From Alphaproteobacteria bacterium (GTDB taxonomy: Bacteria > Pseudomonadota > Alphaproteobacteria > UBA8366 > Aestuariispiraceae): 64,000 nucleotides of DNA. Below the pieces are notes generated by a model, which saw nothing but the letters and a program-made list of their open reading frames with translations, was not told where the DNA came from and did not search any database. Below are positions 1 to 64,000 of this stretch, piece by piece. The stretch is taken from assembly GCA_030065235.1 (NCBI GenBank), contig JASJDC010000011.1, positions 186,001 to 250,000 of the forward strand, given 5' to 3'. The translations under genes and the position numbers were made by a program. How positions within the stretch are numbered: position 1 is the stretch's first letter; every line of letters starts with the position of its first letter.

Positions 1-840
1 GACGGCGGCGTCGTTCGGCTTCAGGACCGCTATGACGCGACCAAACCGCTGCGCGTCGGACGCCATACAATCACAGATTACCACGCCGAGAACCGCTGGC
101 TGACGATCCCGGAGATCTTCATTCATTCGTCAAATATCGGGTCGGCGAAGATGGCGCTGGATGTCGGCGGGCCTGAACAAAAAGCCTTCCTGAAGAAGCT
201 CGGCTTTCTTGACCGTCTGGCGGTTGAACTGCCTGAGGTCAGCACGCCGCTGGCGCCCCGCGTCTGGCGTGAGATCAACACGGTCACGATTTCCTATGGA
301 CATGGGCTGTCGGTCAGCCCGTTGCATCTGACTTCCGGCGTCGCGGCGATGATCAATGGCGGCGTGATGCATCGGCCGACACTGGTCAAAACGCATGGCG
401 CGCCTGCCGGCGAACGGGTGATCGGCCAAAACACCAGCGACGCGATCCGAGTCCTGATGCGGCTCAACGCCTTGGAAGGCAGCGGCAAAAGCGCCGCAGT
501 CCACGGTTACGCCATCGGCGGTAAGACCGGCACCGCCGAGAAGCCAGGAAGCGGGGGCTACAACCGGAAGAAGCTGATATCCTCCTTCATCGGCGCCTTC
601 CCGATGCATGCGCCGCGCTATGCGGTCTACGTCGTGTTGGACGAACCGAAGGGCACGGCGGAAACTCACAATTTCGCAACGGGCGGTTGGGTCGCGGCGC
701 CCAGTGTCGGCCATATCATCGAGGCGATTGCGCCAATTCTCGGCGTTCAGCCGGTGGAAGAGGAAGCGCCCGCGCTTCAACAACAACTCGCCACAGTCGC
801 GCCACAGAGCGGCGCCACTTTGGCCTCGCTCCGGCAATGA
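1..840 (+). CDS. ftsI: FtsI (PBP3) septal peptidoglycan transpeptidase, 5' partial
   Basis: C-terminal 279 codons of a class B penicillin-binding protein that cross-links septal peptidoglycan in the periplasm. The frame is open from the first base of the window. Two of the three transpeptidase motifs are visible: SSN (SxN motif, bases 127-135) and KTGT (bases 523-534). The catalytic SxxK serine, the membrane anchor and the N-terminal domain lie upstream of the window. It ends in a TGA that overlaps an ATG in the murE frame, and murE follows directly, the usual dcw order, so ftsI rather than another class B PBP is the best reading. Confidence 0.95.
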   Translation, partial: DGGVVRLQDRYDATKPLRVGRHTITDYHAENRWLTIPEIFIHSSNIGSAKMALDVGGPEQKAFLKKLGFLDRLAVELPEVSTPLAPRVWREINTVTISYGHGLSVSPLHLTSGVAAMINGGVMHRPTLVKTHGAPAGERVIGQNTSDAIRVLMRLNALEGSGKSAAVHGYAIGGKTGTAEKPGSGGYNRKKLISSFIGAFPMHAPRYAVYVVLDEPKGTAETHNFATGGWVAAPSVGHIIEAIAPILGVQPVEEEAPALQQQLATVAPQSGATLASLRQ

Positions 841-869
841 CCGGCGACTCCGACGGCGAGGCAACCGAT

Positions 870-2354
870 ATGAGCCACAGCGGCGACATTCTACCACAAA
901 TTGATCTGAAGGGCGTCACCGCGGACAGCCGGCGGGTGCGCCCCGGCTACCTGTTCGCCGCCATTCCAGGCGAGACGCGCGACGGCCGAGACTTTATCGA
1001 CGACGCGCTGGCCAGAGGCGCGTCCGCTGTCTTGAGCACGCCGGATGTCGCCGCCGATCGCGTCGGCCCGAATGTGACGCTGATCCATGACGCCAATCCG
1101 CGCCGGCGCTACGCGAGGATCGCAGCTGCTTTCCATCGGGTGCAGCCCGATCTGATGGTCGCGGTGACCGGCACCAACGGCAAGACCTCGGTCGCAGAAT
1201 TCACCCGCCAGATCTGGGCCGCCGCCGGCTTCAGCGCCGCCAGCATCGGCACGCTGGGCTTGGTGCGCAGCGACGGCGCCCTGGAGGATGTTGGCGGGCC
1301 GGCGATGACGACGCCCGACGCCGCCGACCTGCACCGGCAATTGGCCGATCTCGCCCGGTCCGGCGTGCGCGCGGCGTCGATGGAGGCCTCAAGCCACGGT
1401 CTTGATCAATATCGCCTCGACGGCGTCCGGTTCAGCGCCGCCGCCTTCACCAATCTGTCGCGCGACCATTTGGATTATCACGGCGGCATGGAGGCGTACC
1501 GGGCTGCGAAATTGCGCCTGTTTGAGGAGATCCTGCCGAAAGGCGGGGTCGCCGTGGTCAACACCGCCGCCCGAGAACATGACGCGATCGCCAATATCGC
1601 CGCGGAACGCCAACAGCGCGTGCTCAGCTACGGCTTGAACCATGGCGCCATCCGCTGCGTGTCGATGAAACCGCATGCGGGCGGCTTCGATCTGGAATTG
1701 GACATTCGCGGCGAGCGGGCGGCGGTGGATTTCCCGCTGCCCGGCGCGTTTCAGGTGGAAAACGCGCTGGCGGCCATCGGGCTGACGATTGCCTGCGGGC
1801 TGGAGCCGCGCCGCGCCGTCGGCGCGCTATCGAGCCTGACAGGCGTGAGGGGCCGTCTCGAGCGCGCCGCCGTTCTGCCCAACGGGGCCGCCGTCTATGT
1901 CGACTACGCCCACACGCCCGAGGCGATCGAGACGGCGCTGCGGGCGCTGCGCGTCCATGCCCAAAGCCGCGCGCTGCATATCGTCTTCGGCTGCGGCGGC
2001 GACCGCGACCCGGGCAAACGGCCCTTGATGGGACAGGCCGCCGCCGCGAACGCGGACCGCGTGGTCCTGACCGACGACAATCCGAGGAACGAGGAGCCGG
2101 CCGCGATCCGGGCCGCCGCCATACCGGGCTGCCCCGCGGCGATCGAAATCGGCGACCGACGCGCGGCGGTCGAAAACGCCATGGCGGCGCTGGGCCCCGG
2201 CGACATCCTCTGCGTCGCCGGCAAGGGGCATGAGCAGGGTCAGACCGTCGGGGACGTGGTGCATCCGTTCGATGACGCCACGGTGGCGCGCGACTGCGCC
2301 AAGACGATGGCCGAAAGCGCATCAGGTGCAGAGACAATCGGGGGCGGCGCCTAG
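870..2354 (+). CDS. murE: UDP-MurNAc-tripeptide synthetase (meso-DAP adding), MurE
   Basis: Cytoplasmic Mur ligase that adds the third stem-peptide residue to UDP-MurNAc-L-Ala-D-Glu. About 494 aa, normal for the family. The ATP-binding motif TGTNGKTS is at residues 100-107. The DNPRN motif (from residue 403) is the signature of meso-diaminopimelate-specific enzymes. I chose ATG 870 because GAGG sits 8 bases upstream. The alternative ATG at 837 overlaps the ftsI stop as ATGA, adds 11 residues and has no clear ribosome site. murF begins at the base after the stop. Confidence 0.95.
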   Translation: MSHSGDILPQIDLKGVTADSRRVRPGYLFAAIPGETRDGRDFIDDALARGASAVLSTPDVAADRVGPNVTLIHDANPRRRYARIAAAFHRVQPDLMVAVTGTNGKTSVAEFTRQIWAAAGFSAASIGTLGLVRSDGALEDVGGPAMTTPDAADLHRQLADLARSGVRAASMEASSHGLDQYRLDGVRFSAAAFTNLSRDHLDYHGGMEAYRAAKLRLFEEILPKGGVAVVNTAAREHDAIANIAAERQQRVLSYGLNHGAIRCVSMKPHAGGFDLELDIRGERAAVDFPLPGAFQVENALAAIGLTIACGLEPRRAVGALSSLTGVRGRLERAAVLPNGAAVYVDYAHTPEAIETALRALRVHAQSRALHIVFGCGGDRDPGKRPLMGQAAAANADRVVLTDDNPRNEEPAAIRAAAIPGCPAAIEIGDRRAAVENAMAALGPGDILCVAGKGHEQGQTVGDVVHPFDDATVARDCAKTMAESASGAETIGGGA

Positions 2355-3794
2355 ATGCCGGCGCTCTGGACATCGGACGCCCTGGCGCAGGCGGTCGGCG
2401 GCGACTGCTCTGGTCCTTTCTCAGTCGACGGGATATCGATTGACAGCCGTCGGATCAAAAAGGGCGATCTGTTCATCGCGCTTCAGGGCGACCACCGCGA
2501 CGGTCATATGTTTATCGAACGGGCCGCCGAGGCGGGGGCCGCCGCCGCGCTGGTCGCGACCTCTTGGCCGGGCGCCGCGCAATGCCCGATTCCCATCGTT
2601 GCGGTCGAAGACACGTTTCAAGCCTTGTGGGATCTGGCCCGCGCCGCGCGCCAAAGATCTCGTGGAAAGATAGCGGCGATCACCGGCAGCGTCGGCAAGA
2701 CCGGCGCCAAAGAGGGCGTCGCCCTGGCGCTGTCGCGGTTCGGCCGCGTGCACAAGTCGGAAGGCAACCTCAACAACCAATTCGGCGCGCCGCTGTCGCT
2801 CGCCCGTATGCCCGCCGAGGCGGATTTCGGCGTCTTCGAACTGGGCATGGATCACGCGGGCGAGATTGAGCCGATGAGCCGGCTGGTCGAGCCGGACGTT
2901 GTCCTGATCACGACCGTCTCGCCGGTCCATATCGAGTTCTTCGACAGCATTCTCGGCATTGCGGACGCCAAGTCCGAGATCTTTCAGGGGCTTAAGCTGG
3001 GCGGCGTCGCGGTGCTGCCGCGAGACAACCCGCTCTATCACCACCTCTCGGCCCGGGCCGAAGAAGCGGGCGTCGGGCATATCTCGAGCTTTGGCGCCCA
3101 TCCAGAGGCCGATTTCAGGCTGCATTGCGCCACCCCGGCCGCCCACGGACAGCATGTCCGTCTGGTCCATGACGCCAAGATCCTCGCCTATCGCCTGAGC
3201 GCCATCGGCGAGCATCGCGCCATGAACAGCGCCGCGGTCTTGGCGGTCGTCGGGGCGCTCGGTTTAGATATCGAAAAGGCGGCGCAGGCGCTGATCGCTT
3301 TGACGCCGGGCGAAGGCCGCGGCGCCGTGTGCGCCGGTCGGTTGCCGAAGACGGCGCTTTCCGACCAAGGCGGCCCGATCACGGTGATCGATGAAAGCTA
3401 CAACGCCAGCCCGGTCGCCGTGAAGGCGGCGATCAAGGTGTTGGCGGCGATGCCGCTCGAGCCGCCAGGCCGGCGCATTCTGGTGCTGGGCGACATGCTC
3501 GAACTGGGCGATTTCGCGCGCACCGCCCACGCGGGGCTCGCGCAAGACGTCAAGGACGCCAAGATCGATCTGGTCTTCACCTGCGGTCCGCTTTCGGCCG
3601 CGCTCCACAATCGCTTGCCGGAAGAGCGGCGCGGCGCCCATGCCCGAGACAGCGCCGAACTGGCCCCGCTGGTCTTGAAGGCGCTGCGCCCGAACGACGT
3701 GATCACCGTCAAAGGTTCGCTCGGCAGCCGCATGAAGCCCATCGTCGAGCTTCTGACCGCGGACGCGGCCGAACCGGTTCCCGAGGGGGCTTGA
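2355..3794 (+). CDS. murF: UDP-MurNAc-pentapeptide synthetase MurF
   Basis: Adds D-Ala-D-Ala to the UDP-MurNAc-tripeptide in the cytoplasm, the last soluble Mur ligase step. 479 aa, typical length. The N-terminal UDP-binding domain includes the SIDSRR motif near residues 28-33. The central ATP-binding motif [10 protein letters not shown] is at residues 111-120; position GA replaces the more usual threonine-containing form, but the P-loop GKT is intact. The ATG directly follows the murE TAG, so translation is probably coupled. Confidence 0.95.
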
Positions 3795-3799
3795 GCGCC

Positions 3800-4885
3800 A
3801 TGCTCTATACGCTTCTCTCCCCCTTCGCCGACGATGTCTCCGGGCTCAATCTGATCCGGTATCTGACCTTCCGGACCGGCGGCGCCATGATCACCGCCCT
3901 GGTGATCAGTTTCGTCCTCGGGCCGACCCTGATCAATCGATTGAAGGAACGGCAGCGCGGCGCCAGCAACATCCGCGAGGACGTGCCGGATCAGCATCTG
4001 CAGAAGGCGGGCACGCCGACCATGGGCGGGTTCCTGATCCTCATCGCGCTGCTCGGCAGTACGCTCCTCTGGGTCGATATTCAGAACGCCTATGTCTGGA
4101 TCGTACTGCTGGTGACGACCGGCTTCGGGCTCATCGGCTTCGCCGATGACTATCTGAAACTGACGAAAAAAAACTCAAAGGGCCTGCCCGGCCGGTTCAA
4201 GATTCTCGCCCAGGTCGTGATCGGCGGCGCGGCGGCTTTCTGGTATAGCGCCGTTGCGCCGGAGGCCTTCGCAACGACCCTGGCCCTTCCCTTCCTGAAG
4301 GATGTGCTGCTGCCGCTGGGCCTTTTGTTCGCGCCCTTTGCGGTGTTTGTGATGGTCGGCGCTTCGAACGCGGTCAATCTGACCGACGGGCTGGACGGGC
4401 TGGCGATCATGCCGGTGATGATCGCCGCGGCGTGTTTCGGGATGATCACCTATCTGGTCGGCAACGCGATCTACGCCAATTATCTGCAGATCCATTACCT
4501 GCCCGGGACCGGCGAGCTGGCGGTGTTCTGCGGCGCCGTTGTCGGCGCGGCGCTGGGCTTTCTCTGGTTCAACGCGCCGCCGGCGATGGTTTTCATGGGC
4601 GACACCGGCTCTTTGGCGCTGGGCGGCGCCTTGGGCGCGATCGCCGTCGTCACCAAGCACGAGATCGTGCTGGCGATCGTCGGCGGCCTGTTCGTGTTGG
4701 AGGCGGTGTCGGTCATTGTCCAGGTGTTCAGCTTCAAATTGACCGGCAAAAGGGTCTTCGCAATGGCCCCGCTGCACCATCATTTCGAGAAGAAAGGCTG
4801 GGCCGAACCGACCATCGTCATCCGGTTCTGGATCATCGCCGCGATCCTGGCGCTGATCGGCCTTTCGACTCTGAAGCTCCGGTAG
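3800..4885 (+). CDS. mraY: Phospho-MurNAc-pentapeptide translocase MraY
   Basis: Integral membrane enzyme that transfers phospho-MurNAc-pentapeptide to undecaprenyl phosphate, forming lipid I. 361 aa with about ten hydrophobic segments. Family landmarks: KAGTPTMGG in the first cytoplasmic region, the DDYLKL aspartates, [13 protein letters not shown] from residue 190, and the HHHF motif at 326-329. ATG 3800 is preferred over in-frame TTG 3791 because GAGGGGG at 3783-3789 is correctly spaced for 3800. The coding sequence contains A AAA AAC at 4168-4174, noted separately as a rejected frameshift idea. Confidence 0.95.
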
Positions 4886-4902
4886 AGAGGAGCCGGCGTC
4901 GC

Positions 4903-6294
4903 GTGCATCTCGACCTAAGCATGTATGATGATCAGAACGTCGCCGTCGTGGGGCTCGGCAAATCCGGCCTCGCGACCGCGCGCGCCCTGATCGCGAGCGG
5001 CGCGACGATCGCCTGCTGGGACGATTCCGAAAAGGCGCGCGAAAAGGCCCAGGACGTTGGCCTGCCGCTGACGCCGCCGGACCGCATGGATCCCAGCCTG
5101 GTGGTTCTCAGTCCCGGCGTGCCGCTGACCCATCCCGCGCCGCATCCGATTGTCACAAAGGCCAAGCATACCGGCGCGCCGGTGATCGGCGATATCGAGC
5201 TGCTCTACCGCGCCTGTCCGTCGGCGACCTATGTCGGAGTGACCGGCACCAACGGTAAATCGACGACAACGGCGCTGATCGGCCACATCCTGCGGCAGGC
5301 GGGCCGACGGGCTGAGATCGGCGGCAACCTGGGCGTGCCGGCGTTGGCGCTGGAATCGCTCGGGAGTGACGGGATCTATGTCTTGGAAATGTCCTCCTAT
5401 CAGTTGGAGCTGTTGCGATCGACGGTCTTCAATGTCGGCGTTCTGCTCAATCTCACGCCGGATCATCTCGACCGGCACGGCGACATGGAGAACTATCTGG
5501 CGGCGAAGGAGCATATCTTCGATCGCCAAGGGCCTGACGAGGCCGCAGTCATCAGTCTCGACGACGATTATTGCGAAAAGGCCTTTGTCCGACTAAGCGC
5601 GATGGGCCGCCGAATCTTGCCGATCTCAGTCAAGCGACCGGTTCAGGGCGGGGTCTATGTGCGCGACGACAGTCTCTTCGAGTCGATCGACGGGAGCCCC
5701 TTCTGGGCGCTGAGAATAAGTTCGGTTCCAAAACTGCCCGGCAAGCACAACGCCCAGAATATCGCGGCGGCCTTCGCCGCCTGTCGCGCCCTGGGGCTCG
5801 ACGCCGGCGAGACCTGCGCCGGCATCCGCAGCTTTCCAGGCCTCGCTCATCGGCAAGAAATATTCGCGGAACTCGGCGGCCTTAAATTCGTCAATGACAG
5901 CAAAGCGACAAACGCTGAAGCGGCCGCGCGGGCGCTTGCGTCTTTCGAGCGAATCTACTGGATTGCTGGCGGTCGTGAAAAGGAAGGCGGTTATGCGCCG
6001 TTGCTTCCGCATATCGGACATGTGCGACGCGCCTTTCTGATCGGCGAAGCGGCGGCGACCCTGTCGGCGTTTCTGAGAGGCAAGTGCGACACGGAACAAT
6101 GCGGCGATCTGAAGACCGCCGTGTTTAAGGCTCTAACCCTGGCAATGGACGAAGGGGCGCAGGACGCGGCGATACTACTCTCGCCGGCCTGCGCCTCTTT
6201 CGACCAATTCGCGAGTTTCGAGGCCCGGGGCGACGCCTTCAAAGCCGTTGTGACAAACGTGCTGCGTACCGCCGCGCCCGGGAAAGACGGCTGA
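4903..6294 (+). CDS. murD: UDP-MurNAc-L-alanine:D-glutamate ligase MurD
   Basis: Cytoplasmic Mur ligase adding D-Glu as the second stem-peptide residue. The N-terminal Rossmann-like domain has VVGLGKSG near the start and the ATP motif GTNGKS is at residues 115-120. I chose GTG 4903 (463 aa) because a GAGGAG ribosome site lies about 10 bases upstream. The in-frame ATG 4921, six codons later, has none and would trim the first strand. The stop TGA overlaps the ftsW ATG by one base. Confidence 0.93.
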   Translation: MHLDLSMYDDQNVAVVGLGKSGLATARALIASGATIACWDDSEKAREKAQDVGLPLTPPDRMDPSLVVLSPGVPLTHPAPHPIVTKAKHTGAPVIGDIELLYRACPSATYVGVTGTNGKSTTTALIGHILRQAGRRAEIGGNLGVPALALESLGSDGIYVLEMSSYQLELLRSTVFNVGVLLNLTPDHLDRHGDMENYLAAKEHIFDRQGPDEAAVISLDDDYCEKAFVRLSAMGRRILPISVKRPVQGGVYVRDDSLFESIDGSPFWALRISSVPKLPGKHNAQNIAAAFAACRALGLDAGETCAGIRSFPGLAHRQEIFAELGGLKFVNDSKATNAEAAARALASFERIYWIAGGREKEGGYAPLLPHIGHVRRAFLIGEAAATLSAFLRGKCDTEQCGDLKTAVFKALTLAMDEGAQDAAILLSPACASFDQFASFEARGDAFKAVVTNVLRTAAPGKDG

Positions 6295-7418
6295 TGCAGT
6301 TCGCGCGCAATGATAGATCGGTTCTCGGCGCCTGGTGGTGGACCGTCGATCGCTGGCTGCTGGCGGCGGTTATTCTGCTGGCGATTCTGGGCTTGCTGCT
6401 GACAGCGACCGCCAGCCCGCCGGTGGCCGAGAAGATCGGCGCGCCGCCAATGCATTTCGTGCGCAAGCAAGCGATCTTCCTAGCCCCGGCGCTTTTCATC
6501 ATTCTCACCGTCTCCCTCGCGCCGCCGCGCCTGATCCGCCGCCTCGCCTTAGTCGTCTTCTGCGGCGCGGTCGTCATGATGGCGCTGACCCTGATGGTCG
6601 GGTCTGAAATCAAGGGCGCGCAACGGTGGATTTCGGTCGGAGGCTTCACGCTGCAACCGTCGGAATTCGTCAAGCCCGCCTTCGCGGTGCTGGCCGGCTG
6701 GATCCTGGCGGCGCGCCGCATGGGCGAAGAGGTGCCGGGATACGCGCTGTCCTTCCTGCTGTTCGCCTTGATCATCGGGCTCCTGGCGCTGCAGCCGGAT
6801 ATCGGCCAGGCGGGCGTCGTCATGGCGGTCTGGTTCACGCAACTCTTCATCGCCGGGCTGCCGATGGCGGTGGTGATCTTTCTCATCATCGCAGGTTTGG
6901 GCGCAGCCGCCGGCGCCTATTACGCGTTTCCGCATGTCGCCAGCCGGATCGACCGGTTTTTCGATCCGCAAAGCGGCGACACCTATCAGATCGACCGGTC
7001 GATGAGCGCGTTTCAATCCGGCGGCGTGATGGGACGCGGTCCGGGAGAAGGTGTGGTGAAGCACGATCTGCCGGACGGGCACGCCGATTTCATCTTCGCG
7101 GTTGCAGGCGAGGAGTTCGGCCTGATCGCCTGTCTGCTGATCGTGGCGGTGTTCGCCTTCATCACGATCCGAGGCTTCGCCCGCCTGATCCAGGACAGCG
7201 ACATGTTCGTGGTGCTCGCCTCCGCCGGGCTGCTGGTGCAGTTCGCCATGCAGGCGCTGATCAATATGGGTTCGGCCTTAAGCTTGATCCCGACGAAAGG
7301 CATGACCCTGCCCTTCATCTCTTATGGCGGATCGAGCCTGATGGCGCTGGCGCTCGGCGTCGGCATGTTGCTGGCTTTGACGCGGCGACGGCCCGGCGTG
7401 GCCGGATGGACGCCCTGA
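6294..7418 (+). CDS. ftsW: SEDS-family septal peptidoglycan glycosyltransferase FtsW
   Basis: Polytopic inner-membrane SEDS protein that polymerises lipid II at the septum together with FtsI. 374 aa with about ten hydrophobic segments. Typical SEDS sequences include GAQRWI followed by QPSEFVKP near residues 104-124, the large loop containing DLPDGHADFIFAV, then GEEFG, and SYGGSS near the C-terminus. Its ATG overlaps the murD stop (TGATG). Position between murD and murG distinguishes it from RodA. Confidence 0.95.
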   Translation: MQFARNDRSVLGAWWWTVDRWLLAAVILLAILGLLLTATASPPVAEKIGAPPMHFVRKQAIFLAPALFIILTVSLAPPRLIRRLALVVFCGAVVMMALTLMVGSEIKGAQRWISVGGFTLQPSEFVKPAFAVLAGWILAARRMGEEVPGYALSFLLFALIIGLLALQPDIGQAGVVMAVWFTQLFIAGLPMAVVIFLIIAGLGAAAGAYYAFPHVASRIDRFFDPQSGDTYQIDRSMSAFQSGGVMGRGPGEGVVKHDLPDGHADFIFAVAGEEFGLIACLLIVAVFAFITIRGFARLIQDSDMFVVLASAGLLVQFAMQALINMGSALSLIPTKGMTLPFISYGGSSLMALALGVGMLLALTRRRPGVAGWTP

Positions 7419-7436
7419 CCGGGCATCGAGGACGCC

Positions 7437-8621
7437 ATGGCCGCGCATTCGGAATCCCACAACCAGAAGAAGCAACTGATTGTCTTGGCGACAGGCGGCA
7501 CGGGCGGGCATGTCTTTCCCGCCGAGGCACTGGCGCAGGAACTGGGCGCGCGCGGCTATCGTCTGGCGCTCGTCACCGACAGGCGCGGCGTCGCCTATGG
7601 CGGCGCGCTTGACAGGCTCGACCGCTACACGATCAGCGCCTCGGCGATCAGCGGACGCGGGTTGATCGGGAAGGTCAAGGCGGCGCTGAAGCTCGCGCGC
7701 GGATATGGCCAGGCGCGCGGTCTGCTCAAACGCCTGCGCCCGGCCGCGGCGATCGGTTTCGGCGGGTATCCCTCGGCCCCGGTCATGCTGGCGGCCAGCC
7801 GCATCGGCGCAGTCCGCACCGCCATTCACGAGCAAAACGCCGTCTTGGGACGCGCCAACCGGCTGCTCGCGCCGCGGGTCGACGCGATCGCCACTTCCTT
7901 TGAACGAACCCGCGAGATCCGGGAGGCCGACGCGGGCAAAGTCGAACGCACCGGCAACCCAATCCGGCCGGCGATCAGAGCCTTGGCGACCGAACCTTAT
8001 CCCGAGCCCGAGCCGGACGGCGCGATCGCTGTCCTGATCACCGGCGGCAGTCAGGGCGCGCAGGTCTTCGGCGATCTGATCCCGGGCGCCTTGGCGGAGT
8101 TGAGCCAAGACCAGCGCGCCCGGCTTTCCATCACCCAGCAAGTCCGCGCCGAACAGGTCAGCGATGTCGACGGGCGCTATAAGTTTCTCGGGGTGCGGAG
8201 CGAGATCAAACCCTTCTTCGACGATATGCCGGCGCGTTTGCGCGCGGCGCATCTGGTGATCGGCCGGGCGGGCGCCTCGACATTGGCCGAACTGACCACC
8301 GCCGGCCGACCGGCCATCCTGATCCCCTACCCTTACGCGATCGATGACCACCAAAGCGAGAATGCGGCGCGGCTCAGCGACGCCGCGGGCGCCTGGACGA
8401 TCCCTCAGGCTGATGCGACCCCCAGCCTCCTCGCGGCCCGCCTGGCCGAGTTGATAGACCGGCCCGCGGTCCTGACGGCCGCCGCTCAAGCCGCCCATCG
8501 GATCGGCGCGCCGGACGCCGCCGAGCGTCTGGCGGAGTTGGTGGTTCGGTTGATTGGCGACTCAGACAGGGGCGTCGAGGAGAACGCTCTCGCCCCCGAT
8601 GGCGCGGAGACGGCCGCATGA
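7437..8621 (+). CDS. murG: UDP-GlcNAc:lipid I GlcNAc transferase MurG
   Basis: Peripheral GT28 glycosyltransferase on the inner leaflet that converts lipid I to lipid II. 394 aa, slightly longer than the common 360 because of about 12 extra N-terminal residues and a C-terminal tail. The glycine-rich loop GGTGGH is at residues 20-25, followed by GFGGYPS and [12 protein letters not shown]. The UDP-GlcNAc-binding half has GGSQGAQ. GAGG at 7428-7431 supports ATG 7437. The stop overlaps murC. Confidence 0.94.
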
Positions 8622-10027
8622 TGCAAATTCCGCTCTCTATCGGCGCGCTGCATTTTGTCGGCATTGGCGGTATTGGCATGTCCGGCATCGCTGACGTCAT
8701 GCGAACGCTTGGCTACTCGGTCAGCGGGTCCGATATGGCTGAGAACGCCAATGTGAGACGCCTGCGCGAGAACGGGGTCGAGATCGCCATTGGCCACCGA
8801 GCCGAGAATGTCGACGGCGCCGCCGTGCTTGTGGTCAGTTCCGCCATCAGGCCGGACAATCCCGAACTCGTCGCCGCGCGTGAGCGGTTCATCCCGGTCG
8901 TTCGGCGCGCTGAGATGCTGGCGGAGTTGATGCGGCTGAAATGGTCGGTCGCGGTCGGCGGCACCCATGGCAAGACGACGACCACCTCACTGGTCGCTGC
9001 GGTTTTGGACGGCGGCGGCCTGGACCCGACCGTCATCAATGGCGGCGTGATCAACGCCTACGGCGCCAACGCCCGGATCGGCGCCGGCGACTGGATGGTA
9101 GTCGAGGCGGACGAATCCGACGGGTCCTTCACCAAACTGCCGGCGACCATCGCGATCGTCACCAATATCGACGCCGAACACATGGATCATTACGGCTCTC
9201 TGCAAGCGCTGCGGCAGGCTTTCCAGACCTTCGTTCAGAACATCCCCTTCTACGGCTTCGCCGTCCTCTGCGTCGATCACCCGGAAGTGCAGTCGATGAT
9301 CGGCCAAATCGAAGACCGGCGGGTCATCACCTATGGCTTTAATCCGCAGGCCGAGGTCCGCGCGGCGCATATCCGGCCGGCGCCGCATGGCTATGTCTTT
9401 GACGTGATCGTCGCCCCGCGCGGCGAAGAGGAACAGACGATCCAGGACATCGCCGTGCCGATGTTCGGTCATCACAATATTCAGAACAGCTTGGCCGCCA
9501 TCGCCGTCGGCATCGAGATGGGCGTGCCGGCGGATAGTATGCGCGAGGCGCTGCGGCGCTTCGCCGGGGTCAAGCGCCGGTTCACCCGGACGGGCGAGGC
9601 GAACGGCGTCACGGTGATCGACGATTACGCCCACCACCCAGTCGAGATCAACGCCGTCCTCAAGGCCGCCCGGGACGCCACGTCGGGGAGGGTCATCGCG
9701 GTCGTCCAGCCTCATCGATACACACGCCTGCGCGACCTGTTCGAGGAATTCTGTTCCTGTTTCAACGATGCGGACACCGTTGTCGTCGCGCCGGTGTTCG
9801 AGGCGGGTGAAGCGCCGATCGAGGGCGTCGACCGGGACGCCTTGATCCAAGGGCTGCGAACCCGCGGCCATCGCTCGGTCGCCGCCATCGACGGGCCTGA
9901 GGATCTTCCGGACGTCATCGCCGACGCGGCCGCCTCCGGCGATCTGGTGATCTGCCTCGGAGCCGGCTCGATCACGCAATGGGCGAACGCCCTGCCCGCG
10001 CAGTTGGCGAAGCGGGGTGCGTCATGA
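8618..10027 (+). CDS. murC: UDP-MurNAc:L-alanine ligase MurC
   Basis: First Mur ligase, attaching L-Ala to UDP-MurNAc in the cytoplasm. 469 aa. GIGGIGMSG at residues 15-23 forms the UDP-substrate Rossmann loop, and GTHGKTTT from residue 115 is the ATP P-loop. The C-terminal DDYAHHP motif is present. The first of two tandem ATGs (8618 and 8621) overlaps the murG TGA; either could be used. The stop overlaps the murB ATG as ATGA. Confidence 0.95.
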
Positions 10028-10968
10028 CCCCAGCCGCCAGCCGAGAAACGCACAAACTGATGGATCGGCTGCCGCCGGTGCGCGGCCGTCTGACCGCGGA
10101 CGCCCCGCTTCATAAGATGACCTGGTTCCGCACCGGCGGTCCGGCCGAGGCGCTGTTTCGGCCGGCCGACGTGGAAGACCTGGCCGCCTTCCTCGCAAAG
10201 ACCCCAGGCGACGTGCCCATCACCGTGCTTGGCGTCGGCTCGAACGTGCTCGTGCGCGACGGCGGCGTGCGCGGCGTCGTGATCCGGCTGCAAGGCGCCT
10301 TCGCCGCTTTGTCGGTCGAAAAGGACCGGGTCCGCGCCGGCGCCGGCGCTTTCGGCCTGGCGGTCTCGAACGCAGCGCAGGAAGCGGGACTGGCGGGCCT
10401 TGAATTCCTCAGCGGCATTCCCGGCGGGGTTGGCGGCGCGGTGCGTATGAACGCCGGCGCCTACGGGTCCGAGGTGAAGGATGTTTTGGTCTCAGCGACC
10501 GCGCTGGACCGATCGGGACAGCGTCACGAGCTCGCGCTCGACAACCTGGGCTACGCCTACAGACATAGCAGCCTGCCAAAGGACTGGATCGTCACCGAGG
10601 CGGTCTTTCGCGGCGCACCCGGCGATCCCGCGGCCATCGCCGCGCGCATGACGGAAATCGCAGAGAAACGCACCACGACCCAGCCGATCAAAGGCCGCAC
10701 TGGCGGCTCGACCTTTAAGAATCCGGGCGGCGCCGACACGACGGGAGTCAAGGCTTGGCGGCTGATCGAGGAAGCCGGATGCCGGGGACTGAGCGTCGGC
10801 GACGCCCAAGTATCGGAGAAGCACTGCAACTTTCTGCTCAATAAAAACCAAGCCACAGCGCAAGAAATTGAAAGTTTAGGTGAAATAATTATTTCTCGTG
10901 TTAAAGTAAAAACTGGCGTTAATCTTGAATGGGAAATAGAACGCATCGGCGAGACGCGGTATGACTGA
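10024..10968 (+). CDS. murB: UDP-N-acetylenolpyruvoylglucosamine reductase MurB
   Basis: FAD-dependent enzyme reducing UDP-enolpyruvyl-GlcNAc to UDP-MurNAc. 314 aa from ATG 10024, which overlaps the murC stop as ATGA; an in-frame ATG 45 bases upstream gives a longer product but lies inside murC. Seen: FAD-binding [29 protein letters not shown], and GGSTFKNP with the catalytic serine. The last 35 codons (about 10838-10943) are strikingly AT-rich and use TTA, ATA, AGT and GTA codons unlike the rest of the cluster; see findings. The 3' end overlaps ddl by 8 bases. Confidence 0.95.
10882..10895. promoter_or_regulatory. 14-bp perfect AT-rich palindrome inside murB
   Basis: GAAATAATTATTTC is self-complementary over all 14 bases and lies in the only AT-rich patch of the dcw cluster, about 65 bases before the ddl start. 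TTGAAA occurs at 10868-10873, but no well-spaced -10 follows, so a promoter is not shown. It may be an operator or a site that keeps local DNA easy to melt; this is inference from base composition only. Confidence 0.35.
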
Positions 10969-11896
10969 CGGAACGAAGGATAGCCCTGCCCGGAAACGCG
11001 TCGCCGTTCTCATGGGCGGTTGGTCGGCGGAGCGGGACGTCTCGCTGGTCACCGGCGCCGCCTGCGCAGATGCGTTGGAAGAAGCCGGCTACGCGGTCAC
11101 GCGGATCGACGCGCAACGCGATCTTAAGGCTCTGGCGGCGGCCTTGGACCCGGCGCCCGATGTCGTTTTCAACGCGCTGCACGGACGCGGCGGCGAGGAC
11201 GGCGTCATACAAGCGGTTTTGGATTTGATGGGATTGCCCTACACGCATTCCGGCATGCGGTCTTCCGCCCTGGCGATGGACAAGCCGGCGGCCAAGGCGG
11301 TGTTCTTGGCGGCCGGCTTGCCCTGTCCGGCGGGCGTCGTGGTGTCGTTGGAGACATTGCTGCAAGGCGATCCGTTGCCGCGACCCTATGTCGTCAAGCC
11401 GGCGAACGAGGGCTCCAGCGTCGGCGTCTATATCGTCCGGCAAGGCGATAACGGCCCTGACTATTCCGACTGGACCTATGGCGACGCGCTGGCGGAGGAA
11501 TATATCGACGGCCGTGAGTTGACCGTCACCGTGATGGGCGACCGGGCGCTGAGCGTCACCGAATTGCAGCCCGAGTCCGGATTTTACGACTACGAGGCGA
11601 AATATACCGACGGCAAGACCGTCCATATTTGCCCAGCGGATATACCGGACGCCATAGCCGCGCAATGCAAGGACTACGCGCTAAGGGCGCATCAGGCGCT
11701 TGGCTGCCGCGGGTTGACGCGCGCCGATTTTCGCTGGGACGACAGCGCCGTCAATGGCAGCCGCCTGTTCCTTCTCGAGGTGAACACCCAGCCGGGCATG
11801 ACGCCGCTGAGCCTGTCACCGGAACAGGCGGCCGAGGCCGGGATCTCGTTCGGCGAGTTGGTCAGTTGGATGGTGGAGCAGGCGCAATGCGATTGA
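10961..11896 (+). CDS. ddl: D-alanine--D-alanine ligase
   Basis: ATP-grasp enzyme producing D-Ala-D-Ala for MurF. 311 aa, the short DdlB-type length. Seen: N-terminal VLMGGWSAERDVSL, the catalytic NALHGRGGEDG stretch, ATP-binding KPANEGSSVGVY, and the metal/phosphate-binding FLLEVNTQPGMT near the C-terminus. It overlaps murB by 8 bases and ftsQ by 10, which argues for coupled translation through ddl-ftsQ-ftsA. Confidence 0.95.
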   Translation: MTDGTKDSPARKRVAVLMGGWSAERDVSLVTGAACADALEEAGYAVTRIDAQRDLKALAAALDPAPDVVFNALHGRGGEDGVIQAVLDLMGLPYTHSGMRSSALAMDKPAAKAVFLAAGLPCPAGVVVSLETLLQGDPLPRPYVVKPANEGSSVGVYIVRQGDNGPDYSDWTYGDALAEEYIDGRELTVTVMGDRALSVTELQPESGFYDYEAKYTDGKTVHICPADIPDAIAAQCKDYALRAHQALGCRGLTRADFRWDDSAVNGSRLFLLEVNTQPGMTPLSLSPEQAAEAGISFGELVSWMVEQAQCD

Positions 11897-12813
11897 CCCT
11901 GCCCTTTCTCGGATCGCGGCGCGCCGGCCAAAGGAGCGCCGGCCAAAGGAGCGCCGGCAAGAAACGCGGCGCCAAACAAAGCATCGCCCGCGAATCGCGC
12001 AAGGCGACCAAACGCCGGGCGCGGGCGCGCTGGCTCGGTCCGACTTTGCGTTTTGGCGCGCCGGTCGCCCTGGCCGGAATTGTCGGCGCGGCGGGCTATT
12101 TCGTCTGGTCGAGCGGCCAAATTCAGGCCGCAAGCCAGGCCGCCATGCGCGCAGCCGTCAACGCGACCGTCGAGGCCGGCCTCTCGGTCCAGCATGTGTC
12201 GGTGGTCGGCCGCCGCGAGACTGGTCGCGAGACATTGCTGAAAGCGCTGAATGTCGGAATCGGCGATCCGATCCTAACCGTCGATCTCGGCGCGGCGCTC
12301 GAGCGGGTTCGCGATATCGGATGGGTCCAGGACGCTGCGATCGAACGCCGGCTTCCAGACCGTCTTCACGTCCACCTGAAAGAACGCGTCGCCGCCGCGA
12401 TCTGGCAGCGCGACGGCGGTTTCGTGCTGATCGATCATAGCGGCGCGATTATCGGCGAGGAGGGCATGGACCGCCACCGGCGCCTGAAAGTCGTGGTCGG
12501 CGAGGGCGCGCCGGAAAAGGCCGCGCACTTGCTTGCCGCATTGGCGACCGAGCCGAGCCTTGAGGAACGCGTGATCGCCGCGGTCTGGGTCGGCGGCCGC
12601 CGCTGGAATCTGAGGCTGGAGAACGGCGTCGATATTCGTCTGCCCGAGGACGACCTGCCGGGCGCCTGGGCGCGGCTGGCTCAACTGGAGCGCGATCACA
12701 AACTGCTGACCCGGGACATCGAGGCGATCGACCTGCGGCAATCGGATCAGTTCATTGTGCGTTTAACGGAGGACGCCGCCGAAAGGCGGCGCACCCGCAA
12801 GGATGAAACCTAA
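11887..12813 (+). CDS. ftsQ: Cell division protein FtsQ
   Basis: Bitopic divisome protein linking early and late division proteins. 308 aa from ATG 11887, which overlaps the ddl stop by 10 bases. A basic, Ala/Gly/Arg-rich cytoplasmic tail (residues 1-55) precedes one membrane helix (about 56-75), a POTRA-type domain (about 95-165, with VVGRRETGRE at its start) and a periplasmic beta domain. The cytoplasmic tail contains an in-frame 15-bp tandem repeat giving AGQRS twice. The end overlaps the ftsA start. Confidence 0.92.
   Translation: MRLTLPFLGSRRAGQRSAGQRSAGKKRGAKQSIARESRKATKRRARARWLGPTLRFGAPVALAGIVGAAGYFVWSSGQIQAASQAAMRAAVNATVEAGLSVQHVSVVGRRETGRETLLKALNVGIGDPILTVDLGAALERVRDIGWVQDAAIERRLPDRLHVHLKERVAAAIWQRDGGFVLIDHSGAIIGEEGMDRHRRLKVVVGEGAPEKAAHLLAALATEPSLEERVIAAVWVGGRRWNLRLENGVDIRLPEDDLPGAWARLAQLERDHKLLTRDIEAIDLRQSDQFIVRLTEDAAERRRTRKDET
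11921..11957 (+). repeat. 15-bp tandem repeat in ftsQ, about 2.5 copies
   Basis: The unit GCGCCGGCCAAAGGA occurs exactly at 11921-11935 and 11936-11950, with a partial third copy. Fifteen bases preserve the reading frame, so it lengthens the basic cytoplasmic tail of FtsQ by five residues per copy. Perfect identity suggests a recent slippage event, and copy number may vary between strains. Confidence 0.85.
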
Positions 12814-14056
12814 GATCATGTCTGGCGCGCGCATCGTGGCGGCCCTGGATGTAGGGTCCTTCAAAGTCTGCTGTTTCATCGCCGAGGCGCGGGACGACGG
12901 GACGCTGCGCGTGATCGGCATGAGCCATCAGGCCTCCGCCGGCGTCAAGCAAGGCGTCATCGTCGATATGGAGCTGGCGCAGCAGGCGATCTCCTCGGCC
13001 GTGCACGCCGCCGAACAGATGGCCGGCGTACAGGTGCGCGACGTGACCGTCAGCCTAACCGGCGGCGCGCCCGTCACCCAGACCCTACGTCGGGAAATGA
13101 CCATCGGCGGCGGCGCGGTGAAGGATGTCGACGTCCGCCGGCTGCTCCATGACTGCCGCGCCGGCGCCCAGCTCGAGGGGCGCCAATTGATCCACGCGAT
13201 TCCCGTCGGCTATTCGATCGACGGCTCGCCGACGACGCTTGATCCGCGCGGCATGCACGGTCAGATGCTGGGCGTGCGGATGACCGTCGTCAGCGCCGCG
13301 GCGAGCACGGTGCGCAACCTTTTGACCTGCGTCGCCCGATGCCATCTTGAGGTGCGCGATCTGGTCGTCGCCCCCTACGCGGCCGGGTTGGCGGCGCTGG
13401 TCGAGGACGAGCGCGATCTCGGCGCGACGGTGGTCGATATAGGGGCCGGCGTCACAGCGCTGGCGGTCTTCTATGAAGGCGCCGCGATCCACATGGACGT
13501 GATTCCGGTCGGCGGCCGCCACGTCACCAACGACATCTCGCAAGGGCTGCACACGAGGATAGATCACGCCGAACGGTTGAAGACGCTCTATGGCAACGCC
13601 GTGCGCTCGACCACCGATGACGAGGAGATGATCGATGTCGTGCAGATCGGCGAAGAACAGGACGCGGCCGGCCTGCAGGCGCCGCGCAGCCATCTGACCG
13701 GCATTATCGCGCCGCGCACCGAGGAAATCCTCGAAATGGTGAAACGCCGGCTCGACCAATCCGGCGTCGCGGGCGTCGCCGGGCAACGCATGATCCTGAC
13801 CGGCGGCGCGGCGCAGCTGCCCGGCATCCGGGAGGTCGCAACACACATTCTGGGGAAACAAGTTCGAGTCGGCCGGCCGCTGCGTCTCAGCGGACTGGCC
13901 GAAGCCACAGGCGGGCCCGCTTTTGCGACAGCCGCCGGGCTATTGATGTTCGCCGTTGACGACCGCGGCGAAGCGCGGGGAGCCGAAGTGAAGAAACAAA
14001 GCGCGAAGGTCGGCGCTTTTGGAAAGATTGGAGGATGGCTCCGTGACAATTTCTAA
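12803..14056 (+). CDS. ftsA: Cell division protein FtsA
   Basis: Actin-like ATPase that tethers FtsZ filaments to the membrane. 417 aa. N-terminal ALDVGSFKVCCFIAE is the phosphate-1 motif, VVDIGAGVT is phosphate-2, and LTGGAAQLPG is the adenosine motif. The C-terminal segment ([10 protein letters not shown]) is amphipathic, as expected for the membrane-targeting helix. ATG 12803 overlaps ftsQ; a second in-frame ATG at 12818 cannot be excluded. A separate ORF with a good ribosome site starts inside the last 14 bases. Confidence 0.95.
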   Translation: MKPKIMSGARIVAALDVGSFKVCCFIAEARDDGTLRVIGMSHQASAGVKQGVIVDMELAQQAISSAVHAAEQMAGVQVRDVTVSLTGGAPVTQTLRREMTIGGGAVKDVDVRRLLHDCRAGAQLEGRQLIHAIPVGYSIDGSPTTLDPRGMHGQMLGVRMTVVSAAASTVRNLLTCVARCHLEVRDLVVAPYAAGLAALVEDERDLGATVVDIGAGVTALAVFYEGAAIHMDVIPVGGRHVTNDISQGLHTRIDHAERLKTLYGNAVRSTTDDEEMIDVVQIGEEQDAAGLQAPRSHLTGIIAPRTEEILEMVKRRLDQSGVAGVAGQRMILTGGAAQLPGIREVATHILGKQVRVGRPLRLSGLAEATGGPAFATAAGLLMFAVDDRGEARGAEVKKQSAKVGAFGKIGGWLRDNF

Positions 14057-14273
14057 ACCCTCATACGCCAGCACCGACGGCGCCGCCCATACCGGCGGAC
14101 GCGGCGGTGACCTGAACAACCAGATACAGAGAAGCGGCAGGGCCTCGCTCAAGGCCTGGGAACCGCATCCGAAGAGCGCCGCGAAACCCGATCTTGATAG
14201 TTGGACGGGCGCCGGGGCCCTGAAGGCGGCGCGCCTAACGCAAAAATCGATTCTCAACGGAGGCGGAAAATGA
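14043..14273 (+). CDS. Candidate small protein between ftsA and ftsZ, 76 aa, unrecognised
   Basis: I do not recognise this protein. A GTG start at 14043 lies 8 bases after a perfect GGAGG (14030-14034). The frame runs 76 codons and its TGA overlaps the ftsZ ATG (ATGA), so it would be translationally coupled on both sides: it begins 14 bases inside ftsA and ends on the ftsZ start. Third-position GC is high, about two thirds by hand count, somewhat below the neighbours. The product is polar, Gly/Ala/Ser/Lys-rich, with no membrane segment or signal peptide. It may instead be only the ftsZ leader; conservation in relatives would decide. Confidence 0.45.
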
Positions 14274-16102
14274 CCCTCAGTTTCACACCGCCGGGCCCCG
14301 ACCCGGAATTAAAGCCGCGCATTGTCGTGGTCGGCGTCGGCGGCGCCGGCGGCAACGCGGTCAACAACATGATCCAGGCCAATCTGGAAGGCGTTGAATT
14401 CGTCGTCGCCAACACGGACGCCCAAGCGCTCGGTCAATCCATGGCCGACCGCAAGATCCAACTTGGCGCCACGCTGACCCAAGGGCTGGGCGCCGGGGCG
14501 CGGCCCGATGTCGGGCGCGCGGCGGCCGAAGAGGCGATGCCGAACATGATGGAGCATCTCGGCGGCGCCAACATGCTGTTCATTACAGCCGGCATGGGCG
14601 GCGGCACCGGCACCGGCGCGGCCCCGGTGATCGCCGAAGCGGCGCGCGAGGCGGGCATGCTGACCGTCGGCGTCGTCACCAAACCCTTCCATTTCGAAGG
14701 CCGCCAGCGCATGCGCTTGGCGGATCAAGGCATCGAGGAGCTGCAGAGCTTTGTCGATACGCTGATCATCATCCCGAACCAGAACCTGTTCAGGGTCGCC
14801 AATGAGAAGACGACCTTCGCGGACGCCTTCAAGATGGCCGACAATGTGCTGCATTCCGGCGTACGCGGCGTCACCGATCTGATGATCATGCCCGGACTGA
14901 TCAATCTGGACTTCGCCGATATCCGCACCGTGATGAGCGAGATGGGCAAGGCGATGATGGGCACCGGCGAAGGCGAAGGCGAGGAACGCGCACGCGCCGC
15001 CGCCGAAGCCGCGATCTCCAACCCGCTGCTGGACGATGTCTCAATGGCCGGGGCGCATGGCGTCCTGATCAACATCACCGGTGGCGACGACATGACGCTG
15101 TTCGAAGTGGATGAGGCGGCGAACCGTATCCGCGAGGAGGTCGACGAGGACGCGAACATCATCTTCGGATCGACCTTCGATCCGGATCTGCAAGGCCTTA
15201 TGCGTGTCAGCGTCGTGGCGACCGGCATCGAAGCGGACGCGGCGCAGCAGCCGCGTCCGACCGCGCAACGGGCGATCCGCCTGACCCGCCCGGCGCGCCG
15301 CGACAAGACGGCCGACGTCGAGCCGGAGGCGCCGGCCATCGCCGCCCAAGCCACTGCTCAGGCCCCTACCCAGGCCGCCGACCCGACGCCGACCGCAGCG
15401 TCGGACCCGGAGCAGGAGCCGGAATCAATGGTCGCCGAAACGGCGGTGACGCTCGACCCACCCACCGCACCGGAGCCGATGGCGGAAACAGCGGAAACCG
15501 TATGGGTCGAAACCGATCTCGAAGCCGGGGCGCCGCCGGCCGTCGATCCTGTCCCGGACAACGAAACAGGGGCGGAGCCGCGTCTGTTCGACGATCCGCC
15601 TCTGGAAGAGCCAGCCGCGGATCGCATGGCGGCGATGGAGATCGACCCGTCCGCTTCGGACATTGCCGGGGCGGCGACGCCAGGCCCGGATCGCGCGGCC
15701 CGGCATCCCGACGTGCCGAATCCGCGCGATGCGTTTATTCCGCCGCCGGCCCTGGATGGCGGGCGCAAGGAACGCATGAGCGCGGCGGCGGCGCCCGATC
15801 CCTATCTCGAGGCGGAACTCGCCAATGGCCGCTCCGAGGCGCCCAAGAAGTCGCATCGGAACATCTTCCAGCGCGCCACCAGCATTCTCAGCGGCCGTGT
15901 CGAGGAGCTCGGTCCGGCGTCAGTCGCCCGACACCCGGCGGTCGACGCTGCGCGCCAAGAGCCAAGTCCCGGCCCGGCCCGAGCGCCGGCGACGCAGCCC
16001 GATCTCGCCCCGACCGGCGCGTCCGGCGCTGCGTTGGAGCCGAGCAAGGCCGACGAGGAGATGCTGGAGATACCCGCTTTCCTGCGCCGTCAGGCGAACT
16101 AG
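14270..16102 (+). CDS. ftsZ: Cell division GTPase FtsZ with long C-terminal linker
   Basis: Tubulin-like GTPase that forms the Z-ring. 610 aa, far longer than the roughly 390 of E. coli FtsZ but in the range seen in alphaproteobacteria. The globular domain (residues 1 to about 325) has [13 protein letters not shown], the GTP signature [10 protein letters not shown], and the T7-loop residues NLDFADI. A Pro/Ala/Glu-rich disordered linker (about 330-595) follows, ending in the conserved tail EIPAFLRRQ that binds FtsA. ATG 14270 has GGAGG at 14259-14263; longer in-frame starts lie in the leader ORF. A terminator follows at 16126. Confidence 0.97.
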
Positions 16103-16125
16103 GCTGGACCTGAGAATCGATTTTT

Positions 16126-16175
16126 GGGGCCGGTCGGACGCGCGAGAAAGCGCCCCGTCCGGCCCCATTTCTTTA
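16126..16175 (+). terminator. Rho-independent terminator after ftsZ
   Basis: GGGGCCGG starting at 16126 pairs with CCGGCCCC ending near 16167. The inner stem is interrupted around the GCGAGAAAGC loop, and ATTTCTTT follows. It closes the dcw transcription unit before the AT-rich lpxC promoter region. Confidence 0.75.
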
Positions 16176-16191
16176 GAGTTGGCCGAAGGCA

Positions 16192-16219
16192 TGGAAACTC
16201 GATTATTTCATACTATAAT
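16192..16219 (+). promoter_or_regulatory. Putative sigma-70 promoter for lpxC
   Basis: TGGAAA (16192-16197), a 16-base spacer and a perfect TATAAT (16214-16219) lie in a markedly AT-rich stretch of the 309-base ftsZ-lpxC gap. Transcription from here would leave a leader of about 185 bases before lpxC; I see no riboswitch fold in it. The rest of the gap holds the ftsZ terminator and no convincing ORF. Confidence 0.5.
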
Positions 16220-16411
16220 CAATAACTTACAAAGTGATGTAATGGGTAACAAACCGAAACATTGTTTGATTTGTTCGGTACTGGGGCGGCTGCTACGTCC
16301 TAATCCTAGCGAAAAGGTGCGGTATGGTTAACGCAAGCGGCGGCGGGCTCTCGACCACCCCGCGAACGAGCCGACGCCTTTCCGAGTGTAACGAGTTTGA
16401 TGTGAGGCACT

Positions 16412-17404
16412 ATGTTGGACGGAATGACGGATGTCGGCGTGCGCGATATTAACACGGCGCGCAGGGACCTTCGACCGGTGATGCAGCGCAGCTTGAAGCG
16501 CGCGATCCCGTGCGTCGACAAAGGGCTTCACAGCGGCGTTCCGGTGACGATGACCCTGCGCCCCGCCCCGGCCGGGCATGGCGTCGTCTTCAAGCGCACC
16601 GATGTTGACGCCGATCAGGTAAACCCCTTCGTTGATGCGAAATTCGACGCGATCTCCGACACCCGCCTCTGCAGCACCGTCAGCAACGCCGATGGCGTCA
16701 GCGTCGCGACGATCGAACATCTCATGGCGGCGCTTTACGCGACAGGCGTCGACAATGTCTTGATCGAGCTGGATGGACCGGAAACCCCGGTGATGGACGG
16801 CAGTTCGGAGCCGTTTGTCTTCCTGATCGATTGCGCCGGGACCGTGGATTTGAACGCGCCGCGCAAGGTCGTGCGTGTGCTGAAAGACGTGCGTGTCGAG
16901 ACCGAGGCGGGCTTCGCCGCTTTGTCTCCGGTCGACGAGCTCGAAGACGGGTTGTCCATCGATCTGACGATCGATTTCCCCTGCGATGTGATCGGACGCC
17001 AGTCAAAATCGGTCCGCGTCGCGGAAGGCCGCTTTGCGCGCGAGATCGCGAAGGCGCGGACGTTCGGCTTCATGCATGAGGTGGACGCGATGCGGAAAGC
17101 CGGTCTGGCCCTGGGAGGCGGATTGGACAATGCGGTTGTGATCGACGGCGAGACCATTCTGAACGAAGACGGCTTGCGCTATCGAGACGAATTCGTCCGC
17201 CACAAGATCCTGGATTGTATCGGCGATCTCGCGCTCTGCGGCGCCGAACTGGTCGGCGCCGTGCGGGCGGAACGCACCGGCCACGCGCTGAACAACGCGC
17301 TTCTGCATGCGCTGTTCTCCGACCCCTCCAATTACGAGATCGTCGACGCGGCGACCTTGGAAGCGCCGATGCCGCAGGGCCGTTTCCTCGCCGCCGCTGA
17401 ATAG
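16412..17404 (+). CDS. lpxC: UDP-3-O-acyl-GlcNAc deacetylase LpxC
   Basis: Zinc-dependent deacetylase, the committed step of lipid A synthesis. 330 aa from ATG 16412, with GAGG 4 bases upstream; ATG 16424 is an alternative. Seen: GLHSG, the TIEHLMAAL zinc-ligand histidine, MDGSSEPFV, the HKILDCIGD motif carrying further zinc and catalytic residues, and GHALNNALLH with the catalytic histidine near the end. As in many alphaproteobacteria it follows ftsZ, but here behind its own terminator and promoter. Confidence 0.96.
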   Translation: MLDGMTDVGVRDINTARRDLRPVMQRSLKRAIPCVDKGLHSGVPVTMTLRPAPAGHGVVFKRTDVDADQVNPFVDAKFDAISDTRLCSTVSNADGVSVATIEHLMAALYATGVDNVLIELDGPETPVMDGSSEPFVFLIDCAGTVDLNAPRKVVRVLKDVRVETEAGFAALSPVDELEDGLSIDLTIDFPCDVIGRQSKSVRVAEGRFAREIAKARTFGFMHEVDAMRKAGLALGGGLDNAVVIDGETILNEDGLRYRDEFVRHKILDCIGDLALCGAELVGAVRAERTGHALNNALLHALFSDPSNYEIVDAATLEAPMPQGRFLAAAE

Positions 17405-17506
17405 CCTGCCCTAAACGCGCTAATCGGCACGGGGCGACCGCCCGACCCTTCAATCACCCGCGTCACGTCTAAGGTCCGATCTTGGGTCCCAGAGCGCCGG
17501 TCCTTC

Positions 17507-17536
17507 TTGCCCATACTGGTCGGTTTTCAGTATACT
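17507..17536 (+). promoter_or_regulatory. Putative sigma-70 promoter for bamD
   Basis: TTGCCC (17507-17512), an 18-base spacer and TATACT (17531-17536) give a plausible housekeeping promoter with a start near 17543, in the 235-base gap after lpxC. Confidence 0.5.
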
Positions 17537-17594
17537 ATCGCCCGGTTTGCACGGGTCGAGAAGGCTGACGGGAATGAGCTCTACTGCGCACGGT

Positions 17595-17630
17595 GCGCGC
17601 CATTCAACAGGGGCGCGCCATTCATCAGGG
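17595..17630 (+). repeat. 18-bp tandem repeat upstream of or within the 5' end of bamD
   Basis: GCGCGCCATTCAACAGGG (17595-17612) is followed directly by the same 18 bases with one A-to-T change (17613-17630). If translation starts at ATG 17574 it encodes two copies of a GARHS(T/S)-type hexapeptide; if at 17640 it lies in the mRNA leader. Confidence 0.8.
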
Positions 17631-17639
17631 ACGCGTAGA

Positions 17640-18443
17640 ATGGTTTTTCAGGCGCTGCGCGCCGGCGCTTTGGCCGGCGCGGCGTTTATCGCTGCGTGCA
17701 CGAGTGAAGAGACCGCAAGGCCTTATGTCGAGCAGCCTGTTGAGATCCTATACAACGACGCCCTGGATGCGCTCGAAGCCGAGGACTTCGTTGGGGCGCG
17801 CAGTTCCTTCGAGGAAGTGGACCGTCAGCATCCCTACTCGATCTGGGCGACCAAGGCCCAATTGATGGCGGCGTACGTCTATTATCTGAACGATGAGTAT
17901 GACGACGCCATAATCGCCTTGGACCGTTTTATTGACCTGCATCCCGGCAACCCGGACGCGCCGTACGCGTACTATCTGCGCGGTGTCAGTTACTACGAAC
18001 AGATCGTCGATATTGGGCGCGATCAAAAGATCACCCGTCTGGCGCTGGAATCATTGCAGGAAGTGACTCAGCGTTTTCCCGACACGCCGTATGCGCGGGA
18101 CGCCTCGCTGAAAATCGATCTGACGCTCGACCACCTGGCCGGCAAAGAGATGGAGATCGGCCGCTTCTATCAGGATCGCGGCGAATATCTCGCCGCCATC
18201 AACCGGTTTCGCACTGTAATCGAACGCTACCAAACCACGACGCATGTCCCGGAAGCGCTGCACCGGGTCGTCGAGAGCTATCTGGCCGTCGGCGTGACGG
18301 ACGAGGCGCAGAGCGCCGCCGCCGTACTGGGTCATAATTTCCCGGGCAGCGAGTGGTATTCCGACAGTTATGCGCTCCTAAATCTCGACACGGACGACGA
18401 CCCGGTCGAAGAGTCTTGGACAGAGGCGCTTTGGCCCTTCTAG
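17640..18443 (+). CDS. bamD: Outer-membrane assembly lipoprotein BamD
   Basis: Essential TPR lipoprotein of the Bam complex that inserts outer-membrane beta-barrels. 267 aa from ATG 17640. Residues 1-19 form a lipoprotein signal ending in IAAC, with the lipidated cysteine at residue 20. Tetratricopeptide-like repeats follow, with typical BamD sequences such as YNDALDALE and DRFIDLHPGNPDAPYAYYLRG (conserved residues only). ATG 17574 is also in frame and would add 22 residues with an Arg/His-rich repeat; 17640 gives the more usual lipoprotein start. bamD upstream of recN and ligA is a common alphaproteobacterial order. Confidence 0.92.
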   Translation: MVFQALRAGALAGAAFIAACTSEETARPYVEQPVEILYNDALDALEAEDFVGARSSFEEVDRQHPYSIWATKAQLMAAYVYYLNDEYDDAIIALDRFIDLHPGNPDAPYAYYLRGVSYYEQIVDIGRDQKITRLALESLQEVTQRFPDTPYARDASLKIDLTLDHLAGKEMEIGRFYQDRGEYLAAINRFRTVIERYQTTTHVPEALHRVVESYLAVGVTDEAQSAAAVLGHNFPGSEWYSDSYALLNLDTDDDPVEESWTEALWPF

Positions 18444-18515
18444 CGTCCGGCGCCCGCGGCGGCGCAACCAGTTTCGCGCGTCCAGTCCCGCGCGATCAAC
18501 GATGATCGCTCATCC

Positions 18516-20213
18516 ATGATCAACGACCTCTCGATCCGAAACGTCGTCCTGATCGACCGGTTGGACATGACCTTCGACTCCGGCCTGGGCGTTTTGACCG
18601 GCGAGACAGGCGCGGGCAAATCGATCCTGTTGGACGCGATGGGCTTGGCGCTGGGCGCCCGCGCCGACGCGCGGTTGGTGCGCCATGGCGCGGATCAGGC
18701 CAGTGTCACCGCGCGCTTCGCCCTATCGGACGCCGGCGAGCCAATTGAGGCGCTGCTGTCGGAACATGACATCGACAGCGAACCCGGCGAAATCCTGTTA
18801 CGCCGAACCCTGACGCCGGACGGCCGCAGCCGCGCCTTCATCAACGATCAACCGGTCAGCGTCTCGCTGCTGCGCCGGGTCGGCGGTTGCCTGGTCGAAA
18901 TCCAGGGTCAGTTCGACCAGAATGGTCTGATGGACCCGGCAAGCCATATCGATCTGCTCGACCAATTCGCTCGGGCGGAGCGTGAAGCGGCCGCCTGCGC
19001 CGATGCGTTCAAGTCCTGGCGCGCGGCGGGTGCAGAGCTTTCAGCGGCGCGGGAAGCGGCCTCGGAGAGTAAAGCGCAAGAGGCCTTCCTGCGGCATTCG
19101 GTAGAGGAGTTGAGCCAACTGGCCCCGGAAACCGGCGAAGAAAAACGCCTGGACGAAGAACGCGCCATCCTGCGGAACGCCGAACGGATCATCGAGGCGG
19201 TGTCAGCGGCGACGGCGGCGCTGATGGGCGGCGCGACATCCGACGGCGGAGGCGCGGCGCAGGCGGGGCTCGGCGCCGCCTCCCGCGCGCTGGCCGGTGC
19301 GGCCCCCATGGCGGGCGGCGCACTTGATGAGGCGCTGGCGGCCGTGGATCGGGCGCTGATCGAAGTGGATGAGGCCGGGGCCGCGCTGAACCGGGTCGCC
19401 GCGCAGATCGACGCCGGCGGCGGCGCGCTGGAAGCCTTGGAGGAGCGGCTGTTCGCCCTGCGCGACGCCGCCCGGAAACACGCGGTCGCGGTCGACGCCC
19501 TGCCCGACCTGCTCGCGGATTTCTCGGCGCGGCTGGACCTGATCGAGAGCGGCGACGACCGCCTAGCGGCGCTGGAAGCAGCGGAGGCGGAGACCCGGCG
19601 AGGTTTCATCGACGCCGCTGATCAACTAACGGCCGCGCGGACAAAGGCGGCGCTTGGGCTCGACGGGGCGGTCTCCAAAGAGCTGCCGCCGCTGAAGCTG
19701 GACCGGGCGCGTTTCCATACCGAGATCGAAGCGGCGCCGGAAAGCGACTGGAGCGCGCGCGGCCGGGACCGGGTCCGCTTCCTAGTCGCGACCAATCCGG
19801 GCGCGCCCCCGGGTCCGATCGACCGGATCGCGTCCGGCGGCGAACTCTCCCGGTTCCTGTTGGCCTTGAAAGTGACTTTGGCGGAGACAGGCGGCGCGCC
19901 GACGATAATCTTCGACGAGGTCGATAGCGGGGTCGGCGGCGCAACGGCGGCGGCGGTCGGATCGCGCCTGGAGCGGCTAGCGGCGGAACGCCAGATCCTG
20001 GTGGTCACCCATTCGCCACAAGTCGCGGCGCTGGGCGCGCATCATCTGCGTGTCGCCAAGGGCCTGTCGAAAGGCGCGATGATCACCGCCGTCGAATCCC
20101 TCTCCCCCGATCAGCGGCTGGAGGAAGTCGCCCGGATGCTTTCAGGCGAGGAAATCACCGGAGAAGCGCGCGCGGCGGCCAAACAGCTGCTGCGCGCCCG
20201 CGCGGCGGCCTAA
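18516..20213 (+). CDS. recN: DNA repair protein RecN
   Basis: SMC-like ATPase acting in double-strand break repair. 565 aa. Walker A GETGAGKS is near residues 29-36, an Ala/Glu-rich coiled-coil region occupies about 150-360, and the C-terminal ABC half has SGGELSRF and Walker B TIIFDEVDSGVGG followed by the VTHSPQVAALG H-loop. The gene lies 72 bases after bamD and 3 bases before ligA. I see no SOS box in the short gap before it, so it is probably transcribed with bamD. Confidence 0.95.
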   Translation: MINDLSIRNVVLIDRLDMTFDSGLGVLTGETGAGKSILLDAMGLALGARADARLVRHGADQASVTARFALSDAGEPIEALLSEHDIDSEPGEILLRRTLTPDGRSRAFINDQPVSVSLLRRVGGCLVEIQGQFDQNGLMDPASHIDLLDQFARAEREAAACADAFKSWRAAGAELSAAREAASESKAQEAFLRHSVEELSQLAPETGEEKRLDEERAILRNAERIIEAVSAATAALMGGATSDGGGAAQAGLGAASRALAGAAPMAGGALDEALAAVDRALIEVDEAGAALNRVAAQIDAGGGALEALEERLFALRDAARKHAVAVDALPDLLADFSARLDLIESGDDRLAALEAAEAETRRGFIDAADQLTAARTKAALGLDGAVSKELPPLKLDRARFHTEIEAAPESDWSARGRDRVRFLVATNPGAPPGPIDRIASGGELSRFLLALKVTLAETGGAPTIIFDEVDSGVGGATAAAVGSRLERLAAERQILVVTHSPQVAALGAHHLRVAKGLSKGAMITAVESLSPDQRLEEVARMLSGEEITGEARAAAKQLLRARAAA

Positions 20214-22322
<2,109 letters not shown>

Positions 22323-22434
22323 GCCTGGCTCCAAACGCGGACGGGCCAAATCATTGATTTCGCGCCGCGAGTCGATCCACTGTATACGCGCTATGGGGCG
22401 CTTCCTAGGTAGCGGTTCTGACGTCGAGGTGACC

Positions 22435-23778
22435 ATGATAGACCAACGCTGGCCGAGGTCCGTTTCCCCGGCGCCGCTATGCGCGCTGTTGATGGCGTTT
22501 TCCGTCCTGTTCGGACTCGCGCTGACCACGCAATCCTTGGCGCAAGAGCAGAGTTTCGACGAGGCGCAGTCGCCGTCCTGGCGCATCCTCAGGAACGACG
22601 AACAAGGCCGGCCCGTCATTGTCGACACCGGCACCGGCGCCCAGTTGGAGGTTCGGCCCTCGGCGGCGCCGGAAGATGTGTCCCCGACCGACGAGCAGAT
22701 CGACAGTCTCAAGACGCGCGAGGTGATGCGCGGCCAGGTGTTGATGGTCAATCCGCCGCAAGGGTCGGAAACGCAACTCCGCGCCGCCGGATACCGTATT
22801 CTGGAGCGCATCCGCATGTTCGAAATGGACATGGAGGTCTGGCGGGTCGCCATCCCCTCGGACCTGAGCGAAAAGGCGGCGATCAAACAGCTGAAGCAGG
22901 ACTTCCCGGACACCATTGTCGACGCCAACCAGATTCTTGACCTGTCCGCCGCGCCTGTCGGCCGAGACTTTTCGCGCGGCTATGTCGGTTGGGGTCAAGT
23001 GCCGAAAAGTTGCGGCGTCGGCATGCGGATCGGCATGCTCGACGGCGCGGTCGACGTCAACGCGGCGCAACTGCGCGGCCAACGCGTCGTGTTCGAGAGC
23101 TTCACGGCGGAGGGGCGCAAGCCGGCCGGCTACACCCACGGGACCGCAGTAGCCAGCATGCTGGTCGCCCGCCCGGTCGGCGACAAGGGCGTCGGCGGCA
23201 TGCTGCCGGGCGCGACGCTCTTCGCGGCGGGCATGTTCGAATATCGCGGCGGACGCGAGGTCGGCAACCTGTCGAATATGCTAAAGGCGGCGGAATGGCT
23301 GTCCAAGAACCGTGTGAATGTCGTGAATATGTCGATCGCCGGTGGCGGCAATGCTGTCATGTCCTTCGTGCTGAACAAACTTCAACGCTCCGGCATCGTC
23401 ATTGTGGCGGCGGCCGGCAACAACGGACCGAAGGCGGCGCCGGCCTGGCCAGCCGCCCATCCCAAGGTCATTTCCGTCACCGCCATCGATCGGACGCTGA
23501 ACGTCTATCCGTACGCCAATCAGGGCGGCTATATCGACTTCGCCGCGCCCGGGGTCGATCTGGTGACGGAGACGCGGGGCGGCTTGAAGAAGCAAAGCGG
23601 CACCTCCTTCGCCGCGCCCTTCATCACCGCGATGGTGGCGATCCATCTCGACGCCGGGTTTCCGACCGACGCAGACGCGCTGCGCGCCAGTCTGCAGCGC
23701 TACACGCGGGATCTGGGCGACCCGGGTCGGGATGCAACCTTCGGCTGGGGTTTGGTTCGTCTGAAGCCGCAATGCTGA
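22435..23778 (+). CDS. Exported subtilisin-like (S8) serine protease
   Basis: Secreted or periplasmic peptidase of the S8 family, about 447 aa. An N-terminal signal peptide ends at SLA before QEQ. The catalytic triad is recognisable: D203 in MLDGAVD, H235 in THGTAVASML, and S391 in GTSFAAPF. About 180 residues between the signal and the catalytic aspartate may act as a propeptide. GAGGTGA at 22426-22432 fixes ATG 22435; an upstream in-frame ATG (22393) lacks this. The substrate is unknown and there are no partner genes nearby. Confidence 0.85.
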   Translation: MIDQRWPRSVSPAPLCALLMAFSVLFGLALTTQSLAQEQSFDEAQSPSWRILRNDEQGRPVIVDTGTGAQLEVRPSAAPEDVSPTDEQIDSLKTREVMRGQVLMVNPPQGSETQLRAAGYRILERIRMFEMDMEVWRVAIPSDLSEKAAIKQLKQDFPDTIVDANQILDLSAAPVGRDFSRGYVGWGQVPKSCGVGMRIGMLDGAVDVNAAQLRGQRVVFESFTAEGRKPAGYTHGTAVASMLVARPVGDKGVGGMLPGATLFAAGMFEYRGGREVGNLSNMLKAAEWLSKNRVNVVNMSIAGGGNAVMSFVLNKLQRSGIVIVAAAGNNGPKAAPAWPAAHPKVISVTAIDRTLNVYPYANQGGYIDFAAPGVDLVTETRGGLKKQSGTSFAAPFITAMVAIHLDAGFPTDADALRASLQRYTRDLGDPGRDATFGWGLVRLKPQC

Positions 23779-23910
23779 TCCGTCGCAGGCCGGGTCGCGT
23801 CGCCAATCCGCATAGCGCAGAATCTTGACGGTCGGCGCCGATCCCGCTTGACCCGTCCGCCAGCTTTGTCATCCTAGCCGAGTTGAACAATTTTGCTCTC
23901 GGAGACGGAT

Positions 23911-24735
23911 ATGGGTCGGATTTTTGATCAATCAGTTGGGTTTTTCTGCGGCCTCGCCGCCTTCACCGGTCTGGCGGTCGCGGCCGCAGCGCCAGCCAGC
24001 GCCACCGACGCGGTCCCGGACCTGGGCGGCCGCGAGGTCGTCGTGGTGACCGAAAACGCCTATCCGCCGCTGCAATTCGTCGACCCCAAGACCGGGGACG
24101 CCATCGGCTGGGAATATGACGCGATGGCGGACATCGCCAAACGTCTGAATATCGAAATCGTCTATCAGAACATCAGTTGGGACGCGATGATCGCCGCCGT
24201 CTCAGAAGGTCAATTCGATCTCGGCATGACGGGCATCACGATCCGCGAAGACCGGGCGGAGAAAGTCGATTTCTCTGACGCCTATATGCGGTCGGAAATG
24301 TTCATGCTGGTCCGCGCCGACGAGACACGCTTCACCGATGGACCGAGCTTCGCGGCGATGGAAGATGGCTTGGTCGGGGCCCAGCCGGGAACGACGCCCT
24401 TCTATGTCGCAGTCTATGACATGCTCGACGGCGACGAGGCCAATCCGCGCATCAAGCTGTTCGAAACCTTCGGCGCCTCCGTGCAGGCCCTACGCGTCGG
24501 CGATGTCGATACGGTTCTGACCGACGGCACGGCCGGCCAAGGCTATGTCGACGCCAATCCGGACGTGTTCAAGCTGACCGGCGACAGCATGGGCACAGAG
24601 GATTTCGGTTTCATCTTCCCCAGAGGCTCCGATCTGGTCGCGCCGATGAACGCGGCCATCGCCGCGATGAAAGCGGATGGAACCATCGACGCGCTCAACA
24701 AGAAATGGTTCCTCGACTATAAACTCGGCGAATAG
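23911..24735 (+). CDS. Amino-acid ABC transporter periplasmic binding protein
   Basis: Family 3 extracellular solute-binding protein for polar amino acids, 274 aa. The signal peptide is cleaved after ASA at residue 31. Mature sequence shows the family pattern: [47 protein letters not shown] with the ligand-binding threonine and arginine, then a C-terminal lobe. GGAGA 6 bases before ATG 23911 sets the start. The permease gene begins at the very next base after the stop. Substrate specificity cannot be read from sequence alone. Confidence 0.88.
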
Positions 24736-25548
24736 GTGATTTCCGCTGAAGGCGGCGGCGGCCAGGGGGACGCGCATAGCGACTTCCCCTGGTGGCTGCT
24801 GATCCTGGTCGCGGCCGGAGTCTATCTCGGCTGGCGCATTGTCTCGGATGAGCTCTATTCCGAGGTGTTCGCCATTGTCGCGCGCGGCGTCGGCGTCACG
24901 GTTTTCGTCACGCTGATCTCTTTCGCCCTGGCTTGCATATTGGGTCTGGCGATCGCCGTCGCCGCCCTGTCGAAATCGGTCATTCTACGGCAGGTCGCCC
25001 GGCTTTATGTCGAGGTGGTCCGCGGCATCCCGATCCTGGTGCTGTTGTTCTACATCGCCTTTGTCGGCGCGCCGGCGATGGTCGCGCTGTGGAATTGGAT
25101 CATGGAATTGACGGGCGGGCCGCAGATGCGGATGCGGGATTTCCCGCTGATCGCGCGTGCGATCGCCGCCCTGACCATCGGCTACGCCGCCTTCATCTCA
25201 GAGGTCTTCCGGGCCGGCATTCAGTCGGTCGACAAGGGCCAGATCGAGGCCGCCCGCGCGCTCGGCCTGTCGCCCTGGCGGCGTTTTCACCTGATCGTGC
25301 TGCCACAGGCGACGCGCACCATCCTGCCGCCGCTCGGCAACGACTTTATCGCGCTGGTGAAAGACAGCTCCTTGGTCTCGGTCCTCGGCGTCGCCGATAT
25401 CACCCAGTTGGGCAAGCTCTACGCCGCCGGCTCTTTCCGCTTTCTCGAGACCTACAATATCGTCGCCTATGTCTATCTCTTAATGACCGTCAGCCTATCG
25501 CTCGCCCTGCGCGGCCTGGAGAAGCGGCTGCGCCGGGCCGGCGGATAA
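24736..25548 (+). CDS. Amino-acid ABC transporter permease (HisM/GlnP type)
   Basis: Inner-membrane permease, 270 aa, starting with GTG directly after the binding-protein stop. About five membrane helices are visible, with family motifs VEVVRGIPILVLLFY, YAAFISEVFRAGIQSVDKGQ, and the EAA loop EAARALGLSPWRRFHLIVLPQ (ATPase contact). The binding protein and one permease are normal, but no ATPase gene lies next to them: the next gene is epmA on the other strand. The ATPase is presumably encoded elsewhere or shared. Confidence 0.9.
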   Translation: MISAEGGGGQGDAHSDFPWWLLILVAAGVYLGWRIVSDELYSEVFAIVARGVGVTVFVTLISFALACILGLAIAVAALSKSVILRQVARLYVEVVRGIPILVLLFYIAFVGAPAMVALWNWIMELTGGPQMRMRDFPLIARAIAALTIGYAAFISEVFRAGIQSVDKGQIEAARALGLSPWRRFHLIVLPQATRTILPPLGNDFIALVKDSSLVSVLGVADITQLGKLYAAGSFRFLETYNIVAYVYLLMTVSLSLALRGLEKRLRRAGG

Positions 25549-25562
25549 GCGCATGGGCCGCC

Positions 25563-26633
25563 CTATTCGACCGGGGCCCACAGCACGTCCCGAAGATCCT
25601 CCGCGCCGCAGGCCAGCATGACCAGCCGGTCGAAACCGAGCGCAATCCCGGCGCAGGACGGCAAGGCGGCGACGGCGTCGAGAAAATCCTCATCGATTAC
25701 CGCGTCCCGGTCATACAGGCGTTTCGTAAGGGCGGCGTCCGCCTCGAAACGGCGGCGCTGTTCCGCCGCGTCGCTGAGTTCCCCGAACGCATTCGCCAGT
25801 TCTACGCCGCAGACATAAAGCTCGAACCGTTCAGCAAGCATGGGATCATCCGGCTTAGGCCGCGCCAGGGCCGCCATCGAAATCGGATAATCGGTCAGAA
25901 TCGTCGGCCGTCCAACGCCGAGATTCGGTTCGATCCGTTCGTCCATGATCCGGAAAAAGACATCATCCCAGCCGTCCGCCGCATCGGTCCGGACCCCGGC
26001 GCTTGCCGCCTGCGCCCGCAGCACTGAGGCGTCGGGCCTGGACGGGTCGGCCCCGTAGCTCGCGCGCAGGTCGATCCCGGCGTGTCGCCGAAAAGCCTCC
26101 TCCACGGTCAGCCGCGCGCAGCCCAACGCCGGATCGCAGGCAAGGGCGCCGCGGCGATAGGGCCCCGCGACGGCGCAGGTCTTCAGCAAGGACTCGCAAT
26201 CCTCCATGATCGCCGTGTAGCCCGCCTGCGCGCGGTACCATTCGATCATCACGAATTCAGGCTGGTGCGTCGCCGAGCCTTCGGCGTTTCGAAACACCCG
26301 CGCCCATTGCCAGATCGCTTCCTCACCGCCCGCCAGAAGTTTCTTCATGGCGAATTCCGGTGACGTGTGCAGGAACCGGCGCGCGGCGTGGCGAGTCTCG
26401 CGCTCTGGATCAGCGCCGCGTCCGGGCGCGATCAGGCTGGTCTCGAAGACCGAAAGATGCGGCTCCATGCCGGGCGAGACCTGCAACGCCGGCGTCTCGA
26501 CCTCGACAAAGCCTTCGCGATCGAAAAAGCCCCGCAGGGCGCGGCGCACCCGGTCGCGGACCTGCAACCCCGGACGGCGGGCGTCGAGCGCGGTCTTGGA
26601 CCACCAGCGCGAAGCGGGCTGCGACGAGGTCAT
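25563..26633 (-). CDS. epmA: EF-P-(R)-beta-lysine ligase EpmA (PoxA/GenX)
   Basis: Class II lysyl-tRNA-synthetase-like enzyme that attaches beta-lysine to elongation factor P. 356 aa, lacking the anticodon-binding domain of a true LysRS, as expected for EpmA. Seen: class II motif 1 region VETPALQVSPGMEPHL, motif 2 ARVFRNAEGSATHQPEF, and motif 3 ALGFDRLVML at the C-terminus. It is divergent from efp, its known substrate, 126 bases away. The beta-lysine-forming partner EpmB is not in the window. Confidence 0.92.
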   Translation of the reverse strand: MTSSQPASRWWSKTALDARRPGLQVRDRVRRALRGFFDREGFVEVETPALQVSPGMEPHLSVFETSLIAPGRGADPERETRHAARRFLHTSPEFAMKKLLAGGEEAIWQWARVFRNAEGSATHQPEFVMIEWYRAQAGYTAIMEDCESLLKTCAVAGPYRRGALACDPALGCARLTVEEAFRRHAGIDLRASYGADPSRPDASVLRAQAASAGVRTDAADGWDDVFFRIMDERIEPNLGVGRPTILTDYPISMAALARPKPDDPMLAERFELYVCGVELANAFGELSDAAEQRRRFEADAALTKRLYDRDAVIDEDFLDAVAALPSCAGIALGFDRLVMLACGAEDLRDVLWAPVE

Positions 26634-26759
26634 AACGGGACTGCCTGTGCGGAGTTGCCTGGATACGGGCCGGGTGATATCTACCGCGCGCTTTAGGCTC
26701 GTCCAAGTCGGATCATCTCATTGGACGCAGCGACCCATGCAGACCGGAGCTGACGCGCC

Positions 26760-27326
26760 ATGAAAGATACGGCCATCAACCTGCGCCAGGGCAACGCCTT
26801 CATGCACGAAGGCAAGCTGCTCGTCGTGGTCAAGAACGAGATCAATCAACCGGGCAAGGGCGCTGCGGTCTCCCAGATCGAGGCGCGCGATCCGCTGAGC
26901 GGCAACAAGACCAATCTGCGCTTCCGGACCCAGGAGACCATCGAACGGGCCCAGCTGTTCGAAAGCGACTATCAGTATCTGTTCGACGCGGACGGTATTT
27001 ACACGTTCATGGACACTGAGACCTATGAACAGATCGAAGTGCCGGGCGAGATCATCGGCCCGTCAAAGGCCTATCTACAGGAAGGCATGATCTGTCAGTT
27101 GCGCACCCATGAAGGGTCGCCGATCGCGGCCTCGCTGCCCAAGACGGTGGTCATGGAAGTGGTCGAGGCCGACCCGGTCGTCAAAGGCCAGACCCAGTCC
27201 AGTTCCTACAAGCCGGCTGTGCTGGAAAATGGCGAACGTGTCCTGGTGCCGCCGCATATCGAGGCGGGCACGCGAATCGTCGTCGCCACCGCCGACGGGA
27301 CCTATTCCGAACGGGCGAAAGACTGA
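26760..27326 (+). CDS. efp: Translation elongation factor P
   Basis: Ribosome-binding factor that relieves stalling at polyproline stretches. 188 aa in three beta domains. The modified loop reads QPGKGAA with K33, matching the residue modified by EpmA in the EpmA-type branch. The OmpA-domain protein at 28450, extremely proline-rich, is an example of a local client. Divergent from epmA; the shared 126-base gap probably holds both promoters. Confidence 0.96.
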   Translation: MKDTAINLRQGNAFMHEGKLLVVVKNEINQPGKGAAVSQIEARDPLSGNKTNLRFRTQETIERAQLFESDYQYLFDADGIYTFMDTETYEQIEVPGEIIGPSKAYLQEGMICQLRTHEGSPIAASLPKTVVMEVVEADPVVKGQTQSSSYKPAVLENGERVLVPPHIEAGTRIVVATADGTYSERAKD

Positions 27327-27376
27327 GCCAGCCGGCGCTCTCTTCCAACACCGCTCTATTCAGGGATATCCGGGTC

Positions 27377-28183
27377 ATGGCCGTACGCAGCGCCAATATC
27401 AACATAATGATGCGCGCCGCCGAGAAGGCGGGCCGGGCGCTGATCCGGGATTTCGGCGAGATCGAGCAGCTTCAGGTCCAGCGCAAGGGGCCGGCGGATT
27501 TCGTCAGTTCCGCCGACCGCAAGGCCGAAGAGATCATTCTGCGCGAGTTGCAGAAGGCGCGGCCTGATTACGGCTATCTGATGGAGGAATCAGGCGAGCT
27601 CAAGGCCGACGATTCCGAGAACCGCTTCATCATCGATCCGCTCGACGGCACCACGAATTTCCTGCACGGCATGCCGCATTGGGCGATCTCCATCGCGCTT
27701 GAAACCCGCGGCGAGTTGACCGCCGGCGTGATCTACGACCCGATCAAGGACGAGCTGTTCTGGGCCGAGAAGGGCGCCGGAGCGTATCAGCGCGACCGAC
27801 GCCTGCGCGTCTCTGGCCGCACCGAGATGGCGGATGCGGTCATCGGCACCGGCATTCCGCATCTGGGGATCGGCGGCGGGCCGGAAGGACACGCGCAGTT
27901 TATCCAGCGGCTGCACGCGGTGATGGGCGTCGCGGCCGGCGTCCGCCGTCTCGGCGTCGCCTCGCTTGACCTGGCCTATGTCGCCGCCGGCCGGTTCGAT
28001 GGGTTCTGGGAACGCGGGTTGAAGCCGTGGGATGTCGCGGCGGGCGTCGTGCTTGTCCGCGAAGCGGGTGGATTCGTGAGCGATGCGCAAGGCCGCGCCT
28101 TCACCCTGAAGAGCGCCGATCTGGTCGCCGCCAATGGCCCGCTGCATACCGGCCTGACGAAACTGATCAAGAACGCCGCCTAA
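27377..28183 (+). CDS. suhB: Inositol monophosphatase family protein (SuhB-like)
   Basis: Mg-dependent, Li-sensitive phosphatase fold acting on inositol-1-phosphate or related sugar phosphates; SuhB also has a role in rRNA transcription in E. coli. 268 aa. Metal-binding motif 1 is DPLDGTTNFLHG with an upstream EES, and motif 2 is KPWDVAAG near residue 220. It follows efp by 50 bases, the same strand. Whether the physiological role is inositol, NADP or histidinol phosphatase is not resolvable here; the symbol is by resemblance. Confidence 0.82.
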   Translation: MAVRSANINIMMRAAEKAGRALIRDFGEIEQLQVQRKGPADFVSSADRKAEEIILRELQKARPDYGYLMEESGELKADDSENRFIIDPLDGTTNFLHGMPHWAISIALETRGELTAGVIYDPIKDELFWAEKGAGAYQRDRRLRVSGRTEMADAVIGTGIPHLGIGGGPEGHAQFIQRLHAVMGVAAGVRRLGVASLDLAYVAAGRFDGFWERGLKPWDVAAGVVLVREAGGFVSDAQGRAFTLKSADLVAANGPLHTGLTKLIKNAA

Positions 28184-28449
28184 AGCGGGTTTTGGCCGAC
28201 CGGCGCCGGCGGGCTCGGATTTGGCGCGAATTCACCGATTGAGCGGTTGAGGGCGCGGAACGCCTTCGCTACGCTGCGACCGGTGGGATGAAGCTGCATC
28301 AGGCGGTTTCCAAATGGGCGAGAATCCCCTGATAAAATCTCCGAAACCATGTTTCTCGGCGGCAAGCGGCGGCGCGTCCCATTCGGTACATCAGAGGCCG
28401 TCGCGACAGCAGAGAAATAGGCGTCACCCATAGGTCTAGGACCATTCGA

Positions 28450-29946
28450 ATGAAATCGCAGTCACCCATCGATTCCATCGACACAGCACGCGCCAGAGCG
28501 CGCGGCAATAGAGCCTTGCTTCTCGCCGGCGCAGCCGGCCTCGCGGTCACAGCCGCTTGTTTCGCGGGACCGAGCCACGCTCAGAGCCGGAGCGGCACGT
28601 CCTACTATTCAGGCGTCGCCGTCGTCGGCGACCCCGTCACGGTCGATCTCAGCGCTCTCGACAGGCTTGGGCCGCCGGTGAACCTGCCCCAACTGTTGCG
28701 TCAGCCGCCCGTGGTCGCCGGGTCCGGCAGCGCCTTCGTTCAACGCAACCCTAACGCCACGCTATCGACGCCGCCGCCGACCGCCGCGGCTGGAACTGGC
28801 GCTGGGGCTGGAACTGGGGCCGTCGCGCCAGCGCCCGCACGCTCGCCGCAATCCGGTTTGACCGGCGCGGCGCCGGCGACAGGATCGGCCGTCGCGCGCG
28901 CGACGCCGAGATCGGGATTGGAAGCGAACGCTGCGCCGCAATCGGCGGCGGATCTGCAGCCGCAACGGCCGAGCGCGGCCGTACCGGCGCGACCGTCGAC
29001 AAGCCCGCCGCCGCCAACACCGACGCCCGCGCCCAGCCCGCAGGTCGCGGCGCGCCAGGCAGCCGCGCCAGAACCGGCCGCGCCAGCGCCGCCCCCGCCA
29101 GCGCCGCGTCCGCAAGCCGCGCAGCCCCCCCAGGCGACGACGCCTCAACCCGCTACGCCGCGAGCGTCGTCACCCCAGGCTGCGTCTCCCCAGGCTGCAA
29201 CGCCAGAACCCGCACGGCCGGAACCGGCGGCGCCGCAGCCCGCCAGGCCGCAAGCGGCAACCCCACAGGCGGCAACGCCACAGGCCGCCAGGCCTGAACC
29301 AGCGCGGCCTCAAGCGGCCACGCCGGAACCTGCGCCGTCGCCGACTCCAAGTTCAACGCCGGCCCCCGCACCCCAGGCGGCCGCTCCGGCGCCGGCGCCG
29401 CCCCCCACACCGGCGCCTGCCCCGGCCCCTGCGCCTGTGGCGGCCGCGCCGCCGCCTCCAGCGGCGCCCGTGATTACGCCGCCGGCCGCGCGCGCGCCGG
29501 AACCAGCGACCCAGTCCGCGCCGGACCAACCAGCCAGACGCACCGCAGCCGATGCGTTGGACCCGCCCACAGCGCCAACGGAAGCGGCCGCGGATCAGGT
29601 GGCGGCGCTAAACCCGGATGTGGTGATCGAAACGCCGGGTAAGGTGACGGTGAAATTCGAGGGCAAGGCGTCGGAATTGCCGGCCGGATCGACCGCCGCC
29701 TTGGACCGGGTCGCCGAACAGTTGAACGCCGACTCCGGCTTGCGCATCCAGCTGATGGGATATGCGCAAAGCCCCGGCGATTCCGCCAGCCAGTCGCGGC
29801 GCACCTCGCTATTCCGCGCCCTTGCCGTGCGCACTTACCTGATTAAGAAAGGGGTGCGCAGCACCCGCATGGATGTCCGCGCCTTGGGCGCTAAGTCGGA
29901 TGACGGCGATCCGAACCGCGTTGATGTGGTCATCCCGCAAGGATAG
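28450..29946 (+). CDS. Periplasmic OmpA-domain protein with long Pro/Ala-rich linker
   Basis: 498 aa, three parts. Residues 1-44 are a signal peptide with a long basic n-region, cleaved after SHA. Residues about 100-380 are almost entirely Pro, Ala, Thr, Gln and Arg with short repeated motifs of the ATPQAA/PEPA kind, predicted extended and disordered. Residues about 390-498 form an OmpA-like peptidoglycan-binding domain (VKFEGKASELP through NRVDVVIPQG). AGGA 8 bases before ATG 28450 supports the start. It precedes a MotA/ExbB-type channel and a second OmpA-domain protein, so I infer an envelope-spanning assembly. The 266-base gap before it shows no ORF or clear motif. Confidence 0.8.
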   Translation: MKSQSPIDSIDTARARARGNRALLLAGAAGLAVTAACFAGPSHAQSRSGTSYYSGVAVVGDPVTVDLSALDRLGPPVNLPQLLRQPPVVAGSGSAFVQRNPNATLSTPPPTAAAGTGAGAGTGAVAPAPARSPQSGLTGAAPATGSAVARATPRSGLEANAAPQSAADLQPQRPSAAVPARPSTSPPPPTPTPAPSPQVAARQAAAPEPAAPAPPPPAPRPQAAQPPQATTPQPATPRASSPQAASPQAATPEPARPEPAAPQPARPQAATPQAATPQAARPEPARPQAATPEPAPSPTPSSTPAPAPQAAAPAPAPPPTPAPAPAPAPVAAAPPPPAAPVITPPAARAPEPATQSAPDQPARRTAADALDPPTAPTEAAADQVAALNPDVVIETPGKVTVKFEGKASELPAGSTAALDRVAEQLNADSGLRIQLMGYAQSPGDSASQSRRTSLFRALAVRTYLIKKGVRSTRMDVRALGAKSDDGDPNRVDVVIPQG

Positions 29947-30043
29947 TTCGGCTCGTCGCTGACCCGTCCCGCCGCCTTTCTGGGCGCCGAGCCGGCCGTC
30001 AAGCGTCGCCTTCCGCCGCCATGCCCTAAGGAGATACGGCCCC

Positions 30044-31192
30044 GTGACCAAGCCCTATGGATTTCTGCTTCGAATGGCGATCTTCCTAGTGCTGATCGCT
30101 TTGGGCTGCCTGTTGATCTTTGAAACCCTGTTAAGCGCGTTCAACGCGAATGTCTTTCTGAACAGTGTGATCCTGGGGGTTCTGGCGATCGGGATTGTGC
30201 TGGAATTCTATACCGTCGGCCGGTTGAACCGCGAGATCCTATGGGTCGAGAATTTCCAGCGTGGGGCGCATGGCGCACAGACCAGCATCGCGCCCCCGCG
30301 CCTTTTGGCCCCGGCCGCCACCATGCTTTCGGAACGCAGCGATCGGGCGACCCGTCTGAGCCTGAACACGACAGCGATGCAGACCTTGCTGGACGGCGTC
30401 GGCTCGCGCCTGGACGAGATGCGCGAGATCGGCCGCTATATGGTCGGGCTGTTGGTGTTTCTCGGCCTGCTTGGCACTTTCTGGGGCCTGCTGATCACGG
30501 TTCAGAGCGTCAGCGCCGTGATCGCCGGCGTCGAGGTCGGCGGGGCGGATATCGGCCTTGCTTTCGAAGAGTTGAAGTCTGGGCTCGAGGCGCCGCTGGA
30601 AGGCATGGGAACGGCCTTCTCCTCCTCGCTGTTCGGCCTGGCTGGCTCTCTGGTCATCGGTTTTCTTGGGCTTCAGGCGAACCAGGCGCAGAACCGGTTC
30701 TACAACGACCTTGAGGAATGGCTGAGCAGCCTGACGCGGCTGTCGGGCGGCGGCGGCGTGATCAGCGATGGCGACCAGTCCGTCCCCGCCTATATCCAGG
30801 CGCTGCTGGAACAGACCGCCGACAGTCTGGAAGGCCTGCAAAGGACCATCGCCAAGGCGGAAGAATCGCGCAGCGCCTCTCATAGCGACATCAAGCAACT
30901 GACCGACGGGATCGCCCGGCTGGCCGGCTCGCTGCAGCAAGAGCAGCAACTGATGGCGAAACTCGCGGACGGCCAGCGACAGCTGCAAAGCGCCCTGGAA
31001 GAGCTTGGCGCGCGGCAGGCGGCCGGCGCTGATCAGGCGGTGCAGCGGCATCTCGCCTCAATCGAAAACCACATGGCGCGCTTAATCGAGCAAGCCGCCA
31101 CAGGCCGCGCCGAGACGGTTCAGGAGATCCGCAGTGAGATCCGGCTGCTGGCCCGCACCATCGCGGCCATCGCGGAAGGCGGCGACGTCTGA
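30044..31192 (+). CDS. MotA/TolQ/ExbB-family proton channel protein
   Basis: 382 aa inner-membrane protein. Hydrophobic segments at about 8-30, 38-58, 130-155 and 185-212 give a MotA-like four-helix layout; the last two match the MotA/TolQ/ExbB core (LGLLGTFWGLL and GMGTAFSSSLFGLAGSL). The C-terminal 150 residues are polar, helical and probably coiled-coil in the cytoplasm. Start is GTG 30044 with AAGGAG 10 bases upstream. The stop overlaps the next ATG by one base, so it forms a stoichiometric pair with the MotB-like protein. It is not a flagellar MotA by context. Confidence 0.85.
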   Translation: MTKPYGFLLRMAIFLVLIALGCLLIFETLLSAFNANVFLNSVILGVLAIGIVLEFYTVGRLNREILWVENFQRGAHGAQTSIAPPRLLAPAATMLSERSDRATRLSLNTTAMQTLLDGVGSRLDEMREIGRYMVGLLVFLGLLGTFWGLLITVQSVSAVIAGVEVGGADIGLAFEELKSGLEAPLEGMGTAFSSSLFGLAGSLVIGFLGLQANQAQNRFYNDLEEWLSSLTRLSGGGGVISDGDQSVPAYIQALLEQTADSLEGLQRTIAKAEESRSASHSDIKQLTDGIARLAGSLQQEQQLMAKLADGQRQLQSALEELGARQAAGADQAVQRHLASIENHMARLIEQAATGRAETVQEIRSEIRLLARTIAAIAEGGDV

Positions 31193-32550
31193 TGGCGCTG
31201 GTTCGCCGCCAACGCCAGAATTTCGATATATGGCCCGGCTTCGTCGACGCCCTGGCCACGCTCTTGATGGTGATCATCTTCCTCTTGATGATCTTTGTCG
31301 TCTCCCAGCTTTATCTCAACGAGGCCCTGGTTGGCCGCGATCAGGCGCTGGACAGGCTGAACCGGCAGATCGCCGACATGGCCGAGCAGCTCAATCTGGA
31401 ACGCGCGGCCAGCGACGATCTGCGCGCGAATGTCGAAAGCCTGTCCTCGCAACTGCGCTCCAGCCTGGCGCGGCGGGATGAGATTGAGCGCCAGGTCAGC
31501 GCCCTGCGCCAGGAACGCAACGCCATCCTCGCCCGATTGGAGAATTCACAAGAGGAACGCGGCCAATTGACCGCCGTCCTCCGCGATTTGGAAACCCGTC
31601 TCGCGGAGTCCGAAACCCTGATTTCCGAGCGGGATCAGGAACTCAGCCAAAGCCGGGACGCATTGGAGGACGCCTTCGCCACGATCGAAGCGGACAAGGA
31701 AACGATCCAGGCCCAGCTTGGCGAATTGGACCAACTGAGCCAGGACATCGACGCGCTTCAGGCCTTGCGCGACGAGTTGCTGACATCGGTGGCCGATCTC
31801 GAAGCCGCCAATCAGGTCCAGGAAGCGGAACTGCTGGGCCAGGAAGAGCAACTCGAAGAACAGGCCGCCGAATTACAGAGCCGGCTGCGGGCGATTGACG
31901 AACAGACCGAGGCGGCGCTGTTGGCGCGGGCGGAGGCGGCGCGGCTGGCGCAGCAGATCGAGGCCTTGAACGCCCAGATCGGCGAGTTGGCGGCCCTGCT
32001 GGACGCATCGGAAAAGAAGGACGCGGAGCAGCAGGCCCAGATCGTCGATTTGGGTCGGCGCCTGAATGTCGCCCTGGCGAGCCAGGTCCAGGAATTGGCG
32101 CGCTACCGGTCGGAGTTTTTCGGCAAGTTGCGGCAGATTCTCGGGAACCGCCGCGACATCCAGGTCGTCGGCGACCGTTTTGTCTTCCAGTCCGAAGTGC
32201 TGTTCGATCAGGGCTCGGACGCGCTGGGGGTCGAAGGCCAGTTGCAGATGGGGCAGTTGGCCCGGACCCTGATCGAGATTTCCAGCGACATCCCCGCCGA
32301 GATCAACTGGGTCCTAAGGGTCGACGGCCATACGGACAAAATTCCGATATCGACCGCGCGCTTCCCATCGAATTGGGAGCTTTCGACCGCAAGAGCCATC
32401 TCAGTGGTGAAGTTCCTGAAAGACCAGGGCATTCCCGCCTCCCGGCTGGCGGCGACCGGCTTCGCCGAATTTCAGCCGCTTGACCCGCGCGACGACGAGA
32501 TCGCCCTCCGCCGAAACCGCCGGATCGAGTTGAAACTGACCGAGCGCTAG
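31192..32550 (+). CDS. MotB-like protein: single TM, long coiled coil, OmpA domain
   Basis: 452 aa. One membrane helix at about 17-40 carries D19 in FVDALATLL, at the place of the proton-binding aspartate of MotB/ExbD/TolR-type proteins. Residues about 45-300 are a Gln/Glu/Leu/Arg-rich coiled coil, presumably periplasmic. Residues about 325-452 are an OmpA-like peptidoglycan-binding domain (VLFDQGSDAL, RVDGHTDKIPI, NRRIELKL). It overlaps the channel gene by one base. Similar pairs are annotated in many alphaproteobacteria without a settled function. No zorC/zorD-type genes follow, so it is not a Zorya defence locus. Confidence 0.87.
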   Translation: MALVRRQRQNFDIWPGFVDALATLLMVIIFLLMIFVVSQLYLNEALVGRDQALDRLNRQIADMAEQLNLERAASDDLRANVESLSSQLRSSLARRDEIERQVSALRQERNAILARLENSQEERGQLTAVLRDLETRLAESETLISERDQELSQSRDALEDAFATIEADKETIQAQLGELDQLSQDIDALQALRDELLTSVADLEAANQVQEAELLGQEEQLEEQAAELQSRLRAIDEQTEAALLARAEAARLAQQIEALNAQIGELAALLDASEKKDAEQQAQIVDLGRRLNVALASQVQELARYRSEFFGKLRQILGNRRDIQVVGDRFVFQSEVLFDQGSDALGVEGQLQMGQLARTLIEISSDIPAEINWVLRVDGHTDKIPISTARFPSNWELSTARAISVVKFLKDQGIPASRLAATGFAEFQPLDPRDDEIALRRNRRIELKLTER

Positions 32551-32757
32551 GGCCCGACCGGTGCGCAAAAAAGCGCGCGAAAAGACCGCGCCGCCCCTTG
32601 CATCCAAGGCGCAACCGGCGTATCTCCTGCGCCGTTCGGCGTATTGCGGCCAACCGCGATGCGCCTTTGCATTTTGACAGCGTCAAGCGACCGCCCGGCG
32701 GCGTATGCATCAACCGCGCGGAAGACCGGGGCCGGGGCGCGCAGAAGGAATAGAGCG

Positions 32758-32979
32758 ATGAAAGCGGATATTCATCCCGACTATCATGAAATCACGGTCG
32801 TGATGACCGACGGCACGAGCTACAAGACGCATTCGACCTGGGGCGCCCCGGGCGACACGCTGCGCCTTGAAATCGACCCGACCTCGCACCCGGCCTGGAC
32901 CGGCGGCCCGCAGCGGGTCCTGGAAGGCGGCCAGGTGGCGCGCTTCAACAAGCGTTTCGCCGGTTTCGGCCTGAAATAG
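32758..32979 (+). CDS. rpmE: 50S ribosomal protein L31 (zinc-free type)
   Basis: 73 aa ribosomal protein. Starts [14 protein letters not shown], the L31 signature, and contains [19 protein letters not shown]. It has no cysteines, so it is the zinc-independent form. AAGGAA 8 bases before ATG 32758 sets the start. The 207-base gap before it contains TTGACA (32674-32679), but no matching -10 at normal spacing. A hairpin terminator follows. Confidence 0.95.
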
Positions 32980-33007
32980 CCGCGTCATCGAGGCTTTTTC
33001 GCGTTTT

Positions 33008-33038
33008 GGAAGGCGGTCCCTCGGGGCCGCCTTTTCCG
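33008..33038 (+). terminator. Terminator after rpmE
   Basis: AAGGCGGTCCC (33010-33020) pairs with GGGGCCGCCTT (33023-33033) with one G-T wobble, a short loop and a following T-rich stretch. Confidence 0.7.
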
Positions 33039-33052
33039 TTTCGGCGCCGCCT

Positions 33053-33082
33053 CTTGACCCGAAAATCCGCCTCACCATATCT
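33053..33082 (+). promoter_or_regulatory. Putative RpoH (sigma-32) heat-shock promoter for hsp20
   Basis: CTTGACC (33053-33059) followed by CCATATCT (33075-33082) with a 15-base gap matches the heat-shock promoter pattern known in alphaproteobacteria (CTTG, then a C-TAT-T-like -10). It lies directly after the rpmE terminator, with a start expected near 33090. Confidence 0.6.
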
Positions 33083-33090
33083 GGTATGAC

Positions 33091-33195
33091 CGAGCATGAG
33101 CGCCGAAATCGGGCTCAACCAGCCGGTCGCGCCAAAGGCGTTCGACCATGGTGGTGGACGCCGAGCCCATGTCGCTTCTGATGGAGGATATGACG
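33091..33195 (+). promoter_or_regulatory. Structured 5' leader of hsp20, possible ROSE-type RNA thermometer
   Basis: The leader is about 105 bases. GGTCGCGCC (33125-33133) pairs with GGCGTTCGACC (33137-33147) across an AAA loop, with a TT bulge. At the 3' end CUUCU just before GAU can pair with the GGAGG ribosome site at 33183-33187, two pairs being G-U wobbles. A strong upstream hairpin plus a weak one masking the ribosome site is the layout of ROSE elements before alphaproteobacterial small heat-shock genes. Inference from hand folding only. Confidence 0.45.
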
Positions 33196-33648
33196 ATGCG
33201 AACTTATGATCTTTCCCCGCTGTTCCGCACCACAGTCGGTTTCGACCGAATGGCCCGCATGATTGATGCGCTGGCCAGCGAACAGAACAATGGCTACCCG
33301 CCCTACAATATTGAAAAGCTGGACGAGGATTCCTATCAGATCTCGATGGCTGTCGCCGGCTTTTCCGAAGACGATCTGACCATTGAGGTGAAGGAAAACG
33401 TCCTGACCATCTCCGGCCGCAAAGAGGTCGATGAGAAGGTCGAGGAAGAGCGCAGCTATCTGTATCGCGGCATCGCCGAGCGCGCGTTTGAGCGCCGCTT
33501 CAATCTGGCCGACCATATCAAGGTCGAAGGCGCGATCATGGAGCATGGCCTGCTGCATGTGAAACTCTCCCGCGAAGTGCCGGAAGAGTTGAAACCGCGC
33601 CGGATCCCGATCGGCGGCCGCAAGGCGAAGAAACTCGCCGCGAAATAA
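33196..33648 (+). CDS. Small heat-shock protein, IbpA-like Hsp20
   Basis: ATP-independent holdase chaperone that binds aggregating proteins. 150 aa from ATG 33196, 8 bases after GGAGG; ATG 33190 and further upstream ATGs are in frame but badly spaced. The start MRTYDLSPLFR and the GFDRMARMID segment closely resemble IbpA. The alpha-crystallin domain spans about 40-130, with YNIEKLDEDSYQISMAVAGF and GLLHVKLSREVPE. It sits behind a heat-shock promoter and structured leader and before a strong terminator, so it is monocistronic. Confidence 0.93.
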   Translation: MRTYDLSPLFRTTVGFDRMARMIDALASEQNNGYPPYNIEKLDEDSYQISMAVAGFSEDDLTIEVKENVLTISGRKEVDEKVEEERSYLYRGIAERAFERRFNLADHIKVEGAIMEHGLLHVKLSREVPEELKPRRIPIGGRKAKKLAAK

Positions 33649-33692
33649 GCGCCGGCGATCGGCCCTGAACCCAGGGTCGGCTTTGGATATCG

Positions 33693-33725
33693 AAGGGCGG
33701 CCCCCTCAGCAGGGCCGCCCTTTTT
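33693..33725 (+). terminator. Strong Rho-independent terminator after hsp20
   Basis: AAGGGCGGCCC (33693-33703) pairs perfectly with GGGCCGCCCTT (33712-33722) around an 8-base loop, followed by a T run. Confidence 0.9.
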
Positions 33726-33761
33726 GTAGGCTCTCTTCGCACGCGCAGGGTTCCAGCATCG

Positions 33762-33901
33762 GCCCCGGATCAAGTCCGGGGCGCCTCAGTCTACCCGTCA
33801 CGCCGGCCCCCGAGCCGGCGTCCATCGAGCGGAACCATGGGCCCCGGATCAGGTCCGGGGCGACGCCCCCCTCCATCTGTCATGCCGGACCCCAAGCCGG
33901 C
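33762..33901. repeat. Two tandem REP-like palindromic units
   Basis: Each unit carries two inverted repeats. Unit 1: GCCCCGGA/TCCGGGGC arms (33762-33782), then CGCCGGC/GCCGGCG arms (33801-33820). Unit 2, 79 bases on: the same first palindrome (33841-33861), then GCCGG/CCGGC arms (33884-33901). The first palindrome differs between units by a single central base. They fill most of the 380-base gap between hsp20 and the GST gene. The remainder of the gap (33902-34015) shows nothing recognisable. No transposase is nearby. Confidence 0.75.
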
Positions 33902-34028
33902 GCCTGTCGGGCCTCGGCCGAGAAGGTCGGATCACTCAGCCTTATCCGCGCATCAGCAATTCGCGTTTGCCATTGCCCGTCCGGCGCGCCAGCTTCACCG
34001 CCGCCTGAAACCAAAGGGAGGTGCGGCG

Positions 34029-34643
34029 ATGCTGACGCTCTATGACTTCGACGGCAGCGGCAACGGCTACAAGGTTGCGCTGCTGTTGAACTTGTTGGAT
34101 CAGCCCTATCGGCGTGTCGAAGTGAACATCCTGGAGGGCGAAAGCCGGACCGAGGCCTTCCTGCGGGATATCAGCCCGGTCGGCAAGATCCCGGTCCTGG
34201 GCTTCGACGACGGACGAAAACTGTTCGAGTCCAACGCCATCCTGACCTATCTGGCCGATGGGACGGTCTATATCCCGAACGATCTTTTCCAGCGCGCCCA
34301 GATGTTCTCATGGCTGTTCTGGGAGCAATATAGTCACGAGCCCTCCATCGCGGTCGTCCGCTTCGCCCGCCATTTCAAGACGCTGACGCCTGAGCAGGAA
34401 GACGCGCTGCAACCGAAGATCGATTTTGGCTATGAATGCCTTGGTCTCCTGGAGAGCCAATTGAAACGGTCGGACTGGCTGGTCGGCGACAGGGTGACTC
34501 TGGCCGACATCGCGCTCTATCCCTACACGTCCGTCGCCGAGGAGGGCGATTTCAATCTGTCGCGCTATCCGGCGATCCGCGCCTGGTTCGACCGCATTGC
34601 CGCCCTTCCGGGATATCGCAGCATGGACTACCGCCCCGATTGA
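34029..34643 (+). CDS. Glutathione S-transferase family protein
   Basis: 204 aa with the two-domain GST layout. The N-terminal thioredoxin-like domain (residues 1-78) has LYDFDGSGNGYKVALLL, where the active-site Ser/Cys/Tyr region lies, then GKIPVL with the cis-proline and ESNAILTYLAD. The all-helical C-terminal domain has LVGDRVTLADIALYPYT, the usual N-capping box. GGGAGGTG 7 bases before ATG 34029 fixes the start; the longer open frame upstream runs through the REP repeats. Substrate unknown. It precedes tryptophan dioxygenase by 17 bases. Confidence 0.88.
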   Translation: MLTLYDFDGSGNGYKVALLLNLLDQPYRRVEVNILEGESRTEAFLRDISPVGKIPVLGFDDGRKLFESNAILTYLADGTVYIPNDLFQRAQMFSWLFWEQYSHEPSIAVVRFARHFKTLTPEQEDALQPKIDFGYECLGLLESQLKRSDWLVGDRVTLADIALYPYTSVAEEGDFNLSRYPAIRAWFDRIAALPGYRSMDYRPD

Positions 34644-34660
34644 GCCCTATGCTCAGGGGC

Positions 34661-35500
34661 ATGAGCGACGCCTCGACCACGGAGCTGCCGGACGGCGCCC
34701 ATTCCGATTTTTCGCGGGATATGAGCTATGGCGCCTATCTGCGCTTGGACGCGCTGCTGGCGGCGCAGAGCCCGGTCTCGGACAGCCATGACGAGATGCT
34801 TTTCATCATCATCCATCAAGCGACCGAACTTTGGATGAAACTGGTGATCCACGAGATCCGGGCAGCGCAGGCGGCCTTGGACGCGGACGAATTCGGGCAA
34901 GTCTCGAAGATGCTGTCGCGGGTTGCGCGGATTCAGACCCAGCTGATCCAGTCCTGGTCGGTCCTGTCGACCATGACGCCGGCCGAGTATCTGACATTCC
35001 GCGACCGGCTGGGCCGCAGTTCCGGCTTTCAATCGCACCAATATCGCGAAATCGAATTCCTGTTGGGGAACAAGCGCGCGGCGATGGTGAAGCCGTTCGA
35101 ACATGATCCGCCGCGGCACGCGCATCTCAAGGCGACGCTGGAAGGGCCCAGCCTGTATGACAGCGCTATCGCCTCCTTGGCGCGCAATGGGCTCGAGATC
35201 GCCGACACGGTTCTAAGCCGAGACCGAACCCGCCCCTATACGTCACAGGACAGCGTCGCCGCCGCCTGGACCGCCGTCTATCGCGACACAGAGAAATACT
35301 GGCGGCTCTACGAACTAGCCGAGAAGCTGGTCGATCTGGAGGACAGTTTCCAGCAATGGCGCTTCCGCCATTTGGAAACCGTGAAACGCATCATCGGCCA
35401 TCGGCGCGGCACCGGCGGCACGGCGGGCGTCAGCTATCTACAGCACGCCTTGAGCCATGTCTTCTTCCCGGAACTTTGGGAGATCCGCGCCGATCTATAG
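34661..35500 (+). CDS. kynA: Tryptophan 2,3-dioxygenase
   Basis: Heme enzyme opening the indole ring of L-Trp to N-formylkynurenine, first step of the kynurenine pathway. 279 aa, the standard bacterial length. Seen: FIIIHQATELWMK containing the distal substrate-contacting histidine, SSGFQSHQYREIEF, and FRHLETVKRIIG containing the proximal heme-ligand histidine, followed by GTGGTAGVSYL, the substrate-carboxylate loop. ATG 34661 is chosen by family length; ATG 34649 is also in frame. No kynureninase or formamidase gene is in the window. Confidence 0.94.
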   Translation: MSDASTTELPDGAHSDFSRDMSYGAYLRLDALLAAQSPVSDSHDEMLFIIIHQATELWMKLVIHEIRAAQAALDADEFGQVSKMLSRVARIQTQLIQSWSVLSTMTPAEYLTFRDRLGRSSGFQSHQYREIEFLLGNKRAAMVKPFEHDPPRHAHLKATLEGPSLYDSAIASLARNGLEIADTVLSRDRTRPYTSQDSVAAAWTAVYRDTEKYWRLYELAEKLVDLEDSFQQWRFRHLETVKRIIGHRRGTGGTAGVSYLQHALSHVFFPELWEIRADL

Positions 35501-35513
35501 GGCCAGCTCGCCG

Positions 35514-35822
35514 TCAATGCGCGTCTTTCGACGCCTCGGCGAAAGCGGCTTTCTGCGCGTCGCTGGCCTCGGTCTGGTGTTTCGCCTTCCATTCGGCGAA
35601 AGGCATGCCATAGACAATCTCGCGCGCGTCGTCCTTGCTCAAGTCGACGCCATGCTCGGCCGCCGCTTCGCCATACCAGCGGCTGAGGCAATTCCGGCAG
35701 AAGCCCGTCAGATTCATCATGTCGATATTCTGAACGTCCGTGCGCTCGCGCAGATGCGCGACGAGCGTGCGGAACGCGGCGGCTTCCAGTTCGGTACGGG
35801 TCTTTTCGTCGATCTCAGGCAT
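35514..35822 (-). CDS. DUF1244 family protein
   Basis: 102 aa conserved protein of unknown function, frequent in alphaproteobacteria. The hallmark FCRNCLSRWY with two cysteines is present near residues 41-50, flanked by helical segments and ending in a charged Ala/Lys tail. I chose the second ATG (35822) because GAGG lies 6 bases upstream of it; the first in-frame ATG is at 35834. Convergent with tryptophan dioxygenase, 13 bases apart. Confidence 0.88.
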   Translation of the reverse strand: MPEIDEKTRTELEAAAFRTLVAHLRERTDVQNIDMMNLTGFCRNCLSRWYGEAAAEHGVDLSKDDAREIVYGMPFAEWKAKHQTEASDAQKAAFAEASKDAH

Positions 35823-35906
35823 GGGTTTCCTCATTCACAGGTCGATTGCGCGCTCGATATGTGGCGTGGGAGCGGCGTGAATCCAAGCCTGAAACGACCG
35901 AAAGGC

Positions 35907-37058
35907 CTAGAGGTCGCGCACCGTCTCTTCGATCAGCCAATCGACGACCGCGTTCAGCGCCTCTTCATTGCTCGCGCCGCGGGCGACCGCGTCGTGATAG
36001 ATACGGCGCTGAGTCTGAGAACTGGCGCCGCGGGCGATGATGCGGCGGGCGTTCTGGGCCTCCTCGACGCAATCCAGACGCTCCTGATCCTCCTTGGTCA
36101 GCATCAGAATTTCTTCCAGCAGTTCGGCGTAATCCACCATCTTGCCGGAGCCGAAATCGACCATGCCCTGGGTCGCGCCGTGACGCTGGGCCCTCCAGCG
36201 ATTCTCGTTGATCAACATATTACTGTACCCGCGCCAGCGCTGGTTCGAGCGGCGGAGCCGGATCAGCATCGACAGGATCGACGCGTAAAGCGCGGCGATC
36301 GTGATCCCGTCCTCCATATATGTGCAGATATCGGGGATCCGCATCTCCAGGGTCGGGAATTTGCAATGGGGCCGTATATCCCACCAGATCTTGGTCGGCT
36401 CCTCGATCACCCCGACATCGACCAGCGTCTGCACATGGCGCGAATAGTCGGACCAACTGTCGAAGCGCTCCGGCAGTCCGGTGCGGGGCAATTCATCGAA
36501 AATCGACAAACGGTAGCATTGCAAGCCCGTGTCACGCCCGTTCCAGAAAGGCGAGGAGGTCGACAGCGCCAGCAGATGCGGCAGGAAATAAGCGACCTGG
36601 CCCAGCAGATCGATGCGCAGATCGTCATCGTCGATCCCGACATGCACATGCATGCCACAAATCACCAGACGCCGCGCCACGCCCTGCAGATCGTGAGCCA
36701 GTGTGTTGTAGCGGTCCTTGTCGGTATGCAGAAGCTCGCGCCAATCCGCCTTCGGATGGGTCGAGGCGGCGATGATCTCCAACCCTTGCGCCCGGGCGCC
36801 GTCTGACACCGCGCGGCGCAGCGCGCTCAGCTTGGCGCGCACATCCTTGATCGAGGGCGCCACGCCGGTGCCGATCTCGACCTGGGCCCGCAGGAATTCG
36901 GGCGTCGCGAAGCCGATCTCTTCGCCGATATGCGCCACCACCGAGTCGATCACGCCTTGGCGTCGATCGGCGTCTTGCGCCAGGTTCCGGGTTTCCGGAT
37001 CGACGAGCAGATATTCCTCCTCGATGCCGACCGAAAAACTCAAATCATCAATACGCAT
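35907..37058 (-). CDS. Carboxylate-amine ligase, glutamate-cysteine ligase family 2 (YbdK-type)
   Basis: 383 aa enzyme of the GCS2/YbdK family, which forms gamma-glutamyl-like amide bonds with ATP; E. coli YbdK has weak glutamate-cysteine ligase activity. Seen: VGIEEEYLLVD at the start (metal-binding glutamates), ASTHPKADW, ICGMHVHVGID with the metal/ATP histidines, and TLEMRIPD. It stands alone between DUF1244 and divergent dnaB. The true substrate is unknown. Confidence 0.88.
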   Translation of the reverse strand: MRIDDLSFSVGIEEEYLLVDPETRNLAQDADRRQGVIDSVVAHIGEEIGFATPEFLRAQVEIGTGVAPSIKDVRAKLSALRRAVSDGARAQGLEIIAASTHPKADWRELLHTDKDRYNTLAHDLQGVARRLVICGMHVHVGIDDDDLRIDLLGQVAYFLPHLLALSTSSPFWNGRDTGLQCYRLSIFDELPRTGLPERFDSWSDYSRHVQTLVDVGVIEEPTKIWWDIRPHCKFPTLEMRIPDICTYMEDGITIAALYASILSMLIRLRRSNQRWRGYSNMLINENRWRAQRHGATQGMVDFGSGKMVDYAELLEEILMLTKEDQERLDCVEEAQNARRIIARGASSQTQRRIYHDAVARGASNEEALNAVVDWLIEETVRDL

Positions 37059-37242
37059 GAATTTGACGGTAGAGGCGTTGACCGGGAAAGGTCAATGCCG
37101 CCGGGGGTTTGTGCCGGGCTCTGGGTCCGTATCGACCTGGATACAGGAAGAATCGGCATATTCTCGCTATCCACCGAATTCACAGGCGCCGGTCCGATCT
37201 GTTCCGCATGACGTTCCGGGGCGGCGGGAATAGTGTCGCGGC

Positions 37243-38778
37243 ATGACACAAGAAGCTATTGACTCCGGCCTTTCGCTGATCGCCGAAGGCGGGGAAGAGG
37301 ACGCGCCGGGCCTGCGCGAGCCGCCGCAGAACGCCGAGGTCGAGGCCGCCCTGCTGGGCGCCGTTCTGCGCAACAACCGGGCCTATGAGCAGGTCAGCGA
37401 TATGCTGCGGTCCGAGCATTTCTATTGGCCCGAACATCGCCGCGTCTTCGAGGCGATCCGGCAAATCGCCGATCAGGGGCAAATCGCCTCGCCGACCACT
37501 CTGTCGCATGTCGCAGACAGCGATCCGCTGATCGCCGGCGCCGGCGGCAAGCAGTTCCTGTTCACCCTCGCCGCCAATGTCGTGACGGTGATCAACGCCC
37601 GCGATTATGCCGAGACGGTGCGCGATCTGTACCTGAAGCGTGAATTGATCGGCGTCGGCGAGGAGATGGTGAATGACGCCTACTCAGTCGAAGAAATGGA
37701 GGACACGTCCGCCAAACAGATCGAGCGCGCTGAGCATCGGCTGTATCAATTGGCGACGACCGGCGAAGTGGACCGCAACGTCGCCTCACTGAAAGACGCG
37801 GTCACGTTGGCCGTCGCCTCGGCCGAGGAGGCCTTCAAGCGCGACAGCCATGTGGTCGGGGTGACGACCGGCTTCGCCGGCGTCGATCAGATGCTGGGCG
37901 GTTTTCACCGCTCGGACCTGTTGATCCTGGCCGGCCGGCCCTCCATGGGGAAGACCGCGCTGGCGACCAACATCGCCTTCAACGCCGCCAAGGCCTATCG
38001 CGCCGTCGAGGATGAAGAGGGACGCATCACCGAGGAAGGCGGCAAGGTCCTGTTCTTCTCTCTGGAAATGTCAGCCGAACAGTTGGCCGGACGTATCCTG
38101 GCCGAACAGTCCGAAATCCCCAGCGACCGGATCCGACGCGGCGAGATCGATCATGACGAGTTTCAGAAGCTCGCCGTCGCGGCCCAGGACATGGCCCGCG
38201 CGCCGCTTTATATCGACGACACGCCGGCCCTGACGATCACCGGACTGCGCCAGCGCGCGCGCCGGGTGAAGCGCCAGCACGGGCTGCATATGGTCGTGGT
38301 CGACTACCTGCAATTGCTGCAAGGACCGCCGGAGAAGCGCACCGATAATCGGGTTCAGGAAGTCTCGGACATCACACGCGGTCTGAAGACGCTGGCCAAG
38401 GAGTTGGACGTGCCGGTGCTGGCGCTGTCTCAGCTCAGCCGCCAGGTCGAACAGCGCGAAGATAAGCGGCCGCAACTGGCGGACCTACGGGAATCGGGCT
38501 CGATCGAGCAGGACGCCGATGTCGTGACCTTCATCTACCGCCCGGAGTATTATCTACAGCGGGAGCATCCGACGGAGCGCCAGAACGAGTCGCCTGACAA
38601 GTTTCAGGAACGGCTGGAGCGACACAATCAAAGGTTATCGGACTCCCGGAACGTCGCCGAGGTGATCATCGCCAAGCAACGCCACGGGCCTATCGGCACG
38701 ATCGAGCTTTTCTTCGACGGCAACTATACGCGCTTCGCCGATCTGGACCGGCATCACAGCGACGAAGGCGGCTTTTGA
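37243..38778 (+). CDS. dnaB: Replicative DNA helicase DnaB
   Basis: Hexameric 5'-3' helicase of the replisome. 511 aa. The N-terminal primase-interacting domain (about 28-130) starts with PPQNAEVEAALLGAVL, followed by a linker and the RecA-like domain with Walker A GRPSMGKTAL, Walker B VVVDYLQLL, and LSQLSRQVEQRED with the DLRESGSIEQDAD stretch. No intein or insertion. alr follows after 55 bases. Confidence 0.96.
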   Translation: MTQEAIDSGLSLIAEGGEEDAPGLREPPQNAEVEAALLGAVLRNNRAYEQVSDMLRSEHFYWPEHRRVFEAIRQIADQGQIASPTTLSHVADSDPLIAGAGGKQFLFTLAANVVTVINARDYAETVRDLYLKRELIGVGEEMVNDAYSVEEMEDTSAKQIERAEHRLYQLATTGEVDRNVASLKDAVTLAVASAEEAFKRDSHVVGVTTGFAGVDQMLGGFHRSDLLILAGRPSMGKTALATNIAFNAAKAYRAVEDEEGRITEEGGKVLFFSLEMSAEQLAGRILAEQSEIPSDRIRRGEIDHDEFQKLAVAAQDMARAPLYIDDTPALTITGLRQRARRVKRQHGLHMVVVDYLQLLQGPPEKRTDNRVQEVSDITRGLKTLAKELDVPVLALSQLSRQVEQREDKRPQLADLRESGSIEQDADVVTFIYRPEYYLQREHPTERQNESPDKFQERLERHNQRLSDSRNVAEVIIAKQRHGPIGTIELFFDGNYTRFADLDRHHSDEGGF

Positions 38779-38833
38779 CGACGAACCGGCAAACAAACCG
38801 GCAGGAAGCGGCGCCCCTCTGGAGCGCGCCGCT

Positions 38834-39982
38834 ATGGAACGCATCACGATGAGCGCCGATCCCGCCGCGCGTTGGAATTGCGGTCCCGAACACGCGCCCG
38901 GGGTTCTGGAAATCGATCTCGGCGCGCTGGCCTGGAACTACCGATACCTGGCGGACCTCGCAGCGCCGGCCAACGCCGCCGCAGTGGTGAAGGCCGACGG
39001 ATACGGGTTGGGCGTCGGTCCGGTGGCGACGACGCTGGCGGCGGCCGGATGTCAGGTCTTTTTCACCGCGCATTTGGACGAGGCGATCGCGCTGCGCGCC
39101 ATCTTGCCCGATCAGACGATCGAGATCGGCGTGTTGAACGGTTTGGTCCCAAACACCGAGGCGCTCTACGCGGCGCACTGTCTCTTCCCAGTGCTGAACG
39201 ATCTGGGCCAGGTGGAAGCATGGCGGCGTTGGGCGAAGGACCGGGACCGGGTGGACTTGACGTGGCGCGCGGCGCTACAGATCGACAGCGGCATGACCCG
39301 TTTGGGCCTGCCGGCCGACGAACTGGAGACCCTTTTGGCAGAACCGGAACGGCTGGACGGCGTCAATTTGCGCTTTCTGATGAGCCATATGGCCTGCGCC
39401 GACACGCCGAACCACCCACTAAACGCACAGCAATTGGCCCTATTCGGCCGGGCGCGCGCGGCTCTGCCCCCGGTCGAGGCGATGCTGGCCGCCTCCAGCG
39501 CCGCCCTCCTCGGCCCCGACTGGCGCTTCGACTATATCCGGCCTGGCGTCGCCTTGTTCGGCGGCCGGCCGGAAAAAGGCCGACCGAACCCGATGCGGCC
39601 GGTGGTTGCCCTGCGCGCGAGAATCCTACAAATTCAAAACGTTGCGCCGGGCCAGACCATCGGATACGGCGCGACGTATGAAGCGAAATCACCGGCGGTC
39701 GTCGCTACGCTTGGCGTCGGCTACGCGGATGGTTATCTTCGCTCTCTCAGCAATTCCGCGACCGCGATCCTGCGGGGGCGGCGCATCAAGGTGGTTGGTC
39801 GCATCTCGATGGATCTTTCAAGTTTTGACGTCTCGGCTGTACCCGACGCCCAGGTCGGCGACATGGTGTCGCTGCTGAACGCCGAGCACACGATCGACGA
39901 CCTCGCGGATCAGGCGGGCGCCATCGGTTATGAAATTCTGACCGGCTTGGGTCGGAGATACCGGCGCGTTTACCGGGGCTGA
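38834..39982 (+). CDS. alr: Alanine racemase
   Basis: PLP enzyme interconverting L- and D-alanine, feeding Ddl and the cell wall. 382 aa. The PLP lysine is K53 in VVKADGYGLG; the second catalytic base is Y278 in GYGATYEA. Fold type III landmarks such as QIDSGMTRLG and VGRISMDLSSFD are present. GGAG 9 bases upstream supports ATG 38834. dnaB-alr adjacency is common in alphaproteobacteria. mlaE starts 9 bases after the stop. Confidence 0.95.
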   Translation: MERITMSADPAARWNCGPEHAPGVLEIDLGALAWNYRYLADLAAPANAAAVVKADGYGLGVGPVATTLAAAGCQVFFTAHLDEAIALRAILPDQTIEIGVLNGLVPNTEALYAAHCLFPVLNDLGQVEAWRRWAKDRDRVDLTWRAALQIDSGMTRLGLPADELETLLAEPERLDGVNLRFLMSHMACADTPNHPLNAQQLALFGRARAALPPVEAMLAASSAALLGPDWRFDYIRPGVALFGGRPEKGRPNPMRPVVALRARILQIQNVAPGQTIGYGATYEAKSPAVVATLGVGYADGYLRSLSNSATAILRGRRIKVVGRISMDLSSFDVSAVPDAQVGDMVSLLNAEHTIDDLADQAGAIGYEILTGLGRRYRRVYRG

Positions 39983-39991
39983 GCGGAACGG

Positions 39992-40777
39992 ATGAAAGAA
40001 AAACGCAACCTGTTGCGACGTATCGGCGCCGCCTTCCTGCGGTTCCTCGAAGGTGCGGGAAAGCTTACAGTGTTCGCGCTGCGCGCGACCTCTCATTGTT
40101 TCCGGCCGCCGCTCTATCCGCGTCTGATCGGCCAGCAAATGGTCGATATCGGCTATTATTCTCTGCCGGTGGTTGGGATGACGACCTTGTTCGCGGGCAT
40201 GGTCCTGGCCCTGCAGAGCTATACCGGCTTCGCGCGCTTCTCCGCCGAAAGCGCGATCCCGAATGTCGTCGTGCTGTCGATCACGCGCGAACTTGGACCG
40301 GTGCTGGCGGGTCTGATGATCGCCGGGCGGATTGGCGCCGCCATGGCCGCCGAAGTCGGCACCATGCGTGTGACCGAACAAATTGACGCTCTGAATACGC
40401 TGGCCACAAATCCTTTCAAATATCTGGTGGCGCCGCGCCTGATCGCCGGCGTGACGATGATGCCGCTGTTGGTGCTGGTCGGCGATGTGATTGGCGTCTT
40501 CGGCGGCTATATCGTCTCTGTCTACAAGCTCGGCTTCAACGCCAGCGCCTATATTCAGAACACTTGGGAGTTTTTGGAGTTCCAGGACGTCGCATCGGGC
40601 TTGGTGAAAGCCGCCGTCTTCGGCTACCTAGTCGCCTTGATGGGGTGCTATCACGGCTATCAGTCGCGCGGCGGCGCCCAGGGCGTCGGCGCCGCGACCA
40701 CCAACGCGGTGGTCAGCGCCTCGATCTTGATCCTGATTTCCAACTACATCATCACCGAGATCTACTTCGCCCAATGA
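39992..40777 (+). CDS. mlaE: MlaE-type lipid ABC transporter permease
   Basis: Inner-membrane permease of the Mla phospholipid-trafficking ABC system that maintains outer-membrane asymmetry. 261 aa with five to six hydrophobic segments. Family motifs include LVLQ-like ALQSYTGFARF, ITRELGPVLAGLMIAGRIGAAMAAE and EVGTMRVTEQIDAL. The stop overlaps the mlaF ATG (ATGA). mlaD and mlaC, usually nearby, are absent from this locus. Confidence 0.92.
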   Translation: MKEKRNLLRRIGAAFLRFLEGAGKLTVFALRATSHCFRPPLYPRLIGQQMVDIGYYSLPVVGMTTLFAGMVLALQSYTGFARFSAESAIPNVVVLSITRELGPVLAGLMIAGRIGAAMAAEVGTMRVTEQIDALNTLATNPFKYLVAPRLIAGVTMMPLLVLVGDVIGVFGGYIVSVYKLGFNASAYIQNTWEFLEFQDVASGLVKAAVFGYLVALMGCYHGYQSRGGAQGVGAATTNAVVSASILILISNYIITEIYFAQ

Positions 40778-41550
40778 CCGCCGCGCCGAAAATCAAGATG
40801 ACGGGGGTCAAGAAGGCCTTTGGTCCGAAGGTCGTTTTGGACGGGTTCGACCTTGAGGTGTTGCCCAGGGAATCGGTTGTGATTATGGGCGGATCGGGCA
40901 GCGGCAAATCGGTGGCCCTGAAATGCATCCTGGGTCTGGTGACGCCGGATGACGGTCATATCGAGATCGACGGCGTCGAGGTCACTAATCTGAGCCGCAA
41001 GGATCGCGAGGCGGTGAACGCCAAGATCGGCATGCTGTTTCAGAACGCGGCTCTGTTCGACAGCCTCTCGGTCTGGGAGAATATCGCTTTCGGCTTGATC
41101 CAGGGCCGGAAGATGGCCCGCGACAAAGCGCGCGACATCGCGCATGAAAAGCTTGCGCAAGTCGGTATGGGCGCTGATGTCGGCGCCTTGAGCCCGGCGG
41201 AATTGTCGGGCGGCATGCGCAAACGCGTCGGTCTGGCCCGCGCCATCGCCGGCGACCCGGATATCATCTTCTTCGATGAACCGACGACCGGGCTAGACCC
41301 GATCATGGGTCATGTGATCGACGACCTGATCGTCAAATGCGTCCGCGAAGTCGGCGCTACGGCGCTGTCGATCACCCACGACATGGCCAGCGCCCGCCGT
41401 ATTTCGGACCGGATGGCGATGTTGTTTAAGGGCAAGAACATCTGGCAGGGCCCGACATCGTCTGTCGATGAATCCGGTAACGACCATGTCGATCAATTCA
41501 TCAACGGACGCGCCGACGGTCCGATCCAGATGGAAGTGTTCAAGCCTTAG
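40774..41550 (+). CDS. mlaF: MlaF-type lipid ABC transporter ATPase
   Basis: Cytoplasmic ATPase partner of MlaE, 258 aa from ATG 40774, overlapping the mlaE stop. Walker A GGSGSGKSV, signature LSGGMRKRVGLARA, Walker B IIFFDEPTTGLDP and switch ITHDM are all intact. Its last 350 bases have a decayed second copy at about 42138-42291. Convergent with the PAS-like gene that follows after 10 bases; where mlaD would be expected there is this gene instead. Confidence 0.93.
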   Translation: MTAAPKIKMTGVKKAFGPKVVLDGFDLEVLPRESVVIMGGSGSGKSVALKCILGLVTPDDGHIEIDGVEVTNLSRKDREAVNAKIGMLFQNAALFDSLSVWENIAFGLIQGRKMARDKARDIAHEKLAQVGMGADVGALSPAELSGGMRKRVGLARAIAGDPDIIFFDEPTTGLDPIMGHVIDDLIVKCVREVGATALSITHDMASARRISDRMAMLFKGKNIWQGPTSSVDESGNDHVDQFINGRADGPIQMEVFKP

Positions 41551-41560
41551 GCGGATCCGT

Positions 41561-42037
41561 CTACGGTCCCAACTCCAAATAGGCGTAGTCAATCACGCTG
41601 ACCGACACGATCGCGACAACTGTGTCATCCGGATCCAGCAACGGAAAGACCGCCGACTCGTATCGCTTTTGGAACGCGCGCCCGGTATCGAACGTATCGC
41701 GAACTGCGTAGGCGCGCTTGTCCGCCGTGGCCTCAAGCAGTCTCCGATTAATATGCGCGACTCCTGGGAACTCATCCATGTACTTGCCCGTTGGATTCAC
41801 CGCCAGGAAGTCCAGCCACATCTGCCCAATGATTTTGATCAACAGACGCGTTTCACCGCTCTCTCGATCGACATGAACCAACAGCAGATTGGGAAACGCC
41901 GACGGCGGCAATTTCGTAACGTCGAACAGCTTGTAAGAGTACAAACCGTCTTCGGAACGGAACGCTTCAAAGGCTTGGACCGCCTCCTTAAGGCTTTCAT
42001 CCTCCAACAAAGCAAAATTGTAGGCGAACTCGGCCAC
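41561..42037 (-). CDS. PAS-like domain protein, copy A of a tandem pair
   Basis: 158 aa soluble protein, about 69 percent identical by hand count to the gene at 42305-42772. The pattern LPNLLLVHVDRE-like strand, IKIIGQMWLDFLAVNPTGKYMDEFP and a C-terminal PLLD...VVAIVSVSVIDY hairpin resembles PAS_5-type sensor domains of alphaproteobacteria, but there is no attached kinase, GGDEF or HTH output. Expressed towards mlaF. A GGTATA-like stretch and the palindrome ATGCGC-N-GCGCAT lie 43 bases upstream in both copies. Ligand and partner unknown. Confidence 0.7.
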   Translation of the reverse strand: MAEFAYNFALLEDESLKEAVQAFEAFRSEDGLYSYKLFDVTKLPPSAFPNLLLVHVDRESGETRLLIKIIGQMWLDFLAVNPTGKYMDEFPGVAHINRRLLEATADKRAYAVRDTFDTGRAFQKRYESAVFPLLDPDDTVVAIVSVSVIDYAYLELGP

Positions 42038-42079
42038 AGGCGCCCCCGAATGTCATGACAGTCGGGCGGTATAGTACGA

Positions 42080-42092
42080 ATGCGCGGCGCAT
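42080..42092. promoter_or_regulatory. Conserved palindrome upstream of PAS copy A
   Basis: ATGCGC-G-GCGCAT, perfect 6-bp arms. It starts 43 bases from the gene start, next to a TAGTAC/TATA-like stretch, and has the same position and arms as the site before copy B. Likely operator or promoter element. Confidence 0.5.
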
Positions 42093-42137
42093 GAAAACAC
42101 CCTATTTGGCCGGCATTGGCGGCGCCGTCGCAAACAC

Positions 42138-42291
42138 CTGTTCGATGCGGGAACCGCGCTGACTGGGCGCGCTATCGCCGGCGCCCCCGGCATCATCTTT
42201 TGCGACGAATCAATGACAGAGCTGGCCCCGGTCTATGGGGCGCGCAATCGACGACCCGATCCAGATGGAAGCTTTCAAGTCTCAGGCGGCT
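42138..42291 (+). pseudogene. Decayed duplicate of the mlaF 3' end
   Basis: This stretch aligns with two separate parts of mlaF. 42164-42240 reads RAIAGAPGIIFCDE in one frame against RAIAGDPDIIFFDE of mlaF (41241-41283). 42250-42289 matches the mlaF stop region (41511-41550), with CCGATCCAGATGGAAG identical. About 170 bases between the two are missing, the Walker B aspartate-glutamate survives but the flanks are altered, and the stop has changed from TAG to CAG. No start remains. It marks the left part of the second copy of a tandem duplication. Confidence 0.75.
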
Positions 42292-42304
42292 TGGCCTGCG
42301 GTCC

Positions 42305-42772
42305 CTACTTCAGATAGTCGTAGTCGATCACGCTGATCGACACGATTGCGACAACCTCGCCTTCCGCATCCAGCAACGGAAAGACCGCTGCCTCGAATTT
42401 CTTTTCGACCGCCAGCCCGGTGTCGATTGTGTCGCGAACGGAGTAGGCGCGCTTGTCCGCGACAGCCCGAAGCAGTCTCTGGTTGACTCGCTCGGTTCCA
42501 GGTAGCTCATCCAAATACTGGCCCATTGGGTTTATTGCAATGGAGTCCAACCACATCTGCCCAATGATCTTGACAAACAGGCGCAGTCCATCGCCTTCGC
42601 GATCGACACGAACAAACAACAGATGTGGAAACGATGAAGGCGGGAGCTGCGTGACGTCGAACAGCTTGTAGGAGTACCCCCCGTTTTCGGAACGGAACGC
42701 TTGGAATGCCCGGACCGCCTCCTTTAGACCCTCATCCTCCAACAAAGAGAAATTGTAGGCGATCTCGACCAC
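42305..42772 (-). CDS. PAS-like domain protein, copy B of a tandem pair
   Basis: 155 aa, paralogue of 41561-42037 with the same length, same orientation and a start 735 bases away. The KIIGQMWLD core, ADKRAY, AVFPLLD and VVAIVS stretches are identical in both copies, whereas surface-type positions differ, which argues that both remain under selection. It has the same upstream palindrome. No output domain, signal or membrane segment. Function unknown; a PAS_5-like small-molecule sensor is inference. Confidence 0.7.
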   Translation of the reverse strand: MVEIAYNFSLLEDEGLKEAVRAFQAFRSENGGYSYKLFDVTQLPPSSFPHLLFVRVDREGDGLRLFVKIIGQMWLDSIAINPMGQYLDELPGTERVNQRLLRAVADKRAYSVRDTIDTGLAVEKKFEAAVFPLLDAEGEVVAIVSISVIDYDYLK

Positions 42773-42814
42773 ACGTTACCCCGAATTTTAATACAGACGA
42801 GTGGTATATTACAG

Positions 42815-42827
42815 ATGCGCAGCGCAT
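42815..42827. promoter_or_regulatory. Conserved palindrome upstream of PAS copy B
   Basis: ATGCGC-A-GCGCAT: both arms are identical to those at 42080-42092 and only the central base differs, 43 bases before the gene. Flanking bases have diverged more than the arms. Confidence 0.5.
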
Positions 42828-42979
42828 GGAAACAGTCTATTCGGCCACGCGCGCCGGCGCCAACGGTGGAACGATTCGGGGGTCGCGTTGAACGACATTA
42901 CGCTGAACTGCGTCGTTCCAGCGCAGCGCTGCACGGTTCGACCAACAACGCCTGTTCACAGTGCGAAGGCGCAGCCGGC

Positions 42980-44023
42980 TCAAAGCGCGACGCGTCGGCC
43001 TTCCTGACTAGACCTTTCGATGGCGTTGATGATCGCGATCACGTCCCGCGCTTCTTCAGCCGAAACCGGCGGCGCGCCACCGGTGCGAACCGCCTCGGCG
43101 AGTAGGCTGTATATTTGCGACCAATCTCCCGGAACGCTCGGAACCGTCTCGCGGCGGGTCGACCCGTCCTCAAGGACCCGGGTCAGTTCGGCCCATCGCT
43201 CTTCTGGTTCGCGTCCATAGGCCGGGTCGTCAGGGACGATTCCGGAGGCCAACTGCCCCTCCTGACAATCCATAAAGGACTTTATGTAGGACCCTTTGGT
43301 CCCGTGGATCGCATAGCGCGCCCGATTGTCCGGCACTGTAAAGCCGGCGAAAAGCTCAACGCGGAGACCTTCATGCGGCCCCGCTTCATAGCCAAGAATC
43401 GCACGCATCCGGTCTGGATTTTCGCCGCCTTCGATCCGCTGAAGGTCTCCGAACACCCAGTCCGGCTTTCCAAACAGCACATAGACTTGGTCGACCTGAT
43501 GCGTTCCCAAACCATATTGCGTCGGTTCAGTGCGACGATTCGGCGCGTCCCCGCCGGGAGTCGTCGGGGCGAAGAACTCGAAATGGCCGCGATACGACTG
43601 GATTCGGCCCAGCGTCCCGTCGTTGATGAGCTTGGAGAAGGTGAGAAAATCGCTATCCCAGCGCCGGTTTTGAAACACGGTGGCGATCACGCCGGCCTTG
43701 TCGCGCGCCGCGATAATGGCGTCGGCCTGGGCGACGGTATGGCAGAACGGCTTGTCGGTGATGACATTCTTGCCCGCCTCGATCGCCTGCAGGACCAGAT
43801 CCGCATGGGTGTAGCTCGGAGAGGCGATGACGACGAGTTCAACCGACGGATCGGCGAACAGCGCCGCCGGCGTCGGATGCACTGTCGCGGACGGGTATTC
43901 CGCCTTCACGGCGTCCGGCCGCGACGAGGCGACGGCGGCCAAAGACAGGCCCGCTTTTTTGAAGAGCGGCAAATGAAAAACCTTTGACGGCTCGCCAAAG
44001 CCGACCATTCCGACACGCACCAT
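42980..44023 (-). CDS. Gfo/Idh/MocA-family NAD(P)-dependent oxidoreductase
   Basis: 347 aa sugar or inositol dehydrogenase-like protein. The N-terminal Rossmann fold has GMVGFGEPSKVFHLPLF and the EAGKNVITDKPF motif with the catalytic-region lysine; the C-terminal alpha/beta domain includes YGLGTHQVDQ with the conserved histidine. GGGAG about 8 bases before ATG 44023 fixes the start; the upstream in-frame ATG 44077 overlaps the ATPase gene. Last gene of the sugar-transport operon, so it probably oxidises the imported sugar or a derivative. Confidence 0.88.
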   Translation of the reverse strand: MVRVGMVGFGEPSKVFHLPLFKKAGLSLAAVASSRPDAVKAEYPSATVHPTPAALFADPSVELVVIASPSYTHADLVLQAIEAGKNVITDKPFCHTVAQADAIIAARDKAGVIATVFQNRRWDSDFLTFSKLINDGTLGRIQSYRGHFEFFAPTTPGGDAPNRRTEPTQYGLGTHQVDQVYVLFGKPDWVFGDLQRIEGGENPDRMRAILGYEAGPHEGLRVELFAGFTVPDNRARYAIHGTKGSYIKSFMDCQEGQLASGIVPDDPAYGREPEERWAELTRVLEDGSTRRETVPSVPGDWSQIYSLLAEAVRTGGAPPVSAEEARDVIAIINAIERSSQEGRRVAL

Positions 44024-44057
44024 TGTAGGCTCCCTAAGGTTTTGGATCGAGCGGCGC

Positions 44058-45170
44058 TCAGGCGACCCGCATTTCACTCGCGGGATCGAAGAAATGCGCT
44101 TTGCCCATGTTGAAGTTGAAGGGCATTTTATCCCCAGGGTTGACGCCGAACCCTGCGCGCATCCGGGCGATCAATTCCTTGCCGCCCAGATGGGTGACCA
44201 CGTATTTGTCCGCGCCGGTCGGCTCAACCACTTCGACGTGGCATTCCGCCTGCGCCACATCGGTGGCGGCGGCGTCCTGGCCCTCGGCGTCGGTCACGTC
44301 CTCCGGCCGGATGCCGAAGACGATGTTCTTGCCGATCAGCTTGTCCAGCGCACCCGCCTTTTCACGCACCGGCAGGATGATCGAGCCGCTCTCGCGGCTC
44401 AGTTCGACATGGACGCCCGCGTCGTTCTTTTCCAACTTCGCCGGGATCAGATTCATCGTCGGCGAGCCCATGAAATCGGCGACGAACAGGTTGGCCGGCG
44501 TGTTGTAGACCTCGTCCGGCGAGCCGACCTGCTGCAAGACGCCGTCCTTCAGGACCGCGATCTGCGTCGCCAGCGTCATAGCCTCGATCTGATCATGGGT
44601 CACATAGACGATGGTCGCGCTGAGCTTTTGATGCAGCCGCTTGATCTCGGTCCGCATGTCGACACGCAGCTTTGCGTCCAGGTTGGAGAGCGGCTCGTCG
44701 AACAGGAAGAGTTTCGGATCGCGCACCAGCGCCCTACCCATCGCGACGCGCTGACGCTGACCGCCGGAAAGCTGGCCGGGGCGTCGGTCGAGTAGGTGGC
44801 CGATCTGCAGCATGTCGGCGACGCCCGCGACCGCATCCGCCCGCTCTTCCTTCGACGCGCCGCGCATCTCCAGTCCAAAGGCGATATTGTCGCGCACATT
44901 CATCGACGGGTAGAGCGCGTAGGATTGGAACACCATCGCGATATCGCGCTTCGACGGGTGCAGATCGTTGACCACCGAGCCATCAATCTTGATAGCCCCG
45001 CTGGTGATGTCCTCCAGGCCCGCGATCGTATTCAGCAGCGTAGACTTGCCGCAGCCGGACGGACCGACCAGAACCAGAAAGCCGCCCTCTTCGATGGCGA
45101 TGTTGATGCCTTTCAGGACGTCGACCGGCCCGTAAGACTTGTGCAACTGGTTGATTTCGAGAAACGCCAT
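44058..45170 (-). CDS. Sugar ABC transporter ATPase (UgpC/MalK/GtsD type)
   Basis: 370 aa ATPase of CUT1-family carbohydrate importers. Walker A GPSGCGKST near residue 39, signature LSGGQRQRVAMGRA, Walker B LFLFDEPLSNLDAKLR and the switch VTHDQIEAMT are present. The C-terminal TOBE/regulatory region (about 240-370) is of the MalK/UgpC kind. Downstream of two permeases and a binding protein on the same strand. Confidence 0.93.
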   Translation of the reverse strand: MAFLEINQLHKSYGPVDVLKGINIAIEEGGFLVLVGPSGCGKSTLLNTIAGLEDITSGAIKIDGSVVNDLHPSKRDIAMVFQSYALYPSMNVRDNIAFGLEMRGASKEERADAVAGVADMLQIGHLLDRRPGQLSGGQRQRVAMGRALVRDPKLFLFDEPLSNLDAKLRVDMRTEIKRLHQKLSATIVYVTHDQIEAMTLATQIAVLKDGVLQQVGSPDEVYNTPANLFVADFMGSPTMNLIPAKLEKNDAGVHVELSRESGSIILPVREKAGALDKLIGKNIVFGIRPEDVTDAEGQDAAATDVAQAECHVEVVEPTGADKYVVTHLGGKELIARMRAGFGVNPGDKMPFNFNMGKAHFFDPASEMRVA

Positions 45171-45186
45171 GACCGTTTCCTCTCCC

Positions 45187-46047
45187 CTACCCTTTGACCG
45201 CGCCGGCCATCAGACCACGCACGAAATACCGGCCCGAAACGATATAGACGACCAGCGTTGGCAAAGCCGCGAGTATCGCTCCGGCGAAATGGACGTTGTA
45301 TTCCTTCACCCCTGTCGAGGATGAGACGAGATTGTTCAGCGCCACCGTCACCGGCTGACTATCCGCGTCCGCGAAAGAGGCGCCGAACAGGAAGTCGTTC
45401 CAGACATTGGTGAACTGCCAGATCACCGTGACGACGATGATGGGACCGGAGCTGGGCAACAGGATCCGATAGAAGATCCGGAAGAAGCCGGCCCCGTCGA
45501 TGGTCGCCGCCCGCACCAACTCGGTTGGGAAGGCGTCGTAATAGTTCCGGAAGAACAGCGTCGTGAAGCCGATCCCGTAAATCATATGGACAAAGACCAG
45601 GCCCGAGGTCGTACCTGCGATCCCCAATGTGCCGAGAATGCGCGCCATCGGAATGAGCACAATCTGGAAGGGAATAAAGCAGGACAGCAACAGCAGACCG
45701 AAGACGATGCGGTGACCGGGGAACTGCCATTTCGTCAGAACATACCCGTTCACGGCGCCCAGCATGGTTGACAGAAAGACCGCGGGAACGACCATCAGGA
45801 TCGAGTTGATGAAATACGGTTTCAGCCCCGTTGGATCGACGCCGATCTGCGCCGTGCTCCAAGCGGAGAGCCAGGGTTCGATGGTGAATTTCTGCGGCAA
45901 GGACAGCATCGCGCCTTGGCGAATCTCGTCCAGCTCTTTCACCGAGTTCACCACCATCACATAGAGCGGCAGCATGTAATAGACCGCGAAGACGATCAGG
46001 ATCGAATAAAGCAGCGCCCGGGAGAATTTGCCTGACATGTTGGTCAT
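45187..46047 (-). CDS. Sugar ABC transporter permease (MalG/GtsC type)
   Basis: 286 aa inner-membrane permease with about six helices. The N-terminal LLYSILIVFAVYYMLPLYVM helix and the EAA-type loop RAATIDGAGFFRIFYRILLP (ATPase contact) identify the CUT1 MalG class. The start overlaps the upstream permease stop by 4 bases, and the ATPase follows after 16 bases. Confidence 0.92.
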   Translation of the reverse strand: MTNMSGKFSRALLYSILIVFAVYYMLPLYVMVVNSVKELDEIRQGAMLSLPQKFTIEPWLSAWSTAQIGVDPTGLKPYFINSILMVVPAVFLSTMLGAVNGYVLTKWQFPGHRIVFGLLLLSCFIPFQIVLIPMARILGTLGIAGTTSGLVFVHMIYGIGFTTLFFRNYYDAFPTELVRAATIDGAGFFRIFYRILLPSSGPIIVVTVIWQFTNVWNDFLFGASFADADSQPVTVALNNLVSSSTGVKEYNVHFAGAILAALPTLVVYIVSGRYFVRGLMAGAVKG

Positions 46048-46922
46048 GCCTTCTTCTCCTTCAACTCGCTATAGAGGTAGGGCACGATGATCGACGCGAT
46101 CATGATCAACATGATGATCGCCGATGAAGCGCCGACACCCATCTGGTTTCGCGAGAACGTGTAAGAATACATGAAAGTCGCCGGCAATTCCGTCGCCCTT
46201 CCCGGCCCGCCGTTGGTCAGCGCGATCACCAAGTCATAGGACTTGATCGCCAGATGGGCGAGCACGACGAAGGCCGATAGGAAGGCCGGACGCAGCATTG
46301 GGATGATGATCCGGCGATAGAGATTGAAATTTGACGCGCCGTCGATCTGCGCCGCGCGCATGATCTCGCCGTCGATTCCGCGTAGTCCCGCCAGAAACAT
46401 CGCCATCACGAAGCCGGACGATTGCCAGACCGCCGCGATTACGACGGTATAGATCGCCATGTCGCGATCCTTGATCCAGCGGAACGAGAAATCGGTCCAG
46501 CCCCATGTCTGTACGACATTTTCGAGCCCGATACCCGGATCGAGAAACCATTTCCAGGCGGTGCCGGTGACGATGAAGCTCAGCGCCATCGGATAGAGAT
46601 AAATCGGCCGCAAAATACCTTCGCCGCGAATCTTCCGATCGAGCAGGATCGCCAGGGTCAGGCCGATAACGGTGCAAATGACGATGTAGAGAATGCCGAA
46701 AATCGCCAGGTTGGTCAGCGCAGTCTCCCAATGCCGCAACCCGAAAAGCCGCTCGTAATTCGCAAATCCCACCAAGCCGTAAGAGGGCAGCATGCGGCTG
46801 TCCGAGAACGACAAATAAGACGTGTAGAGAATAAATCCGTATACGAAGATGGCTATGAGAGCGACGCTGGGCGACAACACCAGACGCGGCAGCCAATCTT
46901 GTAACTTCGCGCGGTACGGCAT
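46044..46922 (-). CDS. Sugar ABC transporter permease (MalF/GtsB type)
   Basis: 292 aa permease with six helices. The loop MRAAQIDGASNFNLYRRIIIP is the EAA motif (the first residues shown suffice to recognise it). It starts 120 bases after the binding-protein gene, with a terminator-like hairpin in between, so expression is probably lower than that of the binding protein. Confidence 0.92.
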   Translation of the reverse strand: MPYRAKLQDWLPRLVLSPSVALIAIFVYGFILYTSYLSFSDSRMLPSYGLVGFANYERLFGLRHWETALTNLAIFGILYIVICTVIGLTLAILLDRKIRGEGILRPIYLYPMALSFIVTGTAWKWFLDPGIGLENVVQTWGWTDFSFRWIKDRDMAIYTVVIAAVWQSSGFVMAMFLAGLRGIDGEIMRAAQIDGASNFNLYRRIIIPMLRPAFLSAFVVLAHLAIKSYDLVIALTNGGPGRATELPATFMYSYTFSRNQMGVGASSAIIMLIMIASIIVPYLYSELKEKKA

Positions 46923-46977
46923 GGCCGACCCCCCTGAAAGCGCGGCCGCGCTATCGTGCGGCTAATTGACAAGGATT

Positions 46978-47018
46978 GAAAAACCGCCGCCGACAGGGCG
47001 AGGCCCGGCCGGCGGCGT
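46978..47018 (-). terminator. Hairpin with U-run between binding-protein and permease genes
   Basis: On the minus strand CGCCGCCGGC pairs with GTCGGCGGCG (one G-U wobble), a 13-base loop, followed by GTTTTTC. It lies inside the operon, so it may act as a partial terminator or protect the 3' end of the binding-protein message. Confidence 0.65.
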
Positions 47019-47042
47019 ATATTTCAGCGGATCGCTGCGCGC

Positions 47043-48293
47043 TTATTGAGCGCCTTCGACCGCGGCGACGAGTTCCTCGACCGCCGTGGCCGAGTCATAT
47101 TCGCCATTAAAGTGCGCGGTGACGACGTCATAGACGGCGTTCTTCACGCCGGCCGGCGCCGCATGACCATGCGCCATCGAGCCGAACAGACTGCCCGACG
47201 CGGAAGCCGCCGCCAGATCCTTCATGCCTTGCTTGCCGCAGGCGTCGAAGTCCGTGTCCGGCACATCGGTGCGGGCCGGAACCGAACCTTTGACCACGTT
47301 GAAAGCCGACTGGAAAGTCGGCGACATCACCGAGCTCGCCATCTCAACCTGAGACGCTTGCTGGTCGTCAGCGACGCCGAACATAGCGAACTGGTCAGAG
47401 TTGAAAGTGACCGCGCCTTGCGTGCCCGGGAAGCGGAAACACAGGAAGTCTTGGCCCGGGACCTGACCGGCTTTCAGGAATTCGCCCTTCGCCCAGTCGC
47501 CCATGAACTGCACGCCGGCTTGACCTTCGATGACCATGGCCGAGGCGAGGTTCCAGTCACGACCGGAGAAGTTGTCATCGACATAGCTCCGCAGCTTCGC
47601 CATCCGGTCGAAGGCTGTCTTCATCTGCTCGCCGCCCAGCGCCGCCGGGTCGAGATCGACCATGGCCGCTTTGTAGAATTCGGGACCGCCGACGCCCATA
47701 ACAACGGAGTCGAAGATCGTGGCGTCCTGCCAGGCCTGACCGCCATGCGCGACGGCGGTGTAACCGGCGGCTTGGATCTTATCCAAGGCGGCGATCAATT
47801 CGTCCCAATTCGTAGGCTGCGCGATGCCCAACTCGTCGAAGATTTTCTTGTTGGCCCAGACCCAGTTCGTGGAATGAACGTTGACGGGCGCCGAGATCCA
47901 GTTCCCGTCATGCTTGGCGAAACGCTGCAGCGCAGCCGGGACGACGTCGTCCCAGCCTTCTTTCGCCGCCAGATCGTTCAGGTTGGCGAGCGCGCCCTCG
48001 GCGGCCCAATCCTGAATGTCGAAACCGAGCATCTGCACCGCGGTCGGCGCGTTGCCAGCCGTAACGCGGGCGCGCAGAACGGTCATCGCCTGCTCGCCGC
48101 CGCCGCCGGCCACCGGCATGTCGGTCCAGCCGATGCCTTTGCCCGCCAGATCGTCTTTCAGCACGTTAAGCGCGGCGGCTTCACCGCCCGATGTCCACCA
48201 ATGCAGGACTTCGACGTCGTCCGCCAGCGCCGCCCCGGACATCATCGCGAGGCCAGCGACGGACCCCATCAAGGTTTTGGAAATTCGTGACAT
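47043..48293 (-). CDS. Sugar ABC transporter binding protein, GtsA-like (glucose-type)
   Basis: 416 aa periplasmic binding protein. The signal peptide ends ALA at residue 24. The mature protein begins with [16 protein letters not shown] and contains VAGGGG...[49 protein letters not shown] and MAHGHA, a set I recognise from GtsA glucose-binding proteins of Pseudomonas. Glucose or a related hexose is therefore the likeliest substrate; this is inference from resemblance. GGGAGG 6-7 bases before the ATG. Divergent from the LacI regulator. Confidence 0.9.
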
Positions 48294-48404
48294 TGGATAC
48301 CTCCCAGTCAGCCGATTTTGAACATGTCGAATTAGAGATTGCGAAAGGCGCTCGACCCGGCTCCCTCAGAGACGCGCCTTCACACCTGGCTCCCAAACGC
48401 GGCT

Positions 48405-48422
48405 ATCTGTAACGTTACAGAT
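48405..48422. promoter_or_regulatory. LacI-type operator O1, 18-bp perfect palindrome
   Basis: ATCTGTAACGTTACAGAT with a CG centre, typical of LacI-family operators. On the minus strand it covers the -10 region of a candidate promoter whose TTGACC -35 is at 48429-48434 (17-base spacer), so binding would block the sugar-transport operon. Confidence 0.8.
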
Positions 48423-48536
48423 TTGACAGGTCAACCCCCGGCTGAAAATTATAAGCCCCAAAGAAAAGTGTTGTTTTTCATAAATTTAAGACCACAAATT
48501 TTTCATAGGAACAATTTGGATGATTTTCTTTGCAAA

Positions 48537-48550
48537 CTGTAACGTTACAG
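48537..48550. promoter_or_regulatory. LacI-type operator O2
   Basis: CTGTAACGTTACAG, identical to the 14-bp core of O1, 130 bases centre to centre. It lies upstream of the lacI-type gene, between TTGCAA (48530-48535) and the gene start, suggesting autoregulation. The 370-base gap (48294-48663) between the divergent genes is otherwise an AT-rich stretch (48440-48535) with no ORF. Confidence 0.8.
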
Positions 48551-48663
48551 GTAATGTCCCGGCGCGAGATGATTTTATACTGCGCCTCTGGGTCGGAACG
48601 CCGGTTTGAATGGCCCGGTCCTCGCCAGGATCCGGCGGCGCGACGGGGATGCGGAAGCGGACA

Positions 48664-49758
48664 ATGGCCGTCACCACCAAGCAATTGCGGCAAGCGACCA
48701 ACGCGCCTGAAAGCGATCAGGGCGGTCTCGAGTCGGCGGTGGCGCGCTTTCTCGAGTCGCATCGGAAACCGACGCTGAAATCGATCGCGGAAATCACCGG
48801 GCTTGGTGTCACGACCGTGTCGCGCGCGTTGAAGGACGCGCCGGAACTCGCCGTTGAAACCAAGCATCGGGTGCGCGAGATCGCCGACCGGATCGGCTAC
48901 CGCCCGGACCGCGCAGGCGTCCGTTTGCGCACCGGCAAGACCAATGTCGTCAGCCTGATCCTAAACCCGCACGCCGAGGTGACCGGCTATGACTCGTCGG
49001 TGATTCAAGGCGTCACCGAGGCCTTGCAGGATACGCCGTTGCATCTTGTCGTGACCCCGCATTTTCTCAGCGCCGACGTGATGGCGCCGGTTCGGTATAT
49101 CGTTGATACCGGCGCGGCTGACGGCCTGATCATGTCGCGCACGACCCCGATGGATCCGCGCGTGCGCTATCTGCTTGAGCAAGATTTCCCCTTTGTCACG
49201 CATGGGCGCACCGAACTGGCCACACCGCATCCCTACTATGATTTCGACAATGAGGCGTTCGCGCGCCTGGGCGCTGAGCGGCTGGTCGAACGTGGACGCC
49301 GGCGGCTCGCGGTTGTCGGGCCATCGGAAGCCCTCACCTTTCATCACCACATTGTGCGGGGTTTTCGCGACGGCGCGGCTGGAACCGAGGCTTCGGCGTC
49401 CACCCTGAAAGGCGTCGATCTAGACACGCCGCCGACAATTGTGCGCCAGACCATCCGCAATCTGGCCTTGGCGGGGAACGCGCCAGACGGCCTGCTCTGC
49501 GGCGGTGAAATCTCTGCGCTGGCCGCCATCGCCGGCTATGAGGAGGCCGGGTTGGCGGTGGGCGAAGACGTCGACGTGATCGCGAAACAAACTTCGGACT
49601 TGTTCGATCACTCCTTGCCAAAGATCGATACAATCCTCGAAGATCTGACTGAGACCGGCCTACGCCTCGGCAAACTCCTGCTGCGCCGGTTGCAGGGCGA
49701 ACCGGCGAAGGCGCTTCGAATCGTGCAAGCGCCCTATCTGCGCCGCCGAATCAACTAA
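48664..49758 (+). CDS. LacI-family transcriptional regulator
   Basis: 364 aa. The helix-turn-helix TLKSIAEITGLGVTTVSRAL lies at about residues 37-56, preceded by an unusual 35-residue N-terminal extension; LacI proteins usually begin right at the HTH. The hinge and periplasmic-binding-like effector domain follow (about 95-364, with GADGLI-like DTGAADGLIMS). Divergent from the sugar ABC operon, with two identical palindromes between, so it most likely represses that operon and itself, released by the sugar. ATG 48664 is favoured by GGAAG upstream; 48649 and 48610 are also in frame. Confidence 0.9.
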   Translation: MAVTTKQLRQATNAPESDQGGLESAVARFLESHRKPTLKSIAEITGLGVTTVSRALKDAPELAVETKHRVREIADRIGYRPDRAGVRLRTGKTNVVSLILNPHAEVTGYDSSVIQGVTEALQDTPLHLVVTPHFLSADVMAPVRYIVDTGAADGLIMSRTTPMDPRVRYLLEQDFPFVTHGRTELATPHPYYDFDNEAFARLGAERLVERGRRRLAVVGPSEALTFHHHIVRGFRDGAAGTEASASTLKGVDLDTPPTIVRQTIRNLALAGNAPDGLLCGGEISALAAIAGYEEAGLAVGEDVDVIAKQTSDLFDHSLPKIDTILEDLTETGLRLGKLLLRRLQGEPAKALRIVQAPYLRRRIN

Positions 49759-49806
49759 CACGGCGCCAACCAATAACCGGCCTTAAAGGCCGAAAGGGAG
49801 GAAAGA

Positions 49807-51039
49807 ATGCAGCAAGAAATCGTTGAGCAAATCGCCGCCGCCAAACAGACCCTGATTCGCGGCGGCGCCGATCTCAAGGCGGCCTTCGACGCCACGCGGG
49901 ACGACATGCGGCGAGAGGCGGATGTGATCGCCGCAGCTTCCGCCAAAGGCGCGTCGGTGATCCCTGAGATCGCCTACGCCGATGTGGCCGACGGTGTCGT
50001 CACAGACGCGACGCGCGCGGAAATCCGCCGTCGCGGCGCGGCGATCATTCGCGGAGTCTTCCCCCGGGCCCAGGTCGAAGAATGGGACGACGAGATTGGC
50101 GACTATATCGCGCGCAACAACTATTTGGAGAAGATGGAGGCGAAGCGCGGCCTGGATCAGTATTTCTCGAAGCTCGATTCCGGCGCGCCTCAGATTTACG
50201 GGCTCTATTGGTCCAAACCGCAGGTCATGGCGCGTCAGGCGGAATCCATGGCGCGGACCAAAGCTTTCCTGAACCGTCTCTGGACCGTGGACGGGCCCGC
50301 CGGGCGAGAATTCGACCCGGATCACGACTACGCCTATGCGGACCGAACCCGACGCCGCCCGCCCGGGTCCAAGTCACTGGGCCTGTCGCCGCATATGGAT
50401 GCGGGCTCCTATGAGCGCTGGACGGACGCTGCATACCAAAAGATCTACCGGCCTGTTTTCGCCGGCCGCCCGGACGAATACGATCCCTGGAAAGCGGCGC
50501 ATCGCACCGAAACCGTGGAATATCCGTCGCCGGCGGTCTGTTCGATGTTTCGGACCTTCCAGGGCTGGACCGCCCTGACCGCTCAGGGCCCGTCCGACGG
50601 CACCTTGCGGATCGTGCCGGTCGCGGCGGGCATCGGCTATATGCTGCTGCGCGCGCTGCAGGACGATGTCGCGCCGGACGATCTTTGCGGCGCCGAGCCT
50701 GGCCGCGCGTTGAGCGCCGATCGGACCTGGCATCCGGACCTTCTGGACAGCCTGATCTCGATTCCGTTGGTCGAGCCCGGCGACACGGTTTGGTGGCACC
50801 CGGACATCATCCATTCGGTCGAGGATGAACACAATGGCGCGAACTACGCCAATGTCATTTATATCGGCGCCTCGCCGGTCTGCGAGAAGAACCGCGCCTA
50901 CGCCCTGAAGCAGAAAGAAACCTTCCTGGAAGGCCGCAGCGCGCCGGACTTCGCCGCGGAAGATTATGAGGTGGATTTTGTCGGACGCGCGACGGTCGAC
51001 GATCTGACCGATCTCGGAAAGGCGCAAATGGGTTTCTGA
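49807..51039 (+). CDS. DUF1479 (YbiU-like) putative Fe(II)/2-oxoglutarate oxygenase
   Basis: 410 aa member of the DUF1479 family, predicted to have a 2-oxoglutarate-dependent dioxygenase fold. A HxD pair in SPHMDAG and a later histidine in HPDIIHSVED could form the iron-binding facial triad. GGGAGG just before ATG 49807 gives a strong ribosome site. It lies 48 bases after the lacI gene, with a small CGGCCT/AGGCCG hairpin (49778-49792) between, so it may be in the same transcript. Substrate unknown. Confidence 0.85.
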   Translation: MQQEIVEQIAAAKQTLIRGGADLKAAFDATRDDMRREADVIAAASAKGASVIPEIAYADVADGVVTDATRAEIRRRGAAIIRGVFPRAQVEEWDDEIGDYIARNNYLEKMEAKRGLDQYFSKLDSGAPQIYGLYWSKPQVMARQAESMARTKAFLNRLWTVDGPAGREFDPDHDYAYADRTRRRPPGSKSLGLSPHMDAGSYERWTDAAYQKIYRPVFAGRPDEYDPWKAAHRTETVEYPSPAVCSMFRTFQGWTALTAQGPSDGTLRIVPVAAGIGYMLLRALQDDVAPDDLCGAEPGRALSADRTWHPDLLDSLISIPLVEPGDTVWWHPDIIHSVEDEHNGANYANVIYIGASPVCEKNRAYALKQKETFLEGRSAPDFAAEDYEVDFVGRATVDDLTDLGKAQMGF

Positions 51040-51091
51040 TCCCGCACGCGGCGTCTCCAGGGCCCGATTGTAATCTGGACGGAAGCGAATA

Positions 51092-51112
51092 GTCTCAGCC
51101 GCTGACTGAGAC
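51092..51112 (+). repeat. Inverted repeat between DUF1479 and aminotransferase genes
   Basis: GTCTCAG and CTGAGAC are perfect 7-bp arms around a 7-base loop. CTTTT follows 8 bases later, so it could be a weak terminator or an operator; undecided. Confidence 0.5.
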
Positions 51113-51142
51113 GGCCTGACCCTTTTGCTTCTGGAGCGCCGC

Positions 51143-52318
51143 GTGACCAAAGATTTCGATTTCGACGAGCCGATCGACCGGCGCGGCACCCACTCGTCCA
51201 AATGGGACGCCTTTAGCGGCCGTCTCGGCGCCTATCCGGAAGACACGATCCCGATGTGGGTCGCGGACATGGATTTCCGAGCGGCGCCGGCGGTGAATGA
51301 GGCGCTGCGCTGGGCGGCGGATCACGGGGTCCATGGCTATTTCGGCGATTTTGGCGATTTCCACCGCGCTTTCCTGGATTTCATGGAACGGCGTCATCGC
51401 TGGCGCGGGCAAGAGGAATGGCTGATCACGACCCATGGTCTGGTCAACGCCATCGGCCTCTGCGTCCAGGCCTTTTCCGAGCCCGGAGACGGCGTCGCCA
51501 TCTTCGCACCGGTCTATCACATGTTCGCCAACACAATCCGCGCGAACGACCGCCGGGCCGTCGAAAGCCCGATGAAAAATGTCCAGGGCCGATACGAGAT
51601 GGATCTGGAAGATCTGAGCGCCCGAATCGACGACCGCACGAAGATGGTGATGCTCTGCTCGCCACAGAACCCGGGCGGGCGTGTTTGGACGGAAGAGGAA
51701 CTGCTGGCTGTCATCGAGTTTTGCGAAGAGCGCGATCTGATCCTGATCTCCGATGAAATTCACCAAGACCTCGTCTATCCAGGCGCGAAACATCGGGTGA
51801 CGATGAATGTCAAACCCAGCGCGGCGGACCGAATCGTGACGCTGCTGGCGCCGACCAAGACATTCAACATCGCTGGCGGCCTGACCGGCGTCGTCGCCAT
51901 CCCGAACGAAGAACTGCGCGCGCGTTTCGAGAAACGGAAAGCCGCGTCGGGCGCTCTAGCCCCGAACCGGCTCGGCCTTCTGGTCTCCACCGCCGCCTAC
52001 GCAGAAGGCGATGCTTGGCTCGACGCGCTGGTCCCCTACCTACAAGCCAGCCGCGACAGGCTGGACGCCGTCGTCGCCGAAATACCGGGCCTACGCTCGA
52101 TGCATCTCGAGGCCACCTATCTGGCTTGGATTGATTTCTCCGAGACAGGCCTAAGTTTCGAGGAGATCGACGAGCGGCTGCGCACGCACGCGCGGATCGC
52201 CGTTAATCCGGGTCCCAGTTTCGGCCCTGGAGGCGAGACTTTCATGCGCTTCAACTTCGCCTGCCGCCGCGCGATCCTCGACACGGCTTTGGAGCGCCTG
52301 GCGGCGACCTTCGGCTAG
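51143..52318 (+). CDS. MalY/PatB-family PLP aminotransferase or cystathionine beta-lyase
   Basis: 391 aa fold-type I PLP enzyme. It begins with FDFDEPIDRRGTHSSKWD, the MalY/PatB opening, followed by PMWVADMDF, CSPQNPGGRVW (PLP contacts) and APTKTFNIAG with the PLP lysine. MalY/PatB proteins cleave C-S bonds of cystathionine-like substrates. GTG 51143 is chosen because GGAG lies 6 bases upstream; in-frame TTG 51125 has none. A second step of a pathway with DUF1479 is possible but not shown. Confidence 0.88.
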   Translation: MTKDFDFDEPIDRRGTHSSKWDAFSGRLGAYPEDTIPMWVADMDFRAAPAVNEALRWAADHGVHGYFGDFGDFHRAFLDFMERRHRWRGQEEWLITTHGLVNAIGLCVQAFSEPGDGVAIFAPVYHMFANTIRANDRRAVESPMKNVQGRYEMDLEDLSARIDDRTKMVMLCSPQNPGGRVWTEEELLAVIEFCEERDLILISDEIHQDLVYPGAKHRVTMNVKPSAADRIVTLLAPTKTFNIAGGLTGVVAIPNEELRARFEKRKAASGALAPNRLGLLVSTAAYAEGDAWLDALVPYLQASRDRLDAVVAEIPGLRSMHLEATYLAWIDFSETGLSFEEIDERLRTHARIAVNPGPSFGPGGETFMRFNFACRRAILDTALERLAATFG

Positions 52319-52422
52319 CGCTTGGCCCGATCCTTGGCCGGTCCGCAGGTCTTGGCGCGGTCGGCGGAATCGCGCACTGTGCCTGGCGGTCGCGCGCCCT
52401 TGCTGCGACCCTGGAACGCACG

Positions 52423-53895
52423 ATGGCCAAAGCGAAATCGATCTATGTCTGCCAGAGCTGCGGCGCTGTACATGCGCGCTGGTCAGGGCAATGCGACGCT
52501 TGCGGCGAATGGAATACAATCGTCGAGGAGGAGGCGGATCGGCCGCCTGTCGGCGGCAAGGCGTCCACAGCGCGTACAGGATCCGGCCGACGCGCCGGGC
52601 GGATCGATTTCGTGCCCTTGGCGGGCGCGCCTGCGCATGCGCCGAGGCTGGTCAGCGGCAAGAGTGAGTTTGATCGGGTTTTGGGCGGCGGGCTGGTGGA
52701 CGGATCGGCGACGCTGATCGGCGGCGATCCCGGGATCGGCAAATCGACCCTGCTGCTGCAGATCGTCGCGGCCCTCTCTCGCTCGGCGTCCTGCGCCTAT
52801 GTCTCCGGCGAGGAAGCGGTTGATCAGGTCCGCATGCGGGCCGACCGATTGGGGGTCGCCGATGCGCCGGTGCAGCTCGCCGCCGCCACCAACGTCAGCG
52901 ATATCGCCGCCGCTATGGACAAGCCGGACGGGCCGCGCGTCGTCGTCGTCGATTCGATCCAGACCATGTATCTCGACGCGCTCGATTCGGCGCCCGGCTC
53001 GGTCGGTCAGGTGCGGGCTTCCGCCCAGGAACTGATCCGAATCGCCAAGCGGCGCGGCGTCGCGCTGCTGATTGTCGGCCATGTCACCAAGGAAGGCGCC
53101 ATCGCCGGGCCGCGCGTCTTGGAGCATATGGTCGACACGGTGCTGTATTTCGAAGGCGAGCGCGGCCACCCGTTCCGCATCCTGCGCGGCGTCAAGAACC
53201 GTTTCGGCCCAACCGACGAAATCGGCGTTTTCGACATGACCGAAGAGGGTCTGATGGAGGTCGCCAATCCGTCCGAACTGTTCCTGTCGAACCGTCAGGA
53301 CGGCGTGGCCGGCGCGACGGTCTTCGCGGGCGTCGAAGGCACGCGGCCAATGCTGGTGGAGATTCAGGCGCTGGTGGCGCCCTCTTCGCTCGGCACGCCC
53401 CGTCGCGCTGTCGTCGGTTGGGATAATGCGCGCTTGTCGATGGTGCTGGCGGTGCTGGAAAGCCGCGCCGGGTTCAAGCTTGGCGGATCGGATGTCTATC
53501 TGAATGTCGCCGGCGGCCTGCGGATCAGCGAACCGGCCGCAGATCTCGCCGTGGCCGCCGCCTTGGTCTCATCGCTGACCGGTTCGCCGGCTCCCGCCGA
53601 CATGGTCTGTTTCGGCGAGATCGGCTTGAGCGGCGAGGTCCGCCCTGTCAGCCAGACCGACAATCGGCTGAAAGAGGCCGCAAAACTCGGTTTCACCCAG
53701 GCGTTGACGCCGGTTCGGAGACGGGTAAAGCGCAGTGGCGCAGAAAAGGACGCCGCCGGCGGGCGCACCGCGCATCCAGCGCTGCGACCTGTTGAATTGA
53801 CGGATTTGGGCGGGCTGCACGATCTGTTTCTCAGCGCCCCTGACGGCGGCGCCGGACGGGGCCCCGACCAAATGATGTGCGTCGCGGAGATATAG
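52423..53895 (+). CDS. radA: DNA repair protein RadA (Sms)
   Basis: RecA-like helicase that processes recombination intermediates. 490 aa. The N-terminal zinc finger has C10, C13, C24 and C27. Walker A GGDPGIGKST is at residues 100-109, the RadA-specific KNRFG motif lies near 265, and the C-terminal Lon-protease-like domain starts around 320. cvpA follows after 6 bases and purF is next, a frequent alphaproteobacterial order. Confidence 0.95.
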   Translation: MAKAKSIYVCQSCGAVHARWSGQCDACGEWNTIVEEEADRPPVGGKASTARTGSGRRAGRIDFVPLAGAPAHAPRLVSGKSEFDRVLGGGLVDGSATLIGGDPGIGKSTLLLQIVAALSRSASCAYVSGEEAVDQVRMRADRLGVADAPVQLAAATNVSDIAAAMDKPDGPRVVVVDSIQTMYLDALDSAPGSVGQVRASAQELIRIAKRRGVALLIVGHVTKEGAIAGPRVLEHMVDTVLYFEGERGHPFRILRGVKNRFGPTDEIGVFDMTEEGLMEVANPSELFLSNRQDGVAGATVFAGVEGTRPMLVEIQALVAPSSLGTPRRAVVGWDNARLSMVLAVLESRAGFKLGGSDVYLNVAGGLRISEPAADLAVAAALVSSLTGSPAPADMVCFGEIGLSGEVRPVSQTDNRLKEAAKLGFTQALTPVRRRVKRSGAEKDAAGGRTAHPALRPVELTDLGGLHDLFLSAPDGGAGRGPDQMMCVAEI

Positions 53896-53901
53896 CGCCC
53901 G

Positions 53902-54597
53902 ATGGACCTTCAAAATCTTCCGATCAGTCCCGTCGATCTCGCCGTCCTAGCGATCCTGGCGATATCCGGACTGTTGGCCTATTTCCGCGGCTTCATGAAG
54001 GAGGTCCTATCGATCTTCTCCTGGGTTGGCGCGTTCGCGGCCACGGCCTACGGATACCACTACGCCCTGCCCTATATGGCGAAACTCGTCCCAACCGAGC
54101 CGTTTTTGACCATCGCCTCGGCGGCGGCGGTTTTTGTCGCCACGCTGATCGGATTGAGCATTTTGGCGAGTCTGGCCTCTGGCTCGATCCAGGAAAGCGG
54201 AGCCGGGCCAGTGGACAAGGCCTTGGGTTTCGTCTTCGGTCTAGCGCGCGGCGCTTTGGTTGTCAGCCTGCTCTATATTGGGGTCACCTGGGTCTGGGAA
54301 GAATCGGAACTGCCGCCGCTTCTGGCAGAGGCGAAGTCGCTGCCAGCCGCCAAATTGGGCGCGGATTTCCTGATCGACCTGGCCCCTGAGAGTATCCGCG
54401 AAAAAGCGCGCGGCGCAAACGAGGACGCACGGCGTACTGTCCAACAGGTCGAACAGGCCAATCGGATTTTCGACCGTCTGAACAACCCTAGTCCCAGCCG
54501 GGAGGCGGACGCCGACGGCGCGTCGGGCGACGGCGAATCCGCCTATGATGCGGGAGACCGACAGCAATTGGACAGCTTGATTAAACAGGCGGAATAG
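53902..54597 (+). CDS. cvpA: CvpA family membrane protein
   Basis: 231 aa inner-membrane protein with four predicted helices (about 12-30, 38-55, 68-92, 108-130) and a polar cytoplasmic tail. Segment LLAYFRGFMKEVLSIFSWVGA (first residues typical of CvpA) and the location just before purF match the family. E. coli CvpA is needed for colicin V production and envelope stress tolerance; its molecular role is unsettled. Confidence 0.9.
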   Translation: MDLQNLPISPVDLAVLAILAISGLLAYFRGFMKEVLSIFSWVGAFAATAYGYHYALPYMAKLVPTEPFLTIASAAAVFVATLIGLSILASLASGSIQESGAGPVDKALGFVFGLARGALVVSLLYIGVTWVWEESELPPLLAEAKSLPAAKLGADFLIDLAPESIREKARGANEDARRTVQQVEQANRIFDRLNNPSPSREADADGASGDGESAYDAGDRQQLDSLIKQAE

Positions 54598-54681
54598 GCC
54601 ACTTCCCTGTCGCGGCCGCACCGAAGTCCAGCGGCCCGGACGATCGAACCGTTAAAGCCCGGCAACGCCAGGAGGCCGACC

Positions 54682-56142
54682 TTGCGGACGACGAACCCTT
54701 TCGACGATGACAAGCTGCGCGAGGAATGCGCGATCTTCGGCGTCTACGGATCGGAGGACGCCGCCGCGCACGCCGCCCTAGGGCTTCATGCGCTGCAGCA
54801 TCGCGGGCAGGAAGGCACCGGCATCGTCACCTATGACGAGGCGGGGGATCAATTCCACGCCCATCGCGACAACGGTCATGTTGGAGACGTTTTCGGCGAC
54901 CCGGCGATCATGAAAACGCTGGTCGGCGGCAGCGCGATCGGCCACAACCGCTACAGCACCACGGGCGACACAATGCGTCGCAATGTCCAGCCGCTGTTCG
55001 CCGATTTCGAATTTGGCGGCTTGGCGTTGGCCCATAACGGCAATCTGACCAACGCCCTGACCCTGCGAGACGAATTGGTCCGCGCCGGCTCGATCTTTCA
55101 CTCGACCACCGACACAGAAGTCATCGTGCATCTGATGGCGACCAGCCAAGGCAGCGTCGTCAAACGGCTGGTCCAGACGCTTCGCCGGGTTGAGGGCGCC
55201 TATTCGCTGGTCCTTCTGACGCGCAAGAAACTAATCGGGGTCCGCGACCCGATGGGCGTGCGACCGCTGGTCCTGGGCCGGATTCGCGACGCCTATGTGC
55301 TGGCCTCGGAAACGGCGGGGCTCGATATCCTTGGCGCGGATTATGTGCGCGACGTCGAACCGGGCGAGATGATCGTGATCAGCGCGGACGGGCTGGAGAC
55401 GCTTTTCCCGTTCGAAAAGCGGCCGTCGCGCTTCTGCGTCTTCGAGTACATCTATTTCTCGCGCCCCGACAGCATCTTCGACGGCCGTTCGGTCTATGAC
55501 GCGCGTCGCCAAATCGGCGCGGAACTGGCGCGCGAGGCGCCGGTCGAAGTCGACGTGATCGTGCCGATACCGGACAGCGGCGTGCCGAGCGCGGTCGGCT
55601 ACGCGGCGGCGGCGGGCGTCCCGTTCGAATTCGGGATCATCCGGAACCACTATGTCGGACGCACCTTCATCGAACCAACTGATGAGATCCGGCATCTCGG
55701 CGTGAAGTTGAAACACAACGCCAACCGGGCGCATCTGGAAGGCAAACGCGTGGTGCTGGTCGACGATTCAATCGTGCGCGGCACAACCTCGCGTAAGATC
55801 GTCGAGATGGTGCGCGCCGCCGGCGCGACCGAGGTGCATTTGCGGATCGCCAGCCCGCCGACCACGCATTCCTGCTTCTATGGGGTCGACACGCCGGAAC
55901 GCGGGAAACTGCTCGCCGCCCAAAATACTATCGCTGAAATGGCGGCGCTGATCGGCTGCGACAGCCTGGCCTTTATCAGCATGGACGGCCTATACCGCGC
56001 CATGGGCGCGGATAGCCGCAACCCGCAGGCCCCGCATTTCTGCGACGCCTGTTTCTCCGGCGAATACCCGATTGCGCTTACCGACCGTGACGCAGCCGGA
56101 CGTCCGCAACGACAATTGTCGCTGCTTCGCGACGCCGGCTGA
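54682..56142 (+). CDS. purF: Amidophosphoribosyltransferase PurF
   Basis: First committed enzyme of purine synthesis, converting PRPP and Gln to phosphoribosylamine. 486 aa. The start is TTG 54682 with a near-perfect AGGAGG 6 bases upstream; no ATG fits the family N-terminus. A short propeptide ends before the catalytic C16 in EECAIFGVYG, typical of Ntn glutaminases. The PRPP-binding motif VVLVDDSIVRGTTS and the C-terminal CDACFSGEYP, with possible iron-sulfur cysteines, are present. The stop overlaps the SDR start. Confidence 0.96.
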   Translation: MRTTNPFDDDKLREECAIFGVYGSEDAAAHAALGLHALQHRGQEGTGIVTYDEAGDQFHAHRDNGHVGDVFGDPAIMKTLVGGSAIGHNRYSTTGDTMRRNVQPLFADFEFGGLALAHNGNLTNALTLRDELVRAGSIFHSTTDTEVIVHLMATSQGSVVKRLVQTLRRVEGAYSLVLLTRKKLIGVRDPMGVRPLVLGRIRDAYVLASETAGLDILGADYVRDVEPGEMIVISADGLETLFPFEKRPSRFCVFEYIYFSRPDSIFDGRSVYDARRQIGAELAREAPVEVDVIVPIPDSGVPSAVGYAAAAGVPFEFGIIRNHYVGRTFIEPTDEIRHLGVKLKHNANRAHLEGKRVVLVDDSIVRGTTSRKIVEMVRAAGATEVHLRIASPPTTHSCFYGVDTPERGKLLAAQNTIAEMAALIGCDSLAFISMDGLYRAMGADSRNPQAPHFCDACFSGEYPIALTDRDAAGRPQRQLSLLRDAG

Positions 56143-56882
56143 TGAGCGATCCCGCCAGCCAACCGGGCCCGGACCAGACGCTGGCCGGCCGCATCGCCCT
56201 CGTGACCGGCGCCAGCCGCGGCATCGGCGCGGCCGCCGCCCAGGAACTCGCGCGGCGCGGCGCGCATGTCATTCTAACCGCCCGCACGGTCGGCGGCTTG
56301 GAAGAGGCGGATGACGCGATCAAGGCGGCGGGCGGGACGGCGACGCTGGCGCCGCTCGATTTGTTGAAATTCGATCAGATCGACGTGCTGGGCGCCTCGA
56401 TCTTCGACCGGTTCAAGAAGCTCGACATCCTGATCGGCGCCGCCGGGATGCTGGGCGCGCTGTCGCCGATCGCCCACGCGGAGCCGAAAGACTGGCGCCG
56501 TGTGTTCGACCTGAATGTGCACGCCAATCAGCGGCTGTTGCGCAGTTTCGACCCGCTGCTGAAACAAAGCGACGCCGGCCGTGCTGTTTTCATCACTTCA
56601 GGCGTCGCCAGCGGAGACCGCCCGTTCATGGCGGCCTATGGCGCGTCCAAGGCTGCGCTCGACGCGATGGTCAAGATGTACGCGGCGGAAACGGCGACCA
56701 CGGCGGTGCGCGCCAACCTATTCAGCCCCGGCCCGGTCGCCACCCGACTTCGCGAGACGGCCTATCCGGGCGAGGACCCGTCGCGCCTGCCCACGCCAGC
56801 GGATGTCGCGCCGGAACTCATCGATCTGGCGGCGCCGAACTGCATGCTGCACGGTCAGATCGTTCGCTATAGCGCGGCCTAA
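56142..56882 (+). CDS. Short-chain dehydrogenase/reductase
   Basis: 246 aa classical SDR. Cofactor motif TGASRGIG near residues 23-30, the central GAAGMLGALSPI stretch in place of NNAG, and the active site with serine in ITSGVAS and YGASK (Tyr-x-x-x-Lys). Its ATG overlaps the purF stop by one base, so it is co-translated with purF; SDR genes in this position are common in alphaproteobacteria. Substrate unknown. Confidence 0.9.
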   Translation: MSDPASQPGPDQTLAGRIALVTGASRGIGAAAAQELARRGAHVILTARTVGGLEEADDAIKAAGGTATLAPLDLLKFDQIDVLGASIFDRFKKLDILIGAAGMLGALSPIAHAEPKDWRRVFDLNVHANQRLLRSFDPLLKQSDAGRAVFITSGVASGDRPFMAAYGASKAALDAMVKMYAAETATTAVRANLFSPGPVATRLRETAYPGEDPSRLPTPADVAPELIDLAAPNCMLHGQIVRYSAA

Positions 56883-56907
56883 TTGGCCGCTGCGCGTTCA
56901 GACCGGC

Positions 56908-58332
56908 TCACGCCTCGACCGGCGGCTGCGCATTGATTGTGACTTGCCGATTGGCGCCGTCCTTAGCCAGGCAAACCCGGTTCCGTCCCGCATTCTTCGC
57001 CGCATAGAGCGCCTCGTCGGCGCGTTGGAGCAGGCTGTCGGTGGAATCGGACTCGGTCATCATCGAGACGCCGAGCGAGATGGTCACCGGCTTCTCCGCG
57101 CCGACAGAGGACATGGTGAAAAGGGCTTCGGCGACATTGGTGCGCAACCGCTCGGCGACGATGCAGGCCACATCCTCGGACGTATCCGGCAACACAGCGA
57201 CGAACTCTTCGCCGCCCAGACGCGCGATCGTATCGACGCTGCGCACTTGGTCTAGAACCCGCCCCGCCAGTTCCTTGAGGACCTCATCGCCGGCGCCATG
57301 GCCGTATGTGTCATTCACGCTCTTGAAATAGTCGATATCGAACATCACCAAGGCGAGTTCTTTGCCCGTGTTCTTATGCCGGTCCACCATGCCGCCAAGA
57401 TGCGCCATAATATAGCGCCGGTTGTAGAGGCCCGTCAGCGGATCGGTGAGCGCCAAAACCAAGCTACGCTCGTAATTGTCCCGCAAGCGTTCCTGATAGC
57501 GTTGCCGCTTGATTTGGGTCCGGACGCGCGCCTGCAATTCGTTTCGATCGATCGGCTTGATCAGATAGTCGTTGACGCCCAGGTCGAGGCCTTTCGCGAC
57601 CCGCTCCATGTCATGAGATTCGGCGACGAGGAGAATCGGCGTGTAACGGGTCTTCTCCATCGCGCGGACATAACTGACGAGACGCAGAGCATCATCGCTG
57701 CGCAGGTTCAGATTCACGATGACCAGATCGAGGGACGCCTGGGCCACGGCCGCCGCCTGCGCCGCCTCGGCGGTTTTTGCATGGACGAGCGCGGCCCCTT
57801 CCAAGTTCAACGTCTCGCTGATTTTGAGCCAATCGATCTCGCCGTCTTCGATCACAAGGACCACCGCGCCGGTGGTCGCGACATCGTTTAAGACGCCCTC
57901 GTTCTGAAGCACGCCGAACTGACCTGAGGTCTGCTCCCGCAAACGCCATTCGTCCGTCAGCATCTTGAGCCTGACGAGCGAGCGCACGCGGGCGAACAGG
58001 GCCGTATCGTTTAGAGGCTTGGTCAGAAAGTCATCGGCGCCGGCCTGCAGCCCGCGAACCCGGTCGGCCGTATCGGACAAGGCGGTGACCATCACAACCG
58101 GAATATGGGTGGTTTTCGGATCTTGTTTGATGCGCCGGCAGACCTCGAACCCATCCATGCCAGGCATCATCACATCCAGCAGGACGATATCGGGCGCTGA
58201 TTCGGCGATGAGCCGCAGCGCGGATGGGCCGTCATTGGCCGACACAACGTCGAAATACTCGCTGGTCAATTTCGCTTCCAGGAGTTTCACATTGGGCGGC
58301 AGATCATCGACGACTAAAACCCGCGCAGTCAT
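56908..58332 (-). CDS. pleD: PleD-type response regulator diguanylate cyclase
   Basis: Makes c-di-GMP during polar development in alphaproteobacteria. 474 aa. First receiver domain has acidic D9/D10, phospho-acceptor D53 in LLDVMMPG and K at FLTKP. A second, divergent receiver domain (about 155-275) follows, then GGDEF domain with active site GGEEF and an inhibitory I-site RSVD five residues before it. This REC-REC-GGDEF layout is that of Caulobacter PleD. Next to divK, as in Caulobacter. Confidence 0.95.
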   Translation of the reverse strand: MTARVLVVDDLPPNVKLLEAKLTSEYFDVVSANDGPSALRLIAESAPDIVLLDVMMPGMDGFEVCRRIKQDPKTTHIPVVMVTALSDTADRVRGLQAGADDFLTKPLNDTALFARVRSLVRLKMLTDEWRLREQTSGQFGVLQNEGVLNDVATTGAVVLVIEDGEIDWLKISETLNLEGAALVHAKTAEAAQAAAVAQASLDLVIVNLNLRSDDALRLVSYVRAMEKTRYTPILLVAESHDMERVAKGLDLGVNDYLIKPIDRNELQARVRTQIKRQRYQERLRDNYERSLVLALTDPLTGLYNRRYIMAHLGGMVDRHKNTGKELALVMFDIDYFKSVNDTYGHGAGDEVLKELAGRVLDQVRSVDTIARLGGEEFVAVLPDTSEDVACIVAERLRTNVAEALFTMSSVGAEKPVTISLGVSMMTESDSTDSLLQRADEALYAAKNAGRNRVCLAKDGANRQVTINAQPPVEA

Positions 58333-58449
58333 GCCGCGCCCCCGACGCTCGACGGTTTGTCAGGCGGCCACGGCTTGTTCTTGAGGCGGTGAGCGGCGTT
58401 GTCCACGTTCGAATCCAACCATGACTACAAACCGAAATACGAGCGGGGT

Positions 58450-58477
58450 CAAAATACTACTGGAGCCAAAATACTAC
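58450..58477. repeat. 11-bp direct repeat upstream of pleD
   Basis: CAAAATACTAC occurs at 58450-58460 and 58467-58477, a 17-base period, in the 200-base divK-pleD gap. It may be a direct-repeat binding site; no matching factor is recognised. Confidence 0.55.
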
Positions 58478-58532
58478 CTGAGTACGCCTGAAAGGAAAGC
58501 GACGCGCCCCGCCCAGAACAGGCTGGTGCAGG

Positions 58533-58898
58533 TTAGGTCAGGAATTTGGCGACCGTATCCAAGAAGGTTTGCACCGATATCGGTTTGGCGATGTAGGCCT
58601 CGCAACCGCCCTCGCGAATCTTCTCTTCGTCCCCTTTCATCGCAAAGGCGGTGACGGCGATGATCGGAATCGACTTCAGATCATCGTCCTCCTTGATCCA
58701 CTTTGTGACTTCCAGTCCGGATACTTCGGGAAGCTGAATGTCCATCAAGATCAGGTCAGGACGCTCGGACCGGGCCATCTTCAAGGCCTCCATTCCATCC
58801 CGGGTCTCGATAATATCGTAACCCCGCGACTCGAGAAGGTCGTGGAAGAGCTTCATATTCAGTTCGTTGTCTTCCACAATCATGACTTTATGCGTCAT
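58533..58898 (-). CDS. divK: Single-domain response regulator DivK
   Basis: 121 aa receiver-only protein of the CtrA phosphorelay controlling cell cycle and polarity. Acidic pair E9/D10, phospho-acceptor D53 in [14 protein letters not shown] in VTAFAM, and K in YIAKPIS; the sequence closely follows Caulobacter DivK. ATG 58898 is chosen because the protein then starts [12 protein letters not shown] and AGGTG lies upstream; an in-frame ATG 30 bases earlier gives a non-conserved extension. Confidence 0.95.
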
Positions 58899-59020
58899 GG
58901 GAGCACCTGCGATCCAAAAAAGCGTCAAGTTATCTAGCGCAGGCCCAAGAGGCCCGCAATGCGGCTTGTCTACAGCCGTTTCCTTACTTGTTGATTAATT
59001 TATGCAATATTTTCGATATC

Positions 59021-59026
59021 TATAAT
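59021..59026 (+). promoter_or_regulatory. Perfect TATAAT -10 candidate upstream of dinB
   Basis: TATAAT in the AT-rich part (58985-59025) of the 285-base divK-dinB gap. The hexamer 17 bases upstream, ATTTAT, is a poor -35, so strength is uncertain. A GTTC-N6-GTTC pair lies downstream at 59121-59134. Nothing else in this gap is recognised. Confidence 0.35.
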
Positions 59027-59183
59027 CCGAGGACGGCGTCACTCCCTGTCGGCGGCGCCAAGCGTTGGCGAAACGGTCTTAAACCGGATAGTTCAGATCG
59101 GTCCGGAATCCGCCGCTAAGGTTCCTGCAAGTTCGACAAACGCCGACTTCGCAAAGATCGTTTCGGGAAGCAATATCGCCGTC

Positions 59184-60476
59184 ATGAACCAAACTGAGGA
59201 TTGCCTGTGCCGAGATTGCCTCGCTGTCTGGCGCGCGCCTGACGCAAACGACCAAGAGCGCGCGCCAGAAGCCGGCGTCTGCCCCGCGTGCCGATTGAAA
59301 CGCGTTGTGCGCCACCGGGAACTCCATCGGCTGGCGATCGCCCATATCGATTGTGACGCCTTCTACGCCTCGGTCGAAAAACGCGACGATCCGAATCTGC
59401 GCGACAGCCCCGTGATCATCGGCGGCGGCCGGCGTGGCGTCGTCTCCGCCGCCTGCTATGTCGCCCGGATGTACGGCGTGCGCTCGGCCATGCCGATGTT
59501 CAAGGCGCTGAAAGCCTGCCCGGACGCAGTCGTGATCCGGCCGAATATGGAGAAATACAGCCGCGTCGGTCGCGAGATTCGCAAGATGATGCGTAACGTC
59601 ACACCGCTGGTGCAGCCGCTGTCAATCGACGAGGCGTTCCTTGATCTCAGCGGCGCCGACGCGCTGCATGGCGGCAGTCCGGCCCGCACGCTGGCCGGGC
59701 TGGTGCGCCGGATCGAGCAAGAGATCGGCGTGTCGGCTAGCATCGGACTGAGCTATAACAAGTTTCTTGCAAAGGTGGCGTCGGATCTGGATAAGCCGCG
59801 CGGCTTCGCGGTGATCGGCGAGCGCGAGGCGGTCTCGTTCCTGCACGACAAGCCTGTGCGGATGATCTTCGGTGTCGGCAAGGCTTTGGAACGGAAACTG
59901 CGCCAGGACGGAATCGGCACGATCGGGCAGTTGCGCGAGATGGATCCGAAACGCCTGATGACGCGCTATGGGTCGATGGGCGAGCGACTTTACAATTTCT
60001 CCCGCGGCGTCGATCCGAGGCCGGTCGATCCCCATTCTGAAACCAAGAGCATCTCCACCGAGACGACGTTCGAAAATGATCTGTCATCGCTTTCCGACTT
60101 GGCGCATGCGCTCTGGCCGCTCTGCGAAACAGTTGCGCGGCGTCTACGCAAGAACGATCTGGCGGCCGGCGGGGTGCAACTGAAGCTGCGCGACAGCGAC
60201 TTCAAGATCGTCACCCGCAGCCGCAAACTGGGTACGCCGACGCAATTGGCCGAGTTCTTGTTTCAGACAGGCGTGCAACTGCTCGAGCCTGAAATCGGCG
60301 AAACACAGTATCGCCTGCTCGGCATCGGCGCCGAATATCTAACCGGCGCTGAGACAGCGGACATCCCCGATCTGGCCGATCCGGATCGCGACAAACAGGC
60401 GCGTGTCGAGCGCGTCATGCAGGAGATCCGCGAGAAGCTGGGCCAAGACGCCGTGGTCAAGGGACGGGCGCTCTAG
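59184..60476 (+). CDS. dinB: DNA polymerase IV with N-terminal cysteine-rich extension
   Basis: Y-family translesion polymerase, 430 aa. The catalytic core begins around residue 50 with AHIDCDAFYASVE (metal-binding aspartate) and has SIDEAFLDL with the second catalytic acid pair, SASIGLSYNKFLAK, and a C-terminal little-finger domain. Residues 1-48 precede the core and carry CLCRDC and CPAC, four cysteines that could bind zinc. This extension is absent from E. coli Pol IV but known in some alphaproteobacterial DinB proteins. Confidence 0.92.
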   Translation: MNQTEDCLCRDCLAVWRAPDANDQERAPEAGVCPACRLKRVVRHRELHRLAIAHIDCDAFYASVEKRDDPNLRDSPVIIGGGRRGVVSAACYVARMYGVRSAMPMFKALKACPDAVVIRPNMEKYSRVGREIRKMMRNVTPLVQPLSIDEAFLDLSGADALHGGSPARTLAGLVRRIEQEIGVSASIGLSYNKFLAKVASDLDKPRGFAVIGEREAVSFLHDKPVRMIFGVGKALERKLRQDGIGTIGQLREMDPKRLMTRYGSMGERLYNFSRGVDPRPVDPHSETKSISTETTFENDLSSLSDLAHALWPLCETVARRLRKNDLAAGGVQLKLRDSDFKIVTRSRKLGTPTQLAEFLFQTGVQLLEPEIGETQYRLLGIGAEYLTGAETADIPDLADPDRDKQARVERVMQEIREKLGQDAVVKGRAL

Positions 60477-60570
60477 ACGGGCCGGCGAGAGCGTTTGTCT
60501 TTGCAGTCCCCGCCGCAATGGTTCATGGGAGACACAGAAGATCTAAAGCCTTTACGCCGATCGGATAACC

Positions 60571-61473
60571 ATGGCGGCTCTCTCAAACAATATGCGCGGC
60601 GCGCTCCTGATGACGCTGAGCATGGCGGGCTTCACCTTCAACGATGCGGTGATCAAGGCCGTCTTCGCCGATCTGGAGTTCTTTCAGTCGGTGCTGATAC
60701 GGGGCGCTATGGTGGCGGCCTTCCTCGCCGCGTTGGCATGGCGGGCGGGACAGCTTTGGTATCGCCCAACGCGCCGGGACGCGGTCTTGATCGGTCTGCG
60801 CGCCCTCGGCGAGGTCGCCGGCACCGTGTTCTTCTTGACCGCGCTGCTTCATATGCCTCTGGCCAACGCCACCGCGATCCTGCAGGCCTTGCCGTTGGCG
60901 GTGACCCTAGGCGCGGCCTGGCTGCTGAAAGAACCGGTCGGTTGGCGTCGTTATTTGGCCATCCTTGTTGGGTTCATCGGGGTCCTGATCATCGTCCGGC
61001 CCGGGTCGGACGGGTTCAACATCTATTCAATCTCGGCCTTGGCGGCGGTTTGCAGCATCGTCCTCAGGGACCTCGCGACCCGGAAATTGTCCGCCGAAGT
61101 CCCCTCACTTTTTGCGACCCTGATCAGCGCCTGCGCGGTGCTGAGCATGGCCGCGGTGATAGCGCCGACGGAACAGTGGGCGCCGATGACGGTCGGGCAT
61201 TTCGGGCTGTTGGCGCTGGCGGCCATATTTCTGATGGGCGGCTATCTCTTTGGTGTCATGACCATGCGGGTCGGCGATATCGGCTTCTCTTCGCCCTTCC
61301 GCTACAGCGCGCTGGTCTGGGCGATCCTGATGGGGGCGGTGATCTTTGACGAATGGCCGGACATTTGGACCTGGATCGGCAGCGCCATCGTCGTCGCCGC
61401 AGGGCTCTACACGCTCTATCGCGAGCGCCGGCGGCGCCTTGACGCCATCCGCGCCCCGCGCCCGGGCCGCTGA
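60571..61473 (+). CDS. EamA-family (DMT) transporter
   Basis: 300 aa inner-membrane protein with ten predicted helices in two EamA repeats of five. Typical features: short N-terminus, LIRGAMVAAFLA, a HMPLANATAILQ stretch at the end of the first repeat, and EPVGWRRYLAILVGFIGVLIIVRPG. A basic cytoplasmic tail ends the protein. Substrate not predictable. Confidence 0.88.
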   Translation: MAALSNNMRGALLMTLSMAGFTFNDAVIKAVFADLEFFQSVLIRGAMVAAFLAALAWRAGQLWYRPTRRDAVLIGLRALGEVAGTVFFLTALLHMPLANATAILQALPLAVTLGAAWLLKEPVGWRRYLAILVGFIGVLIIVRPGSDGFNIYSISALAAVCSIVLRDLATRKLSAEVPSLFATLISACAVLSMAAVIAPTEQWAPMTVGHFGLLALAAIFLMGGYLFGVMTMRVGDIGFSSPFRYSALVWAILMGAVIFDEWPDIWTWIGSAIVVAAGLYTLYRERRRRLDAIRAPRPGR

Positions 61474-61541
61474 CTTGTCCGGCGCCGCTCAGCGCTTATG
61501 TCGCTGGATGACGGTTCGCCGCACAATGAAGGGAGAGTGAG

Positions 61542-62219
61542 ATGTCGGAAAGAGCGCTCATCGTCGGGGCCGGCGCAGGTTTGAGCGCCAGTCTGGCGCG
61601 GCTGTTCAAAGCGGAGGGCATGGAGATCGCCCTCGCCTCGCGCGCGCCGGACAAAACCGAAGCGCTGGCCGGCGAGATCGACGCCGTGTCGCTGCCCTGC
61701 GATGTCGCCGACATCGACAGCGTGCAAGCCTTGTTCGAAGCGCTGGACGCGGGCTTCGGGACGCCGGATCTCGTCGTCTTCAATCCGAGCGCCCGGGTCC
61801 GCGGCCCGGTGACCGCGCTCGACCCGGCGGCGGTCCAACAGGCCTTGATGGTGACCTGCTTCGGCGGTTTTCTCGTCGCGCAGGAAGCCGCCAAACGCAT
61901 GATCCCGCGCGGCTCCGGCGCGATCCTGTTCACCGGCGCCTCGGCGGCCGTGAAGGGCTATCCGAACTCTTCGAGCTTCGCCATGGGCAAGTTCGGCCTG
62001 CGCGGCCTATGTCAAAGTCTGGCGCGTGAGCTGCACCCGCAGAACATCCATATCGGCCACTTCATCATTGATGGCGGTATAGGCAGGGACGACGGGAACG
62101 GCGCGGACGACCGGCTGTCCCCGGACGCGATCGCGGAGAGTTATCTGCATCTCTATCGCCAACATCGCAGCGCCTGGACCTGGGAAGTCGAGCTACGGCC
62201 CTGGGTGGAGCGTTTCTGA
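61542..62219 (+). CDS. SDR-family protein lacking the catalytic tyrosine
   Basis: 225 aa Rossmann-fold protein of the short-chain dehydrogenase family. The cofactor loop VGAGAGLSASLA replaces the usual TGxxxGIG, and FTGASAA carries the serine position. The YxxxK active site reads FAMGK: phenylalanine replaces the proton-donating tyrosine while the lysine is kept. Therefore either a non-canonical mechanism or a non-catalytic binding protein. AAGGGAGAG before ATG 61542 supports the start. Confidence 0.82.
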   Translation: MSERALIVGAGAGLSASLARLFKAEGMEIALASRAPDKTEALAGEIDAVSLPCDVADIDSVQALFEALDAGFGTPDLVVFNPSARVRGPVTALDPAAVQQALMVTCFGGFLVAQEAAKRMIPRGSGAILFTGASAAVKGYPNSSSFAMGKFGLRGLCQSLARELHPQNIHIGHFIIDGGIGRDDGNGADDRLSPDAIAESYLHLYRQHRSAWTWEVELRPWVERF

Positions 62220-62381
62220 GCCCGACCGTCTCCACTCGGCAAAGGATTCCGATGTCGGGCGCCAAGTGACCCAGCCCGAACCAAACCTTCCTCCAGGCCT
62301 TCGCCGGACCGGTTTCGCGGCGCGATGAATCACGGTTGAGAGTCAAACCGATGGATGGTTAACGTCGGCGCGAGCAGGCTT

Positions 62382-62396
62382 TGGCATGGCGATTGC
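62382..62396 (+). promoter_or_regulatory. Putative sigma-54 promoter for the GGDEF gene
   Basis: TGGCATGGCGATTGC: GG at -24 (62383-62384) and GC at -12 (62395-62396) are separated by exactly 10 bases, and the elements match TGGCAC-N5-TTGC at all but one position. Transcription would begin near 62408. Sigma-54 drives many alphaproteobacterial flagellar genes, and fliJ/fliI are adjacent. Confidence 0.6.
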
Positions 62397-62406
62397 CCCA
62401 TATCCA

Positions 62407-62432
62407 GCGCCAGGGAAGAGAGGACCTGGCGC
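62407..62432 (+). promoter_or_regulatory. 5' leader hairpin of the GGDEF gene
   Basis: GCGCCAGG (62407-62414) and CCTGGCGC (62425-62432) form a perfect 8-bp stem with a purine loop. It coincides with the predicted transcript 5' end, so it may stabilise the message or control its translation. Confidence 0.55.
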
Positions 62433-62458
62433 GAAGAGGACGAGACGGGAGCAAAAAA

Positions 62459-63238
62459 ATGACGGCCTATTTTGATCCATCCAGGCAAACCATCTGGAGG
62501 CCCGGCGAGAGCGCCCTGACGCCCAGCGCGCGCGACGAGGATAGACGCCTGTCGAATCGTTTGGCGGAGGTCGCGGACGAATTGATCGCCGGGGTCGACG
62601 AGGCGCACGAACCGTCCGACGGCTATCGACGCTTGTTGCATAAGGCGATGACGGTGGCGGCCGAAGCGCAGCGCGAACTGCTGCGTCAGGACCAAGAAAT
62701 TCATCTCCTACGCCAGCTTTCGCTGACCGATGCGGTGACAAAACTGCTCAATCGGCGCGGCTTCGACATGGCGCTTGACCGCGCCCTCGGACGGGCCCGG
62801 CGCACCGAAGAACGCGGCCTGCTGCTGATCATCGATCTCGACGGGTTCAAAGGCGTGAATGACGAACACGGCCATATGGCGGGAGACATGGTGCTCGCTT
62901 CGGTGGCGACGCTGCTGCGGGTGAATACGCGCGAGGTGGACGATGTCGCGCGGATCGGCGGCGATGAGTTCGCGGTTCTGCTGAACGGCGCCGACTCCAT
63001 CTTGGGCTATCAGAAGGCGGCCCAGTTGGATACGATGCTGAATAATCTGTCGGTGGATTGGGACGGCGCCGAGATCGCAATCCGGGCCAGCGTCGGCATG
63101 GCGGCGTTCGGCGCGCACGACGATCCCGCCTCCGTCCTGCGGCACGCCGATGCAACCATGTATGGCCAGAAACGCCGGGCCGAACCGCGCCTGGATCGCG
63201 CGCCGGCCTGCCTCAAGGCGCTGCCGCCCGCCGAATGA
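62459..63238 (+). CDS. GGDEF-domain diguanylate cyclase
   Basis: 259 aa soluble protein. Residues 1-85 are helical with no known sensor domain; a GGDEF domain follows (about 88-245) with LTDAVTKLLNRRGF, LLIIDLDGFKGVND, the intact active site GGDEF, and the I-site REVD five residues before it. An active, product-inhibited c-di-GMP synthase is expected. GGGAG 7 bases before ATG 62459 sets the start. A sigma-54 promoter and hairpin lie upstream, and flagellar genes are adjacent, so a role in the swim/settle switch is likely (inference). Confidence 0.9.
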   Translation: MTAYFDPSRQTIWRPGESALTPSARDEDRRLSNRLAEVADELIAGVDEAHEPSDGYRRLLHKAMTVAAEAQRELLRQDQEIHLLRQLSLTDAVTKLLNRRGFDMALDRALGRARRTEERGLLLIIDLDGFKGVNDEHGHMAGDMVLASVATLLRVNTREVDDVARIGGDEFAVLLNGADSILGYQKAAQLDTMLNNLSVDWDGAEIAIRASVGMAAFGAHDDPASVLRHADATMYGQKRRAEPRLDRAPACLKALPPAE

Positions 63239-63290
63239 CCCGTCCGCCCGCGAGGCGGTGCAGAGCCATTCATAGGCGCCGCAGAGCGGC

Positions 63291-63710
63291 CTAGAACGGC
63301 GTCTCCCGGCTGGCGCGGACGCTAGTCAGGTCGTCCAGTTCGGCTTGTTCAACACGCTTTTCCTCGGCCGCCGCTTCTTCCTGGTTGCGGTCGCGCGTGA
63401 TCTCATAGCGTTTCTGTGTCTCAAAAGCCTCGGCGAGATCGTCACGCGCCTTCACGATCGCCGGTTGCAGCGCGGCGATCCTATTCTCCACGACCGCGCG
63501 CCGGCGTTTATGCCGATCGGCGAAGACGCCGAAATTCCGAGCGAGTTCAGGACTGGCGCGCGCCAAGTCCCGCTCGCGCTCGAACTCCGCGTCCAGGGCC
63601 GCGAGCCGACGATGAAACTCCGCCTCCCGCTCCAGGATCACCGATAGGGACCGCCGCCGTTCATCGACCTCGAACTTGGCCATGCGGATCAGGGTGCCCA
63701 GCGTCTTCAC
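63291..63710 (-). CDS. fliJ: Flagellar export protein FliJ
   Basis: 139 aa, almost entirely charged alpha-helix forming an antiparallel coiled coil, rich in Arg/Glu/Ala. FliJ sits in the centre of the FliI ATPase ring and promotes its activity in the flagellar type III export apparatus. FliJ is poorly conserved, so the call rests on length (about 140), coiled-coil character, MKTLGTLIRMAKFEVDERRR opening (a membrane-free start) and the position 20 bases after fliI. Confidence 0.85.
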   Translation of the reverse strand: MKTLGTLIRMAKFEVDERRRSLSVILEREAEFHRRLAALDAEFERERDLARASPELARNFGVFADRHKRRRAVVENRIAALQPAIVKARDDLAEAFETQKRYEITRDRNQEEAAAEEKRVEQAELDDLTSVRASRETPF

Positions 63711-63730
63711 AACTCAAGCCCGGCTCTGCA

Positions 63731-64000
63731 TCAGGCGACCCCGCCTTGGGTCTCCACCTGCGCCCCAGCCGGCGCGGCGCCCGGCGCGCCCTCTTGGTCG
63801 GGCGGGCCGCCCGGCTCGGTCAGGATCGCGGCCAGGCGCGCATAGCCGGACTCGAGCTCGGCGGCCTCTTCGCGTTGCTGGGCGATGAACTCCTCGAGGC
63901 GCGGATAATAGTAGATGGCCTCGTCGACCAGCGGGTCGCTGCCCTTGCGATAGGCGCCGAGCCGAATCAGTTCCGCCATATCGTCATACGAGGACAAGAG
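63731..64000 (-). CDS. fliI: Flagellum-specific ATPase FliI, C-terminal part
   Basis: The frame is open to the right edge, so only the last 89 codons are in the window. SSYDDMAELIRLGAYRKGSD and the following PLVDEAI are characteristic of the C-terminal domain of FliI, the export ATPase of the flagellar secretion system. The last 30 residues form a Gly/Pro/Ala-rich tail that is longer than usual. fliJ follows after 20 bases. Confidence 0.93.
   Translation of the reverse strand, partial: LLSSYDDMAELIRLGAYRKGSDPLVDEAIYYYPRLEEFIAQQREEAAELESGYARLAAILTEPGGPPDQEGAPGAAPAGAQVETQGGVA

Follow-up and report, generated by a model that had tools for sequence, protein, structure and literature searches.

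A tandem duplication at the mlaF 3' end in an alphaproteobacterium carries a decayed mlaF fragment and two open PAS_5-like genes

Downstream of an mlaE-mlaF gene pair in an alphaproteobacterial genome, two similar small genes lie one behind the other with what resembles a second mlaF terminus between them, which raises the question of how this arrangement arose and whether both small genes are maintained by selection. Our preferred reading, to which we assign a probability of roughly 80%, is that a local duplication of ~930 bp left an mlaF passenger that decayed and two small, constrained PAS_5-like proteins that were retained. The features discussed below are given by their positions in the window, the whole stretch of 64,000 nucleotides that was analyzed.

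39992-40777, plus strand: mlaE (MlaE-family permease), intact and outside the duplication (PF02405, E 3.7e-81; TIGR00056, 254.6 bits, cut-off 212.2)
40774-41550, plus strand: mlaF-type ABC ATPase, intact (PF00005, E 1.1e-31; residues 4-258 align at 83% with the closest relative)
41561-42037, minus strand: pasA, convergent to mlaF, encoding a single-domain PAS_5-like protein of 158 aa from a GTG start
42038-42135, no strand assigned: pasA upstream region, right end of unit A, with ATGCGCNGCGCAT at 42080-42092
42137-42285, plus strand: degraded remnant of the mlaF 3' end in unit B, lacking 195 bp internally, with the join at ~42249-42261 (repeat search, blastn)
42305-42772, minus strand: pasB, paralog of pasA (69% amino acid identity), 155 aa, GTG start
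42773-42870, no strand assigned: pasB upstream region, right end of unit B, with ATGCGCNGCGCAT at 42815-42827

The region at ~41205-42870 is a plain head-to-tail tandem duplication, an ordinary gene-duplication event, and its unit of ~930 bp comprises the 3' end of mlaF, a convergent PAS-like gene, and the region upstream of that gene. When 41200-42100 was compared with 42101-42920 by blastn, the main block (41514-42099 against 42249-42834) ran ungapped over 586 columns at 78.3% identity (E 9.5e-141) and covered the terminal 37 bases of mlaF, the entire PAS gene, and 62 bases upstream of it. The mlaF relic forms a further block (41239-41331 against 42168-42261) of 94 columns at 75.5% with one gap (E 1e-13), and a second repeat search was concordant, giving 77% and 76% at spacings of 929-930 and 735. 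The initial annotation had proposed a tandem duplication of the mlaF tail together with a PAS-like gene, and these blocks bear it out, with significant self-matches across 41200-42900 in both the PAS/upstream and the mlaF portions. Copy A spans ~41205-42135 and copy B ~42137-42870; homology starts at ~41205-41215 in A, within the 3' part of mlaF, and at ~42137-42145 in B, and it stops at ~42135 and ~42870, the outermost bases of both units being set by eye. By eye also, the right end of copy A meets the left end of copy B within a few bases, so that collinear homology reaching past the PAS gene is combined with abutting units.

The two copies of the mlaF segment have fared differently. In copy A the gene is intact and aligns nearly end to end with its relatives, the nearest named ones being Hwanghaeella, Pacificispira, and Aestuariispira, which places the window in an alphaproteobacterium of their group; the narrow NCBIfam models for MlaE and MlaF matched below their cut-offs, the MlaF equivalog NF008809 at 168 of 441 bits. 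In copy B the spacing to copy A is 929-930 before the gap and 735 after it, and therefore 195 bp of mlaF sequence has been lost; the internal deletion described earlier exists, at this size instead of ~170 bases. It ends at the 13-base near-repeats CGACGACCTGATC (41319) and CGACGGTCCGATC (41514), which are alike at 10/13 positions, and copy B reads at the join as a fusion of the two.

Both PAS frames are open, and their products are identical at 107/155 residues, in agreement with the 69% obtained by hand count in the initial annotation. Its description of the cores as identical applies to short blocks, of which YSYKLFDVT and KIIGQMWLD are the longest, and not to the cores as wholes. The repeated upstream region also stands in part: GGTATA and ATGCGCNGCGCAT are found in both copies, but a second palindrome (42045-42066) is found in copy A only. 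Genome-wide, ATGCGCNGCGCAT occurs at four places, upstream of pasA, upstream of pasB, and twice inside open frames, one of which we take to be portal-like; a reversed control pattern gave 0. With only four places, two of them inside open frames, a role as a regulon-wide operator was rejected. The presence of ATGCGCNGCGCAT in both copies is only suggestive and points weakly to what may be a candidate local operator. A sigma-70 promoter scan returned 0 promoters (0.6 in shuffles), and a terminator scan returned 2 terminators (2.4 in shuffles). On the far side of pasB, a minus-strand group at 42980-46922 looks by eye like a sugar ABC transporter, with two permeases and a UgpC-like ATPase, and ends in a Gfo/Idh oxidoreductase (Pfam). 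Because this group points toward pasB across a gap of 207 bases, read-through into the PAS genes could occur.

Whether both PAS genes have been under selection bears directly on the preferred reading. Differences between them number 35, 21, and 43 of 155 at the three codon positions in turn, and the identity of the noncoding upstream block (46/62; 42773-42834 against copy A) is near the third-position level. Pairwise dN/dS is 0.345 by NG86 (codon bootstrap 0.21-0.56), 0.39 by LWL85, 0.37 by maximum likelihood, and 0.50 by YN00. Neutral simulations (2000 runs, matched for the number of changes) left the frame open in 6.75% and gave a mean identity of 93/155 residues with a maximum of 108, where the two proteins share 107. 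We also scored both proteins with a family profile of 14 other genes, taken from 19 translated loci with L011, L012, L014, L016, and L017 left out and with L004 and L007 trimmed to their first 190 residues. The profile gave 89.3 bits for pasA and 74.5 bits for pasB; all of its members were recruited with pasA as the query (13/14 passed E 0.001, and the 14th also came from a pasA search), a bias that favors A. Among 300 copies of pasA carrying 50 random changes, the median score was 54.6 bits and the 95th percentile 68.4, so both genes score higher than 95% of these neutrally decayed copies. With dN/dS below 1 and profile scores of this order, both copies look constrained, although the pairwise statistics also fit one weakly constrained copy, the YN00 value near 0.5 being compatible with that case as well. 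The earlier picture of a decayed mlaF part beside two PAS genes that stayed open under selection is thus upheld in its signs, and purifying selection on both genes is most likely.

The most serious competitor to this reading is that one PAS copy is a pseudogene still open by chance and that the other alone is under selection. A dN/dS of 0.34-0.50, being an average over the pair, is possible for one constrained and one unconstrained copy, and a frame does survive in 6.75% of the neutral simulations. Moreover, pasB scores below pasA on the family profile, though the profile was recruited with pasA, and the best of the 300 copies with 50 changes, at 81.1 bits, beats pasB. The same score of 74.5 nevertheless lies above the 95th percentile at 50 changes and above the maximum of 56.7 reached by copies with 99 changes. 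Outgroup residues support the two copies about equally, agreeing with A and B in 37 and 30 cases among the six PAS_5 paralogs of the genome and in 89 and 71 among the 14 relatives, which also argues against a pseudogene. We therefore consider this alternative unlikely, while granting it a real share of the doubt.

The family to which the two proteins belong is less obvious than their similarity to each other. Neither matches PF07310 (PAS_5) in a Pfam scan at E up to 1, neither is assigned an NCBIfam family, and pasB touches PAS_4 at E 0.13, below any Pfam family assignment. When the genome was searched with PF07310, five other genes passed the PAS_5 cut-off and a sixth fell short of it, but neither pasA nor pasB was recovered at E up to 0.1. 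Matches to pasA occur at E 0.001 in 14/59 alphaproteobacterial genomes, the source genome included. Ten matched proteins from the 19 translated loci were scanned (one of them, L003, had a pasA match no better than E 0.12); seven lie above the PF07310 cut-off, two lie below it, and one has no match. Because PF07310 members above the cut-off are among the proteins matched by pasA, and the profile built from relatives alone scores both proteins (89.3 and 74.5 bits), we assign both to PAS_5, of which they are, as predicted by transitive homology, divergent members; alignment with relatives shows one PAS_5-type domain in each. A structural model built from the two sequences has helices and five strands, the number in the antiparallel sheet of a PAS fold, at a poor mean pLDDT of 50.5. 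Among the 50 of 1353 PDB matches listed for it, the best carry PAS or LOV domain titles (best E 2.3e-3, TM-scores ~0.3), and none reaches E 0.001. The fold family suggests that the two products may be sensors, as the initial annotation called them.

No single-copy PAS ortholog was found in a scan of genome contigs for related loci or in three overlapping sets of 59, 43, and 385 genomes; among the genomes listed for the first set, the source genome is the sole representative of its genus. The best matches by E-value stand at 30% identity, and the highest identity listed is 36% over 83 residues. Among the other 13 genomes of the family, a two-domain protein at 30% was the single match at E 1e-9, and a sample of 384 further genomes from the class yielded one at E 1e-12, also at 30%. 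In the data searched, the PAS pair is restricted to the source genome, and therefore the ancestral state and the order of events given below are inferred from one genome.

Among proteins with a name and a known function, MopJ (CCNA_00999) of Caulobacter crescentus comes closest. In PMC4432633, MopJ is described as a 165-residue single-domain protein, PAS_5 by Pfam, that interacts with DivJ, promotes CtrA re-accumulation, takes a polar position, and is induced by (p)ppGpp; PMC10468136 is a further research article on PAS domains. The resemblance is one of kind, by size and domain rather than by sequence comparison: 165 residues compare with 158 and 155, and all three are proteins of alphaproteobacterial hosts with a single PAS_5-type domain and no effector domain. 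Unlike MopJ, which reaches Pfam PAS_5, pasA and pasB fall below Pfam detection, and any of the five other PAS_5 genes of the genome may be the MopJ counterpart. By analogy, a MopJ-like action (through DivJ and CtrA, polar, and induced by (p)ppGpp) is possible given that the genome has a gene for DUF2497 (PopZ).

Two-domain PAS_5 proteins of other alphaproteobacteria offer a different comparison. L004 (338 aa), L007 (330 aa), and L145 (an open frame of 358 codons) have two domains per chain, whereas pasA and pasB have one, and pasA aligns with the N-terminal half of each. Outside the source genome, the best pasA matches by E-value are L004 and L145, at 30% identity each, and L007 stands at 28%. 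Two PF07310 stretches are found in L004, Pfam sees only the second domain of L007, and two domains are apparent by eye in L145. The N-terminal domain of L004 and L007, the one matched by pasA, is less well recognized by Pfam PAS_5 than the second. L004 and L007 lie on contigs other than those of the alr-linked mlaF of their genomes. We see little chance that pasA and pasB are a matched pair forming a lineage-restricted heteromeric PAS_5 sensor, in which two chains would replace the work of a two-domain protein.

In Escherichia coli, mlaD follows mlaE. Here the PAS pair comes after mlaF, and the initial annotation regarded mlaD as expected after mlaF and missing at exactly this place, which would fit an mla operon broken by the duplication, with mlaD displaced or lost. 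The loci of relatives speak against this. From 80 loci we kept the 60 in which mlaE immediately precedes the focal mlaF and dropped 20; 40 of the 60 have an alr match in the locus. A tblastn search with three queries found no MlaD-like gene within 2.5 kb downstream of mlaF in any of the 40 alr loci and found one in 5/20 loci without alr (the downstream sequence is shorter than 2 kb in 12/60 loci, 7/40 with alr). By profile, MlaD is beside the alr-linked mlaF in 0/14 family genomes, a count that includes the source genome, a contig (G013) ending 318 bases after mlaF, and several genomes that also contribute to the 40 alr loci. What does follow mlaF is often radA, which begins within 160 bp in 18/60 loci and within 5 kb in 32/60. 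The source genome itself has an MlaD match at C15:13465, where it closely follows another mlaF-like ATPase gene (C15:12520-13185), and none beside mlaE-mlaF at the duplication. The supposed gap is therefore no anomaly, no intact mlaE-mlaF-mlaD arrangement appeared within 2.5 kb at the 40 alr loci, mlaD loss at this site was rejected, and a broken mla operon is very improbable.

The gene order dnaB-alr-mlaE-mlaF of the source genome is shared with the alphaproteobacterial dnaB-alr-mlaE-mlaF-radA cluster (relatives examined at 30 of the 80 loci), but where that cluster has radA after mlaF, the source genome has the PAS pair and the Gfo/Idh gene instead (downstream genes were listed for 11 loci). 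In two Hwanghaeella loci, the nearest relatives (L054 and L055), no radA turned up in the 5 kb after mlaF, and a short frame, presumably rpmJ-like (ribosomal protein L36), lies directly after mlaF on the opposite strand; for these reasons the Hwanghaeella-related group seems to have undergone rearrangement downstream of mlaF. A remnant of a PAS gene in these two loci was considered and rejected, the best tblastn match having E 0.46 and blastn being confident for the mlaF tail only. As for an assembly artefact, in which a single region was assembled twice, the head-to-tail layout would suit it, but ~22% base differences in the main block and a 195-bp deletion in one copy leave it effectively excluded.

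Under the preferred reading of duplication, decay, and retention, the ancestor would have carried a single convergent PAS_5-like gene after mlaF. A segment of some 930 bp, beginning inside the 3' part of mlaF and reaching ~100 bp past the PAS start codon on its upstream side, would then have been duplicated head-to-tail. The extra mlaF fragment, having neither a start nor a use, would have decayed, and slippage between the two 13-base near-repeats at which the deletion ends probably removed the 195 bp. Both PAS genes have kept their start, frame, and family residues and have diverged about equally. Each most likely encodes a small soluble single-domain PAS_5 protein that, going by its fold family, would bind a ligand or partner and thereby tune a signaling protein, as MopJ does in Caulobacter; partner, ligand, or dose probably distinguishes one copy from the other.

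The locus is a clean, small example in which a decayed transporter-gene passenger serves as an in-place yardstick for a retained PAS gene. It corrects the expectation that alphaproteobacteria should have mlaD after mlaF where mlaEF is linked to alr, and it adds to the PAS_5 group what appears to be a divergent pair that the Pfam profile misses.
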